Shown: positions 1 to 57,703 of the stretch, in pieces
How positions within the stretch are numbered: position 1 is the stretch's first letter
Layout: the number at the start of each line of letters is the position of its first letter
From: Desulfotignum sp.
Lineage (GTDB): Bacteria; Desulfobacterota; Desulfobacteria; Desulfobacterales; Desulfobacteraceae
Direction of reading: 5' to 3'
DNA length: 57,703 bases
Assembly (NCBI GenBank): GCA_011389575.1
Contig: JAABUB010000011.1
Span: 1-57,703, forward strand
The notes under the pieces: generated by a model
The model's database searches: none
What the model saw: the letters and a program-made list of their open reading frames with translations, nothing else
Told to the model about the DNA's origin: nothing
Position numbers and translations under genes: made by a program

Positions 1-239
1 TCCTGGAAAAAAAGACAAAAAAGCCATCTGCCTTTGACCGGATGGTTAAGGAAAAAGATTTGCAAAACAGTCTGACGCCTGAAGAAGCAGATGATAAAAA
101 ATCCGGAACACCGCCGCCGGCACCGTCCAGACAATCGCAGCAGCAGGAAACTGAACAGCTTCACCAGGATGCCCAGGTGAGAAGAGCTCTGGATATCCTG
201 ATAAGCTATGGAGTTTTCAAAAAAGTAAATGGCAATTAA
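1..239 (+). CDS. C-terminal end of a probable S41 (carboxyl-terminal processing) peptidase, 5' end outside window
   Basis: The reading frame is open from the left edge of the window (first full codon at position 3), so only the last 79 or so residues are present. What is seen is a Lys/Glu-rich, low-complexity stretch with a Pro run, ending in QVRRALDILISYGVF. Tails of this kind close deltaproteobacterial CtpA-type S41 proteases, where the residues after the PDZ and protease domains are poorly conserved. Such proteases often sit directly before a divergent polysaccharide deacetylase, which is the next gene here; the two overlap by 11 nt, so they are probably co-transcribed. No catalytic residue lies in the fragment. 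The call rests on tail similarity and neighbourhood only; any protein with a similar tail could explain it. Confidence 0.45.
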   Translation, partial: LEKKTKKPSAFDRMVKEKDLQNSLTPEEADDKKSGTPPPAPSRQSQQQETEQLHQDAQVRRALDILISYGVFKKVNGN

Positions 240-1410
240 AAAAAAGGGTGCCAAGAAAGCGGCGCCCAAGAAAGCGGCGCCCAAAAAAGCAGTGCCCAAG
301 AAATCAGTATCAAAAAAAGCAGTGCCCCAAAAAAAAACATCCGGAACAAAAAAATCGGTTTCTTCCAAAAAAAAGACCGGCACCTCAAAAAATATTGATG
401 TGCCGTTGGAATTAAAAAAGGTGCTTATCGGTGTTCTGATTTTGGTGGGTGTCTGCCTTACAGGTGCCATGCTGGCGGATATGTTTATCCGCCAGCCCGC
501 ACCCTTGCCGGAAAAAGTACCCAAGACTGCGGATAAACCTGCCCCCTCACCAGATACTTACAAACCAGACAGCCGGGATAAGCCTGCGCCTGTGTATGAA
601 GATATCAGTGAACTGCCGCCCAAAAAACCCCAGCCCGGGCTTATGGAAAAAAACGGGCACCCCATTGTATATGAAGTTTTTGAGGGCCTGGGGGATATTC
701 GAAAAGAACCTTCAGCTGTCAGGTCGCTGCTGGAAGATGAAACCATCAGAATTGCCCTGATTATTGATGATATCGGATATGATAAAAAAATTGCCATGGA
801 CCTGCATACACTGGAGCCGAATATCAGTTTTTCCGTACTCCCCTGGTCTCCATTCGGCCGGATCACTTCCAGAATGCTGGCTGACAAAGGTGCTGAAATC
901 ATGCTGCACCTGCCCATGGAACCAATGGAATATCCATCGGTGAATCCAGGGCCCGGCGCCCTTCTCACCAGTATGCCGCCTGATGTGATGATTGCCCAGC
1001 TGGAAAAAAATCTGGGGGAGGTCCATGGGGTGTCAGGGGTCAATAACCACATGGGATCCATGTTCACCACCCAGGCCAACCAGATGAACCAGATATTTAC
1101 CATCCTGAAAAAGAAAAATCTGTTTTTCATTGATTCCAGAACTGCGAAAAATTCCCAATGCCGCGCATCTGCGCGGCTGCTTCAGGTCCGGTTTGCCGAA
1201 CGGGATGTTTTTCTGGACAATGTCCAGGAGGTCGGCTATATCACCGGTCAATTTGCCCAGCTCAAAAAAATTGCCAAAAAACACGGGGCTGCCATCGGCA
1301 TCGGCCATCCGTATCCAGCCACCCTGGAAACCCTGAAGATTGAGCTGCCCAAATTAAAAGGAGAAATAGAGATCATTCCCGCCAGCCGGATGGTGCGGAT
1401 TCCCGGTTGA
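229..1410 (+). CDS. Divergent polysaccharide deacetylase family protein with a Lys/Ala/Pro-rich N-terminal tail
   Basis: The protein has 393 residues. Residues 1-55 form a strongly basic tail with repeated KKAAPKK/KKAVPKK units resembling histone H1 tails. Residues about 64-86 form one membrane helix, and a Pro-rich linker follows. The catalytic-fold domain starts near residue 172 with IALIIDDIGYD (175-185), then MLHLPMEP (about 226), GVNNHMGS (about 270) and FIDSRT (about 300), and ends with GIGHPYP (about 357). These motifs match the YibQ/divergent deacetylase family, a NodB-related TIM-barrel fold thought to act on cell-envelope polysaccharide. The single helix would place the basic tail in the cytoplasm and the domain in the periplasm. 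The start at 229 overlaps the preceding gene by 11 nt, so translation is probably coupled. Substrate and activity are unknown. The basic tail is far longer than usual for the family. Confidence 0.82.
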   Translation: MAIKKKGAKKAAPKKAAPKKAVPKKSVSKKAVPQKKTSGTKKSVSSKKKTGTSKNIDVPLELKKVLIGVLILVGVCLTGAMLADMFIRQPAPLPEKVPKTADKPAPSPDTYKPDSRDKPAPVYEDISELPPKKPQPGLMEKNGHPIVYEVFEGLGDIRKEPSAVRSLLEDETIRIALIIDDIGYDKKIAMDLHTLEPNISFSVLPWSPFGRITSRMLADKGAEIMLHLPMEPMEYPSVNPGPGALLTSMPPDVMIAQLEKNLGEVHGVSGVNNHMGSMFTTQANQMNQIFTILKKKNLFFIDSRTAKNSQCRASARLLQVRFAERDVFLDNVQEVGYITGQFAQLKKIAKKHGAAIGIGHPYPATLETLKIELPKLKGEIEIIPASRMVRIPG

Positions 1411-1455
1411 TGTGCCGGGGGTGGCACCGTCCGGCAACTGCATAAACATAGACAG

Positions 1456-1553
1456 TCAATAACATTCATGCCTTGGCGGCCACAACAAAATATGAAAGCT
1501 GTTAGCTTTTAGCTGAGTACTGATGGCTTAGTACTGATGGCTTTCATATAAAA
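1456..1553 (+). repeat. Dispersed structured element, copy A
   Basis: Ordered blocks are CAATAAC (1457-1463), CATGCC (1467-1472), CACAACAAA (1481-1489) and ATGAAAG (1492-1498), then a hairpin closed by CTTTCAT (1541-1547). Flanking bases extend the stem to 10 bp (1490-1499 with 1540-1549). The loop contains a 13-nt direct repeat, GTACTGATGGCTT, at 1517-1529 and 1531-1543. Copies B (16468-16558) and C (37207-37284, minus) keep the same blocks with identical spacings of 3, 8 and 2 nt. This copy lies 45 nt after a stop codon and about 55 nt before the thioesterase start, in the same orientation. Whether it is a mobile palindromic element or a leader RNA cannot be told from this window. Confidence 0.75.
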
Positions 1554-1608
1554 TTTTTATTGGTTGAAAAAATTGGGTGTGACATCCCGAAAAATAGACG
1601 GAGACGAC

Positions 1609-2046
1609 ATGCAGCAGATTTGGAAGCAACCCCTTGATATGAAACCCTTTGAAGCGATCATTGACAAAACCATTGTGGGCCATATGGGCATTGAATTTAC
1701 AAAATTCGGGCCGGATTTTATCTGCGCCACCATGCCGGTGGACCACCGGACAGTCCAGCCCATGGGCATCCTCCATGGCGGGGCATCGGTTGTGCTGGCT
1801 GAAACACTGGGCAGTGTGGCCTCTTTTCTGGCCCTGGATTCGGATCATTATTCCGTGGGCCTTGAAATATCAGCCAATCATCTCAAGCAGGTGCGCACAG
1901 GCCGGGTGACCGGCACGGTGCGGCCGGTACACCTGGGACGTACCACCCATGTCTGGGACATTACCATAGAAAATGCAGCCGGAGAAAAAGTTTGTGTATC
2001 CAGATTGACCATGGCAGTGATGCCGGTGGCAGGCAGGGATATCTGA
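1609..2046 (+). CDS. PaaI-family hotdog-fold thioesterase
   Basis: This is a 145-residue single-domain protein. The segment GILHGGASVVLAETLGS carries the HGG...E signature of PaaI/YdiI-type 4HBT hotdog thioesterases, in which the acidic residue on the central helix supports hydrolysis of the acyl-CoA thioester. The length is normal for the family, and these enzymes act as cytosolic dimers or tetramers. I chose ATG 1609 because GGAG lies at 1600-1603, five bases upstream. An in-frame TTG at 1564 would add 15 residues that do not resemble the family and has no clear ribosome binding site. The gene stands alone on the plus strand downstream of structured element copy A and converges on the PHP phosphatase. 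Substrate (aryl-CoA, DHNA-CoA or other) cannot be set from sequence. Confidence 0.85.
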   Translation: MQQIWKQPLDMKPFEAIIDKTIVGHMGIEFTKFGPDFICATMPVDHRTVQPMGILHGGASVVLAETLGSVASFLALDSDHYSVGLEISANHLKQVRTGRVTGTVRPVHLGRTTHVWDITIENAAGEKVCVSRLTMAVMPVAGRDI

Positions 2047-2128
2047 TCCAGGGGATATCTTCTTCCATTTTCAAGGCGTTGCCTGCAGAGCGCACCGGCA
2101 GGGTTATTCAATGACAGAGGTCTTTTTT

Positions 2129-2908
2129 TCAGGTAAGCATGTCCTGGATCCGGTCAAAATCCTGACCAATGGCTTCAGGGCGGTGGGCATCAGATCCCAT
2201 GACCAGTGCAATCCCTTTTTTCTGTGCTGTCTTTACAATCCAGGGTGATGGGTAGGGAATACCAATGGGATGCGCCATGGCACCCATGTTGATTTCCAGT
2301 TTCATTTTCTGGTCCCTGATGACATCCAGGGCATCTTCCACCAGTTCTTGGTACCAGGTATCGGTTTCATTGAAAAATTGGTTATCGGTATTGTATTTTT
2401 TCAATACATCCAGGTGTCCCACTATATCGAACCACCCGGTTTGCACCGCTTCCTGCAGGGTCTGGTAATATGCCCGGCAAAGGGCTGTGATATCATGGTT
2501 GAAATTTTTACCCAGGCAGGTGTGAAATTCAGTGCCGTTGCCGTTGACCAGGCAGGGGGTGCTTCCCACAACCAGGGTGTGAACCGATGCAATGGTGAGA
2601 TCCCAGTCCATGGATGCGATGGATGCAAGCCAGTCTTTGTGCTCCGGGATATATTCGATTTCCAGGCCGGTTTTCACGGCCATTCTGCCTTCGTATATCT
2701 GGTTTACCCGGCCTATCTCTTTGCGGTATGCAGCCATCTGTTCCATTTTCATGGCATATCGGGTGTCAAAGGGCAAAGGCACATGGTCGGTGATGGCAAT
2801 GGTGGTAAATCCTTTTTTAAAGGCGGCTTCAGCCATTGCAGCAATGGTGGTGCTGCCGTCGGAATAGGTGGAGTGCATGTGGGTGTCGCTGTGCATATCA
2901 AGGGACAT
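2129..2908 (-). CDS. PHP-domain phosphatase of the histidinol-phosphatase (HisK) type
   Basis: The protein has 259 residues forming one PHP domain. Metal-ligand motifs appear in order: HSDTHMHS with YSDG near the N-terminus, ITDHVPLP (about 39-46), GLEIEYIP (about 82-89), SVHTL (about 108), GHLDVLKKY (about 163) and the C-terminal GSDAH motif. They would hold a trinuclear metal centre. The family includes histidinol-phosphatase HisK/HisJ, the step that makes L-histidinol, so histidine biosynthesis is likely, but PHP proteins acting on other phosphates look alike. ATG at 2908 is preceded on the minus strand by AAGGACG at suitable spacing; ATG 2896 is an alternative. It is monocistronic and convergent with the thioesterase. 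No other his gene is in the window. Confidence 0.75.
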   Translation of the reverse strand: MSLDMHSDTHMHSTYSDGSTTIAAMAEAAFKKGFTTIAITDHVPLPFDTRYAMKMEQMAAYRKEIGRVNQIYEGRMAVKTGLEIEYIPEHKDWLASIASMDWDLTIASVHTLVVGSTPCLVNGNGTEFHTCLGKNFNHDITALCRAYYQTLQEAVQTGWFDIVGHLDVLKKYNTDNQFFNETDTWYQELVEDALDVIRDQKMKLEINMGAMAHPIGIPYPSPWIVKTAQKKGIALVMGSDAHRPEAIGQDFDRIQDMLT

Positions 2909-3327
2909 GGGAAACGTCCTTATACGCGATGATCAAGTCTAAAAAACGTGACCATCGCGTTATAATAATTGGTGATGGCATAATGGGCCTGGTATTTCAT
3001 GGGAGCGCACCCTATCATACCTTTGTGGGATTTTCACTAGATTCCTGTTACATCAAAATTACAGGGTGTCTGCATGCAAAAAGGTCGTTTTGCAGGGATT
3101 TTCATTGGACAATGGGTATTTCGTGCAGTTTTGTCGGGATATTGGCAGGGGCTGTTACTCTGCAGAACAAAATTTCAGAACTCCTGACATCTCAGACTTT
3201 ATAATGCAACATACGCAATCACAAAAAGGTGTCTTAAATTATGGTTGAGGCAAAGATTGCGTACAGGGCAAAACCAGGGCCAGAGATGACAGGCCTTATT
3301 ATAGCGTTACGGGTTTCGATATTGTTC
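2909..3327. other. Intergenic stretch with no convincing gene
   Basis: About 420 bases separate the PHP phosphatase from the tetR promoter. Short open frames exist, the longest coming in from the opposite strand of the phosphatase gene, but none shows a ribosome binding site together with a recognisable protein pattern. TATAAT is present near 2960 without a good -35 partner. I see no stable terminator, repeat or RNA gene. It could be a decayed gene or a regulatory region. Confidence 0.4.
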
Positions 3328-3361
3328 TTGACAGACCGGTATTTTGTAAGTAAGGTTTACT
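3328..3361 (+). promoter_or_regulatory. Likely tetR promoter with an operator-like inverted repeat over the -10
   Basis: TTGACA at 3328-3333 is followed after 17 nt by TAAGGT at 3351-3356, a plausible sigma70-type promoter. An inverted repeat, AGTAA (3349-3353) - GGT - TTACT (3357-3361), covers the -10. A TetR dimer bound there would block RNA polymerase, so autorepression of the regulator and the overlapping acyl-CoA ligase gene is inferred. The repeat is short and may be fortuitous. Confidence 0.45.
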
Positions 3362-3400
3362 CACCTTTTGTGATCCGCAATTCCATGCAAGGAAGCAGCC

Positions 3401-4006
3401 ATGAAACCTGTATGCAAAACCAGTCCGCCGGGCAGAATCAAGATTATGGCATCTTTTTCCACCCTGATGGGTACAAAAGATTTTCAGTCCATTACCATTG
3501 CTGAAATCGCGAAAAATGCCGGCGTGACAGAAGGGTTGATCTACAAGTATTTCAAGGATAAAAAAGATCTGCTCCACCAGGTGCTGCACCAGCACTTTGC
3601 AGGGTTTTTGTCGCTTGTCCAGGACCGGACAGCAGCAGAAAACACCTGCATGGAAAAGCTGGAGGCCATTGTTTCAGCCAGTCTTGAAAGCTACAACCAG
3701 AACCGGGTGTTTGCCAGGATCCTGCTGCTGGAGGTGCGCAACTCTCCGGCGTATTTTGATTCCTGTGCCTATGCCATGGTGAAAAAATACAGCAGGCTTA
3801 TCCGGGAAATTGTCTGTGACGGCATCGCAAAAAAAGAACTCAAGCCGGATACTGATCCGTTTTTATTGCAGAAAGTCATACTTGGGGCCATTGAGCATAC
3901 CTGTCTGAAACAGGTGATTTTTGAAAGAGAACTTGATGTGCAGGCCGCATCCAGCGGTATTATAAATATTGTATCTTACGGGGTAAAAAATAATGGGTGC
4001 CATTGA
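3401..4006 (+). CDS. TetR/AcrR family transcriptional regulator
   Basis: The protein has 201 residues. The N-terminal helix-turn-helix is clear: the FQSITIAEIAKNAGVTEG segment followed by LIYKYFKDKKDLL (about residues 29-60), the canonical TetR DNA-recognition pattern. The remainder is an all-helical ligand-binding and dimerisation domain without specific recognisable residues. The gene overlaps the acyl-CoA ligase by 14 nt, so the two are co-transcribed and the ligand is probably an acyl-CoA or fatty acid handled by that enzyme. A promoter with an inverted repeat over its -10 lies 40 nt upstream, which suggests autorepression. The start at 3401 has AGGAAG about 10 nt upstream. The family call is secure; the ligand is inference. 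Confidence 0.9.
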   Translation: MKPVCKTSPPGRIKIMASFSTLMGTKDFQSITIAEIAKNAGVTEGLIYKYFKDKKDLLHQVLHQHFAGFLSLVQDRTAAENTCMEKLEAIVSASLESYNQNRVFARILLLEVRNSPAYFDSCAYAMVKKYSRLIREIVCDGIAKKELKPDTDPFLLQKVILGAIEHTCLKQVIFERELDVQAASSGIINIVSYGVKNNGCH

Positions 4007-6194
4007 TATTGAAGCGGTCCTGGCAAAGGCTGCACAGGAAAAACAAAAACACATAACAGAAGCTGATGCCAAACAGATTTTCAAGGCCATGGGCATGCCC
4101 GTGGTCAAGGATTATCCGGCCAAAACACCGGAAGATGCGGCCCGGGCAGCGACGGCATCAGGATTTCCCGTGGTTCTCAAGGGCATGGGTGCAGCGGTTT
4201 TGCATAAAACAGAAGCAGACCTGGTGCACCTGGGGCTGACCACGGAAGCCCAGGTCTTGTCTGCGGCCCAAAGAATGACGGCCCGTGCAGGCAAAGATCT
4301 GGAAGGATTTTTAGTGCAGCCCATGGTTCAGGGAAAACGCGAACTTGTTGCCGGGATGTTCAGGGACCCCCAGTTCGGGCCGGTGATCATGTTCGGCCTG
4401 GGGGGGATATTCACCGAGGCCCTGGCAGATATTGTCTTTAAGATTGCACCCCTGGATGAGGCGGACATGGATGATATGCTGACCTCCTTTGCCGGTGCCA
4501 AGCTGCTCCGGACCTTCAGGGGAGAGGCTGCCTGTGATATACAGGCAATAAAAGCTGTTTTAAAAGGCCTTTCCGATCTGGCAGTCACCTGGCCTCAGAT
4601 CAGAGAAATTGATATCAATCCGCTGATCATTCAACCTGACGGTGCGCCTGTGGCAGTGGACGGGCTCATCATCACCGGCCCCCCTGCCGGGGAAAACGGG
4701 TTTTCCCCCCGCATTGACTTGAGAACACTGGGGGCTTGTTTTTATCCGGAATCCATTGCCTTTGTGGGGGCATCTGCTTCACCGGGCAAGTGGGGGCATA
4801 TGCTGCCTTCCAACACCCTGTCCCGGGATTACAAAGGAAAGGTATATCTGGTCAATCCCAAAGGCGGTACCATCATGGGCAGGCAGGTGTACCGGTCGGT
4901 TTCCGACATACCCGCAGATGTGGATCTGGCTGTGGTCACTGTGCCGGCCCGGCATGTCATGGACCTGATCCCGGAACTTGGGACCAAAAAGGTAAAAGGG
5001 ATGCTGCTCATCACCTCCGGGTTCCGGGAAGTGGGAAATCAGGGTGCAGCACTGGAAAAAGAAGTGGTGAAACAGGCACGAAAAGCCGGTATCCTGATTC
5101 TGGGACCCAATACCATGGGCATGTGCAATCCCCATGCAGATATTTACTGCAGTGCTGCCCATGCATATCCCATCCCCGGGTCCACCGCCCTGGTGAGTCA
5201 GTCCGGTAACATGGGCACCCAGCTTCTGGCCTTTGCCGAGCAGCAGGGTATCGGCATCCGGGCCTTTTCCGGATCCGGAAATGAGGCCATGGTCACCATT
5301 GAAGACTATATGGAAGCCTTTGAAGCAGATGCCCTCACCCGCACCGTGGTTTTGTATATTGAAAGTGTCAAGGACGGCCGGCGGTTTTTCAACAGCGCCA
5401 GGCGGGTATCCAGGAAAAAACCGGTGGTGGTGCTCAAGGGCGGCCGCACTGCACGGGGGGAACAGGCTGCTGCCAGTCACACCGGTGCCATGGCATCCAA
5501 TGCCCGGGTGTTTGATGCAGCCTGCCGCCAGGCCGGCATTATCCAGGTGGACCAGCCCATGGAACTGCTGGACCTGTCTGCGGTGTTTTCATCTCTGCCC
5601 CTTCCCCAAGGCAACCGGGTGGCTATCATGACCCTGGGAGGCGGCTGGGGGGTGATTGCCACGGACCTGTGCGCGGAATACGGGCTTGTGGTACCGCCTC
5701 TGTCAGAAGATATCATTGAACGTTTGAATGCTGTGCTTCCGGATTTCTGGAGCCATGGAAATCCTGTGGATCTAGTGGGGGAAGGCGATCCTGAGGTTCC
5801 CAAAACCTGCCTGGAGGAGCTGCTCAAGTGGGATGGGTGTGATGCGGTCATTCACCTGGGGATCCATGGCAAACGGGTCCTGGTTAATAACATGGCCAAA
5901 TCCATTGCCAAAACAGACCCCTCCATTTCCAAAGAACAGGTGGCAGCATTTAAACAGGTAATACTGGAATTTGAAGAAGGCTATACCCGGTATGTGGTGG
6001 AGATGACACAAAAATACAATAAGCCTGTTTTAGGGGTAAGTCTGCTCACCGATGCCCTCAGCCAGACCCTGTACCGGTATGAAGACCTGGAATATAAAGG
6101 GGTATTTTTTCCCTCACCGGAACGTGCGGTAAAGGCGCTGTCCAGCATGCACCAATACCAGCAGTGGTGCCGCATCCGGATAAACCGGGGTTGA
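3993..6194 (+). CDS. Acyl-CoA ligase (ADP-forming), fused ATP-grasp and CoA-ligase subunits
   Basis: The protein has 733 residues. Residues 1-225 are an ATP-grasp domain (ACD beta type), with GFPVVLKGMGAAVLHKTEAD, then FGLGGIFTE and a closing IREIDINPLI. From about residue 245 come the CoA-binding and succinyl-CoA-ligase-like domains (ACD alpha type): the YPESIAFVGASASPGKWG segment, LILGPNTMGMCNP, and AASHTGAMAS near residue 495, whose His is the phosphorylated residue in this family. The enzyme would interconvert acyl-CoA, ADP and phosphate with free acid, ATP and CoA. In anaerobes this conserves energy or activates short or branched acids. The ATP-grasp half comes first, the reverse of the usual alpha-beta order. 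It overlaps the tetR gene by 14 nt. Substrate range is not visible in sequence. Confidence 0.88.
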   Translation: MGAIDIEAVLAKAAQEKQKHITEADAKQIFKAMGMPVVKDYPAKTPEDAARAATASGFPVVLKGMGAAVLHKTEADLVHLGLTTEAQVLSAAQRMTARAGKDLEGFLVQPMVQGKRELVAGMFRDPQFGPVIMFGLGGIFTEALADIVFKIAPLDEADMDDMLTSFAGAKLLRTFRGEAACDIQAIKAVLKGLSDLAVTWPQIREIDINPLIIQPDGAPVAVDGLIITGPPAGENGFSPRIDLRTLGACFYPESIAFVGASASPGKWGHMLPSNTLSRDYKGKVYLVNPKGGTIMGRQVYRSVSDIPADVDLAVVTVPARHVMDLIPELGTKKVKGMLLITSGFREVGNQGAALEKEVVKQARKAGILILGPNTMGMCNPHADIYCSAAHAYPIPGSTALVSQSGNMGTQLLAFAEQQGIGIRAFSGSGNEAMVTIEDYMEAFEADALTRTVVLYIESVKDGRRFFNSARRVSRKKPVVVLKGGRTARGEQAAASHTGAMASNARVFDAACRQAGIIQVDQPMELLDLSAVFSSLPLPQGNRVAIMTLGGGWGVIATDLCAEYGLVVPPLSEDIIERLNAVLPDFWSHGNPVDLVGEGDPEVPKTCLEELLKWDGCDAVIHLGIHGKRVLVNNMAKSIAKTDPSISKEQVAAFKQVILEFEEGYTRYVVEMTQKYNKPVLGVSLLTDALSQTLYRYEDLEYKGVFFPSPERAVKALSSMHQYQQWCRIRINRG

Positions 6195-6262
6195 AACTTG
6201 GCCGATTTTATTCTAATGTACCCTGAGAGATGTCTGGAATCAATAATGGGAGGAAAAAAGTC

Positions 6263-7054
6263 ATGCAACAGCAGGTTACCGTATCAACACTGATGAAAAT
6301 GAAACAGGAAGGCAAAAACATCACCGCGCTGACTGCCTATGATTTTCCGTTTGGTCGGATGCTGGATCAGGCAGGTATTGACATTATTCTGGTGGGGGAT
6401 TCTCTGGGAATGGTGGTCCAGGGCAAACCAAACACCCTGTCCGTGACCATGGATGAAATCATCTACCATACTGCCATGGTTTCCCGGGGCTGTTCACGGG
6501 CACTGGTGGTGGGGGATATGCCCTTCATGTCTTACCAGGGATCCCTGGATGCAGCCGTGGAAAATGCCGGCCGGTTTTTAAAGGAGGCAGGCGCTGCCGC
6601 AGTCAAGCTGGAGGGCGGGGCTGATGTCTGCCCGGTAATCACGGCTGTGGCCAAAGCCGGGATACCTGTCCAGGCCCATATCGGCTTGACTCCCCAGTCG
6701 GTTCACCAGATGGGAGGGTTCAAGGTGCAAAGAGATGAAAAGAGGCTGCTCAAAGATGCACAGGATGTGGAGGCTGCCGGTGCTTTTTCTGTTGTTCTGG
6801 AAGGAATCCCGTCCCCTATAACTCAAAAAATTACCCGGGCCCTGAAAATACCCACCATCGGTATTGGTGCCGGCCCTCACTGTGACGGCCAGATCCTGGT
6901 GCTCCATGACATGCTTGGTATAAACGACCGGTTTTTGCCCAAATTTGTGAAAAAATATGCAGACCTGGCAGCAGAGGCAAAAAAAGGGCTGGCAGCTTAT
7001 ATGGATGAGGTGCAGCAGGGCAGTTTTCCATCGGATGAATATGAATACAAGTAA
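6263..7054 (+). CDS. panB: 3-methyl-2-oxobutanoate hydroxymethyltransferase (ketopantoate hydroxymethyltransferase)
   Basis: PanB transfers a hydroxymethyl group from 5,10-methylene-THF to alpha-ketoisovalerate, the first committed step to pantothenate and CoA. The sequence has the family hallmarks: [28 protein letters not shown] (metal-binding Asp), [35 protein letters not shown] and the [11 protein letters not shown] segment. From ATG 6263 it has 263 residues, normal for PanB. I chose 6263 because GGGAGG at 6248-6253 lies nine bases before it; the upstream ATG at 6230 has no comparable site and adds non-conserved residues. The next gene starts inside its 3' end, so the two are translationally coupled. 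Confidence 0.96.
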
Positions 7055-7937
7055 AGCAAAAATAGATTTTTGTGTTATCGGGTGCGGTCGTGTGGGAACC
7101 AACCTGGCAGTGCACCTGGCAGGTCAGAGGTATCGGCCGGCTGCTTTTTACAGCAGAACCCGTGCCTCTGCACAAAATGCCGCGTTCCATGCCGGCGAAG
7201 GCAAAGTGTTTGAAAAAGCAGCAGATGCAGCAGCAAACTGTGAGCTGATTTTTATTACCACCCCGGATAGTCTCATAGCATCGGTATGTGATCAAATGGC
7301 AGCAGACGGCGGATGTAATGAAAACAGTGTGGTTTTTCATCTTTCCGGTGCATTGTCGTCAGAAATACTGGACTCTGCTCAAAAAACCGGGGCTGCCACA
7401 GGATCTGTGCATCCTCTCCAGGCGTTTGCCCCGTATGAACCCGGCCAGGCATCACCTTTCGCAGGTGTTAATATGTCCATTGAGGGAAGTCCCGGGGCTG
7501 CAGCCCTGGGACGAAAAATTGTGGCAGCATTGCAGGCCAGGGCCTTTACCATTCCAACCGAAGCCAAAACCCTTTACCATGCAGCGGCTGTTGTGGCTTC
7601 CAATTACCTGGTCACCCTGGAACATTTTGCTTTGACCCTGCTGGGACAGACCGGCCTTGATCAGGCCCGTGCCTATGAGATCCTGGAGCCCCTGATTCAG
7701 GGAACCCTGCGCAACATCGCATCCAAGGGAAGTGTGGATGCGCTGACCGGACCGGTGGTCCGGGGAGATGAAGCCATCATTGCCCGCCACCTGGCAGATA
7801 TTGACAAAAAAATGCCGCAGTTTTCAGCCATGTACCGGCTCCTGGGACAGCATACCCTGGATATTGCCAGGATGAGAAAGGATTTTCCCAAAGAGGCTGA
7901 CCAGCAGATTTCTGATCTGCTGAAAAATGATACATAG
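7035..7937 (+). CDS. Rossmann-like and DUF2520 domain protein
   Basis: The protein has 300 residues. The N-terminal NAD(P)-binding fold is shown by [20 protein letters not shown], then [14 protein letters not shown] and [12 protein letters not shown]. The SVHPLQAF segment marks the start of the DUF2520 part, a helical domain like the C-terminus of ketopantoate reductase and 6-phosphogluconate dehydrogenase. The gene overlaps panB by 20 nt (or 14 nt from ATG 7041), and the canonical ketopantoate reductase panE is not in the window. DUF2520 proteins recur beside panB in related bacteria, so a role as the ketopantoate reductase of the pantothenate pathway is attractive, but this is inference. 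Both ATG 7035 and ATG 7041 are possible starts; neither has a strong ribosome binding site, as expected for coupled translation. Confidence 0.85.
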
Positions 7938-7988
7938 ATAAAACAGCACCCGTAAGGCAGCGGCAGGAAGGCTGGCACCCAATGGCGC

Positions 7989-10967
7989 TTATATCTTTAT
8001 AAGTTTCAGCGGGGACTGGCCTTCAGCTTCCAGTGTCTTATTGGCCTGCTCCAGCAAATATTTGCTGGAGATCACCGATATCCCGGTCTTACGGCTGTCC
8101 AGATCAAAATACCTGCGGGCAATGGCCTGGATCCGCTTTTTGTCCAGTTTCAGCAGTTCATCCTTGAACTGCTGCCGTATCTCATCGGTGAGTTTGGCGA
8201 TATTCCGGTAAAAAGCTTTCATGGCAGCGGGGCCGGGTGTATCCGGCCGGTCGATGTCAGAGCAGACCTGAAGAATAGCTTCCTTGACATCGGTCTGGGT
8301 GTAATCACCTTTCATGATATACGCACATGCCCGGGTATAAACATCCAGGGTCCTTTTGATATGGGGATCCCGGTAGGAGCCAAAGGAAAAAATGCCTTCT
8401 TCTGAATTATATATGGCAAACCCGCCGTATGCTCCGCCTTTTTCCCGTATCTCACGGTGTAAAAACAAAGAACGCAGAATTTTGCTGATCACTGCCAGGC
8501 CGGGAGAGTCTTCATGGGTGATACCCACGGTTTTAAAGGACTGGCCCACAAAGGAAACCGCTGTGTTGGTATACCATCCGTCCCTGGGCAGCTGCTGGTC
8601 CAAAGAGATATCCGGGGTAAAAAAAGCGGGTCTGGAACCATTGTCCAGGTCAGTCATTATTTTGCCGATGGCCGCGTCAGCCTGGTAAATGGCATCCGGG
8701 CTTCCAATGACAGCCGGCTTGAAATTGTCTTTTCGCAGCATACTGGCAGCCATGGCATCAAGATTGGCAACCAGTGTCTCCAGATCCGGTTCAGCTGTAT
8801 CTGGAGCGCCTATATTTTTTATCATCTGTTTGATGGTTTTATACTGGGCAATGCCATGCCATATTTCATTGATGTGGGATGCAATTGACAAATGGCGCGA
8901 TGACAGGGAAATGGCATATCTGTGGCCGGTGGATACAATGGCGGCTTCCATGCCGGCCTGGTATTGCAGGAGCAGATTTTTAATGCGGTCCAGATCGGTA
9001 AATCCATAATCCAGGATAAATTCTTTTACAATATCAAACAAATTATCCACATTCCGGTCCAGAGCTTTTCCCTGGAGGGCCAGGAATACATGGGAATCTG
9101 CTTCCTTGTTGAAATAAGTTCCGGAAAAGGGCGACAATGTAATCCCGCCGGTATATCTGTCCATTTTTTCCGCCATCTGTACATAGGACTGGCTGCGTGT
9201 ACCACTGTTGGTAAAGGCCTGGCAAAAAAAGGGAATCAGCGGGAAAAAAGCTGTTTCAACATGGCCTGCCCCCACAGGACAGGTAAAATACAAAATTCCG
9301 GAGGTGGCCTTGTCATAGCAGGTAACGTTTTGTACCTGGTCCAGGTGGTCCGGATTGATGATTTCTATTCGGGGGGGGACATCTGACAGTTCCAGGGTGG
9401 GCAATACAGAAAGGTCTTCGTGTTTTTCCTGTAGCTGTGCAAGTATATCTGCATCATTTTCTATCTTTTCCAGGTCTTTTTGTGACAGCTGCCTGTATAT
9501 TTTTGCAAGTTCTTTGCGGATTTTCTCCTGTGTGGCTGATTCCAGTTCCAGATCCGGTTCCAGGGTAAACAATACCCGGTGGGGGTTGTCAATAAAATAG
9601 GTCTGAATTTTTTCTTCCAGGAATCTGCCTTGTGCAATTTCCTGTTTGAGCCGGTCCAGATCCTGGTCGATATTGATGCAGGCCACAGGATCTCCTTCAT
9701 GTATCAAGGAGCCGGCAAAAGAGATCAGCAGTTTGATGCCGAATGGATAAGGTGTATTGGTGATTTCTTTGCGATAGAATTCGATCTGGTGGATGGCAGA
9801 TGCAATAAGGTCCGGGTCAATACCCTTGTCTATTATATCCTTGAGAGTGGAAAAAATAATTTCTTCCACTTTTTTTACGGAATCTTTGGTGATGTCCTTG
9901 AGGCCGCAAACAAACATGGCATCCCGGTTGTCAGGCTCAAACCCGGATGAATCTGCCAGTGCAGAACCCAGATTTGAATCAATCAGGGCTTTTCGCAATG
10001 GGGATGCGGAATTGCCCATCAAAATCTGGTCAAGGATTGTGAGCACCAGAATCTCAAAGGTATTTTTGGCATCACAGGTCAGCCAGGCCAGGCATCCCTG
10101 GTATTTTTTTGCCATATCGTCCGAATCGGAATAGGAATAGCAATGGGTTTCCTGTCTGGGATTTTTCCATCTGGGCTGGGGGGGAACAAGAGAATCCACT
10201 GAAAGATAGTCAAACTGGCTCAATACCTTTTCATGGATAAAAGCCAGGGTTTTTTCCAGGGGCAGAGACCCATAGGTGTAGAACCGGGCATTGGATGGAT
10301 GATAATACCGGCTGTGAAACGCTTTGAGATCCTGCCAGGAGAGCCTGGGAATTTCCAGAGGATCTCCCCCGGAATTGTTGCTGTATGTGGTGTCCGGATA
10401 CAGACTTTTGAGCAAAGCCCGTCCCATGACCTGGCTGGGTGAGGACATGGCGCCTTTCATTTCATTATACACCACCCCTTTGTAAACCAGTTTCGGATCC
10501 TGATCAGGATCGATCTCCAGCCGGTGCCCTTCCTGCTTGAAGCTCAATTCATCAATTTTCGGGAAAAATGCGGCATCCAGGTACACATCCATGAGGTTGA
10601 AATAATCTTTTTCATTCTGGGTTGCAAAAGGATACATGGTCCAGTCTGAAGCGGTAAAGGCATTCATGAATGTGGACAAACTGCGCTTGATCATGGAAAA
10701 AAACGGATCTCTTACATTGAAGTTCCTGGATCCGCACAAAACAGTATGTTCAAGAATATGGGCAACTCCGGTGGAATCTGTAGGAACCGTGCGGAAAATA
10801 ACACTGAAGGTATTTTCCTTGTCTTTGTTGGCAATATGGAAATGCCGGGCCCGGGTTTTTTTGTGGATCAGCTGGATCATTGTGGCATCAATGATGGGCA
10901 GCGGCGTGATATGCTGGACTTCATAATTGTGTATGATCTGGCCCTGCTCAAGTTCTAAAGTACTCAT
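7989..10967 (-). CDS. M16C-type metallopeptidase (PreP/presequence protease-like)
   Basis: The protein has 992 residues, the full length for PreP-type enzymes, which are two M16 halves joined by a helical hinge. The inverted zinc motif HxxEH is visible as HILEHTVLCG (H70, E73, H74), with NAFTASDWTMYPFATQNEKD and YKGVVYNEMKGAMSSP following as in presequence proteases. The M16C-associated hinge lies in the middle, with Glu/Lys-rich helices around residues 480-530, and the inactive C-terminal half contains the GGAYGGFAIYN segment. No signal peptide is visible, so cytosolic degradation of free peptides is likely. It is transcribed alone, convergent with the DUF2520 gene 50 bases away. Its physiological substrate is unknown. 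Confidence 0.92.
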   Translation of the reverse strand: MSTLELEQGQIIHNYEVQHITPLPIIDATMIQLIHKKTRARHFHIANKDKENTFSVIFRTVPTDSTGVAHILEHTVLCGSRNFNVRDPFFSMIKRSLSTFMNAFTASDWTMYPFATQNEKDYFNLMDVYLDAAFFPKIDELSFKQEGHRLEIDPDQDPKLVYKGVVYNEMKGAMSSPSQVMGRALLKSLYPDTTYSNNSGGDPLEIPRLSWQDLKAFHSRYYHPSNARFYTYGSLPLEKTLAFIHEKVLSQFDYLSVDSLVPPQPRWKNPRQETHCYSYSDSDDMAKKYQGCLAWLTCDAKNTFEILVLTILDQILMGNSASPLRKALIDSNLGSALADSSGFEPDNRDAMFVCGLKDITKDSVKKVEEIIFSTLKDIIDKGIDPDLIASAIHQIEFYRKEITNTPYPFGIKLLISFAGSLIHEGDPVACINIDQDLDRLKQEIAQGRFLEEKIQTYFIDNPHRVLFTLEPDLELESATQEKIRKELAKIYRQLSQKDLEKIENDADILAQLQEKHEDLSVLPTLELSDVPPRIEIINPDHLDQVQNVTCYDKATSGILYFTCPVGAGHVETAFFPLIPFFCQAFTNSGTRSQSYVQMAEKMDRYTGGITLSPFSGTYFNKEADSHVFLALQGKALDRNVDNLFDIVKEFILDYGFTDLDRIKNLLLQYQAGMEAAIVSTGHRYAISLSSRHLSIASHINEIWHGIAQYKTIKQMIKNIGAPDTAEPDLETLVANLDAMAASMLRKDNFKPAVIGSPDAIYQADAAIGKIMTDLDNGSRPAFFTPDISLDQQLPRDGWYTNTAVSFVGQSFKTVGITHEDSPGLAVISKILRSLFLHREIREKGGAYGGFAIYNSEEGIFSFGSYRDPHIKRTLDVYTRACAYIMKGDYTQTDVKEAILQVCSDIDRPDTPGPAAMKAFYRNIAKLTDEIRQQFKDELLKLDKKRIQAIARRYFDLDSRKTGISVISSKYLLEQANKTLEAEGQSPLKLIKI

Positions 10968-10987
10968 ATGGATGATTTTCCCATTGA

Positions 10988-11350
10988 TTAAGTGGTTTTG
11001 TAAACACCCCGGCGGACCCGTTCGATCCGTCCGATTTTATCCAGTCTGAAGATGATATTTCTCAGTTTTTTGTCATCAAATCCGGTGGCAGCCTTGATGG
11101 TTTTGAAATTTGTACCCTCAGGGTGGTTGGCAATAATATCCAGGACAGTGGCGGACGCGCTTTTTCGCCTGGCAGGTTTTGTCCGGCTCTGTTTTTTTGC
11201 AAAGGGCTGTTTTTGATTAATGAGTTGTTCCAGCGCGTCAAGCCTTTCATGAAGCATATTGATGTCTTCTTTTGTCGGCATGTCCAGGCGCTGCAGCAAC
11301 ATTTTGATAAAGCTTTCCCAGTTGGTTCCAAGGTCCATGTTGTTTGACAT
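10988..11350 (-). CDS. Small protein with N-terminal amphipathic coiled coil and C-terminal winged-helix-like domain
   Basis: The protein has 120 residues. Residues 1-40 (WESFIKMLLQRLDMPTKED then LHERLDALEQLI) resemble the helical region of phasin-like and PhaE-like proteins. A basic linker follows (KKQSRTKPARRKS). The C-terminal half (TVLDIIANHPEGTNFKTI, then KLRNIIFRLDKIGRIERVRRGVYK) looks like a winged helix with a DNA-binding wing. I chose ATG 11350 because AGGAG lies seven bases upstream on the minus strand; an ATG at 11371 would precede that site. It lies 21 nt upstream of the M16C protease and is probably co-transcribed with it. I do not recognise it as a named family; a DNA-binding regulator or nucleoid-associated protein is the likeliest role. 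Confidence 0.65.
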   Translation of the reverse strand: MSNNMDLGTNWESFIKMLLQRLDMPTKEDINMLHERLDALEQLINQKQPFAKKQSRTKPARRKSASATVLDIIANHPEGTNFKTIKAATGFDDKKLRNIIFRLDKIGRIERVRRGVYKTT

Positions 11351-11535
11351 GATGCATCTCCTGATCTTCATAAGTTGTTTTTCAAATACCCTGATTTCAT
11401 ACCGTTTGCGATAAATGTACGCATCAATAAAAACAGAAGGGAAAAACTTGTCTGAAAGTTTTTCTGCTATTTTATCCTGTGCCCCGGTATTGAATCTTGT
11501 ATAATGTTGGCGTATATTAATTGTTTATATAAAGT

Positions 11536-11576
11536 AAAATTACTTCTCGATACAATGAAAGTCAAGTAGTAATTTT
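11536..11576. repeat. Inverted repeat in the divergent spacer before rsmA
   Basis: AAAATTACT at 11536-11544 pairs with AGTAATTTT at 11568-11576 across 23 bases. It lies in the 309-base A+T-rich spacer between the minus-strand small-protein gene and rsmA. TATAAT occurs at 11500-11505 without a clear -35. The repeat could be an operator or a weak hairpin in the rsmA leader. Nothing else was recognised in the spacer. Confidence 0.4.
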
Positions 11577-11659
11577 GCAGGAAGCATAAAAAGTAAATTG
11601 CCATTGGACGGAAACTTGAAAATCTGGACCATAACCTATTTGAAATTCGGACAAACCTT

Positions 11660-12511
11660 ATGACGCATCCCGGACAATTGTTAAAACAGGAAAAACTCTT
11701 TGCAGGTAAGGAAATGGGCCAGAATTTTTTATCCAGTCCCCCCACGGCCCGGATGATTGTCGACCGGGCCGGCATATCTGCGGACAGCCGGGTACTGGAA
11801 ATCGGCCCCGGCCTGGGAGCTCTGACCATACCCATTGCAGAAAAAACCCGGCAGGTGGTGGTGGTGGAAAAGGACCGGCGTCTGGTTTCCCTGCTCAGAC
11901 AGGAACTGGAAAACCAGAATATTGACTGGGTCGAAATACTGAATGCAGATGTGATGAAAACCGATATCGCGGCCCTGGCCAAAGATAAAAAACTTGTGGT
12001 CATCTCCAATCTGCCCTATAATATTTCTTCCCAGATCCTGTTTCGGCTTGTCCAGAAACGGGTTTATATAGAAAAGGCGTTTTTAATGTTCCAAAAAGAA
12101 CTGGCAGACCGTATCCTGGCATCTCCGGGAAAAAAAGCGTATTCGCGTTTATCTGCGGTTGCCCGGTATGCCGCAGATATCGAATGTGTCGCAAATGTCG
12201 GCCCGGCGGCCTTTTTCCCCAGGCCTGCGGTGGAATCCACGGTTCTGGGGTTTTATTTTCATACCAGTCCGGGTGTGTCCATAAAAACGGAAGCCCTTTT
12301 GTTTACCGTAATCAAGGCGGCGTTCTCCAAACGGCGCAAATCGCTGAAAAATTCTCTGGTGGGCCAGGACCTGGGCCTGCAAAAGCATGCCATTGCCCAG
12401 GCTCTTTCCTGTGCACAAATCTCACCGGAAAGACGGGCGGAAACCCTTACAGTGGATGAATTTTTATCATTGACCCGGGCTGTGCAACCCTTGTTACAGG
12501 AAGCATTATGA
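11660..12511 (+). CDS. rsmA: 16S rRNA (adenine1518-N6/adenine1519-N6)-dimethyltransferase
   Basis: RsmA (KsgA) dimethylates two adjacent adenines in the 3' hairpin of 16S rRNA late in small-subunit assembly. The 283-residue protein has GKEMGQNFLSSP near the N-terminus, the SAM-binding loop LEIGPGLGALT, and the catalytic NLPYNIS motif. RRKSLKNSL in the C-terminal domain is also typical. Length is normal. ATG 11660 gives a standard N-terminus leading straight into the QEKLFAGKEMGQNFL segment. Its stop codon overlaps the start of the HD-GYP-like gene (ATGA), so the two are co-transcribed, a pairing that is not part of the standard rsmA neighbourhood. Confidence 0.95.
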   Translation: MTHPGQLLKQEKLFAGKEMGQNFLSSPPTARMIVDRAGISADSRVLEIGPGLGALTIPIAEKTRQVVVVEKDRRLVSLLRQELENQNIDWVEILNADVMKTDIAALAKDKKLVVISNLPYNISSQILFRLVQKRVYIEKAFLMFQKELADRILASPGKKAYSRLSAVARYAADIECVANVGPAAFFPRPAVESTVLGFYFHTSPGVSIKTEALLFTVIKAAFSKRRKSLKNSLVGQDLGLQKHAIAQALSCAQISPERRAETLTVDEFLSLTRAVQPLLQEAL

Positions 12512-13929
12512 CCAATACCATGGTGACCATTGACAACCTTATTGCGGTTGTCAGATCTGGGGGGAAAGTAAAGACAGGTGTGGATGTCTATAATTCCAAA
12601 GGAACGCTGCTGCTGGAAAAAACCATTCTTGTGGAAAAGCCCCGGATACTGGAAGTCATCAAAGAAAATGGTATTCGGTCAGTGATGGTCAATACGGCCA
12701 ATGACGGAGGACTCTGGGATGAACACGGGAACCAGATTCAATTTTCCAGAGATGGGGCTGTTGATCCTGCCCCCCGTGACAAGGGGGATCCTGTGCCCCC
12801 GCAGTCTGAAAAAGGACAGTTTTCCGGGAATGTGGGGCAGCGGCTCCAGGAAATAGAAGATATAAAAAGACAGGCGGCAATTGCCTACCAGACAGCCAAG
12901 GGGGCTATAAAACAAGCCATAGGCCAGATAAAAGATAACAATGGCCGCTTTGATACAAAGGCGTTGGAAGATCAGGTATATTTATTGTCGGAATTTCTGC
13001 TTTCCAAAGGCCACCCTTTTTCTTATTTGAGCAGGGAGATACTTTCCTTTGATGATTATCTGTTCAACCATTCCATTAATGTCTGCGCCATAGGCACCGC
13101 AGTCGTTCACAGATTCAATATGCATTTTTCCAGCACGGTAGAGACATTTTTATCTGAAAACAGTGCAGATATTCCCGGCAATGTGTTCCAGGCAAAAGAT
13201 GCCACAGATAGGGGGTTCAGGTATTATTATCCAGATGAACTCAAGGATATGTCCCTGGGATTTTTTCTTTATGATATCGGTAAAGTGATGATTCCCGAAC
13301 AGTTGCTCAACAAAACCGGGGGCCTGACCCCCAAAGAATTTGATATAATCAAGCGCCATTCCTATGAATATGGAGTTGATATTCTTGAAAAAAACAACCT
13401 GCACAATGCAATTGTCAAAAATATTGTTGCCTACCACCATGCACCATTGTTTCAGAATGAAGAAGGGTGTTATCCCTCTGACAGAAAAAGCAGTGATATC
13501 CCTTTGTATGTGAAGATTTGCAAGCTGGCCGATATCTATGATGCCATGACCTCCAAGCGCAGCTATAAGGAAGCCCTGAACCAGATTTCCGCAGTCACTG
13601 AGGTGTTCCGCAAATATGTGAAAAAAAATACCATGCTGCAGTTCATTCTCCATGCATTTGTTAAAAGTATCGGTATTTATCCTCCGGGCAGCATTGTCTT
13701 TCTGAAGAACCGGCAGATGGCCTATGTGCTGGAAAGCAAGGGCCCCCTGGTATTGCCTTTCACCGATACCGGCGGCAAAACCCTGAACCGCAGTTCAGAA
13801 CCGGTGGACCTGGGCAGTCCCAAGGCAGATCCGCTGCTGGAAATTGACAGTGAGCGGAGCATCCGAACCCCGAAAGAGGTGTATAATCTTTTGCCTGAAT
13901 TTCTCAGACAGACTGCCATATCTGCCTGA
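12508..13929 (+). CDS. HD-GYP-related domain protein with degenerate HD motif
   Basis: The protein has 473 residues. Residues 1-60 resemble the DUF3391-type N-terminus found before HD-GYP domains. A Gln/Lys-rich helical linker spans about 105-150, and the HD-GYP-like domain runs from about 180 to 385. Seen are NHSINV (H188), LYDIGKVMIP (Y255, D256), KRHSYEYG (H284), YHHAP (H310, H311), GCYP (320-323) and LADIYDAMTSKRSYKEAL (D342). HD-GYP proteins normally hydrolyse cyclic di-GMP. Here the metal-binding His of the HD pair is replaced by Tyr, the GYP motif is separated and altered, and about 35 residues are inserted between 210 and 245. Binding of c-di-GMP without hydrolysis, or altered metal use, is possible. 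It overlaps rsmA by 4 nt. Confidence 0.82.
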   Translation: MTNTMVTIDNLIAVVRSGGKVKTGVDVYNSKGTLLLEKTILVEKPRILEVIKENGIRSVMVNTANDGGLWDEHGNQIQFSRDGAVDPAPRDKGDPVPPQSEKGQFSGNVGQRLQEIEDIKRQAAIAYQTAKGAIKQAIGQIKDNNGRFDTKALEDQVYLLSEFLLSKGHPFSYLSREILSFDDYLFNHSINVCAIGTAVVHRFNMHFSSTVETFLSENSADIPGNVFQAKDATDRGFRYYYPDELKDMSLGFFLYDIGKVMIPEQLLNKTGGLTPKEFDIIKRHSYEYGVDILEKNNLHNAIVKNIVAYHHAPLFQNEEGCYPSDRKSSDIPLYVKICKLADIYDAMTSKRSYKEALNQISAVTEVFRKYVKKNTMLQFILHAFVKSIGIYPPGSIVFLKNRQMAYVLESKGPLVLPFTDTGGKTLNRSSEPVDLGSPKADPLLEIDSERSIRTPKEVYNLLPEFLRQTAISA

Positions 13930-13986
13930 TCTTTCGCCATTTCCAGGCCAATATGCGTAAAAAATTGAAAACAGAAAGGAAAATCC

Positions 13987-15213
13987 ATGATCAGAGCCAA
14001 TGAAAATTACCAGAAGCTGCAGGCTTCTTATCTTTTTTCAGATATTGCACAGCGCGTGGCCCTTTTTCAAAAAAACAATCCCGATGCCCAAATCATACGC
14101 CTTGGCATCGGAGATGTAACACAGGCCCTGGCTCCGGCTGTCATTGCAGCCTTTCATAAAGGGGTGGATGAGATGGCCGAAGATGCCACCTTCAAAGGGT
14201 ATGGCCCGGAACAGGGCTATGGGTTTTTACGGGAAAAAATCGCAGTCCATGATTACCAGGCCAGGGGTGCGGATATTTCTGCTGATGAAATCTTTGTCAG
14301 TGACGGGGCCAAATGCGATACCGCCAATTTCCAGGAATTGTTTGCCCGGGATATAAAAATTGCCATTCCCGATCCGGTGTATCCGGTGTATGTGGACACC
14401 AATGTCATGGCTGGCAGAACCGGTGTATTCAAAGACGGCAGATACCGGAATGTTGTCTACATGGACTGTCTTAAGGAAAACAGTTTTCTTCCGCAGATCC
14501 CGAAAGAACCTGTGGATCTTATTTACCTGTGCTTTCCCAACAACCCCACAGGCACCTGTGCCACAAAATCCGAACTTGCCGCCTGGGTGGACTATGCGAG
14601 ACAAAACAAGGCATTGATTTTGTTTGATGCGGCATATGAGGCCTTTATCCGGGATGAGACCCTGCCCAGAAGTATTTATGAAATTGAGGGAGCAGCCAAA
14701 GTGGCTGTGGAGTTCAGAAGTTTTTCCAAGACAGCCGGGTTTACCGGTACCCGCTGCGGGTTCACCGTGGTGCCTAAGGACTGCAGTGTTTTTTCCGACA
14801 AAGGAGAACCGATTTCTCTGCATGGGTTGTGGCACCGGCGGCAGAGCACCAAATTCAACGGTGTTTCCTACCCGGTCCAGAAAGCTGCTGAAGCAGTGTA
14901 TTCCCCGGAGGGCCGGACACAGATAAAAGAACTGGTGGCCTCGTATCTGGACAATGCAGATATTATCTGCAGAACAGTTGAAGATCTGGGCTTCGGTTAT
15001 GCCGGCGGGAAAAATTCCCCGTATATCTGGGTGGACGGCCAGGGCAGAGATTCCTGGGAATTTTTTGACCTGCTGCTTAACCGGGCATCAGTGGTGTGCA
15101 CCCCGGGCGGCGGGTTTGGACGGTGCGGCAACCCTTATATCCGCATCTCTGCCTTTAACAGCCGCAACAATGTGAACCTTGCCATGGAAAGAATAAAAGA
15201 GGCCCTGAAATGA
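13987..15213 (+). CDS. dapL: LL-diaminopimelate aminotransferase
   Basis: DapL converts tetrahydrodipicolinate directly to LL-diaminopimelate with glutamate as amino donor, bypassing the acyl steps of lysine and peptidoglycan-precursor synthesis. The protein has 408 residues, the usual length. Seen are the [13 protein letters not shown] segment, [43 protein letters not shown] and the PLP-lysine segment [14 protein letters not shown], which match the DapL subgroup of fold-type I aminotransferases. The ATG at 13987 is preceded by AGAAAGGAAA. The gene overlaps moeA by 4 nt. DapL is typical of chlamydiae, cyanobacteria, plants and many anaerobes including Desulfobacterota, which supports the inferred taxonomy. 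Confidence 0.94.
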
Positions 15214-16436
15214 CCCATTTTTTTAAAGTAAAAACCCTTGATGAAGTCATGGCCTTACAGCAGCAGTTTGGACCCAAAGAGGTGGAAACCATTGCTGTGG
15301 AATCTGCCTTTTCCCGGATACTGGCACAGGATGTGACAGCGCCGGTAAATATGCCGGGATTTCGGCGGGCCACCATGGACGGGTATGCCATCCAGGCATC
15401 TGCTTCTTTCGGGGCCTCGGAATCCACCCCGGCATGGCTTGATGTCCAGGGATCCGTTCCCATGGGCCAGATGCCTGATTTTGTGCTGGCACCGGGAAAA
15501 GCCGCCGCCATCGCTACAGGTGGCATGCTGCCCCGGGGTGCGGATGCGGTTGTCATGGTGGAACATACCCAGATCATAGATGATACTTCCCTTGAAATCT
15601 ACAAGAGCGTGGCACCTTTCCAGAACGTCATTGTTGAAGATGAAGATTTTAAAACAGGGGATGTGGTCTTGCCGGCCGGTATTTTTATACGTCCCCAGGA
15701 GGTGGGCCTGGCAGCCGGTATGGGGTTTTCAACCCTGCCGGTGCACCAGGTGCCGAAGGTGGGCATTATTTCCACCGGGGATGAAATCATTCCCATCCAT
15801 GAAGAGCCTTCTCCCGGCCGTATCCGGGATATCAATTCCTATACCCTCTCAGGGTTTGTGCAGCAGGCCCATGCGCAGCCTGTGCAATACGGGATTATCA
15901 AGGATGATCCCCGGGCATTGAAAACCTGCTGTGAGCAGGCCCTGGCTGAAACCGACATGGTGCTCATATCCGGCGGCAGTTCCGTGGGAACCCGGGATTA
16001 CACGGTGGAGGTGCTCTCAGATCTTCGGGATACGGATATCCTGGTCCACGGCATGTCAGTGAGCCCGGGCAAGCCCACTATTCTGGCAAAAAGCGGCACC
16101 ACACCCGTATGGGGGCTGCCCGGCCAGGTGGTATCGGCCATGGTGGTGATGAAAATGGTGGTGGTGCCGTTTCTGCACAGGATTCAGGGCTATGCCGTAC
16201 CCAAATCGCTGGTGCGGATACCGGCCAGACTGACCCGGAATGTTGCCTCTGCCCAGGGAAGGCGCGATTTTATCCGGGTGACGCTGGAAAACGGACCAAC
16301 CGGGCTGATGGCAAAACCGGTGCTGGGAAAATCCGGTCTTATCCGGACCATGGTGCATGCAGACGGTCTTCTGGATATCGGGGAAAACCTGGAAGGCCTT
16401 GAAAAAAATACCTGGACACAGGTAATTCTTCTATAA
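15210..16436 (+). CDS. moeA: Molybdopterin molybdotransferase MoeA (first copy)
   Basis: MoeA inserts molybdate or tungstate into adenylylated molybdopterin, the last general step of molybdenum cofactor synthesis. The protein has 408 residues with domains in normal order: [13 protein letters not shown] near the N-terminus, [16 protein letters not shown], the [12 protein letters not shown] segment opening the MoaB/Mog-like domain, [11 protein letters not shown], and VSPGKPT with GLPGQ. The ATG overlaps the dapL stop, so it is translationally coupled. A second MoeA-type gene follows after 142 bases. Two such paralogs are common in bacteria that use both molybdenum and tungsten enzymes such as formate dehydrogenases and aldehyde oxidoreductases; a metal-specific division of labour is inference. 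Confidence 0.93.
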
Positions 16437-16467
16437 TATCAGCCAAAATTACCATTAAGAAATATTT

Positions 16468-16558
16468 TCAATAACACCCATGCCCCGCCGGGCACAACAA
16501 ATGATGAAAGCCTTCAGCTGTCAGGTATGAGCTTAACACTTAAACCTTTCATAAAAAA
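16468..16558 (+). repeat. Dispersed structured element, copy B
   Basis: CAATAAC (16469-16475), CATGCC (16479-16484), CACAACAAA (16493-16501) and ATGAAAG (16504-16510) occur with the same 3, 8 and 2 nt spacings as in copies A and C. CTTTCAT (16546-16552) closes a hairpin with a 35-nt loop. In this copy the 8-nt spacer lets TGCCC and GGGCA form a perfect small hairpin (16481-16494). It fills the gap between the two moeA genes, 31 nt after the first stop and about 20 nt before the second start. Confidence 0.75.
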
Positions 16559-16577
16559 CATATCAGGGAAAACAGTC

Positions 16578-18515
16578 ATGACCTCAAAACGCAACATATA
16601 CCTGGATACAAAACCCATTGAAACCGCCTGGCAGATGCTGGTGGATACCTTTAAAGAACATATCACACCGGTGGAAACCATTGATGTGACCGCGGCCCGG
16701 AGCAGGGTCCTGGCAGCGCCTGCCATTGCCGTTCTGTCCAGTCCCAATTTTCATGCCGCTGCCATGGACGGCATTGCAGTGGATGCCAGGCACACATTCG
16801 GGGCCAGCGATGATGCACCAAAATCTTTAGTCCCGGGAAAAGATGCTTTCTGGATAAACACCGGCCATGCCATGCCCGAGGGAACCAATGCCGTTATCAT
16901 GATCGAACAGGTGAATGTCATTGATGAGCAGACCATTGAAATTGAAGCCCCGGTATTCCCCTGGCAGCATGTCCGCAAAATGGGAGAAGATATTGTTGCC
17001 ACCAAGCTTTTGTTCCCCAGGGGTCAGCAGATCAATGCCTATGCTTTGGGGGCCCTGCTCTCCGGCGGTATTTTCAAGGTGGCGGTATATAAAAAACCCA
17101 AAGTTCTCATCATTCCCACAGGATCGGAACTGGTCCGGTGGGATACGGTTCAGGTGGATCAGCTTGCACCGGGCCAGGTGGTTGAATCCAACTCCACGGT
17201 TCTGGGAGCTTTGTGTCAGGACAATGGTGCACATTTTGACTGCCACCCCATGCTTGAAGACGACCGTGACAAAATTACCGATGCTGTAGCGAAAGCTGCC
17301 CGGGGAGATTATGATATGGTCTGCATTATCGGTGGTTCCTCAGCCGGATCAGAGGATTTTGCCCGGCATGTGATTGCTGCTTTGGGCCAGGTGCTGGTGC
17401 ACGGGGTTACCATGATGCCGGGAAAACCGGTATTGATGGGCAAGGTGTTTGAAAAACCCGTATTCGGCATTCCCGGATACCCTGTTTCCGCCATTGTGGC
17501 CTTTGAGCAGTTTGCAGGACCGCTTTTGCGCAGAATGCAGAAACTGCCCGAGCTGCAAACCAGTTCGGCCCCTGTCTCTTTGGCCCGGAACATTGCTTCA
17601 AAGCTGGGCCAGGACGAATTTTTGCGGGTAAAAATAGGCGCAGTGGAGGAAAAATTGATTGCTTCCCAGCTGCCCCGGGGATCCGGCAGTATCACCACCC
17701 TTACCGAAGCAGACGGGATAATACGGATTCCCCGGGATGTGGAAGGGATTTCAGAAGACCAGGCCGTCACGGCCCAGCTGCTCAGGCCCTTGTCAGCCAT
17801 AAAAAATACCCTGGTGATAACAGGATCCCATGACAACACCCTGGATCTGCTGGCAGACCAGATGCGCAGATTTCATGACGGTATCGGCATTTCCTCCAGT
17901 CATGTGGGAAGTATGGGGGGGCTTATGGCCATCCGGAACAGGGCCTGTCACCTGGCAGGAACCCACCTGCTGGATCCGGATGACGGCACCTATAATATTT
18001 CCTATATCAAAAAATATCTGCCAAAAATCCCTTTGCGCCTTGTGAACCTGGTCATGCGTGAACAGGGACTGATTGTGCCCAAAGGCAACCCCAAAGGTAT
18101 TCAGTCCATTGAAGACCTGAAGGTTAAAAAACTGCGGTTCATCAACCGCCAGCCCGGTTCAGGCACCCGGATTCTATTTGATTACAAACTTGGGGCACTG
18201 GGATTGGCACCGGCTGATATTCAGGGGTATGAAAATGATGAATACACCCATATGTCTGTTGCCGTAGCAGTTCTCTCCGGCCGGGCAGATGCCGGGCTGG
18301 GCATCATGGCAGCGGCCCGGGCCCTGGATCTGGATTTTATTCCCGTGGTTACCGAATCCTATGACCTGGTGATTTTAGAGCAGTTTTTCACCACCCCCAA
18401 TATCCGGATTCTGCTGGACACCATTGCAAGTGATGGATTTAAAAAACGGGTCCTGGCCCTGGGGGGTTACGGGGTGCAGAAAACAGGCCAGGAAATGTTT
18501 CGACAAAAGCGCTGA
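16578..18515 (+). CDS. MoeA-type molybdotransferase fused to a C-terminal periplasmic-binding-like domain
   Basis: The protein has 645 residues. Residues 1 to about 400 are a complete MoeA: FHAAAMDGIAVDA, AMPEGTNAVIMIEQ, VLIIPTGSEL, IIGGSSAGSEDF and MMPGKPVLMG with GIPGYPVSA. Residues about 420-630 are a substrate-binding-like domain starting with VITGSHDNTLDLLADQM and including FINRQPGSGTR and GRADAGLGIMA, the pattern of the PBP-like module also found in LysR-type and molybdate-sensing proteins. No signal peptide is present, so the module works in the cytosol, perhaps binding molybdate or tungstate. ATG 16578 has CAGGGA about eight bases upstream. An upstream ATG at 16527 lies inside structured element B and is rejected. 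The fusion is known in sulfate reducers and methanogens. Confidence 0.9.
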   Translation: MTSKRNIYLDTKPIETAWQMLVDTFKEHITPVETIDVTAARSRVLAAPAIAVLSSPNFHAAAMDGIAVDARHTFGASDDAPKSLVPGKDAFWINTGHAMPEGTNAVIMIEQVNVIDEQTIEIEAPVFPWQHVRKMGEDIVATKLLFPRGQQINAYALGALLSGGIFKVAVYKKPKVLIIPTGSELVRWDTVQVDQLAPGQVVESNSTVLGALCQDNGAHFDCHPMLEDDRDKITDAVAKAARGDYDMVCIIGGSSAGSEDFARHVIAALGQVLVHGVTMMPGKPVLMGKVFEKPVFGIPGYPVSAIVAFEQFAGPLLRRMQKLPELQTSSAPVSLARNIASKLGQDEFLRVKIGAVEEKLIASQLPRGSGSITTLTEADGIIRIPRDVEGISEDQAVTAQLLRPLSAIKNTLVITGSHDNTLDLLADQMRRFHDGIGISSSHVGSMGGLMAIRNRACHLAGTHLLDPDDGTYNISYIKKYLPKIPLRLVNLVMREQGLIVPKGNPKGIQSIEDLKVKKLRFINRQPGSGTRILFDYKLGALGLAPADIQGYENDEYTHMSVAVAVLSGRADAGLGIMAAARALDLDFIPVVTESYDLVILEQFFTTPNIRILLDTIASDGFKKRVLALGGYGVQKTGQEMFRQKR

Positions 18516-18540
18516 TTCCTCAGGGAAAATGCAGACAAAA

Positions 18541-18572
18541 CAGGGCGGCTGATCTCGGGACCTGCCGCCCTG
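18541..18572 (-). terminator. Intrinsic terminator in the convergent gap (probably for the VWA-OmpA gene)
   Basis: CAGGGCGGC (18541-18549) pairs with GCCGCCCTG (18564-18572), a 9-bp G+C-rich stem with a 14-nt loop. Read on the minus strand, the stem is followed at once by TTTTGTCTGC, the layout of a rho-independent terminator. It sits 68 bases beyond the stop of the minus-strand OmpA-like gene. It may also act on the plus strand, where a T-rich run follows at 18585. Confidence 0.65.
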
Positions 18573-18599
18573 CATAGTTAACCGTTTTTGTTTTTGCGC

Positions 18600-18625
18600 T
18601 TCCGGGAAAGACATCTTTCCCGGAA
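18600..18625. repeat. Near-perfect palindromic hairpin beside the OmpA-like stop codon
   Basis: TTCCGGGAAAGA (18600-18611) and TCTTTCCCGGAA (18614-18625) form a 12-bp perfect inverted repeat with effectively a 4-base loop. No T run follows on either strand, so it is not a standard intrinsic terminator by itself. It lies 15 bases after the minus-strand stop codon and would cap the mRNA 3' end, possibly protecting it from exonucleases upstream of the true terminator. Confidence 0.6.
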
Positions 18626-18639
18626 GAATTTAATACAGT

Positions 18640-19821
18640 TTAATATGGATGAAGTTCAACCCGTCTGTTGAGAGAGCGGCCGAACTTGGTGCCATTGAGA
18701 GCCACCGGCTTGCTGAAGCCGAATCCAGTGGTTTTCAGGCGGTTTCTTGCAATGCCTTTTTCCACAAGATAGTTTGCAACAGCATTGGCCCGTCTCATGG
18801 ACAGGTCTTTGTTATATTCTTTGGTGCCTATATTGTCGGTATGCCCCTGGATTTCTATGTTCATGTCCGGGTTCTTTTTCATAATAGCCACAACTTCGTC
18901 CAGTAAGGGATAGGCTTCAGGTTTGATCTCAGCCTTGTCAAAATCGAACAGGACATTGTCAAGGGTCCAGCAGCCCACTGCATTGACCCGGGCACCCTCG
19001 GGTGTTCCCGGACACTGGTCTTCAGCATCATATACCCCGTCGCCATCGGAGTCCTTTCTTTCCGGTGCAGGCGTAGGTGCAGGTGCAGGTGCAGGAGCAG
19101 TTTTTGCCATCATAAATGCTTTTTCCACAAAACCAGCCATACCGGCACTGGTCATGATGTCGTCAGCAGTGGTGAAAAATCCACATTCACCGATGGCTGC
19201 GATATCCTGGAGCAGCTGGCGGCCTTCCGGGTCATCCCCCACCAGGACCGTATAGATACACAGGGATGAGCCGAATTTGTCTTTTAAGTCCTGGGCCTGG
19301 TTACGCACGTTTCCCTCATCCATCTCCTTGCCGTCACTGACGATGACCACGGCATTATATATGCCGGGCAATCCCTCCAGATCTGTCTGCGCTGCATCCA
19401 GCGCGGTTCCCAGAGGGCTCGTGCCGCCGGGCCGGAAAATATCAATCAGCGCGTCAGACATGCCTGCTGTGCTATAGGTTTTCATGCCGTAGAACAACTC
19501 GGTCAGGTTTTTGGAAACAGAGGGGAGGTGCCCGAATGAGCGAAGGCCTGCAGTCTGACCCAGTTCCGGCAGGGTCATGTTCAGGCGCTGGACAATGGTT
19601 TTGGCAATATCGAATTTGATGTTGCCATTAGAGTCATGCCCCATGGAACTGGATGCATCCAGAATTACGACAAAATTGTCCACCTTTGATACATACTGGT
19701 CTGCATCAAACTGCTGGGCGATGAATGAGGGAAATTCAGCCGGTTCCTTTGTTGCACAGCCGAACAAAAAAACAAAAGCGATAACGGATAAAAGGCTTTG
19801 AATTAAAATCTTTTTTTTCAT
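18640..19821 (-). CDS. Lipoprotein with von Willebrand A domain and C-terminal OmpA domain
   Basis: The protein has 393 residues. A type II signal with lipobox FLFGC (about residue 22) predicts a membrane-anchored lipoprotein. A VWA domain follows with a MIDAS-like DASSSMG (about 55-61) and IVSDGKEMDEGN. A Pro/Ala linker (repeated APAP) leads to a calcium-binding-like thrombospondin-3 stretch, DSDGDGVYDAEDQCPG. The C-terminal OmpA domain has FDFDKAEIKPEA, IEIQGHTDNIGT and NRRVEL, which bind peptidoglycan. The protein would tether the envelope to the cell wall and present a VWA domain for metal-dependent protein contacts; the partner is unknown. It is monocistronic, with TTTCTCCTTTC upstream giving a GGAG ribosome binding site on the minus strand. 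Hairpins lie downstream. Confidence 0.9.
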   Translation of the reverse strand: MKKKILIQSLLSVIAFVFLFGCATKEPAEFPSFIAQQFDADQYVSKVDNFVVILDASSSMGHDSNGNIKFDIAKTIVQRLNMTLPELGQTAGLRSFGHLPSVSKNLTELFYGMKTYSTAGMSDALIDIFRPGGTSPLGTALDAAQTDLEGLPGIYNAVVIVSDGKEMDEGNVRNQAQDLKDKFGSSLCIYTVLVGDDPEGRQLLQDIAAIGECGFFTTADDIMTSAGMAGFVEKAFMMAKTAPAPAPAPTPAPERKDSDGDGVYDAEDQCPGTPEGARVNAVGCWTLDNVLFDFDKAEIKPEAYPLLDEVVAIMKKNPDMNIEIQGHTDNIGTKEYNKDLSMRRANAVANYLVEKGIARNRLKTTGFGFSKPVALNGTKFGRSLNRRVELHPY

Positions 19822-20132
19822 ATTTTTCTCCTTTCAGATTTGAAACATGATGGTCGGTTATGAAAAGAATACCCACGTTCTCAACCAACAGTAAACATGG
19901 TAACAAAGATTATAACATGCAGCAGCGTAAAATCAACTGAAATATAAAATAAAGGTCAGTAAAACCCAAGGAGGCGAAAGGCAATTTTTTCCTTAAAAAG
20001 CAGGTTCTGAAGTCTATAATATACTTGCAATTTAAAGCCAACAATACTATTTAGTGTACCTGATTTATTCCATGCCAGGCAATATTTGCGGTATGGTACA
20101 GCAATAATAAAAACAAAAAATCGAAAAGAGAC
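19822..20132. promoter_or_regulatory. Divergent intergenic region between the OmpA-like gene and uppP
   Basis: This 311-base A+T-rich spacer must hold promoters for both divergent genes. TATAAT occurs in the plus direction near 20017 about 115 bases before uppP, but its -35 is weak. No open reading frame with a ribosome binding site, no terminator and no recognisable riboswitch core were seen. Confidence 0.35.
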
Positions 20133-20954
20133 ATGGAAATATACCAGGCAGTTATTCTAGGTATTTTACAGGGATTAACAGAGTTTTTACCGGTGAGCAG
20201 TTCCGGTCACCTGGTACTGGGGCAGCTTTTTTTCGGTATCACCGAATCAGTTCTGGCTTTTGATATCAGTGTGCACATGGGAACCCTGGGTGCTGTGTTT
20301 GTGGTATATTTTTACGATATCAGGGCCATGGTCAGCGCAGTGTTTGCCTGTGCCGGCAGAATAGTCCGGGGAAAACCCGCAGCAGTGCGTTCAGATAAAA
20401 ACCTGAAACTGGCATTGTTCATACTGGGGGGATCTGTTCCCACAGCCCTGCTGGGTATGTTTTTAAAAAATTTTGAAGAGGTCATGTTTACCTCCAGCCT
20501 GCTGGTGGGGGCAATGATGCTCGTGACCGGAACCATTCTGTGGATATCCCGCAAATTTTACCAGACAGAACTTACCGGCAAGGGTCTTGATTTGAAACGC
20601 TCCCTGATCATCGGAGCGGGTCAGGGACTGGCAGTCATCCCCGGCATTTCCAGGGCCGGTACCACCATTGCATGCGGCATGTTCTGCGGACTTGACCGCC
20701 ATACAGCTGCCAGGTTCTCGTTTTTGCTGTCCATTCCAGCTATTTTGGGTGCGCAGCTGATCAGTATTAAGGGATACACAGAACAGGGAGCAGGCATTGA
20801 CGCAGCCATGATTTATGGTACACTGGTGGCATTTGTTACCGGCCTGATTGCCTTGAAGATATTGATAAGGCTGGTTCATGCGGGAAAGTTTCATTTGTTT
20901 GCTCCGTATTGCTGGCTTGTGGGTACCGTGGTTTTGTTATCAAGCATATACTGA
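20133..20954 (+). CDS. uppP: Undecaprenyl-diphosphate phosphatase
   Basis: UppP (BacA) removes phosphate from undecaprenyl diphosphate so the lipid carrier can be reused for peptidoglycan and O-antigen synthesis. The 273-residue protein is hydrophobic with about eight membrane segments. Seen are GILQGLTEFLPVSSSGHLVL near the N-terminus, carrying the catalytic (E/Q)xxxE region and SGH, and PGISRAGTT (about residue 170), which forms the second half of the active site. Length is normal for the family. It is followed 17 bases later by a phosphohexomutase gene with its own strong ribosome binding site, so the two probably form an envelope-precursor operon. Confidence 0.95.
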   Translation: MEIYQAVILGILQGLTEFLPVSSSGHLVLGQLFFGITESVLAFDISVHMGTLGAVFVVYFYDIRAMVSAVFACAGRIVRGKPAAVRSDKNLKLALFILGGSVPTALLGMFLKNFEEVMFTSSLLVGAMMLVTGTILWISRKFYQTELTGKGLDLKRSLIIGAGQGLAVIPGISRAGTTIACGMFCGLDRHTAARFSFLLSIPAILGAQLISIKGYTEQGAGIDAAMIYGTLVAFVTGLIALKILIRLVHAGKFHLFAPYCWLVGTVVLLSSIY

Positions 20955-20971
20955 AATATTAAAGGAGGACT

Positions 20972-22333
20972 ATGCATACTGGAATTTTCAGAGAATATGA
21001 TATCCGGGGCGTGGCAGGTGTTGATATCCTGGACGATGATGTTAAAAATATTGGAAAAGCCTTTGGTACCATGCTGCATCAGCAGAATAAACACAAGGTG
21101 TCGGTGGGCCGGGATTGCCGCCTCACCTCAAAAAAGTATACAGATCTTTTTATCCAGGGCATTTTGTCAACCGGCTGTGATGTGGTGGATATCGGTCTTT
21201 GCCCCACACCGGTGCTGTATTTTTCCATTCACCATCTGGATCTTGAAGGCGGGGCCATGGTTACAGCCAGCCATAACCCCCCTGAATACAATGGATTCAA
21301 GCTCATGAGCGGGCATGATTCCATTCACAGCCAGGGACTTCAGGAGATCCGCAAAATTATTGAAGCAAAGGCCTTTGTGACCGGATCCGGAAACCGCAGC
21401 CAGGCCGATGTACTCACTCCCTATAAAAAATATATTCTGGAAAACATTACCATTTCCCGCACAATCCGTATAGGCATTGATGCCGGCAATGGTACCGGCG
21501 GCATTACTGCATTGCCGGTGCTCAAAGAACTGGGGTGTGAGGTCCATGATATTTTTTGTGATCCGGACGGCAATTTTCCCAATCACGAGGCAGATCCCAC
21601 CCAGAAAAAAAACCTGGGAGATCTGATTTTTCTGGTAAAAGAAAAAAATCTGGATCTGGGTGTTGGTTATGACGGGGACGGGGACCGCATCGGTGTGGTG
21701 GATGCAAAGGGAAATGTGATTTACGGGGATCAGCTCATGGTGATTTATGCCAGAGAAATCCTTACGCGCAAGCCGGGGGCCACCTTTATCTCCGAAGTCA
21801 AGTGCTCCATGGTCATGTATGATGATATCAAAAAGCACGGCGGCAATGCCGTCATGTGGCGCACCGGCCATTCTTTGATCAAAAAAAAGATGAAAGAGGA
21901 AAATGCCGAACTGGCCGGAGAAATGAGCGGGCATATGTTTTTCAAGGACCGGTATTTTGGATTTGATGATGCCCTGTATGCCACCTGCCGTCTGCTGGAG
22001 ATTCTGGCTGCCACAGGCAGGGGCGTGGATGAACTGATCCAGGATCTGCCAAAAACCTTTACCACCCCTGAAATCAGAAAAGAGTGCCCGGATGAAATCA
22101 AATTTGATGTGGTAAAAAAGATTGTAGACCATTACAAAGCCAGGCAGAAGGTCATAGATATTGACGGTATGCGGGCGGTATATCCGGACGGCTGGGGCCT
22201 TGTCCGGGCTTCCAACACCCAGCCTGCCCTGGTGCTGCGCTTTGAAGCGCTGACAGCTGACAGACGCGAAGAGATCCAGCAGGAAATAGAAAACACACTG
22301 GACCAGATTATTGCCCAGACAAAACAAGAATAA
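20972..22333 (+). CDS. Phosphomannomutase/phosphoglucomutase
   Basis: The protein has 453 residues of the alpha-D-phosphohexomutase family. Motifs appear in order: FREYDIRGVAG, the phosphoserine loop TASHNPPEYNGFK (about 100-112), the metal-binding GYDGDGDRIG (about 230), the sugar-specificity loop GEMSGHMFFKD (about 308) and the phosphate-binding RASNTQPALVLRFE near the end. The GEMSGH loop suits glucose and mannose phosphates, as in AlgC-type enzymes. It feeds GDP-mannose, LPS core and glycogen routes. AAAGGAGG lies just before the ATG. It follows uppP by 17 bases and precedes a helicase gene by 5, so all three may be one transcript. Confidence 0.92.
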   Translation: MHTGIFREYDIRGVAGVDILDDDVKNIGKAFGTMLHQQNKHKVSVGRDCRLTSKKYTDLFIQGILSTGCDVVDIGLCPTPVLYFSIHHLDLEGGAMVTASHNPPEYNGFKLMSGHDSIHSQGLQEIRKIIEAKAFVTGSGNRSQADVLTPYKKYILENITISRTIRIGIDAGNGTGGITALPVLKELGCEVHDIFCDPDGNFPNHEADPTQKKNLGDLIFLVKEKNLDLGVGYDGDGDRIGVVDAKGNVIYGDQLMVIYAREILTRKPGATFISEVKCSMVMYDDIKKHGGNAVMWRTGHSLIKKKMKEENAELAGEMSGHMFFKDRYFGFDDALYATCRLLEILAATGRGVDELIQDLPKTFTTPEIRKECPDEIKFDVVKKIVDHYKARQKVIDIDGMRAVYPDGWGLVRASNTQPALVLRFEALTADRREEIQQEIENTLDQIIAQTKQE

Positions 22334-22338
22334 AATTC

Positions 22339-24201
22339 ATGCTATTATCCCCGCAGCAGCAAAACGCTGTTGACCATACCGGCTCTCCGGCACTGGTTGT
22401 CGCAGGCGCCGGTTCCGGCAAGACACGCACCCTGACAGCCAAGTTTTCACATTTGCTGGACCAGGGCTATGATCCCGGACGGATACTGGCCATTACCTTT
22501 ACCAACAAGGCGGCAGATGAGATGAAGTCCCGGCTTATGGCCATGACCGGGCGATCCCTTGCGCATTTTCAATGGGTGAGAACCTTTCATTCAGCCTGTT
22601 TGATGATGCTCAAGCGGTATTGCCAGCGTCTGGGATTTTCTCCTCCGTTGCAGGTGCTTTCCATCTACCAGCAGGACAAACTGGTCAAAGAACTGTGTGT
22701 GAAAAACAATATTGAAAAAAAATATGCCAACCGTATTTTGTCTCTGGTCTCCCGGGCCAAAAATTCCGGAAACCCCCAAAAATATTTTGATGGTAAACCG
22801 GTAATTTTCAATATCAGGATCAGCGATATTTTCCAACAGTATGAAGACCGTCTCCAGGAAATGAATTGTGTGGATTTTGACAATATCCTGCTCAAGACCC
22901 GGGATCTTCTGCACCAGCATAAAGATATCCGGGAGGATTACCAGTCCTGGTTTTCCTATATTCTGGTTGATGAATACCAGGACACCAACAATCTCCAGGA
23001 AGAGCTTACCAATCTGCTGCTGGGATCTCACAGGAATCTGTTTTGCGTGGGGGATGACTGGCAGGCGGTGTACGGATTCCGGGGCAGTAATATCGATCAC
23101 TTTCTGGGGTTTTCCCAAAAGTACAAAGATGCAAAAATCTTCCGACTGGAGGAAAATTTCAGGTCTGCCGATGAAATTGTCCAGGTGGCCAATGACATGA
23201 TTGACTACAATCCGGACAAAATGGACAAGCATTGTTTTTCCCGTAAAAAAGGCGGGGTGGTGGAAATCTATGATTTTTTGTCCGACAACCATGAGGCGGA
23301 ATGGGTGGCAAAACGAATCAAGGCCATGAACCGCCAGGGACAGGGCATTGCCTATGATAAAATGGCGGTGGTGTACAGAACCAAATTCTGCTCTCTGCCG
23401 TTTGAAAAAATTTTCAGGGCTCTCCGGGTTCCCTACCGGCTCATGGGAGCCCAGGGATTTTTTGAGCGCATGGAAATTTTGGACATCAATTCCTACCTGA
23501 GCGCCTCATTTTTTCCCAATGATGACATGTCGTTTGAACGTGTCGTCAATGTTCCCAAACGGGGTATAGGGCCGGCCATGGTCAAAAAAATGGCAGCCAT
23601 GCGAACAGATGGTGTCAGTCTGCAGGATGCGGCCAGGATCATGGTAAAAGAACGGGTGCTGACCCCGAAGATCCATGAAAATCTCTCCCGGGTGCTGGAG
23701 ATCCTTGATGCCATCCGGGATATGGCCCCGGCAATGGCCATGGAAGAAGTGATAGCACATACCGATTATTATGATTATCTGGAAAAAAAGACCAAGACCC
23801 GGGCGGAATGGATTTCCAAAAAAGAAAATATCGAGCAGCTCATCCATACGGCCCGTGCCAAATCAGATATGCTGGAATACCTGGAAGAAGCCGCTTTGAT
23901 CAGAGAAGACAAAGAAGATGAAGATGACCAGGATTCTGCCGGGGTGGCATTGCTGACCATTCATTCCGCCAAAGGCCTGGAGTTTGACACGGTTTTTGTT
24001 GTGGGATGTGAAGAGCGTTTGTTTCCCCACTGGCGGTCCATTGACGAGGGGGATGCAGCCCTGGCCGAAGAACGCCGTCTCATGTATGTGGCCATGACCC
24101 GTGCGGAACGGTTTTTGTATCTTACCCATTGCAATTACCGGAAAGGGGAGTTCGGCGTCCCCAGCCGGTTCATTGGCCAGATCAAAGAATGCCTGGATTA
24201 G
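22339..24201 (+). CDS. UvrD/PcrA/Rep-type superfamily 1 DNA helicase
   Basis: The protein has 620 residues. Superfamily 1A motifs are seen in order: the Q motif LSPQQQNAVDH, Walker A VVAGAGSGKTRTL, AITFTNKAADEMK, VDEYQDTNNLQ (Walker B), VGDDWQAVYGFRGS, FRLEENFRS, and near the C-terminus LLTIHSAKGLEFDTVFVVG and YVAMTRAERFL. It would unwind DNA 3' to 5' during repair or replication restart. At 620 residues it is shorter than UvrD or PcrA (about 720), closer to Rep-like or compact variants lacking the C-terminal extension. It starts 5 bases after the phosphohexomutase stop with no strong ribosome binding site. Which housekeeping helicase it replaces is unclear. Confidence 0.9.
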   Translation: MLLSPQQQNAVDHTGSPALVVAGAGSGKTRTLTAKFSHLLDQGYDPGRILAITFTNKAADEMKSRLMAMTGRSLAHFQWVRTFHSACLMMLKRYCQRLGFSPPLQVLSIYQQDKLVKELCVKNNIEKKYANRILSLVSRAKNSGNPQKYFDGKPVIFNIRISDIFQQYEDRLQEMNCVDFDNILLKTRDLLHQHKDIREDYQSWFSYILVDEYQDTNNLQEELTNLLLGSHRNLFCVGDDWQAVYGFRGSNIDHFLGFSQKYKDAKIFRLEENFRSADEIVQVANDMIDYNPDKMDKHCFSRKKGGVVEIYDFLSDNHEAEWVAKRIKAMNRQGQGIAYDKMAVVYRTKFCSLPFEKIFRALRVPYRLMGAQGFFERMEILDINSYLSASFFPNDDMSFERVVNVPKRGIGPAMVKKMAAMRTDGVSLQDAARIMVKERVLTPKIHENLSRVLEILDAIRDMAPAMAMEEVIAHTDYYDYLEKKTKTRAEWISKKENIEQLIHTARAKSDMLEYLEEAALIREDKEDEDDQDSAGVALLTIHSAKGLEFDTVFVVGCEERLFPHWRSIDEGDAALAEERRLMYVAMTRAERFLYLTHCNYRKGEFGVPSRFIGQIKECLD

Positions 24202-24212
24202 GCATGGCCTGA

Positions 24213-25469
24213 ATGGATTTTTTTTATTCCATACGGGAGCCGGTTTCCCAATGGTCGGCAAAAATGCTCAAAAACAGCCTCCGGGCCATTCCAACGGACC
24301 ACAAGGGCATCTTTGCCACCCTGTTTTTTATAATATTTTCCACGGTCACCGGGGTGGGGATTGTGGTGCCCCTGTTGCCTGTTTATGCCCATGACCTGGG
24401 AGCAACCGGGATCTACGTGGCCATGATTTTCGGTTCTTTTTCCATCTCCCGGGTATTTTTGCTGCCCTATTTTGGACGGCTGTCAGACCAAAAAGGCAGA
24501 AAGCCCTTTATCCTTGCAGGATTGATTTCCTATACCCTGATTTCCATTGCCTTTGTTTATTCAGATACAGTCAATGGATTGATTTTTATCCGGTTTATCC
24601 AGGGTGCGGGCTCAGCCATGATCATGCCGGTGGTCCAGGCCTATGTGGGAGAAATTACACCTGCAGGCTCTGAAGGGTATTCCATGGGACTGTTCAATTT
24701 GTCCATGTTTTTGAGCTTGAGCTTAGGGCCCCTCATGGGCGGGGTCATCCACGATATCTGGACCATGAATGCGGCTTTTGTGTGTATGGGCCTGCTGTCT
24801 TTGATCGGGGTGCTGCTGTGTTTTTGGCTGCTGCCCCCCCTGTTTGAGGAACGGATCCGTTCCGGACCGCAGCCTGTGCAGATTCCCTGGTCTCTTGTGG
24901 TGAAAGATCTGGATCTGTTTGCCCTTTTTTCCTTCAGATATGCTTATACCGCCTGTATCGGGGCAGTCTGGTGTTTTCTGCCCCTGTTTGCCGATGCTGT
25001 GTTCGGTCTTTCCGGTGCAAAAATCGGTCTTCTGGTCATGCTGGGTGTGTTCATATCAGGCATTCTGCAGCTGCCCATGGGATATGCTGCGGACCGGCTC
25101 AGTCGGCGGATTCTGACCATTGCCGGCGGGGTGATTGCTGCAGCCGGCATGTTTTTGATCTATTTTGCCGCTTCATTTTCCGACCTGCTGGCAGCCATAT
25201 CCCTTTTCGGTGTGGGCGGGGGTATCTCCATGCCTGCTATCACCGCTCTGGCCGTGGTCAAAGGAGACCAGAAAAAAGCCATGGGATCGGTAATGGCTGT
25301 GATGACCGTTGCCCACAGCTTAGGGATGCTTACCGGCTCTCTGGCAGCAGGCCTGGCCATGGATTTTTTCAGCCTCAGACTGGCATTTCCCACGGCAGGC
25401 CTGGTAATGGTATCAGGGACCCTGGTCTTTTCGGTGATTCAGTTTCGTTCGCCTGTCCGCGGTGACTAA
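24213..25469 (+). CDS. Major facilitator superfamily transporter
   Basis: The protein has 418 residues with twelve predicted membrane segments. The MFS motif between helices 2 and 3 is seen as YFGRLSDQKGRKPFILAG, and GPLMGGVIHDIW is the helix-5 type motif of drug/proton antiporters. The pattern suits efflux carriers of small hydrophobic compounds, but the substrate cannot be set. The first 17 residues (from ATG 24213) are followed by an alternative ATG at 24264; neither has a clear ribosome binding site. The gene is 11 bases after the helicase and ends 5 bases from the convergent hybrid kinase, with no visible terminator between them. Confidence 0.87.
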   Translation: MDFFYSIREPVSQWSAKMLKNSLRAIPTDHKGIFATLFFIIFSTVTGVGIVVPLLPVYAHDLGATGIYVAMIFGSFSISRVFLLPYFGRLSDQKGRKPFILAGLISYTLISIAFVYSDTVNGLIFIRFIQGAGSAMIMPVVQAYVGEITPAGSEGYSMGLFNLSMFLSLSLGPLMGGVIHDIWTMNAAFVCMGLLSLIGVLLCFWLLPPLFEERIRSGPQPVQIPWSLVVKDLDLFALFSFRYAYTACIGAVWCFLPLFADAVFGLSGAKIGLLVMLGVFISGILQLPMGYAADRLSRRILTIAGGVIAAAGMFLIYFAASFSDLLAAISLFGVGGGISMPAITALAVVKGDQKKAMGSVMAVMTVAHSLGMLTGSLAAGLAMDFFSLRLAFPTAGLVMVSGTLVFSVIQFRSPVRGD

Positions 25470-25474
25470 AAATT

Positions 25475-28087
25475 TTATATTTTATCGGCAAACGCCTTGA
25501 AATGCTGGTATGCCCGTACCAGCTGTGAAATGAGATCCGGCATGGTTTTAAAATTATTTTCATTTGCGGCTTTTTCCATACACCCGGCGGCCCGGGAAAG
25601 TTCCAGGGCTGTCAGATTGGCAGCCCCGCCTTTGATGGCATGGGCGAAAGCTGCGATTGCAGGGCCGTTTTGATCAACTGCCGCCTGTTGTATCTGTATC
25701 AGTGTTTTATCCACACTGGTAATAAATTCTGTCAGCACTTCCTTTAAAAAAGCAGAATCATTTTCAAATTCCTGCAGCAGTTTTGCCGGGTCCATGGGCT
25801 CTTTTGTCGGACACACTGACGGCGATGCCAATTTCGGGGAATCCGGGAGATCGGTTTTTTCAGGTGCCACATCCCGGACTGATTCTTTCCTGCAGCCGGT
25901 TTTTTCTTCGGGGACATATTTTTTTACAAGGGCAAGGAAATCCTGTTTTTTCAACGGTTTTGTTATGTAGTCATTCATATCTGCAGCCAGACATTTTTCA
26001 CGGTAGCCATGGATGGCATGGGCGGTCATGGCAATGACCGGGGTGGGCGGAAACACCCGGGGTGTGTCGGGATTTTCACCCAGAAAAACCGCTTTTTCCC
26101 GCTGTTCATGTTCCCGGATAAGCCGGGTGGCTTCATATCCGTCCATCACCGGCATCTGGATGTCCATGAGAACCACATGGAACCTGCGGTTTTTAAACAG
26201 ATCCACTGCCTGTTGTCCATTTTCAGCCAGGGTCACTTCAAAGCCGGCAGATGTCAGGTGTCTGATGGCGATCTGCTGGTTGGTGGGGTAATCTTCAACC
26301 AATAGGATCTGGGGTTTTCTACGCCGGTTTTCCGCATCATCCACTACCAGGATTTTTTTGTCTGCCATGGCCATGGTTTTGTGTGTATTATTTTTTTCCG
26401 GAGTATGTGGGGCGGGATCGATCTTCAGCACAATGGTGAACCAGAAAGTGGTTCCTTTTTCAGGCTGGCTGGCCAACCCGATGGTGCCGCCCATCATTTC
26501 CACCAATTGTTTGGCAATGGTGGTGCCAAGTCCTGTACCGCCATATTTCCGGGTGGTGGAGCCGTCGGCCTGGGCAAAACTGTCGAATATGCTGCCTTGT
26601 TTTTTTTCTGGAATACCGATGCCGGTATCCTTGATAAAAAACTTCAAGGTAATGTGATCGTTTGATTCAGCAATGGTTTTTCCCCAGACACATATTTCTC
26701 CTTCAGGGGTGAATTTTATGGCATTGCCGATCAGATTGGTTAAAATCTGGCGCAGACGTCCTGGATCACCTATCACATATTCAGGGACATCAGAAGGGAG
26801 AAAAATAATTAACTCCAGATCTTTTTTCCTGGTACTGATGCCAAAAGCAGCAGCCAGGTCTTCTAAAAGGAACCGCAGATTAAAGGGGGTATGGTCCAGT
26901 TCCAGTTTGCCGGCTTCAATTTTTGAAAAATCCAGAATGCTGTTGATGATGTCCATCAATGAGTGAGATTCTGTGTTGATGGTGTTGATCAGCTGGGTCT
27001 GATTGGGATCAAGAGCGGTGTCCAGCAGGAGTTCAGCCATGCCCATGATGCCGTTCATGGGGGTTCTGATTTCGTGGCTCATATTGGCCAGAAATTCACT
27101 TTTGGCCCGGGTGGCTTCTTTCGCCCTGACAACAGCCGCTTCCAGGGCCCGGGTGCGTTCTTCCACCAGAATTTCCAGATGGTCTTTATGCTGGGTCAAT
27201 TCTTTTTCCAGCTGTTTCCGTGCAGCCAGGCTCTGATCAAAATCGGTTTTTAAAAGGGTCAGGGCATCAAAAACCTCCCTGAAAGGATGGGAAGTTCCCA
27301 TATGGCTGGCCTGTACCCCTTTTTCATCCCAGTTGATGGTTCCAATGTATTCCAGGATTTCTTCTGCATGAAACCGCAGCCTGTGACCGGGAGTAAGTTT
27401 TTGGAAAAAACGGAAAATTGGGGGCACTCTTGTTTTTACCCGGTTTGGTTTGCCATGGCTCAATGCAACGGCTTTTTTCATTGCACAGATATAGGTATCC
27501 ATGGCCTTCATGGGAATACCGGGTTTTTTAAGATGGGTGCCGATATTATACATCCATTGGATATGCCTGGGCACATTGTATACGAAATGGCCCATGAGTC
27601 TTTTTTCCGCCACCTTTTCCAGCAATAATTCCAGTACTTTGATCCGGGTTCTCTGATTTGGTGTGTTGATGATCCGGCTGTAATCTGAAATTTCGATGAA
27701 AGAAGAATGATCAAGGCCACAGGCCGTCAGAAACCTGTCATAATTTTTGAACAGAGCCAGGGTGCCGTCATAGCTGATTCTGCCCCTGGGATAGGTGCTT
27801 AAAATATTTTTTCCGATCAAATGAAAAGTGACAAAATACTCAGATGTCAATATAATATCAGTCCATTCCGGGCTGTACCGGATGGTCATGCCTGTTTTTG
27901 CACATACGGCTTCTGATGCAGTTTCAAAAAAAGTGCCCAATACACTGCCTTTATATTTGTTTGATTTTTCGGATACCAGGTTATTTTTCAGCACCAAATT
28001 AGTCCATCTGTATCTTATTTGCAATGGTATTGACCAGAGAAAAGGGGTAAAAATTTTGAAACTGTGGTATACTGTTAAAATAAACAA
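25475..28087 (-). CDS. Hybrid sensor histidine kinase with receiver and Hpt domains
   Basis: The protein has 870 residues. The first 290 or so form an unrecognised sensory region with a [14 protein letters not shown] segment and no clear membrane helix beyond a weak N-terminal one. A coiled coil (about 285-330) precedes HisKA with [12 protein letters not shown] (phospho-His H337) and HATPase with [17 protein letters not shown] and [20 protein letters not shown]. At 577-587 is a fragment [11 protein letters not shown] that looks like the first strand of a receiver, followed at once by a complete receiver ([11 protein letters not shown]; phospho-Asp D642 in [11 protein letters not shown]). An Hpt domain ends the protein ([13 protein letters not shown]816). 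A phosphorelay His-Asp-His is implied; the response regulator is elsewhere. The first 40 residues may not be translated. Confidence 0.88.
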
Positions 28088-28205
28088 CCCTGAGCCGGAG
28101 TCAGCTTATTGAGCCCAAAAGCATCTTGCATGTGCAGGGTTTGTGTTTACATCATACGGGATGAAATTACGTAAAAAAAAATTATGAAAAAGAAAGGGGA
28201 AGGTT

Positions 28206-28676
28206 ATGAAATCTGTTCCATCCATTACAAACGTTTTCTTGCTTGTGGCTCTTGCCGCCCTTATGGTTACCGGATGTGCCTCCAGCCGGTCCGGGGAGGT
28301 TTATTCCAGAGACCATGCCCGCCAGGCCCAGAACGTAATGGCAGGGACTGTGGAATCGGTTAAGCATATCACCATAGAAGGCACCAAAACACCGGTGGGA
28401 ACCGCAGCCGGCGGTGTTGCCGGCGGTGTGCTGGGAAGTACCGTGGGAAGCGGATCCGGCAGAACCGTGGCCACGGTTCTGGGGGCACTGGCCGGTGCTG
28501 CGGCCGGGACTGCTGCTGAAGAAGGCATCACCCGGAAGCCGGGGCTTGAAATTGTGGTAAAAAAAGACAGTGGTACCACCATTGTGGTGGTTCAGGAGGC
28601 CGATGTGGTCCTGGCCCCGGGAGACAGGGTAAGAATTATCTCTGCTGCCGACGGCACCACCCGGGTATCCAAATAA
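28206..28676 (+). CDS. Glycine-zipper outer-membrane lipoprotein (SlyB/Pcp-like)
   Basis: The protein has 156 residues. A signal peptide with lipobox MVTGC (about residue 24) indicates a lipid-anchored envelope protein. Gly/Ala-rich repeats between about 60 and 105 (AAGGVAGGVLGSTVG and LGALAGAAAGTAAEEG) form the glycine zipper typical of the SlyB/Pcp and 17-kDa antigen families, which insert into or beneath the outer membrane. The C-terminal part (IVVKKDSGTTIVVVQEAD) is a beta-rich domain usual for these proteins. ATG 28206 follows GGGGAAGG. It stands alone 60 bases ahead of typA. A structural or stress-related envelope role is inferred. Confidence 0.85.
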   Translation: MKSVPSITNVFLLVALAALMVTGCASSRSGEVYSRDHARQAQNVMAGTVESVKHITIEGTKTPVGTAAGGVAGGVLGSTVGSGSGRTVATVLGALAGAAAGTAAEEGITRKPGLEIVVKKDSGTTIVVVQEADVVLAPGDRVRIISAADGTTRVSK

Positions 28677-28735
28677 ACATATTAAAATTTTCGCAACAGT
28701 CCATAAGCTGTGGTGATGAAAACAAAGAGCGGAAT

Positions 28736-30583
28736 ATGAAAAAACAGAATGTGACCAACGAGAGCTTGCGGAATATTGCCATTATCGCCCATGTAGACCA
28801 TGGTAAAACCACCCTGGTGGATGCCATGTTCCGCCAGAGCGGCATGTTCAGGGAGGGACAGCAGGTGGATGAGCGCCTCATGGACAGCATGGATTTGGAG
28901 AGAGAGCGGGGCATTACCATTGCCGCCAAAAACTGTTCCGTGGTGTGGAATGACGTGAAGATCAATATCATTGACACCCCGGGCCATGCTGATTTCGGCG
29001 GGGAGGTGGAACGGGCACTGTCCATGGCAGACAGCGCCATTCTTCTGGTGGATGCATCGGAAGGACCGCTGCCCCAGACCCGGTTTGTGCTGAAAAAAAC
29101 CTTTGATGCCAACCTGCCCGTCATGGTGATCATAAACAAAATTGACCGCAAGGATGCCCGGCCTGATGAAGTACTGGACATGGTTTATGACCTGTTCATT
29201 GATCTGGAAGCCACAGAAGAACAACTGGACTTCACCTATTTTTATGCCATTGGCAGAGACGGTATTGTCAAAAAGGAACTGGATGCGGATGTGCAGAATC
29301 TGCATGTGCTGTTTGATACCATACTCAAGGAGATGCCGGCGCCCTCCTATGACCCGGATGCGCCTTTTCAGATGCTGGTGTCTGATCTGGGATATTCCGA
29401 CTATTTGGGTCGTCTTGCCATTGGAAAGGTGTTCAACGGCGCTGCCGCTTCCAATGAATCCCTGGTCTGCCTGGGGGAAAATGACCGCCAGATACCACTG
29501 AAGGTGACCAAGCTCCAGTCCTATAAAGGTATGACCCTGGATCCTGTGGATCAGGCAAATCCCGGAGATATCGTGGTGTTGTCCGGCATCGAGGATGTCA
29601 AAATCGGCGATACCATCTGTACCCGCCAGGCACCCTGTGCCCTGACCAGAATAACAGTGGACGAACCCACGGTGTTCATGCAGTTTGCCATTACCAACTC
29701 TCCTTTTGCCGGCAGGGAGGGTAAATATGTGCAGTCCCGAAAGATTCGGGAACGCCTGTTCAAGGAAACCCTGATGAACGTGGCCATTGAAGTGGAGGAA
29801 AGCACCACGGATGAAAGTTTTGTGGTAAAGGGCAGAGGAGAACTCCAGCTGGCCATTCTCATTGAAACCATGAGGCGGGAGGGATTTGAGCTCTGTGTGA
29901 GCCGTCCCCGGGTTATCTATAAAATGGAACAGGGCCGGCAGCTGGAGCCCATCGAACATCTGTTTGTGGATTGTGAAGAGGATTTCATGGGGGTGGTAAC
30001 GGAAAAACTTTCCATCAGAAAAGGCAAGATGACCAACCTGGTCAACAATGGAAAAGGCCGGGTCCGCATAGAATTTTCCATCCCGTCCCGGTCTCTTATC
30101 GGGTACCGGGATGAATTTCTCACCGATACCCGGGGGACCGGAATCATGAATTCCTATCTGGCCGGCTACGAACCCTTCCGGGGGGAGTTTCCGGTCCGGT
30201 TTAACGGATCTCTTGTGTCAGACCGTCAGGGCAGTGCTGTCCCCTATGCCCTGTTCAACCTGGAACCCAGAGGCCAGCTGTTTATTGTGCCGGGCACCCC
30301 GGTGTATGAAGGCATGATCATCGGCGAACACAACCGGGCCTCCGATATAGATGTCAATCCCTGCAAGGAAAAAAAGCTCACCAATATGCGGGCATCAGGC
30401 AAGGATGAAAACGTGGTATGCACGCCTGTCCGGGATATGACCCTGGAAAAAGCCATCCATTTCATCGCTGATGATGAAATGGTGGAGATCACTCCGGTGT
30501 CCATCAGGTTGCGCAAAACTGTTTTACAGGCCCAGACACGTCATCTTATTGCCGGAAAACTCAAAAAAAAGGATAAAAAATAA
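28736..30583 (+). CDS. typA: Translational GTPase TypA/BipA
   Basis: TypA is a ribosome-binding GTPase that aids assembly of the large subunit and adaptation to cold and stress. The 615-residue protein has the G motifs AHVDHGKTTL (G1), RGITI (G2), DTPGHADFGGEVER (G3) and NKIDR (G4), followed by EF-G-like domains II, III and V and the TypA-specific C-terminal domain (SRSLIGYRDEFLTDTRGTG and the NMRASGKDENV loop). Length is normal. It is monocistronic and converges on the aminotransferase gene; a structured 156-base gap separates them. Confidence 0.95.
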   Translation: MKKQNVTNESLRNIAIIAHVDHGKTTLVDAMFRQSGMFREGQQVDERLMDSMDLERERGITIAAKNCSVVWNDVKINIIDTPGHADFGGEVERALSMADSAILLVDASEGPLPQTRFVLKKTFDANLPVMVIINKIDRKDARPDEVLDMVYDLFIDLEATEEQLDFTYFYAIGRDGIVKKELDADVQNLHVLFDTILKEMPAPSYDPDAPFQMLVSDLGYSDYLGRLAIGKVFNGAAASNESLVCLGENDRQIPLKVTKLQSYKGMTLDPVDQANPGDIVVLSGIEDVKIGDTICTRQAPCALTRITVDEPTVFMQFAITNSPFAGREGKYVQSRKIRERLFKETLMNVAIEVEESTTDESFVVKGRGELQLAILIETMRREGFELCVSRPRVIYKMEQGRQLEPIEHLFVDCEEDFMGVVTEKLSIRKGKMTNLVNNGKGRVRIEFSIPSRSLIGYRDEFLTDTRGTGIMNSYLAGYEPFRGEFPVRFNGSLVSDRQGSAVPYALFNLEPRGQLFIVPGTPVYEGMIIGEHNRASDIDVNPCKEKKLTNMRASGKDENVVCTPVRDMTLEKAIHFIADDEMVEITPVSIRLRKTVLQAQTRHLIAGKLKKKDKK

Positions 30584-30590
30584 AACACCG

Positions 30591-30707
30591 CCCCCTGTTG
30601 TGCCTTGAACTCTGTCCGGGATTTTTTGAATCTGACGTTCCGGTCACACGGCACAAGAGGGGCCCGGGCAATATTTTGGCAGTGACTTTGCATGCGATTC
30701 CCGGGCC
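30591..30707. repeat. Two inverted repeats in the typA/aminotransferase convergent gap
   Basis: TTGTGCC (30598-30604) pairs with GGCACAA (30650-30656), flanked by C and G runs that could extend the stem. GGCCCGGG (30661-30668) pairs with CCCGGGCC (30700-30707). The two hairpins fill the gap between convergent stop codons. Neither is followed by a strong T run, so they may be transcript-end structures rather than classic terminators. Confidence 0.5.
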
Positions 30708-30738
30708 GGTACCTGGTCTGGTGGAAAAACAGGCGGGC

Positions 30739-32079
30739 TCAGGTATGGATTATCTTGAAATCATTGCCTTCGGCATGGTCTGCCTGGAAACGGGCAAGCC
30801 GGTCTGCCAGTTCTCCAAATCTTTCTTCTCCGGTCAAAGACACACAGGCCCGCAATCCTTCGTGGCGGTCACTGCCCGTGGTGGTCAAAGAAATGGCGCT
30901 GATGCCGTAATAGAGCAGTTCCTCCACCAGCTCCACCCCGGTGAATCCGGGATAGGCAATGGTGAAATAAAATCCGTCAGCAATGGGCTGGTCATCATCC
31001 ATGTCATAGACAATGGTAAACCCGTTTTGGGTGAACATCTGCTTCATGGCAAAGGCCCGGTCTCCGTATTCCTTGACATGATCCACAAAATTGAATTCCC
31101 CTGAATTAACTGCTTTCAACAACCCGTAAAGCCCATACTGGTTGGAATGGGAAACCCCGGAACTCAAGGCATACATGGCCCCGAAAATATAGGCATATCC
31201 GAACCGGTCGCTGCCGAAAAAAGGCTTGAGATTATTGCCGGTGGAATGAAACAGTTTTTCGGGGATAGCAGTCATGCCGATGCGCTGACCAGCCAGGGAA
31301 AAAGATTTTGAACTGGAGATCAACAGGATATAATTGTCAGTGAACCGGGCCACTGAAGGGATAAACGGGGGGTGTCCCGGCACAGAATAGTTCTGCCTGA
31401 AATCCATTCCGAAATAGGCAAGATCTTCCATGACAATGCAGTCATATCTGGTGGCCAAAGATCCGATTATTTCCAGTTCTTTTTCAGTAAAACAGATCCA
31501 GGCCGGGTTGTTGGGGTTGGAATACATGATGGCTGCCACATCATTTTTTTCCAGATAGGTTTCCAGTTTCGGTCCGAGTTTGGCTCCTCTGTATTCATAT
31601 ACATCAAAATGGGCATAGGGCAGTCCCAGTACCCGGGCCTGGAGTTTGTTTACCGGAAACCCGGGATCTATGAACAGTATCCGGTCTTTTTTCCTGGTCC
31701 GCCTGGCACAGCACATCATGGCCATGTAGCATCCCTGCATGGACCCCACAGTGGGAAAGCAGGATTCAGCCGGAATATCCACATCCACAAAATTTTTTAC
31801 AAAAGTCGATATTTCTGTTTTCAGCTGGGGAATGCCGTCAAAAGGAGGGTATTTGGATCCCACCCCCTGTTTTAAGGCGGCAATTTCCGCATCCACCGCA
31901 ATCTTCGGGGGGGGCAGGCCGGGTACGCCCATTTCCATGCGGATGAACTGCTGACCGGTGGCGGTTTCAATATTGTTGACAATCCGGTTCAGTTCCCGAA
32001 TGGAAGCCAGGCCTACTGAATCAAGGCCCATCTTTTCAATTTCCTGTTTGACAAGTTTCTGCTCAATGGGGGTATGCAT
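30739..32079 (-). CDS. PLP-dependent aminotransferase, fold type I
   Basis: The protein has 446 residues. Fold-type I class I/II features are seen: VGSMQGCYMAMM where the PLP phosphate-binding region starts, MYSNPNNPAW (Asn contacting PLP), EDLAYFGMDF (Asp and Tyr stacking), and the Schiff-base lysine in ISSSKSFSLAGQRIG, with a late substrate-binding Arg region (GLRACVSL). It would move an amino group between an amino acid and a keto acid. The gene is the last on the minus strand of a cluster with two FAD oxidoreductases and a FadR-like regulator, so it likely handles an intermediate of that catabolic route. A separate promoter with an inverted repeat is visible upstream. Specific substrate is unknown. 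Confidence 0.85.
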   Translation of the reverse strand: MHTPIEQKLVKQEIEKMGLDSVGLASIRELNRIVNNIETATGQQFIRMEMGVPGLPPPKIAVDAEIAALKQGVGSKYPPFDGIPQLKTEISTFVKNFVDVDIPAESCFPTVGSMQGCYMAMMCCARRTRKKDRILFIDPGFPVNKLQARVLGLPYAHFDVYEYRGAKLGPKLETYLEKNDVAAIMYSNPNNPAWICFTEKELEIIGSLATRYDCIVMEDLAYFGMDFRQNYSVPGHPPFIPSVARFTDNYILLISSSKSFSLAGQRIGMTAIPEKLFHSTGNNLKPFFGSDRFGYAYIFGAMYALSSGVSHSNQYGLYGLLKAVNSGEFNFVDHVKEYGDRAFAMKQMFTQNGFTIVYDMDDDQPIADGFYFTIAYPGFTGVELVEELLYYGISAISLTTTGSDRHEGLRACVSLTGEERFGELADRLARFQADHAEGNDFKIIHT

Positions 32080-32098
32080 GGATATCTCCTGAAATATC

Positions 32099-32162
32099 TG
32101 ATTAGAAAAATAATCACTTATTTAATTTGGCAAAGTGTAGAAGCTTTGGTGATTTTTTTCAA
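32099..32162 (-). promoter_or_regulatory. Probable aminotransferase promoter with downstream operator-like repeat
   Basis: On the minus strand TTGAAA (32162-32157) and TACACT (32139-32134) are 17 nt apart, a fair sigma70-type promoter for the aminotransferase. A perfect inverted repeat TGATTA-N6-TAATCA occupies 32099-32116, near the expected transcription start and upstream of the CAGGAGA ribosome binding site. It could be a repressor site. Confidence 0.4.
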
Positions 32163-32307
32163 GACAAAACTGGCAAATATCCGGGCAATGTGTTTGTATT
32201 GACAGCAATATCCCTGTCATATATCAAATATCTATTTCATTGATAACGGGCCTGGAAAATTATGCAGCAATCTGTGGAACAGCAATCCTATGATTTACCG
32301 GCTGGTT

Positions 32308-33015
32308 TCATGGGTTTTTTCCTGTCATTTTTTCATGGAACCGCCGGACATGGTCTGCGATGATGGCTGATGCGGCGGCACCGTCTTTTGCTTTCATGGC
32401 GGCAATAATCTTTTCAAAATCGTTGAGATTTTCCAGGGTCCGTTCATGGTTCATGGGCAGATAATCCCGGTAATAGCGGTGGATATTTTCATGGATACTT
32501 TTCTGGACAAACTGGAAAACCGGGTTGCGTGTCATGGTACCGATAAAGGTGTGCATGGCTTCATCGGTCTGTAAAAAAGTTTCCCAGTCCTGATTGTCAA
32601 AACACTGCCTGGCCTTTGCAAGCAACCGCTCCATCTCCTGGATGTCATCAGAGGAGGCCCGTTCTGTTGCCAGTTCCACAAGACTGCTCTCGATTTTGAT
32701 ACGGAACTCAGATAAATGCCCGAGGGACACCTCTCCGGAGCGGATGAGCAATGCCAGAGATTCCATGATGGGATCTGTATCAATGCGCTTGACAATGGCA
32801 CCGCCGGTGACCCCCAGCTTGATCTCGATGAGCCCTTTCTGCTCAAGCACCCGCAGGGCCTCCCTGAGGGTTCCCCGACTGGTGTTGAACATCTCTTTGA
32901 GGTCCCGTTCCGCCGGCAGCCGGGTGCCGGGTGCCAGTTTTTTGCTTAAAATAGCATCCTGTATCTGTTCCACCACATCCTGGAACACCCGGCTCTGTTT
33001 GGCACGTTTGAACAT
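32308..33015 (-). CDS. GntR-family transcriptional regulator, FadR subfamily (FCD domain)
   Basis: The protein has 235 residues. The N-terminal winged helix shows RLPAERDLKEMFNTSRGTLREALRVLEQ (in two halves, about 33-60), the GntR recognition pattern. The C-terminal FCD domain is an all-helical ligand-binding fold that often holds a metal with His and Asp residues. These regulators sense organic acids or amino-acid-derived metabolites. The gene lies 17 bases downstream of the FAD oxidoreductase and is co-transcribed with it. The palindrome at 36330-36344, AATGGTTAAACCATT, fits the TGGT-N3-ACCA operator type of the FadR subfamily, so it probably controls this operon. Whether it represses or activates is not shown. 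Confidence 0.88.
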   Translation of the reverse strand: MFKRAKQSRVFQDVVEQIQDAILSKKLAPGTRLPAERDLKEMFNTSRGTLREALRVLEQKGLIEIKLGVTGGAIVKRIDTDPIMESLALLIRSGEVSLGHLSEFRIKIESSLVELATERASSDDIQEMERLLAKARQCFDNQDWETFLQTDEAMHTFIGTMTRNPVFQFVQKSIHENIHRYYRDYLPMNHERTLENLNDFEKIIAAMKAKDGAAASAIIADHVRRFHEKMTGKNP

Positions 33016-33032
33016 AAAAAGCCCCTGCTGTT

Positions 33033-34199
33033 TTACTTGAATTGCTCCATGCCGGAAAAATCCCTGTATGGATTAAAATGTGTTAAAACATCCCAGTCCT
33101 CTTCTGTCAATCCGGAGGTAACCATCCGGGTCAGCAGTTCTCCCAGTCCCGGTCCCAGCATGTAGCCCTGGCCGCACATGCCCACGGCATTAATGAAATT
33201 GGGGTGGTCATTCACAGGGCCCACAATGGGGAATCCGTCCGGGGTCATGGGGTACTGGCCCCGCCAGGTACGTCTTACCTTGAGATTGGCCAGTTTGGGG
33301 AACAAAGACACCATACGTTTGGCCACCTGGGGCAGGAACACCGAGGTGGCTTCGGATGCGGTGCCCTTGATCAGATGTTTGGGGGTCAGGCAGAAAATCA
33401 CGTGGCCCTCGTTATTCTGGTAAAAATAATAGTTGGCGGAATCCTCGGTGGCAGGGTCCTGGCTGGGCCGCAGGTCCACGATCATGGGGCCGAAAAACCG
33501 CTGCACCGGTTCGGTGATGGCCCCTTCATGGCTGTCAGGCTCCACCGGCAGGTCAATGCCCGCCATGGCCCCGATCTGCCGGGCATAATTACCGGCAGCA
33601 TTGATCACATGTGACGTAAAGTAGACATCCTTGTCCGTGGTCACCTGGATCTCATTGCTGCTCAAGAGATCGATTTTGGTGACCTTTTCTTTGAACCGGT
33701 ACCGGGCCCCGTATTCCATGCTTTTAAAATAAAAGGCATTGACGGCCCGTAGCGGAGACGCACTGCCGTCTTTGGGGGAATAGGTGCTGCCCCGCAATCC
33801 ATCCATGTTGATGCCGGGCACAATCTTTTGATATTCTTCGGCCGTCAGCCAGTCGATGTCCAGGGCAAAGGATTTTTGTATTTTCATCAATTCCTTTAGC
33901 TTTAGCGCATCTTCATCGGTATAGGCGGGGAAACTGTACCCGTTCTGAATCCAGCCGATGTCATCGCCATGCATTTCTTCCCAGGTGGAAAAGATTTCGA
34001 TACTGCGCAGGCAGGTGGTGATTTTGCCCTTGTCCGAATGGGTGGCCCGGATTCCCCCGATGGCTTTTTTGTTCTGGCCCTGACCCGGAGATGCCAGGGT
34101 ATCGATGGTCAATACCTGCAGTTTTTCCTTTGCCAGGGCCATGGCCGTGGGCACCCCCACCGAGCCTGCGCCGATAACAATCACATCAAAATGCTTCAT
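33033..34199 (-). CDS. FAD-dependent amino-acid/amine oxidoreductase, DAO superfamily (HcnC/SoxB-like)
   Basis: The protein has 388 residues of the glycine oxidase/sarcosine oxidase beta-subunit fold. The dinucleotide-binding DVIVIGAGSVGVPTA is at the N-terminus. GGIRATHS follows, then the DGSASPLRAVNAF segment and VINAAGNYARQIG, and near the end the FAD-ribityl motif TPDGFPIVGP followed by GMCGQGYMLGPGLGELL. Length is normal. The ATG overlaps the stop of the upstream FAD/Fe-S gene by 4 nt, as in heteromeric HcnBC-, hydroxyproline dehydrogenase- and opine oxidase-type enzymes, whose beta subunit performs the C-N oxidation. Electrons would leave by the partner's iron-sulfur centres rather than to oxygen. 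Substrate candidates are proline-like or secondary amines, opines or D-amino acids. Confidence 0.85.
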   Translation of the reverse strand: MKHFDVIVIGAGSVGVPTAMALAKEKLQVLTIDTLASPGQGQNKKAIGGIRATHSDKGKITTCLRSIEIFSTWEEMHGDDIGWIQNGYSFPAYTDEDALKLKELMKIQKSFALDIDWLTAEEYQKIVPGINMDGLRGSTYSPKDGSASPLRAVNAFYFKSMEYGARYRFKEKVTKIDLLSSNEIQVTTDKDVYFTSHVINAAGNYARQIGAMAGIDLPVEPDSHEGAITEPVQRFFGPMIVDLRPSQDPATEDSANYYFYQNNEGHVIFCLTPKHLIKGTASEATSVFLPQVAKRMVSLFPKLANLKVRRTWRGQYPMTPDGFPIVGPVNDHPNFINAVGMCGQGYMLGPGLGELLTRMVTSGLTEEDWDVLTHFNPYRDFSGMEQFK

Positions 34200-36271
34200 G
34201 ATTCACCTCCATTGGCAAATTTTCCCAGGGGTACTTCAATAAAAAGGGGACGGCGAATATTTTTCACAATATCTTCGGCAGCGATCTGCTCGGCCCGGAA
34301 AATCAGCATCATCAGGTTTTCACAGGTTTTATACCCGCAGGGCCCCATGCCGGCCCGGGTCAGGGCTTTGATCTGGTTCATGTCGGTGATCCCTTTTTTC
34401 ACCAGATCCCGGATTTCTCCGGCAGTCACCCGTTCACACAGGCAGACCACTTCCTCATCTTTGATCTGGTCCAGAGGAATTTTTTCCATGAGTTTGTCAT
34501 ACACAGCCTGGTCCTGGATGGTAAACCCAACCACTTTTTTGGCAATGGCTTTGGGTACCTTCACCCGGACGATCAGGGTCCTGTCACTGTCTTTGGTGGC
34601 TTTGGCTCCCAGCACGGTGAACTGCCCCAAAGGATTGCCGTCCACATCCACGCACTGAATAGTATCTCCCTTGGTCACCGGCACATTTCCCACTTCATAG
34701 GGCAGAAACACGGTGGGATATTCCGGCTTCTTGCGGAAATCCACCAGGGTGATGGACAACCCCGGACAGATGGTCAGGCATTTCATGCACCCTTTGCATT
34801 CGCCTTCAAACACCGGCTGTCCCTTGATGGGATCTCCTTCCATGGTGATGCAGTGTTCCGGGCACACCGTGCTGCACGGGTTGCACGGAATTTCCTGTTT
34901 GCAGTGCATGACGGGAAACACCCCCTCTTCTCTGGAGGGAGGTGCCAGTTCCTGCACCGGTCCGGGATGGGATTTGAGAATATCGGCTTTTTGGAACCAG
35001 TCATCCGGGATAGGGGGCACCTCCGGTTTGAAGTGGCGCACAATGTTGAGACCTGCAATCTTGCCGTTGAACATGGCAGAAGACGCTTCTGCAATTTCAG
35101 CAGCATCTCCGGCACTGAACACCCGGATGCCTGCGGTCTGTGCTTCCTGGGCAAATTCTCCCACCGGCTCCAAACCCACGGCAATGAGGATGGTGTCGCA
35201 GGCAAAGGTCTTTTCCGTGCCCGGTATGGGGGTGAAGGTATTGTCAATCTGTGCAATGGTGATGGATTCCACTGATTCAGTGCCATTGGCGGAAATGATG
35301 GAATGAGACGTATAAATGGGGACCCCGAGGCGCTTGAGTTTGTCTTCATGGACCTTGTAACCCCCGCACTGGGGCAGGGCCTCTGCCAGCCCCACCACCT
35401 GGATGCCGGCCTGGAGTGCGTGATATCCCGCAATGATCCCTACATTGCCCCCGCCAATGATGAACAGCCGTTCCGTGGGTTTGACCAGATCCCGGTTCAC
35501 CAGGGTCTGGAACGCACCGGCACCGTAAACCCCGGACAGGGAGTTGCCCTTGAACCGCAGAAATTTTTCCCTGGCACCTGCGGCATTGAGGATCACCCTG
35601 GGGGTGACGATTTTATACACCCCGTCCTTGAGAATGCCTACCTTTTTGTCATCAAACACATACAGGGCGGTGCTGTTTTTCCACACCTCAATATGGGCGG
35701 CAGCTTCTACTTTGTCTGCCAGCATTTTCCCGATGTCCATGCCCCGCATGCCCGCATAGGAATCTTCCACTGAGCCGAAAAATTTGTGGGTCTGCAGGAC
35801 CAGCTTGCCCCCGAGTGCATCCTTGTCATCCACCAGGATGGCGTTCATCCCGTGTTCTTCCAGCTGCAGGGCTGCGGACAGTCCGGCCGGACCTCCGCCG
35901 ATGATGAGCACGTCCGTGGTCAGGTGTTCAATATCCGAGATGGGGGGAACATCCTCCACTTCCGGCAGCCGTGGCAGGCCTTCCACACTTTCCACAATCA
36001 TATTTTCGGTCACTTGGATCATGCAGGCCTTGACCGGAATCCCGTTGGCAATCACTGTGCACTGGGCGCACTGGCCATTGGCGCAGAAAATGCCCTGGGC
36101 GGATCCATCTTTGTGGTGGTGGCCGAAAATTTTAATGTCATTGGCAAAAAGGGCTGATGAGATGACCTCATTTTCCCGGGCAAATAACTTTGTTTTATTC
36201 CAGTAGAACGGCACTTCTCTGATTTCAGGTACCGTCAATACCGGGTGTTTTTCTATTCTGTTACGGGTCAT
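34196..36271 (-). CDS. Multi-centre FAD/iron-sulfur oxidoreductase (HcnAB/opine-dehydrogenase alpha type with ferredoxin module)
   Basis: The protein has 691 residues. An N-terminal 2Fe-2S domain has C-x4-C-x2-C-x11-C (about residues 62-82). A pyridine-nucleotide-disulfide-type flavin domain follows with VLIIGGGPAGLSAAL (about 112) and a second nucleotide fold LFIIGGGNVGIIAGYHA. A ferredoxin module carries the paired clusters CNPCSTVCP and CKGCMKCLTICPG (about 460-510). The C-terminal BFD-like 2Fe-2S site is CLC...CGYKTC. It fuses HcnA-like, HcnB-like and 2[4Fe-4S] parts, giving several redox centres in one chain. It is the first gene of the operon with a strong AGGAGG site and overlaps the FAD partner by 4 nt. 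It likely relays electrons from the amine oxidation to NAD or quinones. Direction and acceptor are inferred. Confidence 0.85.
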   Translation of the reverse strand: MTRNRIEKHPVLTVPEIREVPFYWNKTKLFARENEVISSALFANDIKIFGHHHKDGSAQGIFCANGQCAQCTVIANGIPVKACMIQVTENMIVESVEGLPRLPEVEDVPPISDIEHLTTDVLIIGGGPAGLSAALQLEEHGMNAILVDDKDALGGKLVLQTHKFFGSVEDSYAGMRGMDIGKMLADKVEAAAHIEVWKNSTALYVFDDKKVGILKDGVYKIVTPRVILNAAGAREKFLRFKGNSLSGVYGAGAFQTLVNRDLVKPTERLFIIGGGNVGIIAGYHALQAGIQVVGLAEALPQCGGYKVHEDKLKRLGVPIYTSHSIISANGTESVESITIAQIDNTFTPIPGTEKTFACDTILIAVGLEPVGEFAQEAQTAGIRVFSAGDAAEIAEASSAMFNGKIAGLNIVRHFKPEVPPIPDDWFQKADILKSHPGPVQELAPPSREEGVFPVMHCKQEIPCNPCSTVCPEHCITMEGDPIKGQPVFEGECKGCMKCLTICPGLSITLVDFRKKPEYPTVFLPYEVGNVPVTKGDTIQCVDVDGNPLGQFTVLGAKATKDSDRTLIVRVKVPKAIAKKVVGFTIQDQAVYDKLMEKIPLDQIKDEEVVCLCERVTAGEIRDLVKKGITDMNQIKALTRAGMGPCGYKTCENLMMLIFRAEQIAAEDIVKNIRRPLFIEVPLGKFANGGES

Positions 36272-36291
36272 ATACCCTCCTGAATGATAAT

Positions 36292-36344
36292 ATTATACAG
36301 GAATAATTGATCAAAATGTATTTTTTTTTAATGGTTAAACCATT
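36292..36344 (-). promoter_or_regulatory. Promoter and FadR-type operator of the amine-oxidoreductase operon
   Basis: On the minus strand TATAAT (36297-36292) lies about 20 bases before the start codon, with a weak -35 (TACATT) 17 nt upstream. AATGGTTAAACCATT at 36330-36344 is a perfect 7-1-7 palindrome containing TGGT-N3-ACCA, the half-site pair of FadR-subfamily GntR regulators, one of which is encoded in this operon. Its position about 45-60 bases before the likely start site allows repression or activation. Confidence 0.55.
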
Positions 36345-36471
36345 TAATTGCTTTTGTCAATCCTTTTTCAAAGGCATTGCCCCAAGAAAAAAATGCATCA
36401 ATTGTTTTTTTGTGAAACAGGAAAGGATCGCAACCTGTTTTGCAATGGTTGTTTTTACAGGAGCCCCCAAA

Positions 36472-36767
36472 ATGGTCAAATCAGAATCCGGGGAAAGCGG
36501 GATGCTTTCACTTGAGAGAAACATTATCAAACTGCCTGAGCTGCGGCTCGAAAGCAACATTTCAGTCGAGCAGGCGCTGCTCAACCGTCGCTCGGTGCGC
36601 AGCTATGAAAACCAGCCCCTGACAATCGCCGAAGTCGGTCAATTGTTATGGGCAGCTCAGGGTATCACCGAAAAGTCGCGCGGCTTCCGTACTGCGCCAT
36701 CTGCCGGCGCAACTTTCCCGTTCGCGGTATATATAGTAGCGGGAGATGTTATCGGCCTGACTGCCTT
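36472..36767 (+). pseudogene. Truncated SagB/ThcOx-type nitroreductase
   Basis: From ATG 36472 (AGGAG at 36459-36463) the frame reads a typical nitroreductase N-terminus: IIKLPELRLE, SVEQALLNRRSVRSYE, EVGQLLWAAQGIT and RTAPSAGATFPFAVY, ending at VAGDVIGLTA. SagB-type nitroreductases run about 200 residues and need the FMN-binding C-terminal half, which is missing. After about 36767 the frame continues into unrelated hydrophobic codons up to 36900, consistent with a deletion or rearrangement junction. The gene is almost certainly non-functional. It belonged to a flavin enzyme; its former neighbours are unknown. Confidence 0.7.
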
Positions 36768-36858
36768 GCATTTTGGTTGCCCTTTTTATAGGGCCCGCAT
36801 CGTATGCTGCCATCAGGGATTTTATTTCATTTATGCTCATTTTTGTGTATTCTGCCAT
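36768..36858 (-). pseudogene. 5' fragment of an unidentified gene ending at the same junction
   Basis: ATG at 36858 is preceded on the minus strand by AGGAAG six bases upstream. It encodes MAEYTKMSINEIKSLMAAYD and about ten further plausible residues, then loses coding character exactly where the convergent nitroreductase fragment ends. Two gene starts facing each other and broken at one point suggest that a deletion removed both 3' ends. The family is not recognised. Confidence 0.45.
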
Positions 36859-37019
36859 TATTTCTTCCTGTATTTTTTAGCTGACGAATTTTCTTTCTGA
36901 TATCATCGACAAGAAATGATTCAAGTGCAGACAGTTCACAGGTTAACTTGTGTTCATCCAGAAGGCGTGCTTGCGTAATAGAGAAATGGGTAGCATCAAC
37001 AGGTAATTTCTTTAATCAT
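36827..37019 (-). pseudogene. Unidentified small gene, probably frameshifted
   Basis: ATG at 37019 begins MIKEIT and reaches a stop after seven codons. Removing one base near 37001 joins it to an open frame of about 60 codons with good coding character (DATHFSITQARLLDEHK then LESFLVDDIRKKIRQLKN), ending at 36827. It overlaps the next minus-strand fragment by 32 nt, as genes in a tight operon do. I do not recognise the family. Confidence 0.4.
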
Positions 37020-37036
37020 GGCAAGGCCCCTTGTTA

Positions 37037-37206
37037 TTACCGGTATGCTTTTTTCTCAGAACCTGGCAGACGGTGGTGGCAATTTGAATGTCCTGGACAG
37101 CCACTTTTATTGAAATATTTATTGGAATTTTTGATACCAATACAATCAAAAACTTGATAATATTCTTTTTTTATAAATGTTAAAGTTGCACCAGGCGGAT
37201 ATGCTG
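37037..37206 (-). pseudogene. C-terminal fragment of an unidentified gene downstream of element copy C
   Basis: The minus-strand frame is open from structured element C to tandem TAA TAA stops at 37034-37039. Its end reads plausibly as protein (EYYQVFDCIGIKNSNKYF then GCPGHSNCHHRLPGS) with clustered Cys and His that might bind metal. No start codon with a ribosome binding site is visible. A plus-strand frame overlaps it, so the coding call is weak. Confidence 0.3.
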
Positions 37207-37284
37207 TTTTTATATGAAAGAACTGGAGGACCCACCGAATTCTTTCATGCTTTGTTGTGGTCCTCAGGGCATGGTCGTTATTGG
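37207..37284 (-). repeat. Dispersed structured element, copy C
   Basis: Read on the minus strand: CAATAAC (37283-37277), CATGCC (37273-37268), CACAACAAA (37259-37251) and ATGAAAG (37248-37242), with the same 3, 8 and 2 nt spacings as copies A and B. CTTTCAT at 37220-37214 closes a hairpin whose stem extends to 9 bp (ATGAAAGAA/TTCTTTCAT) with a 17-nt loop, shorter than in A and B. It lies about 50 bases upstream of the plus-strand homocysteine methyltransferase but points away from it, towards the relic frames. Confidence 0.72.
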
Positions 37285-37335
37285 AATGATATGATTGATA
37301 TCAGTGAATATGAATTTTGGAAAAACGGTAATTAA

Positions 37336-38214
37336 ATGGACATACTTGAAAAAATACGCAGACACGGGCTGCTGCTTGACGGCGGCATGGGATCGATCCT
37401 GATCGGTCATGGACTGGCAGGAAATGAGGCGGCGGAATCCTGGAATATCCGACATCCGGAGATTATCCGGCAGATTCACGCGGACTATATTGCTGCCGGG
37501 GCCGATGTGGTCACGGCAAACACGTACGGGGCATCATTGTACAAGCTTGAGAAAATGGGAGTGAACAAAGATTTTGAACGCATCAACACAGAAGGGGTCC
37601 GGCTGGCAAGGACAGCCTGTGGGCGGGATCAATATGTGGCCGGTGACATGGGTGCCATGGGTGATATGCTGGCACCTGCCGGGCCGGTTTCCTTTGAGGA
37701 GATGAAGGATAATTTCTCGAACCAGGCCCGGATATTGGAAGAAGAAGGGGTTGACCTGTTTCTTATCGAGACGATTTTTGATCTCAATGCCGGTCTTTGT
37801 GCGGTTCAGGCCATCCAGTCTGTTTCGGACAAACCGATTTTCTGTTCAATGACCTTTAAAGAAACCCCGAAAGGATTTTTCACCATCTTTGGAAACACGC
37901 CGGAACACAGTATGAAAACCCTTGCAGACAACGGGGTGGCTGCGGTGGGCGCCAATTGTTCCCTGGACAGCACCGACATGGTCCGACTGGCGGCGCAGAT
38001 CCGTAAATGTGTCGATATCCCGGTGCTGATGCAACCCAATGCCGGAATGCCGCAACCCACAGCAGACAACCAGGCGTTTTATCCGGAAACCGATGACCTG
38101 TTTGCCGGCAACATGAAAAAAATCCGGGAACTGGGGGTTGAAATCATTGGCGGGTGTTGCGGCACCACACCGGAAACAATCAGGAAAATGCATCAACGCA
38201 TATTCAGGGAGTAA
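37336..38214 (+). CDS. Stand-alone homocysteine S-methyltransferase domain protein
   Basis: The protein has 292 residues, a single homocysteine-binding barrel like the first domain of MetH and of betaine-homocysteine methyltransferase. The LLDGGMGSILIG start is typical. The three zinc-ligand cysteines lie in VGANCSLDS (about residue 213) and GGCCGTTPE (about 272). It would transfer a methyl group to homocysteine to give methionine, but lacks the folate, cobalamin and reactivation domains of MetH. It therefore either uses a small methyl donor such as S-methylmethionine or betaine, or relies on a separate corrinoid protein. Such stand-alone domains are common in anaerobes with methylamine or betaine metabolism. 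The start lies within a TAAATG junction with no strong ribosome binding site. Confidence 0.88.
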   Translation: MDILEKIRRHGLLLDGGMGSILIGHGLAGNEAAESWNIRHPEIIRQIHADYIAAGADVVTANTYGASLYKLEKMGVNKDFERINTEGVRLARTACGRDQYVAGDMGAMGDMLAPAGPVSFEEMKDNFSNQARILEEEGVDLFLIETIFDLNAGLCAVQAIQSVSDKPIFCSMTFKETPKGFFTIFGNTPEHSMKTLADNGVAAVGANCSLDSTDMVRLAAQIRKCVDIPVLMQPNAGMPQPTADNQAFYPETDDLFAGNMKKIRELGVEIIGGCCGTTPETIRKMHQRIFRE

Positions 38215-38402
38215 AAGATGGATGCCGATCCATTGCATTTCTGGCCATCTCCTGCGGCGTTACAGGCATTTTTCCCGGCAGGCGGCCCGGATTGCTGTTT
38301 TTGTCTGTCAGGGGCCGGTGTATACGTCTTTGATGATATATTTTTATTTGTTCAGTGACAAAATGGCAGCCGTCCGGAGGGCGGCGCTTGAGAACCCCGG
38401 TA

Positions 38403-40130
38403 TTACCTGACTTTTCTGTATTTTTTGGCCACACGCTTTTTTTCCGGCCGGGTTCGGGCGGTAACAATGTCTTTCTGCCGCTGTTTTTTGGCTGGGTCCT
38501 TTTCCACAAACAAAGGTTTCCTGGTGAAGGGATCCTGGCCGGTATAATACATGAGCGTGGAAAAAGTGGACGGGGTGGGGGTGAAAATCTGGACCTGCTC
38601 GGGATGGGTTTTGAGGTTTTCACTGATAAACCGTGTCAGGGCGGCCATCTCTTTTTGGGTGCATCCGGGGTGGGCTGCCATGAAATAATAGGTTAAAAAC
38701 TGGGGCTTGCCGCATGCAGCAGATATGTTGTCAAAGGCGGACTTGAAGCCCAGCAGATCGTTGATGGTCTGTTTGCCCATATGGTGAAGCACCTTTTTTT
38801 CACTGTGTTCCGGCGCTACCTTCAGCTGGCCGGACACATGGTCTGTCACCAGTATTTTCAAGAACGCGCTGCCGTATTTTTTGTCCTGCATGATCAGGTC
38901 ATACCGGATCCCGGAGTTGACAAACACCTTTTTGATGCCGGGCAGGGCGGTGAGTTTTTCCAGCAGATCCAGGTACCGGGAATGGTCCGGCTGCAGGGTT
39001 TTGCAGATTTCAGGAAACAGGCAGCTTTTGTCCCGGCAGGCCCCGTGTGATAATTTTTTGGGGCACTCATACCCGTACATGTTGGCGGTGGGGCCCCCCA
39101 GATCCATAATGTTTCCTTTAAAATCCGGATGGGCTGTGAACTGACGTGCCTGCCGGAGAATGGATGACGTGCTCCGGCACTGGATCGTCCGGCCCTGGTG
39201 CACTGTGATGGCGCAGAACCGGCATTCACCGTAACACCCGTAATGGGTGGGAATGGCGAACCGGATGGTGTCCAGGGCCCGCACCGGTCCCATCTCCCGA
39301 TAAAAAGGGTGCACATCATGTTCATAATCCAGGTCATGGATCTGATCCATCTGGGCTGTGGTGGACACGGGTGCCGGCGGGTTCAGTACCAGGTACCGGT
39401 TCTGGTGGGCCTGGCACAATTGTTGTCCGGTGACAGGATCGGTGTTGCGGTAAAATACGGTAAACGCGTCCATATACGCCTGTCTGTTTTGGGCAACTGT
39501 TTCAAAAGAGGGCAGTTCCAACCCGGTTTTTTTTCCGGCAATATAGGCGATCCCCGGAATATGGTCAAAGGACTGTCCCTGTTTCAATGCCCGGGCAAGG
39601 GCGGCAATCGTGGCATGTCCCATGCCGAACACCAGATAGTCGGCCCTGGCATCGAACAGAATGGACCGCCGGATTTTGTCGGACCAGAAGTCATAATGGG
39701 CCATGCGCCGCAGGCTGGCTTCGATGCCGCCGATCACAATGGGGGCAGTGGGTTTGCCGAACCGCCGTATCAGATTGGCATAGGCGATGACCGCCCGGTC
39801 CGGTCTTCGGTTGTTGACATGTCCCGGGGTGTAGTCATCTTTTTGCCGCCGTTTTTTTAAGGCAGTATAGTTGGCCACCATGGAATCCACGGATCCGGCC
39901 GTAATCCCCCAGAAAAGAGAAGGGGGCCCTAAGCGCAGGATATCGTCAGGGTTGTCCAGATCCGGCTGGGCAATGATTCCCACCTTGAATCCCTGGTGCA
40001 AAAGCACCTTTCCGATCATGCTCACGCCCATGAAAGGAGAGTCAATATAGGTATCTCCGGTGACCAGGATGATCTCCAGCCGGTCCCAGCCCAGGGCTTT
40101 GACCTCCGGCATGGTGGTGGGGATAAACAT
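38403..40130 (-). CDS. YgiQ family radical SAM protein
   Basis: The protein has 575 residues. The N-terminal UPF0313 region has LVTGDTYIDSP, and APIVIGGIEASLRRMAHYD follows. The radical SAM cluster motif is CYGECRFCAI (C-x3-C-x2-C), with a core barrel after it and a C-terminal region containing the GGPTANMYG and VKVAPEH-like (LKVAPEHSE) segments, then QIFTPTPST. It holds a [4Fe-4S] cluster and S-adenosylmethionine. Length is somewhat short for the family (about 600-720). The biochemical reaction of YgiQ is not established. It is followed on the minus strand by nothing close; the VOC gene lies 43 bases upstream and may share its transcript. Confidence 0.9.
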   Translation of the reverse strand: MFIPTTMPEVKALGWDRLEIILVTGDTYIDSPFMGVSMIGKVLLHQGFKVGIIAQPDLDNPDDILRLGPPSLFWGITAGSVDSMVANYTALKKRRQKDDYTPGHVNNRRPDRAVIAYANLIRRFGKPTAPIVIGGIEASLRRMAHYDFWSDKIRRSILFDARADYLVFGMGHATIAALARALKQGQSFDHIPGIAYIAGKKTGLELPSFETVAQNRQAYMDAFTVFYRNTDPVTGQQLCQAHQNRYLVLNPPAPVSTTAQMDQIHDLDYEHDVHPFYREMGPVRALDTIRFAIPTHYGCYGECRFCAITVHQGRTIQCRSTSSILRQARQFTAHPDFKGNIMDLGGPTANMYGYECPKKLSHGACRDKSCLFPEICKTLQPDHSRYLDLLEKLTALPGIKKVFVNSGIRYDLIMQDKKYGSAFLKILVTDHVSGQLKVAPEHSEKKVLHHMGKQTINDLLGFKSAFDNISAACGKPQFLTYYFMAAHPGCTQKEMAALTRFISENLKTHPEQVQIFTPTPSTFSTLMYYTGQDPFTRKPLFVEKDPAKKQRQKDIVTARTRPEKKRVAKKYRKVR

Positions 40131-40172
40131 ATGGGGTATCAGCTTTCGGGTAACTTGTTCAAGAAAATGAAA

Positions 40173-40541
40173 CTATCGCCTGGGTACAATTTCCAGCCAG
40201 TACCCGTCCGGATCATTGATAAAGTAGATGCCCATCTCCTTGTTTTCAAAACAGATGCAGTCCATTTTTTTGTGCATGGCATGGGCTCCATCAAAATCAT
40301 CGGTTATAAAGGCGATATGAAATTCTTCATCTCCCAGATCATAGGGTTTTTCCTGTGCTTTGAGCCAGGTCAGTTCCAGCTTGTTTGCACTGGTGCCGTC
40401 TTCCAGAAACACAATGATATAGCTGCCGTCATCCGCTGTTTTGCGGCGGGCTTCTTGAAGGCCCAGGGCTTTTTCATAAAAGGCCAGGCTTTTTTTCAGA
40501 TCCAGTACATTGATGTTGAAGTGATCCATGGTAAATTTCAT
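40173..40541 (-). CDS. VOC-family glyoxalase-like protein
   Basis: The protein has 122 residues forming two beta-alpha-beta-beta-beta modules. Possible metal ligands are H at MDHFNINV (about residue 7), E in KLELTW, H in EFHIAF and E in YWLEIVP near the C-terminus, the four-ligand pattern of glyoxalase I. It resembles lactoylglutathione lyase, which isomerises the hemithioacetal of methylglyoxal. A closely similar family member with another substrate is equally possible. ATG 40541 and ATG 40529 are both feasible. The gene is 43 bases upstream of the radical SAM gene on the same strand. Confidence 0.8.
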   Translation of the reverse strand: MKFTMDHFNINVLDLKKSLAFYEKALGLQEARRKTADDGSYIIVFLEDGTSANKLELTWLKAQEKPYDLGDEEFHIAFITDDFDGAHAMHKKMDCICFENKEMGIYFINDPDGYWLEIVPRR

Positions 40542-40691
40542 GAAAGATTCCTTTGCTTGTCAAAAAGTGGAAATGTTTATTTTAAATCAGGCAGTGTTTT
40601 TTTGTCAACATCAAGGTCACAATTGATGTTGATACAAATTACCGGTTTATGATATATTTGCACATTTTGGTAACCAGTGTGAAAGAGAGAC

Positions 40692-42059
40692 GTGACAAAT
40701 AAGGAAAAATCCATATTCCGGTGTAAAACCTGCGGAGGGCAGACTTTCAAATGGATGGGCCGGTGCCCGGACTGCGGGGACTGGGATTCTCTGGCCCAGG
40801 AAAGGCAGACCGCCAAAAGCAAAGGAAAATCCCGTCCTTTATTTGCAGCAAAACCGGTTCCCATGGATTCTGTGGACGGGGGAGAATCTTTGCGGATACG
40901 CACCGGCATGCCGGAATTCGATCGGGTCCTGGGGGGCGGTATTGTGGACGGGTCCCTGGTGCTCATCGGCGGTGATCCGGGCATCGGCAAATCCACCCTC
41001 ATGCTCCAGGTGCTGACCGCCCTGGCCGGATCCGGCAAAACCTGTCTGTATGTTTCCGGTGAAGAATCCATCCGCCAGCTTTCCATGCGGGGGCAGCGCC
41101 TGGATGGCGGATCCTGCCCCACCCTGTTTATTGTATCGGAAACCGATCTGGATGCCATTGCCGCCATGATGGAGCAGACCGCCTATGATGCCGTGGTTAT
41201 CGATTCCATTCAAACCGTTTTCCAGACAGACGTCACCTCCACCCCGGGCAGTGTCACCCAGATCCGGGAGGCGGCCATGCGGTTCATGCACCTGGCCAAA
41301 ACCAGCGGGACCCCCATTTTCCTGGTGGGGCATGTGACCAAGGTGGGGGCCATTGCCGGGCCCAGGATCATGGAGCATATGGTGGACACGGTACTGTATT
41401 TTGAAGGGGACAAAAGCCATGTGTTCAGGATATTGCGGGCCGTGAAAAACCGGTTCGGCTCCACCAACGAGATCGGGGTGTTTGAAATGCGTGAAAAAGG
41501 ACTTATGGAAGTGCCCAACCCTTCCGCCGTTTTTTTGTCTGAGCGGGCATCTGTGGCCCCGGGATCGGTGGTCACCGCCTGCATGGAAGGCACCCGTCCC
41601 ATCCTGGTGGAGATCCAGGGTCTGGTGTCCACCTCCAGCCTGGGAAATCCCAGGCGTACTGTGCTGGGCCTGGACATGCAGCGGGTGGCCCTGATTGTGG
41701 CGGTCATGGAAAAGCGCCTGGGCATGAACCTGTCCGGCCTGGACCTGTTCATGAATGTCACCGGCGGGGTCAGGATCGTGGAACCTTCTGCTGATCTGGC
41801 CATTGCTGCGGCCCTGGCTGCCAGCTTCATGGACAAACCCGTTCCCAAAGAAACCACCCTTATCGGAGAAATCGGCCTGACAGGAGAGATCCGGGCGGTG
41901 AGCCATGCCCAGGCCAGAATAAAGGAAGCTGCCAAAATGGGATTTACCACCTGCCTGGTGCCGGCATCGGCATTGAAACAGCTGTCAAAGGTCCGCGGCA
42001 TGACCATAGAAAGTGTAAGGTTCTTAAAAGAAGCCATGGAGGTATTGTTTGGCAGCTAA
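40692..42059 (+). CDS. radA: DNA repair protein RadA/Sms
   Basis: RadA is a RecA-like ATPase that drives branch migration and processes recombination intermediates. The 455-residue protein has a zinc finger CKTC...CPDC (about 10-30), Walker A GGDPGIGKSTL, the RadA-specific KNRFGSTNEIG motif and a C-terminal Lon-like domain (the VTGGVRIVEPSADLAIAAA region). Length is normal. The start is GTG at 40692; no ATG fits before the zinc finger. It overlaps rlmE by 11 nt, and yebC follows 11 bases later, so radA-rlmE-yebC is one operon. Confidence 0.95.
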   Translation: MTNKEKSIFRCKTCGGQTFKWMGRCPDCGDWDSLAQERQTAKSKGKSRPLFAAKPVPMDSVDGGESLRIRTGMPEFDRVLGGGIVDGSLVLIGGDPGIGKSTLMLQVLTALAGSGKTCLYVSGEESIRQLSMRGQRLDGGSCPTLFIVSETDLDAIAAMMEQTAYDAVVIDSIQTVFQTDVTSTPGSVTQIREAAMRFMHLAKTSGTPIFLVGHVTKVGAIAGPRIMEHMVDTVLYFEGDKSHVFRILRAVKNRFGSTNEIGVFEMREKGLMEVPNPSAVFLSERASVAPGSVVTACMEGTRPILVEIQGLVSTSSLGNPRRTVLGLDMQRVALIVAVMEKRLGMNLSGLDLFMNVTGGVRIVEPSADLAIAAALAASFMDKPVPKETTLIGEIGLTGEIRAVSHAQARIKEAAKMGFTTCLVPASALKQLSKVRGMTIESVRFLKEAMEVLFGS

Positions 42060-42690
42060 AAAAAAAGGCGGCAGAGCTGCTGGCCGGTCTGCAGGCAGAT
42101 CAGGCAGCCAATGGGCGGATCATTTGACACAGCAGGCCAAAGCAGACAATTATCCGGCCAGATCCGTGTATAAACTGGAAGAAATTCAGCAAAAATTTTC
42201 CATTATGAAAAAAAGGGATACCGTCCTGGATCTGGGGTGTGCACCGGGGTCATGGTTGTTGTATGCCTCCAGAGAGGTGGGGTCGGAAGGCAGGGTCCTG
42301 GGCATTGACATCAAAGCGGTGGATATCGGTCTGCCGCCAAATGTCACAGTGATCCAGGATGATATCCTTACCATGGCGGATGATACATTTTTACAACAGG
42401 CATCCGGCTGCCGGGTGGTGCTGTCGGACATGGCACCTGGTACCACCGGCCGAAAAGATGTGGATGCGTTTCGTTCCTTTGAATTATGCAAAATGGCGCT
42501 GGATGTGGCAGAACGGTTCTTGGGAGTGAACGGCCATTTCGTGTGCAAGATTTTCCAGGGCAATGAATTTGCACAGTTTGAAAAACAGGTAAAAAAACGC
42601 TTTGGCACCTGCCGGATTTTCAAACCGGAAAGCTGCAGAAAACAAAGCAGAGAAATATATATTATAGCAAAAAATAAACGCCAAATGTAA
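42049..42690 (+). CDS. rlmE: 23S rRNA (uridine2552-2'-O)-methyltransferase
   Basis: RlmE (FtsJ/RrmJ) methylates U2552 in the A-loop of 23S rRNA and is heat inducible in enterobacteria. The 213-residue protein has a basic Gly/Arg N-terminus, the SAM loop DLGCAPGSW and the K-D-K-E catalytic set: K in ARSVYKL, D in LSDMAPG, K in FVCKIFQG and E in SREIYI. The start is TTG at 42049 with GGAGGT at 42038-42043, so it overlaps the radA end by 11 nt. No ATG is available upstream of the conserved region. Confidence 0.93.
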
Positions 42691-42701
42691 GGAGTGTATC
42701 C

Positions 42702-43445
42702 ATGTCAGGACACAGCAAATGGTCGACCATCAAGCATAAAAAAGGGGCGGCCGATAAAAAAAGGGGCAAGATCTTCACCAAGCTGATCAAGGAGATCACG
42801 GTGGCGGCCCGCATGGGCGGCGGAGATCCGGAGGCCAACCCCAGACTGCGCCAGGCCCTTGCCGCAGCCAAAGCCCAGAACATGCCCAAGGAGAATTTTG
42901 AACGGGCCGTTAAAAAGGGCACGGGTGAACTGGAAGGGGTCAGTTATGAGGAGATCGTCTATGAGGGCTACGGGCCCGGCGGGGTGGCCGTGCTGGTGGA
43001 GTGCCTCACCGACAACCGGAACCGCACCATTGCCGATGTCCGGTACATGTTTTCCAAGGCCGGGGGCAATGTGGGCACGGACGGGTGTGTAGCGTGGATG
43101 TTTGACAAAAAAGGACTGGTCGCCGTGGCAAAGGATGCCGTGGATGAGGACATCCTCATGGAGGTGGCATTGGATGCCGGGGCTGAGGATATCAGAGATG
43201 AAGGGGATGTGTTTGAGGTGATCACCGAACCGGCAGAATTTGAAGCGGTGCAGGAGGCCGTAGACAAGGCCGGCATTGCATACCAGATGGCGGAAATCAC
43301 CATGCTTCCCCAGACCATGACAGAAGTTGCCGGCAAAGAAGCGGAACAGATGATTCGGTTCATGGATGCGCTGGATGATTGTGATGATGTGCAAAAATTT
43401 TATACCAATGCCGATATCCCGGATGAGGCATTCGAAGATATGTAA
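42702..43445 (+). CDS. YebC/PmpR family regulator
   Basis: The protein has 247 residues with the family's signature N-terminus [20 protein letters not shown], then [28 protein letters not shown] and [12 protein letters not shown]. YebC proteins bind DNA or ribosomes; recent work ties some members to relief of stalling at proline stretches, others to transcription control. It is the last gene of the radA-rlmE-yebC operon, with AAGGAG before the ATG, and a bidirectional terminator follows 53 bases on. Confidence 0.95.
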
Positions 43446-43497
43446 TTCTTGGTATGCAAAGTTTCTGGTGCAGGCTTTTTTTGCTGCAGCAGTTTAT

Positions 43498-43530
43498 AAA
43501 AGGCCGGTATCTTCAAGATGCCGGCCTTTT
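43498..43530. terminator. Bidirectional rho-independent terminator between yebC and nadA
   Basis: AAAAGGCCGG and CCGGCCTTTT form a 10-bp outer stem, and ATCTT/AAGAT can extend it inward. On the plus strand it ends with CCTTTTGG after yebC; on the minus strand with CCTTTTATAAAC after nadA. It is the clear transcript end for both convergent genes. Confidence 0.88.
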
Positions 43531-43534
43531 GGCA

Positions 43535-44431
43535 TCAGGCCAGATCGATCATTTTCTGCACCGCACCCAATGCTTTTTTCCGGGTATCTTCCGGTACCCG
43601 GACCTCACCTGCCAGGGTTTCCAGACTGTGTTTCACATCGGCCAGGCTGATTTTTTTCATGTCAGGGCACACCATTTTGGGGGATGCGGGATAAAACTGC
43701 TTGTCCGGATTGGCTTTTGAAATGGGATACAGCAGTCCGTTTTCCGTTCCCAGAATGAACTGGCGAAGGGGGCTGGTTCTGGCATATTGGATCATGCCGG
43801 AAGTGGACTGGATGGTATCGGCCATGGCCAGTACCTCTGGCGGACATTCCGGATGGGCCATGAACAGAGCATCGGGATGGGCCTGTCTGGCAGCATCTAC
43901 ATCCGCTTGGGTCAGATTGTTGTGAAATGGGCAGTATCCTTCCCACAGATGAATTTTTTTATCCGTATGCCCGGCTGCATATTGGGCCAGGTTTCTATCC
44001 GGGGTCATGAGCACCGCATCCGCCTTAAGGGCATTGACCACCTGGATCACATTGGCCGAGGTGCAGCAGATATCGGAAACAGCCTTGACAGCGGCCGAAG
44101 AATTGACATAGGTCACCACCGGGATATCACCCAGGGCTTTTTTCCGGGCGGTCAGGGCGGTCGGGTCCACCATGTCTGCCATGGGACAGCCGGCATCTGT
44201 GTTCGGCAGCAGGACCGTTTTCTCCGGACAGAGGATGGATGCGGTTTCTGCCATGAAATGAACACCGCAGAACACAATAACGTCGGCTGAGGTTTTTGCG
44301 GCCTTGATACTCAGTTCCAGAGAATCTCCGCAAAGATCAGCAATATCCTGAATCTCAGGAGGTTGATAATTATGGGCCAGGATAATGGCATTTTTTTTTC
44401 GGGCCAGATTCTGGATAGCTTCTTTCATCAC
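43535..44431 (-). CDS. nadA: Quinolinate synthase
   Basis: NadA condenses iminoaspartate with dihydroxyacetone phosphate to make quinolinate, the NAD precursor, using a [4Fe-4S] cluster. The 298-residue protein has AIILAHNYQPPEIQ, CGDSLELS (first cluster Cys nearby), GVHFMAETA, CCTSANV, HPECPPEV and MVCPDMKKI supplying cluster cysteines, with the triplicated fold expected. Length matches the short NadA type. It is the last gene of the minus-strand acyl-CoA synthetase-lolA-nadA run, 21 bases after lolA. nadB and nadC are not in the window. Confidence 0.95.
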   Translation of the reverse strand: MMKEAIQNLARKKNAIILAHNYQPPEIQDIADLCGDSLELSIKAAKTSADVIVFCGVHFMAETASILCPEKTVLLPNTDAGCPMADMVDPTALTARKKALGDIPVVTYVNSSAAVKAVSDICCTSANVIQVVNALKADAVLMTPDRNLAQYAAGHTDKKIHLWEGYCPFHNNLTQADVDAARQAHPDALFMAHPECPPEVLAMADTIQSTSGMIQYARTSPLRQFILGTENGLLYPISKANPDKQFYPASPKMVCPDMKKISLADVKHSLETLAGEVRVPEDTRKKALGAVQKMIDLA

Positions 44432-44452
44432 AAGAATCCTTTCTTTGTATTT

Positions 44453-45103
44453 TTAGTTCATCTCAATTACATTAACCCCGGAAGGGATTGTAAAATCAAA
44501 CAAGTCATCCGGAATCTGCCAGAAATTTATATTGCTGAATTCAAAATGGGTGGTGTCTCCAAAAGCATTCACAGTGGTGACATGGGAGATATGAAATTGT
44601 TTGGGGCATACCCGGATGATGATGCGGTGAATGTCCGGATTTCCGGACTGGTCCTCAAGGAGCAGTTCGGCCCGGTCTTGTGTTGCCTCCTTGACAGATA
44701 CGGTATAGTTTTTCCGGATCAGGGAGATATCTGATAAAAATGCCCCGCCGGCACCTGACTGGAAAAACCGGGCTGCATCCCCGCGCATGACCTGGTTTTC
44801 TTCAGGCCTGAAAATCCACAGTTCTGTACCGTTGGTGATAATATCGTGGCGTTCCGGGGACAGGTACTGCCATTTCATTTTCCCGGGGTGGCTGAACCAG
44901 GCTCTGCCTGATGCTGTTTCATCGATATCCAGGGCAGACAAAGTGGATGTCTGTAAAAAATCGGCGGAAAAACTTTTTCCGGCATACCGGTTTTCAATGC
45001 CGTCCAGGATGGTTTGTGCAGGGGTCCTGGTGTCTGACGTATTTCCGGGAACGGCCCAGCAGAAAACCAGGGCGATGATAAGAAAGGGTCTCATGAATAT
45101 CAT
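44453..45103 (-). CDS. lolA: Outer-membrane lipoprotein carrier protein LolA
   Basis: LolA is the periplasmic chaperone that receives mature lipoproteins from the inner-membrane LolCDE exporter and delivers them to the outer membrane. The 216-residue protein has a signal peptide (FLIIALVFCWAVPG) and the beta-barrel fold features FSADFLQTST, GRAWFSHPGKMKWQYLSPE and IITNGTELWIF. Length is normal. ATG 45103 follows AAGGA at good spacing. It supports the lipoprotein traffic implied by several lipoproteins here (VWA-OmpA, glycine-zipper, 50191-50532). Confidence 0.92.
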   Translation of the reverse strand: MIFMRPFLIIALVFCWAVPGNTSDTRTPAQTILDGIENRYAGKSFSADFLQTSTLSALDIDETASGRAWFSHPGKMKWQYLSPERHDIITNGTELWIFRPEENQVMRGDAARFFQSGAGGAFLSDISLIRKNYTVSVKEATQDRAELLLEDQSGNPDIHRIIIRVCPKQFHISHVTTVNAFGDTTHFEFSNINFWQIPDDLFDFTIPSGVNVIEMN

Positions 45104-45120
45104 GGTGTGTTCCTTATGGT

Positions 45121-46710
45121 TTACCGCAGCAGTTTTTGCAGGTCTTTTCGTTTGTCTTCAGCATACAGGCGCCGCAGCTTGGGTTTTTCAATTTTTCCGG
45201 TTGGGTTGCGGGGCACATCCCCGAAAAAAATTTTTTTCAGGTGTTTGTACCGGGGCAGGGCCTGCTGGAATTGTTGAATATCGCTTTCACAGATCATGCA
45301 GTCCGGTTTGACGCTGATGATGCCTGCGGGGATTTCCCCTAAGCGCTCATCCGGCACGCCTATAACAGCGATATCTTTTATTTTTTCATGGCCCAGAAAG
45401 AAATTTTCAATTTCATTGGGATAAATATTTTCTCCCCCGTAAATGATCATGTCTTTTTTCCGATCCACCAGCCAGATGAATCCCTCCATGTCATACCTGG
45501 CCAGATCACCGGTGTGCAGCCATCCGTTGTGAAGGGTTTTACCGGTAGCTTCCGGATTTTTATAATAGGCTTTCATCACCCCTGGTCCCCGAACGATCAA
45601 TTCACCGGTTTCGTTGCCAAACAGGTGGTTGCCCTGTTTGTCCACAATTTTGGCCTCCCATCCGTGGCCTGCTTTGCCTATGGGACCTATACGGTGGCTG
45701 TTTTCAAGGCCCAGGTGGATACATCCCGGTCCGGTGGATTCGGTAAGGCCGTAGTTGGTGTCATATCCCTGACCTGGAAAGTGTTTTTGCCATCTTTGGA
45801 CAAGGCTGGGGGGAACGGGCTGGGCCCCGGAATGCATCAGCCGCCACTGGCCCAGATGATAGTGTGACAGATCAAGGGTCTTGTTTTCTATGGCAATGAG
45901 AATATCATGGGCCCAGGGAACAAGAAGCCAGGCAATGGTGCAATGTTCTTCAGAAACCGCTTCAAAAATCCATTCCGGTTTTACCCCGTTGAGCAGGATG
46001 CACCTGCCCCCCACCAGAAAAGAGCCCATCCAGTGCATCTTGGCGCCGGTGTGATACAAAGGCGGTATGCACAAAAATATATCCTCATGGGTCTGGCCAT
46101 GGTGGTGGTTTTCCACTTCACAGGCATGGGTCAGATTATTGTGGGTGAGCAGTACTGCTTTGGGGGTGCCGGTGGTGCCTGAGGTGAAGTACAGCGCTGC
46201 ATCATCGTCATTTTCCATGGGAACATCCGGCGGCAAATGGGCTTTTTGGTCTTTGATAAAGTCATCAAAAAAATATGCCCATTCCGGACAGGATTCTCTG
46301 GGGCCTGTAAAAATCCACAGACGTACACTGGATGCCAGCGCATTGCGAATGGCTTCAATGCGCTGGATAAATTCTTCTCCGAATATAAAGGCTTTGGGGG
46401 CTGCCGTGTTTGCGCATAACAGAATTTTATCGGATTCAAACCGGAAGTTCAACGGAACTGCCCAGGCACCGGTATACAGGATGCCAAAATAGATGGGCAG
46501 CCATTCCAGACTGTTGGTCATGAGCTGTACCACGGTATCTGATTTTTGGATGCCGTTCTGGTGAAGGCCGTTGGCCAGCTTGCAGGCCATGGTATAAAAT
46601 TGGTGCCACGTGAGTTCTTTTCTGGTTTTTCTGGCAGGAACCCGCTCCACCAGAGCAATTTCATCTCTGTACACCCGATTGTTTTCAGCCAGTATCTGTG
46701 TTATGCGCAT
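45121..46710 (-). CDS. Acyl-CoA synthetase, AMP-binding (AMP-forming)
   Basis: The protein has 529 residues of the ANL superfamily. Adenylation motifs are seen in order: LYFTSGTTGTPKAVLLTHNN, NYGLTESTGPG, HTGDLARYDMEGF, DRKKDMIIYGGENIYPNEIE and the C-terminal PTGKIEKPKLRRL with the catalytic Lys. It activates a fatty or aryl acid with ATP to acyl-AMP and then acyl-CoA. I chose ATG 46710 because the 48 residues before it, reaching back into the dnaK end, lack coding character. It begins the minus-strand operon with lolA and nadA; the dnaK terminator separates it from the chaperone genes. Substrate chain length is unknown. Confidence 0.9.
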   Translation of the reverse strand: MRITQILAENNRVYRDEIALVERVPARKTRKELTWHQFYTMACKLANGLHQNGIQKSDTVVQLMTNSLEWLPIYFGILYTGAWAVPLNFRFESDKILLCANTAAPKAFIFGEEFIQRIEAIRNALASSVRLWIFTGPRESCPEWAYFFDDFIKDQKAHLPPDVPMENDDDAALYFTSGTTGTPKAVLLTHNNLTHACEVENHHHGQTHEDIFLCIPPLYHTGAKMHWMGSFLVGGRCILLNGVKPEWIFEAVSEEHCTIAWLLVPWAHDILIAIENKTLDLSHYHLGQWRLMHSGAQPVPPSLVQRWQKHFPGQGYDTNYGLTESTGPGCIHLGLENSHRIGPIGKAGHGWEAKIVDKQGNHLFGNETGELIVRGPGVMKAYYKNPEATGKTLHNGWLHTGDLARYDMEGFIWLVDRKKDMIIYGGENIYPNEIENFFLGHEKIKDIAVIGVPDERLGEIPAGIISVKPDCMICESDIQQFQQALPRYKHLKKIFFGDVPRNPTGKIEKPKLRRLYAEDKRKDLQKLLR

Positions 46711-46748
46711 AAACTGAATTCTGCCTTTTTCCCTTTTGACCTTGTGGT

Positions 46749-46792
46749 TAAAAAAAAAATCCTGCCGGATCACTATAGACCACGGCAGGATT
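46749..46792 (-). terminator. Strong rho-independent terminator of dnaK
   Basis: On the minus strand AATCCTGCCG and CGGCAGGATT form a 10-bp stem with a 15-nt loop, followed directly by about ten T residues. It lies 28 bases beyond the dnaK stop and separates the chaperone transcript from the acyl-CoA synthetase operon. Confidence 0.92.
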
Positions 46793-46819
46793 ATATTCAA
46801 CCCAATGTTTGGAGACGGC

Positions 46820-48727
46820 TTACTTGTCTTTATTGACCTCTTCAAAGTCGGCATCCACTACATCCTCATCTGTCTGAGCGCCGGCAGCACCGGTGTCTGC
46901 CTGGCCTTCCTGGGAAGAAGATGCCTGCTGGTACATGACTTCAGCCAGTTTATGCGAAGCCTGGGAAAGGGTTTCGATTTTCTGTTTAATGTCATCCACG
47001 TCACTGGATTCTTTGGCCTGTTTCAAGGCTGCCACAGCAGACTCAATGGAAGTTTTGGTTTCTGCGTCCACTTTGTCGCCGTGTTCTTTAAGGGTCTTTT
47101 CGGTCTGGTCCACCAATGCTTCAGCCTGGTTTCTTGTATCCACAAGTTCCCGTCTTTTTTTATCTTCTTCCGAATGCATTTCCGCATCTTTGACCATTTT
47201 TTCAATTTCATCTTCTGAAAGTCCGGAAGCTGCTGTAATGCGTATGGATTGTTCCTTGTTGGTTGCCTTATCTTTGGCAGATACCTGTACAATGCCGTTG
47301 GCATCAATGTCAAAGGAAACTTCAATCTGGGGAACACCCCGGGGTGCCGGGGGAATATCAGCCAGTTCAAACTGGCCCAGGGTTTTGTTGTCAGCTGCCA
47401 TTTCCCTTTCTCCCTGGAGCACATGAATGGAAACCGCTGGCTGGTTATCTGCAGCAGTGGAGAAAACCTGGCTTTTTTTGGTGGGAATGGTGGTGTTTTT
47501 TTCAATAAGTTTGGTCATGACACCGCCCAGGGTTTCAATACCCAAAGAAAGCGGGGTTACATCCAGAAGCAGCACATCATGAACATCACCCTGGAGCACA
47601 CCGGCCTGGACAGCCGCACCCATGGCAACCACTTCATCCGGATTTACCCCTTTGTGGGGTTTTTTGCCGAATATTTTTTCCACCCGCTGCTGCACGGCGG
47701 GCATACGGGTCATGCCACCCACCAGAACAACTTCATCCACACCCTCAGAGCCCACACCTGCTTCTTTTAATGCTCTGCGGCAGGGACCTTCCAGGTTATC
47801 CAGAAGATCTGCCACCAGGGATTCCAGTTTTGCCCGGGACAATTTGACATCCAGGTGTTTGGGGCCGGATGCATCTGCCGTGATAAAAGGCAGGTTGATG
47901 CTGGTTTCTGTGGCACTGGACAATTCCATTTTTGCTTTTTCCGCCGCTTCTTTGAGGCGCTGGAGTGCCATTTTGTCTGAACGTATATCAATGCCCTGGT
48001 CTTTTTTGAATTCATTGGCAATATAGTCGATGACCCGCAGGTCAAAGTCTTCACCACCCAGATGGGTATCTCCTGATGTGGATTTTACTTCAAAAACGCC
48101 GTCTCCAATTTCAAGTATGGACACATCAAAGGTACCGCCGCCCAGGTCGAAGACTGCTATTTTTTCTTCTCCTTTTTTATCCAGGCCGTAGGCCAGAGAT
48201 GCGGCAGTAGGTTCGTTGATGATCCGTTTGACTTCAAGTCCGGCAATTTTTCCGGCATCTTTGGTGGCCTGCCTCTGGCTGTCATTAAAATAGGCAGGTA
48301 CAGTAATTACTGCTTCTTTGACCTCTTCGCCCAGGTATTCTTCAGCTGTTTTTTTGATATTGCCCAGGATGAACGAAGAAATTTCAGCAGGGCTGTATTG
48401 TTTTCCCCTCAAATTAATGCGTGTATCCCCATTGGATGCCGCTTCAATCTTATAAGGAAGATTGGGGATGTCGCTCTGCACTTCTTTTGAGTCGAATTTT
48501 CTGCCGATGAGGCGCTTTACACCGAATACCGTGTTTTCCGGATTGGTAATGGCCTGCCGTTTGGCAGTCTGGCCCACAATTCGCTCACCACCTTCAGTAA
48601 TGGCAACAATGGACGGGGTAGTTCGGCCGCCTTCGGCATTGGTAATAATTTTTGCTTCTCCACCAGCTTCCATGATTGCAACACAGGAGTTGGTTGTTCC
48701 CAGATCTATTCCAATAATTTTTCCCAT
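46820..48727 (-). CDS. dnaK: Molecular chaperone DnaK (Hsp70)
   Basis: DnaK is the ATP-driven Hsp70 chaperone working with DnaJ and GrpE. The 635-residue protein has [54 protein letters not shown] and the linker [16 protein letters not shown], then the substrate-binding domain and a C-terminal Gly/Ala tail ending in an acidic DADFEEV-type segment. Length is normal. grpE lies 21 bases upstream on the same strand. dnaJ is not adjacent. Confidence 0.97.
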
Positions 48728-48748
48728 AACATTTCCTCCAAGATATCT

Positions 48749-49348
48749 TTATGTTTCTTTTGGTTCGTCTGCCTCATTTTCCGTTCGTTTCGAAACAACA
48801 ACCATGGCGGGTCTTATCAACCTGTCATTGAGCACGTATCCAGTCTGCAGAACGTTGGTTACTGTATTTTCAGGCACCTCGTCGGTTTCCTTCTGTGTGA
48901 CTGCCTGGTGGAAATTCGGATCGAATTCCTGATTTTCCGCTTCCACCGGCGTAACATTAAAGGACTGGAAAATTTTCAAAATTTCCTTGTGGGTCATTTT
49001 TACCCCTTCCAGCAGAGTATCAAGATCCTTGTTACTTTCTGCAGATGAAATAGCCCTTTCGAGATTATCTACAACCGGTAGAAATTGTTTGAAAACAGTT
49101 TCGGTAGCAAATTTTTTAAATTCGTCTATCTCCCGTTGTTTTCTTTTTCTATAGTTGTCAAATTCAGCCGAAAGTCTCACAAACCGATCCTTTTCTTTGG
49201 AAAGCTGTTCTTCCAATTCACGAATATCGCCTTTTTGGGTATCGGTATTTTCTTTGGCATCGTTCTGGATGTCTGCTGAGCTTGGATTCTTTTTGGCAGA
49301 ATCCGGTTGTTTCTGATTTTTGTCTTTGTTTTTTTCTTTAAGTACCAA
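48749..49348 (-). CDS. grpE: Nucleotide exchange factor GrpE
   Basis: GrpE releases ADP from DnaK. The 199-residue protein has a charged, disordered Lys/Gln-rich N-terminus, a long coiled coil (LSKEKDRFVRLSAEFDNYRK region) and the C-terminal beta domain with QTGYVLNDRLIRPAMVVVSK. I chose TTG 49348 because CAGGAG lies seven bases upstream; an ATG at 49390 would add 14 residues but has no such site. It is co-transcribed with dnaK from a promoter about 80 bases upstream. No hrcA gene or CIRCE repeat was found upstream, so heat control differs from the common HrcA scheme. Confidence 0.93.
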   Translation of the reverse strand: MVLKEKNKDKNQKQPDSAKKNPSSADIQNDAKENTDTQKGDIRELEEQLSKEKDRFVRLSAEFDNYRKRKQREIDEFKKFATETVFKQFLPVVDNLERAISSAESNKDLDTLLEGVKMTHKEILKIFQSFNVTPVEAENQEFDPNFHQAVTQKETDEVPENTVTNVLQTGYVLNDRLIRPAMVVVSKRTENEADEPKET

Positions 49349-49426
49349 TTTATTCTCCTGGACCAAAAATTCCTTACTGATAAACGGCAATCGGCAAATG
49401 GCTTTATTTTCAATAATTATGGCTGA

Positions 49427-49454
49427 AAAATAAGTCTGTTTAAAAACATGTCAA
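49427..49454 (-). promoter_or_regulatory. Probable grpE-dnaK promoter
   Basis: On the minus strand TTGACA (49454-49449) and TATTTT (49432-49427) are separated by 16 nt, a good -35 with a fair -10. It lies between the SRP RNA gene and grpE and resembles a housekeeping promoter. No CIRCE inverted repeat overlaps it. Confidence 0.5.
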
Positions 49455-49486
49455 GAAATAAAAACGGAGTGGCTGAAAGAAAAGAA

Positions 49487-49646
49487 CCGGCCGGCAGAAG
49501 GATTTTTGAGAAATTGCATGATCGGGATCGATCCTTGACACAGAAGAGATCACTTATCGCTGCTTCCTTCCGGACCTGACGAGTTTCATGGCCTTCTGTT
49601 ACAAGGCGACCGATCAGAATCGCTCAATATCCAGCCTGCCGGCCGG
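49487..49646 (-). ncRNA. ffs: Signal recognition particle RNA (4.5S-type)
   Basis: On the minus strand the conserved apical core TCAGGTCCGGAAGGAAGCAG lies near 49570, the loop that binds Ffh. Flanking pairs TGATCGG/CCGATCA, CCTTG/CAAGG and ACAGAAG/CTTCTGT build the long hairpin of the small bacterial SRP RNA. An outer stem, CCGGCCGGCAG (49646-49636) with CTGCCGGCCGG (49497-49487), closes the molecule and is followed by TTCTTTTCTTTC, so it may also terminate transcription. The exact ends are estimated from this stem. The RNA pairs with Ffh to target membrane and secreted proteins. Confidence 0.92.
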
Positions 49647-49865
49647 AAACAATATTTATATAACCTCTGTGATTTTTTTTCAAGTCTATTTTGAAAATCT
49701 GTTATCCTGAATAAACTGAACCTAAATTTAATGTTTGAGTTTTATTGGATTTTGCGATATTATCCATATCCTGGAAACATTACGAATACCGCGGTGATAT
49801 TTATACTGTACACAGGTGTTTATCAATGAGGGGGGCCTTTTGGATAATTCAGGAGACACAAGAAG

Positions 49866-50174
49866 ATGAGTGAAATAGTGAACAAAGCGGATCATACGAT
49901 TATCAGGCCGGATATGGACATTGTCGCGTCCACGGCTGAAACTTTCAAAGCTGAGATATTGTCCGCCATTGATTCATCCCGGGATGAAGTGGTAATTGAC
50001 CTGACCGGCGTGGAAATGGTCGATTCTGTCGGAATTGGTGTCATCATTGCCGCTCACAACACATTGAGCCAGTCCGGCCGCAAATTGCAGGTGGTCAATG
50101 TCACCGAGGACATATACAATCTGTTTACGACCATGCGCCTCAACAGGCGCTTCACCGTTAAACCAGCAGATTAG
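49866..50174 (+). CDS. STAS-domain protein (anti-sigma factor antagonist type)
   Basis: The protein has 102 residues forming a single STAS domain. VIDLTGVEMVDSVGIGVIIAAHNTL contains the DSxG site whose serine is phosphorylated in SpoIIAA/RsbV. QVVNVTEDIYNLFTTM completes the fold. Such proteins bind a serine-kinase anti-sigma factor, releasing its target when dephosphorylated. No RsbW-like kinase or PP2C phosphatase is nearby, so its partner is elsewhere. The next gene, a small lipoprotein, starts 16 bases after the stop; co-transcription is likely. The upstream 220 bases hold the presumed promoter; no clear hexamers were identified. Confidence 0.87.
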   Translation: MSEIVNKADHTIIRPDMDIVASTAETFKAEILSAIDSSRDEVVIDLTGVEMVDSVGIGVIIAAHNTLSQSGRKLQVVNVTEDIYNLFTTMRLNRRFTVKPAD

Positions 50175-50190
50175 GTCATAGGTGGAAAGA

Positions 50191-50532
50191 ATGATGCCGG
50201 TCAAAGCGTTAACATTGTGGATCGGATGTGTGGTTTTGATTTTTTTTCTGGCTGCGTGTGAGGAAAAAAAAGATCCCTATTCCGGGTTTTCCAACCTGGT
50301 AGCGGAGCGGCAGGAACTGAGGAAAGCCATATCCAAAGAAAGAGAACAAGAAAAAAACACCACCCCGGAATCTGAAAAACCCAAAAGCGTGAAAACTGAT
50401 AGGTCCGCAACGGTATTATATGAAAAACAAATTGAAATAACCGATTCTGTCTCCGGCAAACCCCTTGCCAAGGGAATTGCATACCTTACCAAAGAAGGCA
50501 ACATCACAAGGATTAAAATTCTAAAAGAATAA
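50191..50532 (+). CDS. Small lipoprotein of unknown function
   Basis: The protein has 113 residues. A signal peptide with lipobox FFLAAC (about residue 23) marks a lipoprotein, with Glu/Lys residues after the Cys. A charged helix (LVAERQELRKAISKERE) follows, then a C-terminal stretch EKQIEITDSVSGKPLAKGIA resembling a short beta-rich domain. I do not recognise a family. I chose ATG 50191, with GGTGGAAAG just upstream; an in-frame GTG at 50182 adds three residues. It follows the STAS gene by 16 bases. A structural envelope role is possible but not shown. Confidence 0.7.
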   Translation: MMPVKALTLWIGCVVLIFFLAACEEKKDPYSGFSNLVAERQELRKAISKEREQEKNTTPESEKPKSVKTDRSATVLYEKQIEITDSVSGKPLAKGIAYLTKEGNITRIKILKE

Positions 50533-50568
50533 CGCCCCATTGGCTGCGGCAACAGACTTTGTATTAAA

Positions 50569-51042
50569 TTAAAAGGGTAATTTTCTGCGGTTTGAACCGG
50601 ATGGCAGATCTGAAAAGCCTGTTTGTTTTTTTGTCGGGGATTCAGCCTGCCCAGAAGCAGCATCGGAAGCTGATTTTTCCGGTGCTGCAGATACAGGGTC
50701 CTGCGTGTTATCAACCCCGGTGGGGGCTTTTTCCATAATTCCCAGCCTGGTTTCATATTCTTTTATTTTCAGATTGGCATTATATAATTTTGTAACAGAT
50801 TCTTCCTGGATGCTTTCCAGCTGCTGGATGGTTTTCCGGTATGCCTTGATGCGTTTGCTGTATCCCTCTACAAGCCTGCGAATACGCAATTTCATTTTTT
50901 TTTCAACGGATTTGGTCAAAGCGTGGGCCATGAAAATATTTAAAAGCTCAGCGATCAAGGCGACGATTGTAGCATATATTAATCCATCTACCTGTAAATA
51001 GTAGATGATGATGATGACGAGCATCGCAGTGAAAAATACCAT
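50569..51042 (-). CDS. Membrane-anchored coiled-coil protein of unknown function
   Basis: The protein has 157 residues. The first 45 residues hold two short hydrophobic helices (VFFTAMLVIIIIYYL and IYATIVALIAELLNIFMA), then a long charged coiled coil (IRRLVEGYSKRIKAYRKTI, continuing to about 105), and a Pro/Ser-rich C-terminus. This suggests a membrane-bound scaffold or spacer. No family is recognised. It is convergent with the small lipoprotein gene 36 bases away and lies just downstream of tRNA-Pro on the same strand. Confidence 0.6.
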   Translation of the reverse strand: MVFFTAMLVIIIIYYLQVDGLIYATIVALIAELLNIFMAHALTKSVEKKMKLRIRRLVEGYSKRIKAYRKTIQQLESIQEESVTKLYNANLKIKEYETRLGIMEKAPTGVDNTQDPVSAAPEKSASDAASGQAESPTKKQTGFSDLPSGSNRRKLPF

Positions 51043-51101
51043 AGCGGTCTCTGTACTGTCCGGGATATAAACCCTTAAAGGGTATGCATAAACAAATTAT
51101 C

Positions 51102-51178
51102 TGGTCGGGGCGGAGAGATTCGAACTCCCGACATCCTGCTCCCAAAGCAGGCGCGCTACCAGGCTGCGCTACGCCCCG
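51102..51178 (-). tRNA. tRNA-Pro (anticodon TGG)
   Basis: On the minus strand the cloverleaf is complete: acceptor CGGGGCG/CGCCCCG, anticodon stem CCTGC/GCAGG with loop TTTGGGA giving anticodon TGG (Pro), T-loop GTTCGAATC, and an encoded 3' CCA after discriminator A. The gene stands alone. The opposite-strand text is unusable as protein, and no other RNA gene is nearby. The remaining spacer to tig holds a promoter and short A+T repeats only. Confidence 0.97.
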
Positions 51179-51339
51179 GATAATTTGACATAACCAAATT
51201 AATTACCATTTAAGGTATTGCAATGCAAGCTATTTTTTTCAGGTTCAGGATAGCTGCCACAGAACCGCCATGCCCGGCCCGAAGAGGAAAGATGTTTTGG
51301 CAATCTTCGGGCAAATATCGTGTTCTTTGGGCAATTTTC

Positions 51340-51368
51340 TTGACACCGGTCTGGATAAGCGTTATTTT
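51340..51368 (+). promoter_or_regulatory. Probable promoter of the tig-clpP-clpX-lon block
   Basis: TTGACA at 51340-51345 and TATTTT at 51363-51368 are 17 nt apart, a good sigma70-type promoter about 135 bases before tig. The leader contains two near-repeats of GGTTCA(C)TAATA at 51451-51475 of unknown role. Confidence 0.55.
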
Positions 51369-51501
51369 AGTTAACTTTGTTGAATGATTTTGTGTAATAT
51401 AATCTGGTATATATGGCATAGCGCTCCCATTTGCACAAATTGTTTGGAAATGGTTCACTAATAACGGTTCATTAATACATGGAATTTAACAGGACAAAAA
51501 C

Positions 51502-52881
51502 ATGCAGGTAAAAATTGAAGACAAGAGCAGTGTAAAAAAAGTACTTTCTTTTGAGATCCCCAAAGAAAAAGTTGTCAAGGAACTTGACAAGGCTTACAAC
51601 GAATTGAAAAAAAAAGCAGACATTAAAGGATTCAGAAAAGGCAAGATTCCCAGAAAAGTCCTTGAAAACCGTTTCTCCAAAGATGTCCATGCCGATGTCG
51701 CCCCCCGCCTGATCCAGGATTCCTTTATTGAAGCCATCCAGGAACATGACCTGAACATTGTGGGCGGTCCCCAGATGGATCCCCCGGATCTGGTTCCGGA
51801 TACTGCATATGTGTTTGATATTACCGTAGAAGTAAAGCCTGAGCTTGAAGATATAGATTTTAAGGGGATTGCCCTTGAAAAAAATTTATATGCGGTTTCT
51901 GATGCCGAGATTGACGGCCAGATGAAAATGATCCAGAAAACCATGGCAAAAAAACACACGGTTGAAGAAAAACGTGCTGTTAAAGAAAATGATTTTGTCT
52001 TGATTGATTATCAGGGGTTTTTGAACAATGAACCCTTTGAACACACCCCTGCAATTGAAAATTTTCTATACGGCATCGGTAAGGATACACTGCCCAAAGA
52101 GTTTTCCGAAAAATTGATCGGAAGTTTGCCGGTGCAGGATCTTGAGGTGGAAGTGGTTTATCCTGAAGACCATCCCGATGAAAATCTCAAGGGAAAAACC
52201 ATTTTGTACAAGGTCACCCTCAAAGAAATACAAGAAGAAATTTTGCCGGAGATTGATGATGATCTGGTAAAGGATCTTGGCACATTTGAATCTTTGCAGG
52301 AAGTCAAGGATTCCATCCGGGAGAACCTGGACAAAGGATACCAGCAGCGCATAAAACATGAACTCAGTGAACAGATATTCCAGCACCTGCTGGAAAAATA
52401 TGTATTTGAGGTGCCTGAAGCAATGATCGAAGGAGAGCTTAACGGTATTGTCAGTGAGGCAGAGCAGGCCTATGCCGCCAATAATACCAGTCTGGAACAA
52501 GAAGGTCTCAGCCGTGATATTCTATTTTCCCAGTATCGGGATGTGGCCGAAAAACAGGCCAGACGGCATCTGATCCTGGACAAAATCATTACCCAGGAAA
52601 AACTGGAGCTTTCTGATGAGGAACTGGATGCCAGTCTGGAGGAAATGGCTGTAGGAATGAATGCCACGGTGGATGCAATTAAAAATTTTTTCAAAATGGA
52701 TCCCAAACAACTGGAATATTACAAACATACCCAGCTTGAAAAAAAGGCGGTTGATCTTATACTTGAAAATAGTACCATAACCGAAAAAACGCCGGAGGCC
52801 CATGAAAAGGATGAGGAAACGGCAGTTGCTGAAACACCGTCTGCAGATGACCAGCCGGTATCAGAAAAAACCGGAGAATAA
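51502..52881 (+). CDS. tig: Trigger factor (ribosome-associated chaperone)
   Basis: Trigger factor binds near the ribosomal exit tunnel through its N-terminal domain and shields nascent chains. The 459-residue protein has the ribosome-binding signature GFRKGKIPRKV (about residue 42), a middle FKBP-like PPIase domain with NDFVLIDYQGF and the EFSEKLIGS region, and a helical C-terminal chaperone domain. The last 35 residues are acidic and Ala/Thr-rich. Length is normal. It starts the order tig-clpP-clpX-lon, a conserved protein quality-control cluster. Confidence 0.95.
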   Translation: MQVKIEDKSSVKKVLSFEIPKEKVVKELDKAYNELKKKADIKGFRKGKIPRKVLENRFSKDVHADVAPRLIQDSFIEAIQEHDLNIVGGPQMDPPDLVPDTAYVFDITVEVKPELEDIDFKGIALEKNLYAVSDAEIDGQMKMIQKTMAKKHTVEEKRAVKENDFVLIDYQGFLNNEPFEHTPAIENFLYGIGKDTLPKEFSEKLIGSLPVQDLEVEVVYPEDHPDENLKGKTILYKVTLKEIQEEILPEIDDDLVKDLGTFESLQEVKDSIRENLDKGYQQRIKHELSEQIFQHLLEKYVFEVPEAMIEGELNGIVSEAEQAYAANNTSLEQEGLSRDILFSQYRDVAEKQARRHLILDKIITQEKLELSDEELDASLEEMAVGMNATVDAIKNFFKMDPKQLEYYKHTQLEKKAVDLILENSTITEKTPEAHEKDEETAVAETPSADDQPVSEKTGE

Positions 52882-52969
52882 TTATTTTAGCGGATCCGGC
52901 AGCATGATAAATGCCATGCAAAAAAATAAATAATAGACAATAAAAAGAAGATAAACAAGGAGTTATATT

Positions 52970-53572
52970 GTGGCTTTAGTTCCAATGGTTGTTGAACAGA
53001 CCAATAGGGGAGAGCGTGCCTATGACATTTTTTCGCGTCTGTTAAAAGACCGGATAATATTTCTGGGTTCTGCCATTGATAGTGAAATAGCCAATCTCAT
53101 TGTGGCCCAGTTGCTTTTTCTGGAATCAGAAGATCCTGAAAAAGATATAAGTTTTTATATTAATTCTCCGGGCGGGGTGGTGACAGCCGGCCTGGCCGTA
53201 TATGATACCATGCAGTATATAAAGCCGGATGTGGCAACTGTTTGTGTGGGCCAGGCCGCAAGCATGGGTGCCCTTCTTCTGGCAGCCGGTGCTGAGAAAA
53301 AACGGTTTGCACTGCCCAATGCCAGAATTATGATCCACCAGCCTCTGGGCGGTGCCCAGGGCCAGGCAGCAGATATTAAAATCCAGGCCACTGAAATTCT
53401 GAGGATAAAAGATACCTTGAATGAGATACTGGCCGCCCATACCGGGCAGAATATTGATAAAATTGCCAAGGACACGGATAGAGATTTTTTCATGTCCGGC
53501 AAGGAGGCAAAAACCTACGGCATTGTAGACCGGGTGGTTGCCGATAGAAGCCAATTGGAAGCAGACGTCTAA
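52970..53572 (+). CDS. clpP: ATP-dependent Clp protease proteolytic subunit
   Basis: ClpP forms the two-ring peptidase that degrades proteins unfolded by ClpX or ClpA. The 200-residue protein has the N-terminal [19 protein letters not shown], the catalytic Ser in [14 protein letters not shown], the catalytic His in MIHQPLGG and the later Asp in the DTDRDFFM region. The start is GTG at 52970 with AAGGAG at 52957-52962, giving a normal N-terminus; the ATG six codons in would shorten it. clpX follows 26 bases later. Confidence 0.96.
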
Positions 53573-53598
53573 GCCAGCTTCAAAGGAGTCTAAAAAAC

Positions 53599-54858
53599 AT
53601 GGCCAAAAAAGATGATACCAATGACCAGTTTTTCTGTTCTTTTTGCGGAAAAAACCAGAAAGAGGTCCAGAAACTGATTGCAGGTCCCAGTGTTTATATT
53701 TGCAATGAATGCATCAAACTCTGTGGTGAAATAATTGAGGACGAAGAAAAAGAAAAGGCAGTTGAATCTGAAGGGGCCAGGGAGTTTCTTGTACCCAGGC
53801 AGATCAAGGATTTGCTGGATGCCTATGTGATTGAGCAGGACGCAGCAAAAAAAGTGCTTTCAGTTGCAGTATATAACCATTATAAGCGGCTCACATCCCG
53901 CCTGGAAAAACGCTCTGACGATGTGGAAATCCAGAAAAGCAATATTTTGATCATCGGTCCTACCGGGTGCGGTAAAACCCTGCTTGCCCAGACCCTTGCC
54001 AGGTTTCTGGATGTTCCTTTCGCCATTGCCGATGCCACTGCCCTGACCGAGGCCGGGTATGTGGGAGAAGATGTGGAAAATATTGTATTGTCTCTGGTTC
54101 AGAATGCTGACTATGATATTGAGCGGGCACAGAAAGGGATTATCTACATTGATGAGATTGATAAAATATCCCAGCGGGGCGACAACCCTTCCATTACCAG
54201 AGATGTATCCGGAGAAGGAGTCCAGCAGGCCCTGTTGAAAATCATCGAAGGCACTGTTGCCAGTGTGCCGCCCAAAGGCGGCAGAAAACACCCCCAACAG
54301 GACTACGTTAAAGTGGATACTTCCAACATCCTTTTTATCTGCGGCGGAACCTTTACCGGGTTGGAAAAGATAATAGAGCGGCGCATCACCCAGAAAACCA
54401 TGGGTTTCGGGGCTGATATTGCTGATAGAAAAAAAGTGAATATCGGAACGTTGCTGGAACAGCTCAAACCGGAAGATCTGATAAAATTCGGACTGATTCC
54501 GGAATTTTTAGGCAGACTGCCCATTACCACCTCCATTGGTGAACTCACTGAAGCCTCGTTGGTTAAAATTCTGACAGAGCCCAAAAATGCATTGGTCAAG
54601 CAGTACCAGGAACTGTTCAAAATTGAAGGAGTGGACCTTCAGTTTACAGATGAGGCTCTGGAAGCCATGGCCAGAGAAGCTGTGGCCAGAAAATCGGGGG
54701 CCAGGGGGCTGCGGGCCATCATGGAAGAAACCATGCTGGATATCATGTATGAGCTTCCTTCAAAAGAAGATGTCAGAGAATGTGTGGTGGGAGAAGAAGT
54801 TGTCTTGAAAAACGAGGATCCCATACTTTTGTATGAGCAACCCAAAAAGCAGGCCTGA
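53599..54858 (+). CDS. clpX: ATP-dependent Clp protease ATP-binding subunit ClpX
   Basis: ClpX is the AAA+ unfoldase that feeds tagged proteins into ClpP. The 419-residue protein has the N-terminal zinc-binding domain CSFCGKNQ with CNECIKLC (about 13-40), Walker [13 protein letters not shown], Walker [11 protein letters not shown], the pore-loop GYVGED and the sensor GFGADIADR region. It is normal in length. AAGGAG lies before the ATG. It sits between clpP and lon in the quality-control cluster. Confidence 0.96.
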
Positions 54859-54875
54859 CAAAGAAGCTTGAGCAG

Positions 54876-57230
54876 ATGATCAATATTTCCAGATTTTTCA
54901 ACCAGGACGGTTCAGAAGGTATCAAAAAGACCCTGCCGCTTGTGCCGTTGCGGGATATGGTGCTTTTTCCCTTTGTAACAACTTCGGTTTTTGTAGGAAG
55001 GGAAAAATCCATCAAATCGCTGTCAGAGGCAATGGCTGCAGATAAAAAAATATTTCTTACCACCCAGAAGGATCCTGAAATCCTTAAACCCACCATCCAG
55101 GATATTTTCCAGGTGGGAACCGAAGCAAAAATCACCCAGCTGCTGCGCCTGCCTGATGGTACAGTCAAGGCCCTGGTGGAAGGATGTTACAGGGGAAAAA
55201 TTCTCAAGCTCAGTGATGAGAAAGGATTTCTGACGGTAGATTATATACTGATCGAAGAGACCCCCATGCCCGAAACAGTAGTAAAAGCAGCTTTGCGGAC
55301 TGTTTTGGAGGCGTTTGAACATTACAGCACCATGTCCGGGGCAGTTTCCAAAAGTTTTTTTAAAAATCTGGAAGTTCTGGAAAAAGATCCCTCGCGGTAT
55401 GCCGATGCCATTGCTGCTCAACTGCCTTTCAAGGTGGCAGATAAGCAAAAGCTTTTGGAATGCGATGATATTGAGGAGCGCTTTTTTCTGCTGCTCAAAC
55501 TGATTGAGCAGGAAACAGAAGTGTTTACCATGTCCCAGAAGATCAAGGGCCGGGTGAAAGAGCAGATGGAAAAACTGCAGAAACGCCATTATCTTACCGA
55601 GCAGATGCGGGCCATTAAAAAAGAAATGGGAGAAGATTCAGAATCCGGTGAGTTTGCAGATCTGGAAAAACGTATACGGAAAAAACGCATGCCCAAGGAG
55701 GCAGCCGGGGTAGTCCGACGGGAACTGGACAAGCTCAAGATGATGGCCCCCATGTCATCAGAAGCCACTGTGATCAGAAATTATATCGACTGGGTTGTTT
55801 CTTTGCCCTGGTTTCGGAAAAACCGGGCAAAAAATGATTTGGAAAAAGCTGAAAAAACCCTTGATCAGGACCATTACGGATTAAAAAAACCCAAGGAAAG
55901 GATTTTGGAGTACCTGGCTGTACAGGTGCTGGTCAAAAAAATCAAAGGACCGATTCTTTGCCTGGTAGGTCCTCCCGGGGTAGGCAAGACCTCTTTGGCA
56001 CGATCAGTGGCATCTGCAACCGGAAGATCCTTTGCGAGAATTTCTCTGGGAGGGGTCAGAGATGAAGCTGAAATTCGGGGACATCGCCGTACCTATGTGG
56101 GAGCCATGCCCGGTAAAATCATCCAGACCCTCAAGAAGGTGGGATATAACAATCCGGTTTTTTGTCTGGATGAAATTGACAAAATGACATCAGACTTTCG
56201 GGGAGATCCGTCATCCGCTCTGCTGGAGGCACTGGATCCCGAACAGAACAAACATTTCAACGACCATTATCTGGAAGTGGATTATGATCTGTCGGAAATT
56301 TTATTCATCACCACTGCCAATACCCTTTTTGACATTCCAGCCCCGTTGCGTGACAGAATGGAAATCATTCAGATTCCCGGTTATACTGCCTATGAAAAAG
56401 AACAGATTGCCACAGGATTTTTGATTCCCAAGCAACTAAAGGAAAATGGTTTGAATGAATCAGATGTGACATTCTCCCGGAATGCTGTCCAGACCATTAT
56501 CCATCGCTATACGCGAGAAGCCGGAGTCAGGAATCTTGAGCGGGAAATTTCAGCTGTTTTAAGAAAAATCGCCACCCGCATAGTTCGAACCAAAGAACGC
56601 AAATGTCACCAGGTCAGCACCACCAGTGTCCAGAAATTATTAGGCCAGGCCAGGTTTCGTAACAAATCCCTTGAGGTGGAAGATAAAACAGGCATCGTTA
56701 CCGGACTTGCCTGGACCCAGGCAGGCGGGGAACTGCTCACTGTTGAGGCTGTCACCATGCCCGGAAAAGGACGTATCATGATAACAGGAAAACTCGGAGA
56801 TGTCATGAAAGAATCCTCCCAGGCAGCAGTCAGTTATGTGAGATCCAGGAGCAGGGACTTGGGTATCAGAGATGATTTCTACAAGGATCAGGACATCCAC
56901 ATCCATGTGCCGGAAGGGGCCATTCCCAAAGACGGCCCATCTGCCGGTATTGCCATGTGCACAGCTGTGGTCTCCATTTTAACGGGCCGGCCGGTGAGCA
57001 GGAATGTTGCCATGACCGGAGAAATTACTCTCAGGGGAAGGGTTCTGCCCATTGGTGGTGTCAAGGAAAAATTGTTGGCTGCCCACACAAACGGGATCAA
57101 AAAAGTGGTGATTTCATCGGAAAACAAAAAAGATATTCAGGAAATCCCCAAATCCATTCAAAAACAATTGGAGATTGTTTTTGTGGATGATATGAACCAG
57201 GTCCTGGAGAATGCTTTGGCTCCTTTGTAG
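54876..57230 (+). CDS. lon: ATP-dependent protease Lon
   Basis: Lon degrades damaged and regulatory proteins in one chain. The 784-residue protein has the substrate-binding N-domain (LPLVPLRDMVLFPFVTTSVF), a coiled region, Walker A GPPGVGKTSLARS, Walker B VFCLDEIDK and the protease domain with the catalytic dyad Ser in PKDGPSAGIAM and Lys in GGVKEKLLAAH. The length is typical. It is 17 bases after clpX and probably on the same transcript. It ends 9 bases from the convergent rho gene with no terminator visible. Confidence 0.96.
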   Translation: MINISRFFNQDGSEGIKKTLPLVPLRDMVLFPFVTTSVFVGREKSIKSLSEAMAADKKIFLTTQKDPEILKPTIQDIFQVGTEAKITQLLRLPDGTVKALVEGCYRGKILKLSDEKGFLTVDYILIEETPMPETVVKAALRTVLEAFEHYSTMSGAVSKSFFKNLEVLEKDPSRYADAIAAQLPFKVADKQKLLECDDIEERFFLLLKLIEQETEVFTMSQKIKGRVKEQMEKLQKRHYLTEQMRAIKKEMGEDSESGEFADLEKRIRKKRMPKEAAGVVRRELDKLKMMAPMSSEATVIRNYIDWVVSLPWFRKNRAKNDLEKAEKTLDQDHYGLKKPKERILEYLAVQVLVKKIKGPILCLVGPPGVGKTSLARSVASATGRSFARISLGGVRDEAEIRGHRRTYVGAMPGKIIQTLKKVGYNNPVFCLDEIDKMTSDFRGDPSSALLEALDPEQNKHFNDHYLEVDYDLSEILFITTANTLFDIPAPLRDRMEIIQIPGYTAYEKEQIATGFLIPKQLKENGLNESDVTFSRNAVQTIIHRYTREAGVRNLEREISAVLRKIATRIVRTKERKCHQVSTTSVQKLLGQARFRNKSLEVEDKTGIVTGLAWTQAGGELLTVEAVTMPGKGRIMITGKLGDVMKESSQAAVSYVRSRSRDLGIRDDFYKDQDIHIHVPEGAIPKDGPSAGIAMCTAVVSILTGRPVSRNVAMTGEITLRGRVLPIGGVKEKLLAAHTNGIKKVVISSENKKDIQEIPKSIQKQLEIVFVDDMNQVLENALAPL

Positions 57231-57239
57231 CGGCAGGGG

Positions 57240-57703
57240 CTAAAAATTTTCTTCCAGCAGGGAGATAAATTCCACCATGGCCGATATTTCGTCCTTTGCG
57301 GCGACTTTTCTGCGGATATCAACGATTTTGTTATAGGCTGCCTGGTCCATAAGCAGATCTTCTTTTCTGGTGCCGCTCTGGTTGATATTGATAGCCGGCC
57401 AGATCCTTTGTTCGGCACACTGCTGGGATAAAAACAGGTCCATATTCCCGGTACCTTTAAACTCCTGAAATATGACATCATCCATGCGGCTGCCTGTATT
57501 CACGAGAATGGTTGCGATAATGGTCAGGGAACCGCCGTTTTCAAGTTTGCGGGCTGCACCGAAAATTTTTCTGGGAAACTCCATGGCGTTGGCCCCCAGT
57601 CCCCCGGACAGGGTTTTGCCGAAGCTGTCTGTATCTGCATTGAAGGCCCGGGTCATGCGGGTGAGAGAATCAATGAACACCACGGCATCCTGGCCGATCT
57701 CCG
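57240..57703 (-). CDS. rho: Transcription termination factor Rho, C-terminal part (truncated by window edge)
   Basis: The minus-strand frame is open from the window's right edge to the stop at 57240, giving about 154 residues of the ATPase core. VVFIDSLTRMTRAFN is Walker B, NGGSLTIIATILVNTGSRMDDVIFQEFKGTGNM (in parts) carries the Q and R loops, and SGTRKEDLL closes the ring interface. Rho is the RNA helicase that ends transcription of untranslated RNA. The N-terminal RNA-binding domain and Walker A are outside the window. It is convergent with lon. Confidence 0.95.
   Translation of the reverse strand, partial: EIGQDAVVFIDSLTRMTRAFNADTDSFGKTLSGGLGANAMEFPRKIFGAARKLENGGSLTIIATILVNTGSRMDDVIFQEFKGTGNMDLFLSQQCAEQRIWPAININQSGTRKEDLLMDQAAYNKIVDIRRKVAAKDEISAMVEFISLLEENF

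Follow-up and report, generated by a model that had tools for sequence, protein, structure and literature searches.

Introduction

Three places in one contig of a Desulfotignum genome carry the same short structured repeat, which raises the question of whether it is a mobile element or a leader RNA and, if it is mobile, what moves it. We followed this repeat through the whole stretch of 57,703 nucleotides that was analyzed (the window), through the genome to which the window belongs, and through related genomes. A sequence-only reading had regarded the repeat as a three-copy element without a named family, reminiscent of both nonautonomous palindromic elements and RNA leaders.

Results

Structure of the repeat

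The blocks CAATAAC, CATGCC, CACAACAAA, and ATGAAAG recur in this order, with spacers of 3, 8, and 2 nt, in all three copies, and the arms ATGAAAG/CTTTCAT enclose 42, 35, and 21 nt, just as had been reported for the copies at 1456-1553, 16468-16558, and 37207-37284. Searched with a tolerance of 3 mismatches, the pattern made of the first three blocks matched the window three times and matched none of 100 dinucleotide shuffles. The direct repeat described inside copy A is present but measures 14 nt rather than 13 (AGTACTGATGGCTT at 1516 and 1530). It forms a tandem duplication within the interior of copy A (window 1516-1543), which is shorter at the same site in genome G002; that G002 copy (L210) lacks part of the direct repeat, as the slippage previously suggested for copy A predicts. 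The bounds of the element had to be redrawn, since the leading AATAA is mostly preexisting target and the right end lies approximately 4-6 nt past CTTTCAT (ATAAA/ATAAAA). The features in the window are as follows.

1463..1553, + strand: copy A, miniature element of 91 nt; site empty (AATAA/TTTTT) in G005 and G006, filled in G002
1458-1462, + strand: left flank/target AATAA of copy A; ends ambiguous by ~2 nt (shared A-run)
1469..1482, + strand: left-end hairpin of copy A, TGCCTTGGCGGCCA, a degenerate TGCCC-TGNC-GGGCA (family consensus)
1481..1489, + strand: block CACAACAAA of copy A, nearly invariant in the family (position frequencies, 42 copies)
1492..1547, + strand: subterminal inverted repeat ATGAAAGC...GCTTTCAT of copy A, with variable interior
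1541..1553, + strand: right end CTTTCATATAAAA of copy A, counterpart of the insertion sequence (IS) right end GTTTCATATAAA
16475..16556, + strand: copy B, miniature element of ~82 nt; site empty in G005 and G006
16470-16474, + strand: left flank AATAA of copy B
37208..37277, - strand: copy C, miniature element of 70 nt, inside another dispersed repeat
37278-37282, - strand: left flank AATAA of copy C

The three copies are real, but they belong to a far larger family than had been recognized. In their own genome (3.56 Mb in 163 contigs, 83% complete), the pattern with up to 3 mismatches found 42 copies, 20 on one strand and 22 on the other, and the reversed control found 1 and 0. The left consensus of the 42 aligned copies is [AATAA]-C-(A/G)N-C-CATGCCC-TG(N)C-GGG-CACAACAAA-NN-ATGAAAG, to the left of which there is little conservation beyond a weak T-richness. 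The right end CTTTCA[CTA] was present within the searched range in 33 of the 42, mostly as CTTTCATATAAA, and the 33 right flanks beyond it share nothing except a slight A/C bias at the next base. Miniature copies measure ~60-140 nt, both in this genome and in eight copies read in G054 and G056. Their interiors are dissimilar, many being built of heptad-like repeats (GCTGTTAGCTTTTAGC...), and some copies stand in tandem or are nested at each other's ends (L005, L030, L216).

Pairing was analyzed over distinct copies. The left stem has 509 of 525 cells paired in 175 miniature and full-length copies (470 in shuffles), and the inner arm bases have 236 of 285 cells paired in 95 copies (167 in shuffles). 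When only distinct types are counted, the excess is weak for both the stem (42/54 versus 36.4 shuffled, maximum 44) and the arms (60/90 versus 50.9 shuffled, maximum 64).

The miniatures of G028 are larger, measuring 173-512 nt in eight of the nine fetched (L292-L299, L311), and contain inner palindromes; no end was found for the ninth. The cargo between the ends thus varies widely. Right ends in G028 and G044 are also adjoined by a second type of left end, in which ACAACGAA..ATGAAA comes after a long hairpin whose sequence is CCGGCACGGCCGGAGCGAGGTATGGCTCCGGCC or close to it (seen at L295, at L308, and in the right flanks of L293, L294, L298, and L299). This suggests that the layout may be constant and the sequence of the stem variable.

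Under a stricter pattern, the repeat occurs in 31 of 98 genomes including its own, with up to 82 copies per genome (G054) and no control match in any; 29 of the 31 genomes belong to the same family. An exact scan of GTDB contigs returned 93 stretches, and the 80 listed all come from Desulfotignum, Desulfobacula, Desulfobacter, Desulfamplus, Desulfobacteraceae, Desulfobacterales, or unnamed deltaproteobacteria/proteobacteria.

Insertion sites and gene context

Both signs of mobility that the sequence-only reading had named, scattered copies and empty orthologous sites, were found in the genome itself and its relatives. Site A reads CAATAA/TTTTT when empty (TAATAA/TTTTTT in G006) and CAATAA-C...CTTTCATATAAAA-TTTTT when filled; four of the seven fetched loci (L211, L212, L213, L218) shared too little sequence and were omitted from this alignment. 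Site B, like site A, is empty in G005 and G006, two genomes of the same genus as the window, where it reads CAGCAAC/A... with AGCAA in place of AATAA; in G002 it is occupied by two tandem copies, and in G004 by one copy with different flanks. Copy C lies within another repeat (window ~37127-37332) that has matches in G008, G010, and G011. Three other copies of this surrounding repeat (L219, L220, L221; in G008 and G011) read CCAATAA/ACAGC without the element, and the same adjacent BLAST pieces occur at two further places (G008, G010). At the orthologous loci of site C (in G004, G006, and others), the outer flanks align and the junction falls outside the alignment; in a G000 region with two further copies, the matches stop near the copies. 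Apart from an ambiguity of ~2 A, there is no target duplication at sites A and C, and site B is less clear.

The copies avoid genes: 40 of the 42 lie outside long open reading frames, compared with 86% of 723 random control positions inside them. The four gene-orientation contexts are represented 11, 10, 9, and 8 times, with a neighbor missing on one side in 2 more cases, and no orientation is preferred. Because all contexts are used about equally, a fixed leader RNA is excluded, and the earlier suggestion of an RNA leader falls. Copy B lies ~21 nt upstream of a MoeA/PBP-like gene (16578-18515). Window 15210-18515 contains two consecutive MoeA-like genes, the second with a fused PBP-like domain, and copy B stands between them. 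A molybdenum cofactor (Moco)-related leader was considered for this reason and ruled out, since the copies have no fixed gene context. The repeat is a mobile element, not a leader RNA, in line with the other half of the earlier suggestion, a nonautonomous palindromic element whose recognition part is constant and whose hairpin varies.

An autonomous IS110-family element with the same ends

At some of 162 distinct places, a gene occupies the position of the hairpin interior, and the element is ~1.7 kb long. The product is an IS110-family transposase (PF01548, 1.2e-21; PF02371, 2.3e-15), in which the DEDD N-terminal domain and the C-terminal Transposase_20 domain that mark this family are both present, and it matches the IS621 recombinase chain of solved structures at E 3.4e-07. 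A transposase search at E<=1e-60 found it in 14 of 98 genomes; the window's own genome, at 83% completeness, had no such IS at this threshold.

In G011, four IS copies are identical from AATAACATC-CATG... to ...GTGTTTCATATAAA, and their sequences part immediately beyond these ends. The three identical copies of G055 and the two of G042 show the same pattern; for G028, where the copy picked was a different one, and for G041, the comparison gave no information. The left end, subterminal inverted repeat, and right end of the IS are those of the small repeat, with ATGAAAC/GTTTCAT replacing the arms ATGAAAG/CTTTCAT. The inverted repeat measures ~8-9 bp (ATGAAACAC/GTGTTTCAT), with extensions of ~29 and 5 nt outside it. 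The IS of G028 carries CCACATGTCCTAGCGGACACAACGAAGCATGAAAC, and many small repeats of that genome carry the same or nearly the same sequence. As the ends coincide and genome-specific variants agree, we conclude that the repeat is a miniature form descended from this IS lineage. A classical MITE has terminal inverted repeats and duplicates its target site; here the inverted repeat is subterminal and sites A and C lack a duplication, and we therefore use MITE broadly, for a miniature element that derives from an IS. Our initial reading, in which the IS110 element inserts into the repeat, was ruled out by the end comparison of identical IS copies. A search for empty sites of one full-length G011 IS in six genomes was uninformative, as only the left end matched.

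A structured RNA downstream of the transposase gene

A conserved stretch 3′ of the transposase gene folds into two helices with 99.0% of cells paired in 20 distinct aligned copies. Ten of the 15 pairs changed on both sides, with 51 doubly changed cells compared with 13.9 in shuffles, and sliding the partners by 1-3 columns lowered pairing to 20-54%. Four of five measures of structure were unmatched by any of 500 shuffles; the fifth, the number of pair types (17 versus 18.2 shuffled, with 474 of 500 as high), does not favor structure. Three IS loci had no Rfam match, and at the Rfam gathering score the window matched only tRNA and SRP RNA, with the repeat copies unmatched. Across 389 genomes of the order, 19 contain an exact match to the RNA pattern; the window's own genome (83% complete) gave no match. 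With neither IS nor RNA found there, the mobilizer of the window's own copies is presumed.

Judging from these alignments, the autonomous partner looks as though it encodes a bridge RNA- or seekRNA-like RNA, which would be transcribed from this stretch. That such an RNA might descend from a copy of the ends nested inside the element is a much weaker possibility and a conjecture: the left end aligned to the RNA at chance level (397 of 2000 shuffles equaled it), and the right end did so above chance (45 of 2000).

A putative guide segment that agrees with the left target

A short variable segment lies just 5′ of the first helix, between the conserved GAGCGCG and CATGAC. It could be read together with a left end in 41 distinct IS copies, and in 38 of these its last six bases equal the left-junction 6-mer; another 17 RNA loci had no left end in range and were omitted. 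Clustering at 97% identity leaves 16 lineages, of which 15 show agreement of guide and junction, a result unmatched in 100,000 permutations; the lineages are related, so this permutation overstates independence and its figure is not a probability. The sequences seen were AATAAC, ACTAAC, TATAAC, ATAAAC, and TAGAAC. Of the pairs whose guides differ, the most similar (L234 and L253) is 91% identical and reads TAGAAC and TATAAC, each as in its own flank. The three mismatches are L246 (flank ATAAAC), L283 (ATTAAC), and L284; for the last, the left end lies at a distance of only 323 nt and is probably mis-assigned or that of another element.

The flanks of the MITEs were compared with the guides of the same genomes. 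G054 has TATAAC in 55 of 93 flanks and an IS guide of TATAAC; G028, with IS copies included, has TATAAC in 35 and ATAAAC in 14 of 62, and again a TATAAC guide. Among the 57 of 101 flanks listed for G044, AATAAC occurs 22 times, GATAAC 17 times, and TATAAC 9 times, and the IS guide is AATAAC. G056 has ACTAAC in 25 of 33 flanks; neither an IS (98-genome search, E<=1e-60) nor the RNA pattern was found there. Contrary to the agreement elsewhere, the guide in G007 is ACTAAC, whereas the 36 of 46 flanks listed include AATAAC 14 times, ATAAAC 7 times, and ACTAAC once; the IS of G007 is a surviving fragment on a contig. No clear conservation of a right-hand target was found in 33 MITE right flanks, nor by eye in the IS copies.

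Agreement on the donor side

The 3′ strand of the first-helix loop reads CATATAAAAC or nearly so, and a circle junction, in which the right end meets the start of the element, would have the sequence CATATAA(AA)C. Among the 20 aligned RNAs, that of L232 (G044) has CACATAAAA instead, and the IS right end in G044 is TTTCACATAAA / TTTCACATAAAA. The 44 MITEs of G044 that matched a two-gap pattern comprise 40 with CACATAA, 2 with CACACAA, and 2 with CATATAA; all 10 matched in the window's own genome carry the usual T. Since the RNA and the MITE ends of G044 differ alike, the MITE ends reflect a change in the RNA of their parent, and the donor-side agreement consists of this one base change. In G051, 10 of 11 copies end in CACATAA and 1 in CACACAA, and no IS was found at E<=1e-60; G057 gave no match to the two-gap right-end pattern.

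Discussion

Overall, the shared ends and the agreement of guide with flank and donor make these repeats look like MITEs mobilized in trans by an RNA-guided recombinase. We put at roughly 0.8 the probability that they are MITEs of a distinct Desulfobacteraceae IS110-family lineage, mobilized in trans by its DEDD recombinase and guide RNA. According to this putative mechanism, the MITE keeps what seems to be needed in cis, that is, the left end C-NN-C-CATGCCC-TGNC-GGGCACAACAAA-NN, the subterminal ATGAAA[C/G].../...[G/C]TTTCAT, and the right end ATATAAA(A), and the recombinase and RNA would act on it in trans, as bridge RNAs and seekRNAs do. The RNA segment NNNAA(C) would read the target strand left of the insertion point, and the segment CATATAAAAC would read the right end and junction of a circular intermediate. 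By the IS621 model, the 5′ segment would be the left target guide and the loop segment the left donor guide, with the AA common to both as the likely core. Insertion would take place next to any NNNAA (AATAA here), with no clear right-hand requirement. The ends, the empty sites, the covariation of the RNA, and the sequence agreements are observed, and transcription, RNA-protein binding, the core, the circle, and mobilization in trans are steps that we infer.

Bridge RNA-guided recombinases are known as site-specific elements. A target as short as NNNAA would explain how one RNA-guided element scatters tens of copies per genome. We lean, with some reserve, toward the further view that the target read by a bridge RNA is reduced here to approximately five bases, all on one side, so that a site-specific recombinase has become an almost general disperser of RNA-guided MITEs; the guides would have changed repeatedly (AATAA, ACTAA, TATAA, TAGAA, ATAAA), and the MITE flanks would form a fossil record of the active guides.

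Other explanations share parts of this evidence. The left 6-mer might be a part of the IS110-derived element that coevolves with the RNA rather than a target chosen by it, and such coevolution would equally make 6-mer and RNA agree across lineages; moreover, the last C of the 6-mer seems to be owned by the element. We nevertheless consider it improbable, because AATAA already stands in both empty sites at A and in all three aligned at C, although not at B, because flanks differ within one IS lineage of at least 97% identity (L246, L283), and because the 6-mer varies between copies of the window's own genome. Elements moved by single-strand Y1 transposases have AT-rich left targets, hairpins near their ends, and no target duplication. 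A palindromic element moved by an IS200/IS605 or RAYT enzyme of this kind would fit the anatomy in outline, and Y1 matches occurred in all eight genomes searched. The two copy-richest of these, G054 and G044, have short partial Y1 matches only, the window's own genome has two matches, and IS110 elements with exactly these ends exist instead; we consider movement by a Y1 enzyme very unlikely.

The repeat could also be a REP-like target of IS110 insertion that is itself moved by something else, given that its left part precedes the transposase gene in several IS copies and that an IS1111 element of Coxiella is known to insert into QMITE2 (in the portion of PMC5896051 considered). Against this, identical IS copies have an identical left part, variable positions included, and diverge only outside it; in addition, the shared sequence stops at GTTTCATATAAA with no leftover hairpin interior. 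We give such a target very little credence. IS621 itself is reportedly found inserted into REPs. A regulatory RNA leader or riboswitch, to which the two hairpins, the conserved blocks, and the position of copy B ~21 nt before a gene had pointed, deserves practically no weight when every gene context is used, empty sites exist, and the copies in the window have no Rfam match at the gathering score.

The RNA-guided MITE that we favor can be set beside known systems, as described in the parts of the cited papers considered here. The IS621 bridge RNA has two loops that pair with target and donor, with a core dinucleotide in each pairing (PMC11208160), and in the IS1111 group the RNA lies mostly downstream of the gene and the inverted repeats are subterminal (PMC11208160, PMC11187229). 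Our family resembles IS110/IS1111 elements in its DEDD transposase and structured noncoding RNA 3′ of the gene (PMC11208160, PMC11187229), in RNA segments that match and covary with target and donor (one base change for the donor), and in the lack of target duplication (here at sites A and C). Its subterminal inverted repeat of 8-9 bp compares with 7-17 bp in PMC11208160. In contrast, the target match is ~5 nt plus the first element base, on the left only, rather than the 8-14 nt given for six elements (PMC11208160), and the left extension outside the inverted repeat is a hairpin-bearing ~29 nt rather than the 7 bp described (PMC11187229). Inverted repeats of 11-13 bp with extensions of 7 bp and 3 bp are usual in the IS1111 group, compared with 8-9 bp and ~29 and 5 nt here. 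Also unlike those systems, very many gene-less derivatives exist.

These derivatives share with prokaryotic MITEs a short, gene-less, numerous, and intergenic nature and ends in common with an autonomous element (PMC10969869); both ends are indeed those of the IS (G011 and G055; 41 IS copies; the variant in G028). They differ in their parent, which belongs to the IS110 family and carries a guide-like RNA, and in having neither terminal inverted repeats nor, at sites A and C, a target duplication (PMC10969869). Dispersed intergenic palindromes with a hairpin at one end recall REP/RAYT systems, but there is no GTAG/GTGG head, and the enzyme is a DEDD recombinase, not a tyrosine transposase (PMC2817692). 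QMITE2 of Coxiella, the nearest case that we found, is likewise a MITE linked to an IS1111 element; however, it is the insertion target of IS1111, whereas the MITE here is an IS derivative (PMC5896051). In the open-access literature, as far as our searches covered it, we found no description of an IS110-family-derived MITE. The earlier statement that the layout has no named family holds within that search, but the kind of element is known, namely, a miniature derivative of the IS110 family. IS110 elements, their RNAs, and MITEs are each already known; what departs from the systems described in the parts of those sources considered is the target, short and one-sided, and the left extension with its hairpin.

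On this reading, a dispersed repeat in the genomes of sulfate reducers is explained. Tens of miniatures per genome would provide natural minimal donors, down to ~60-70 nt, and hundreds of natural insertion events from which target rules could be read. Moreover, the family would offer a case of guide change between closely related elements (91% identical).
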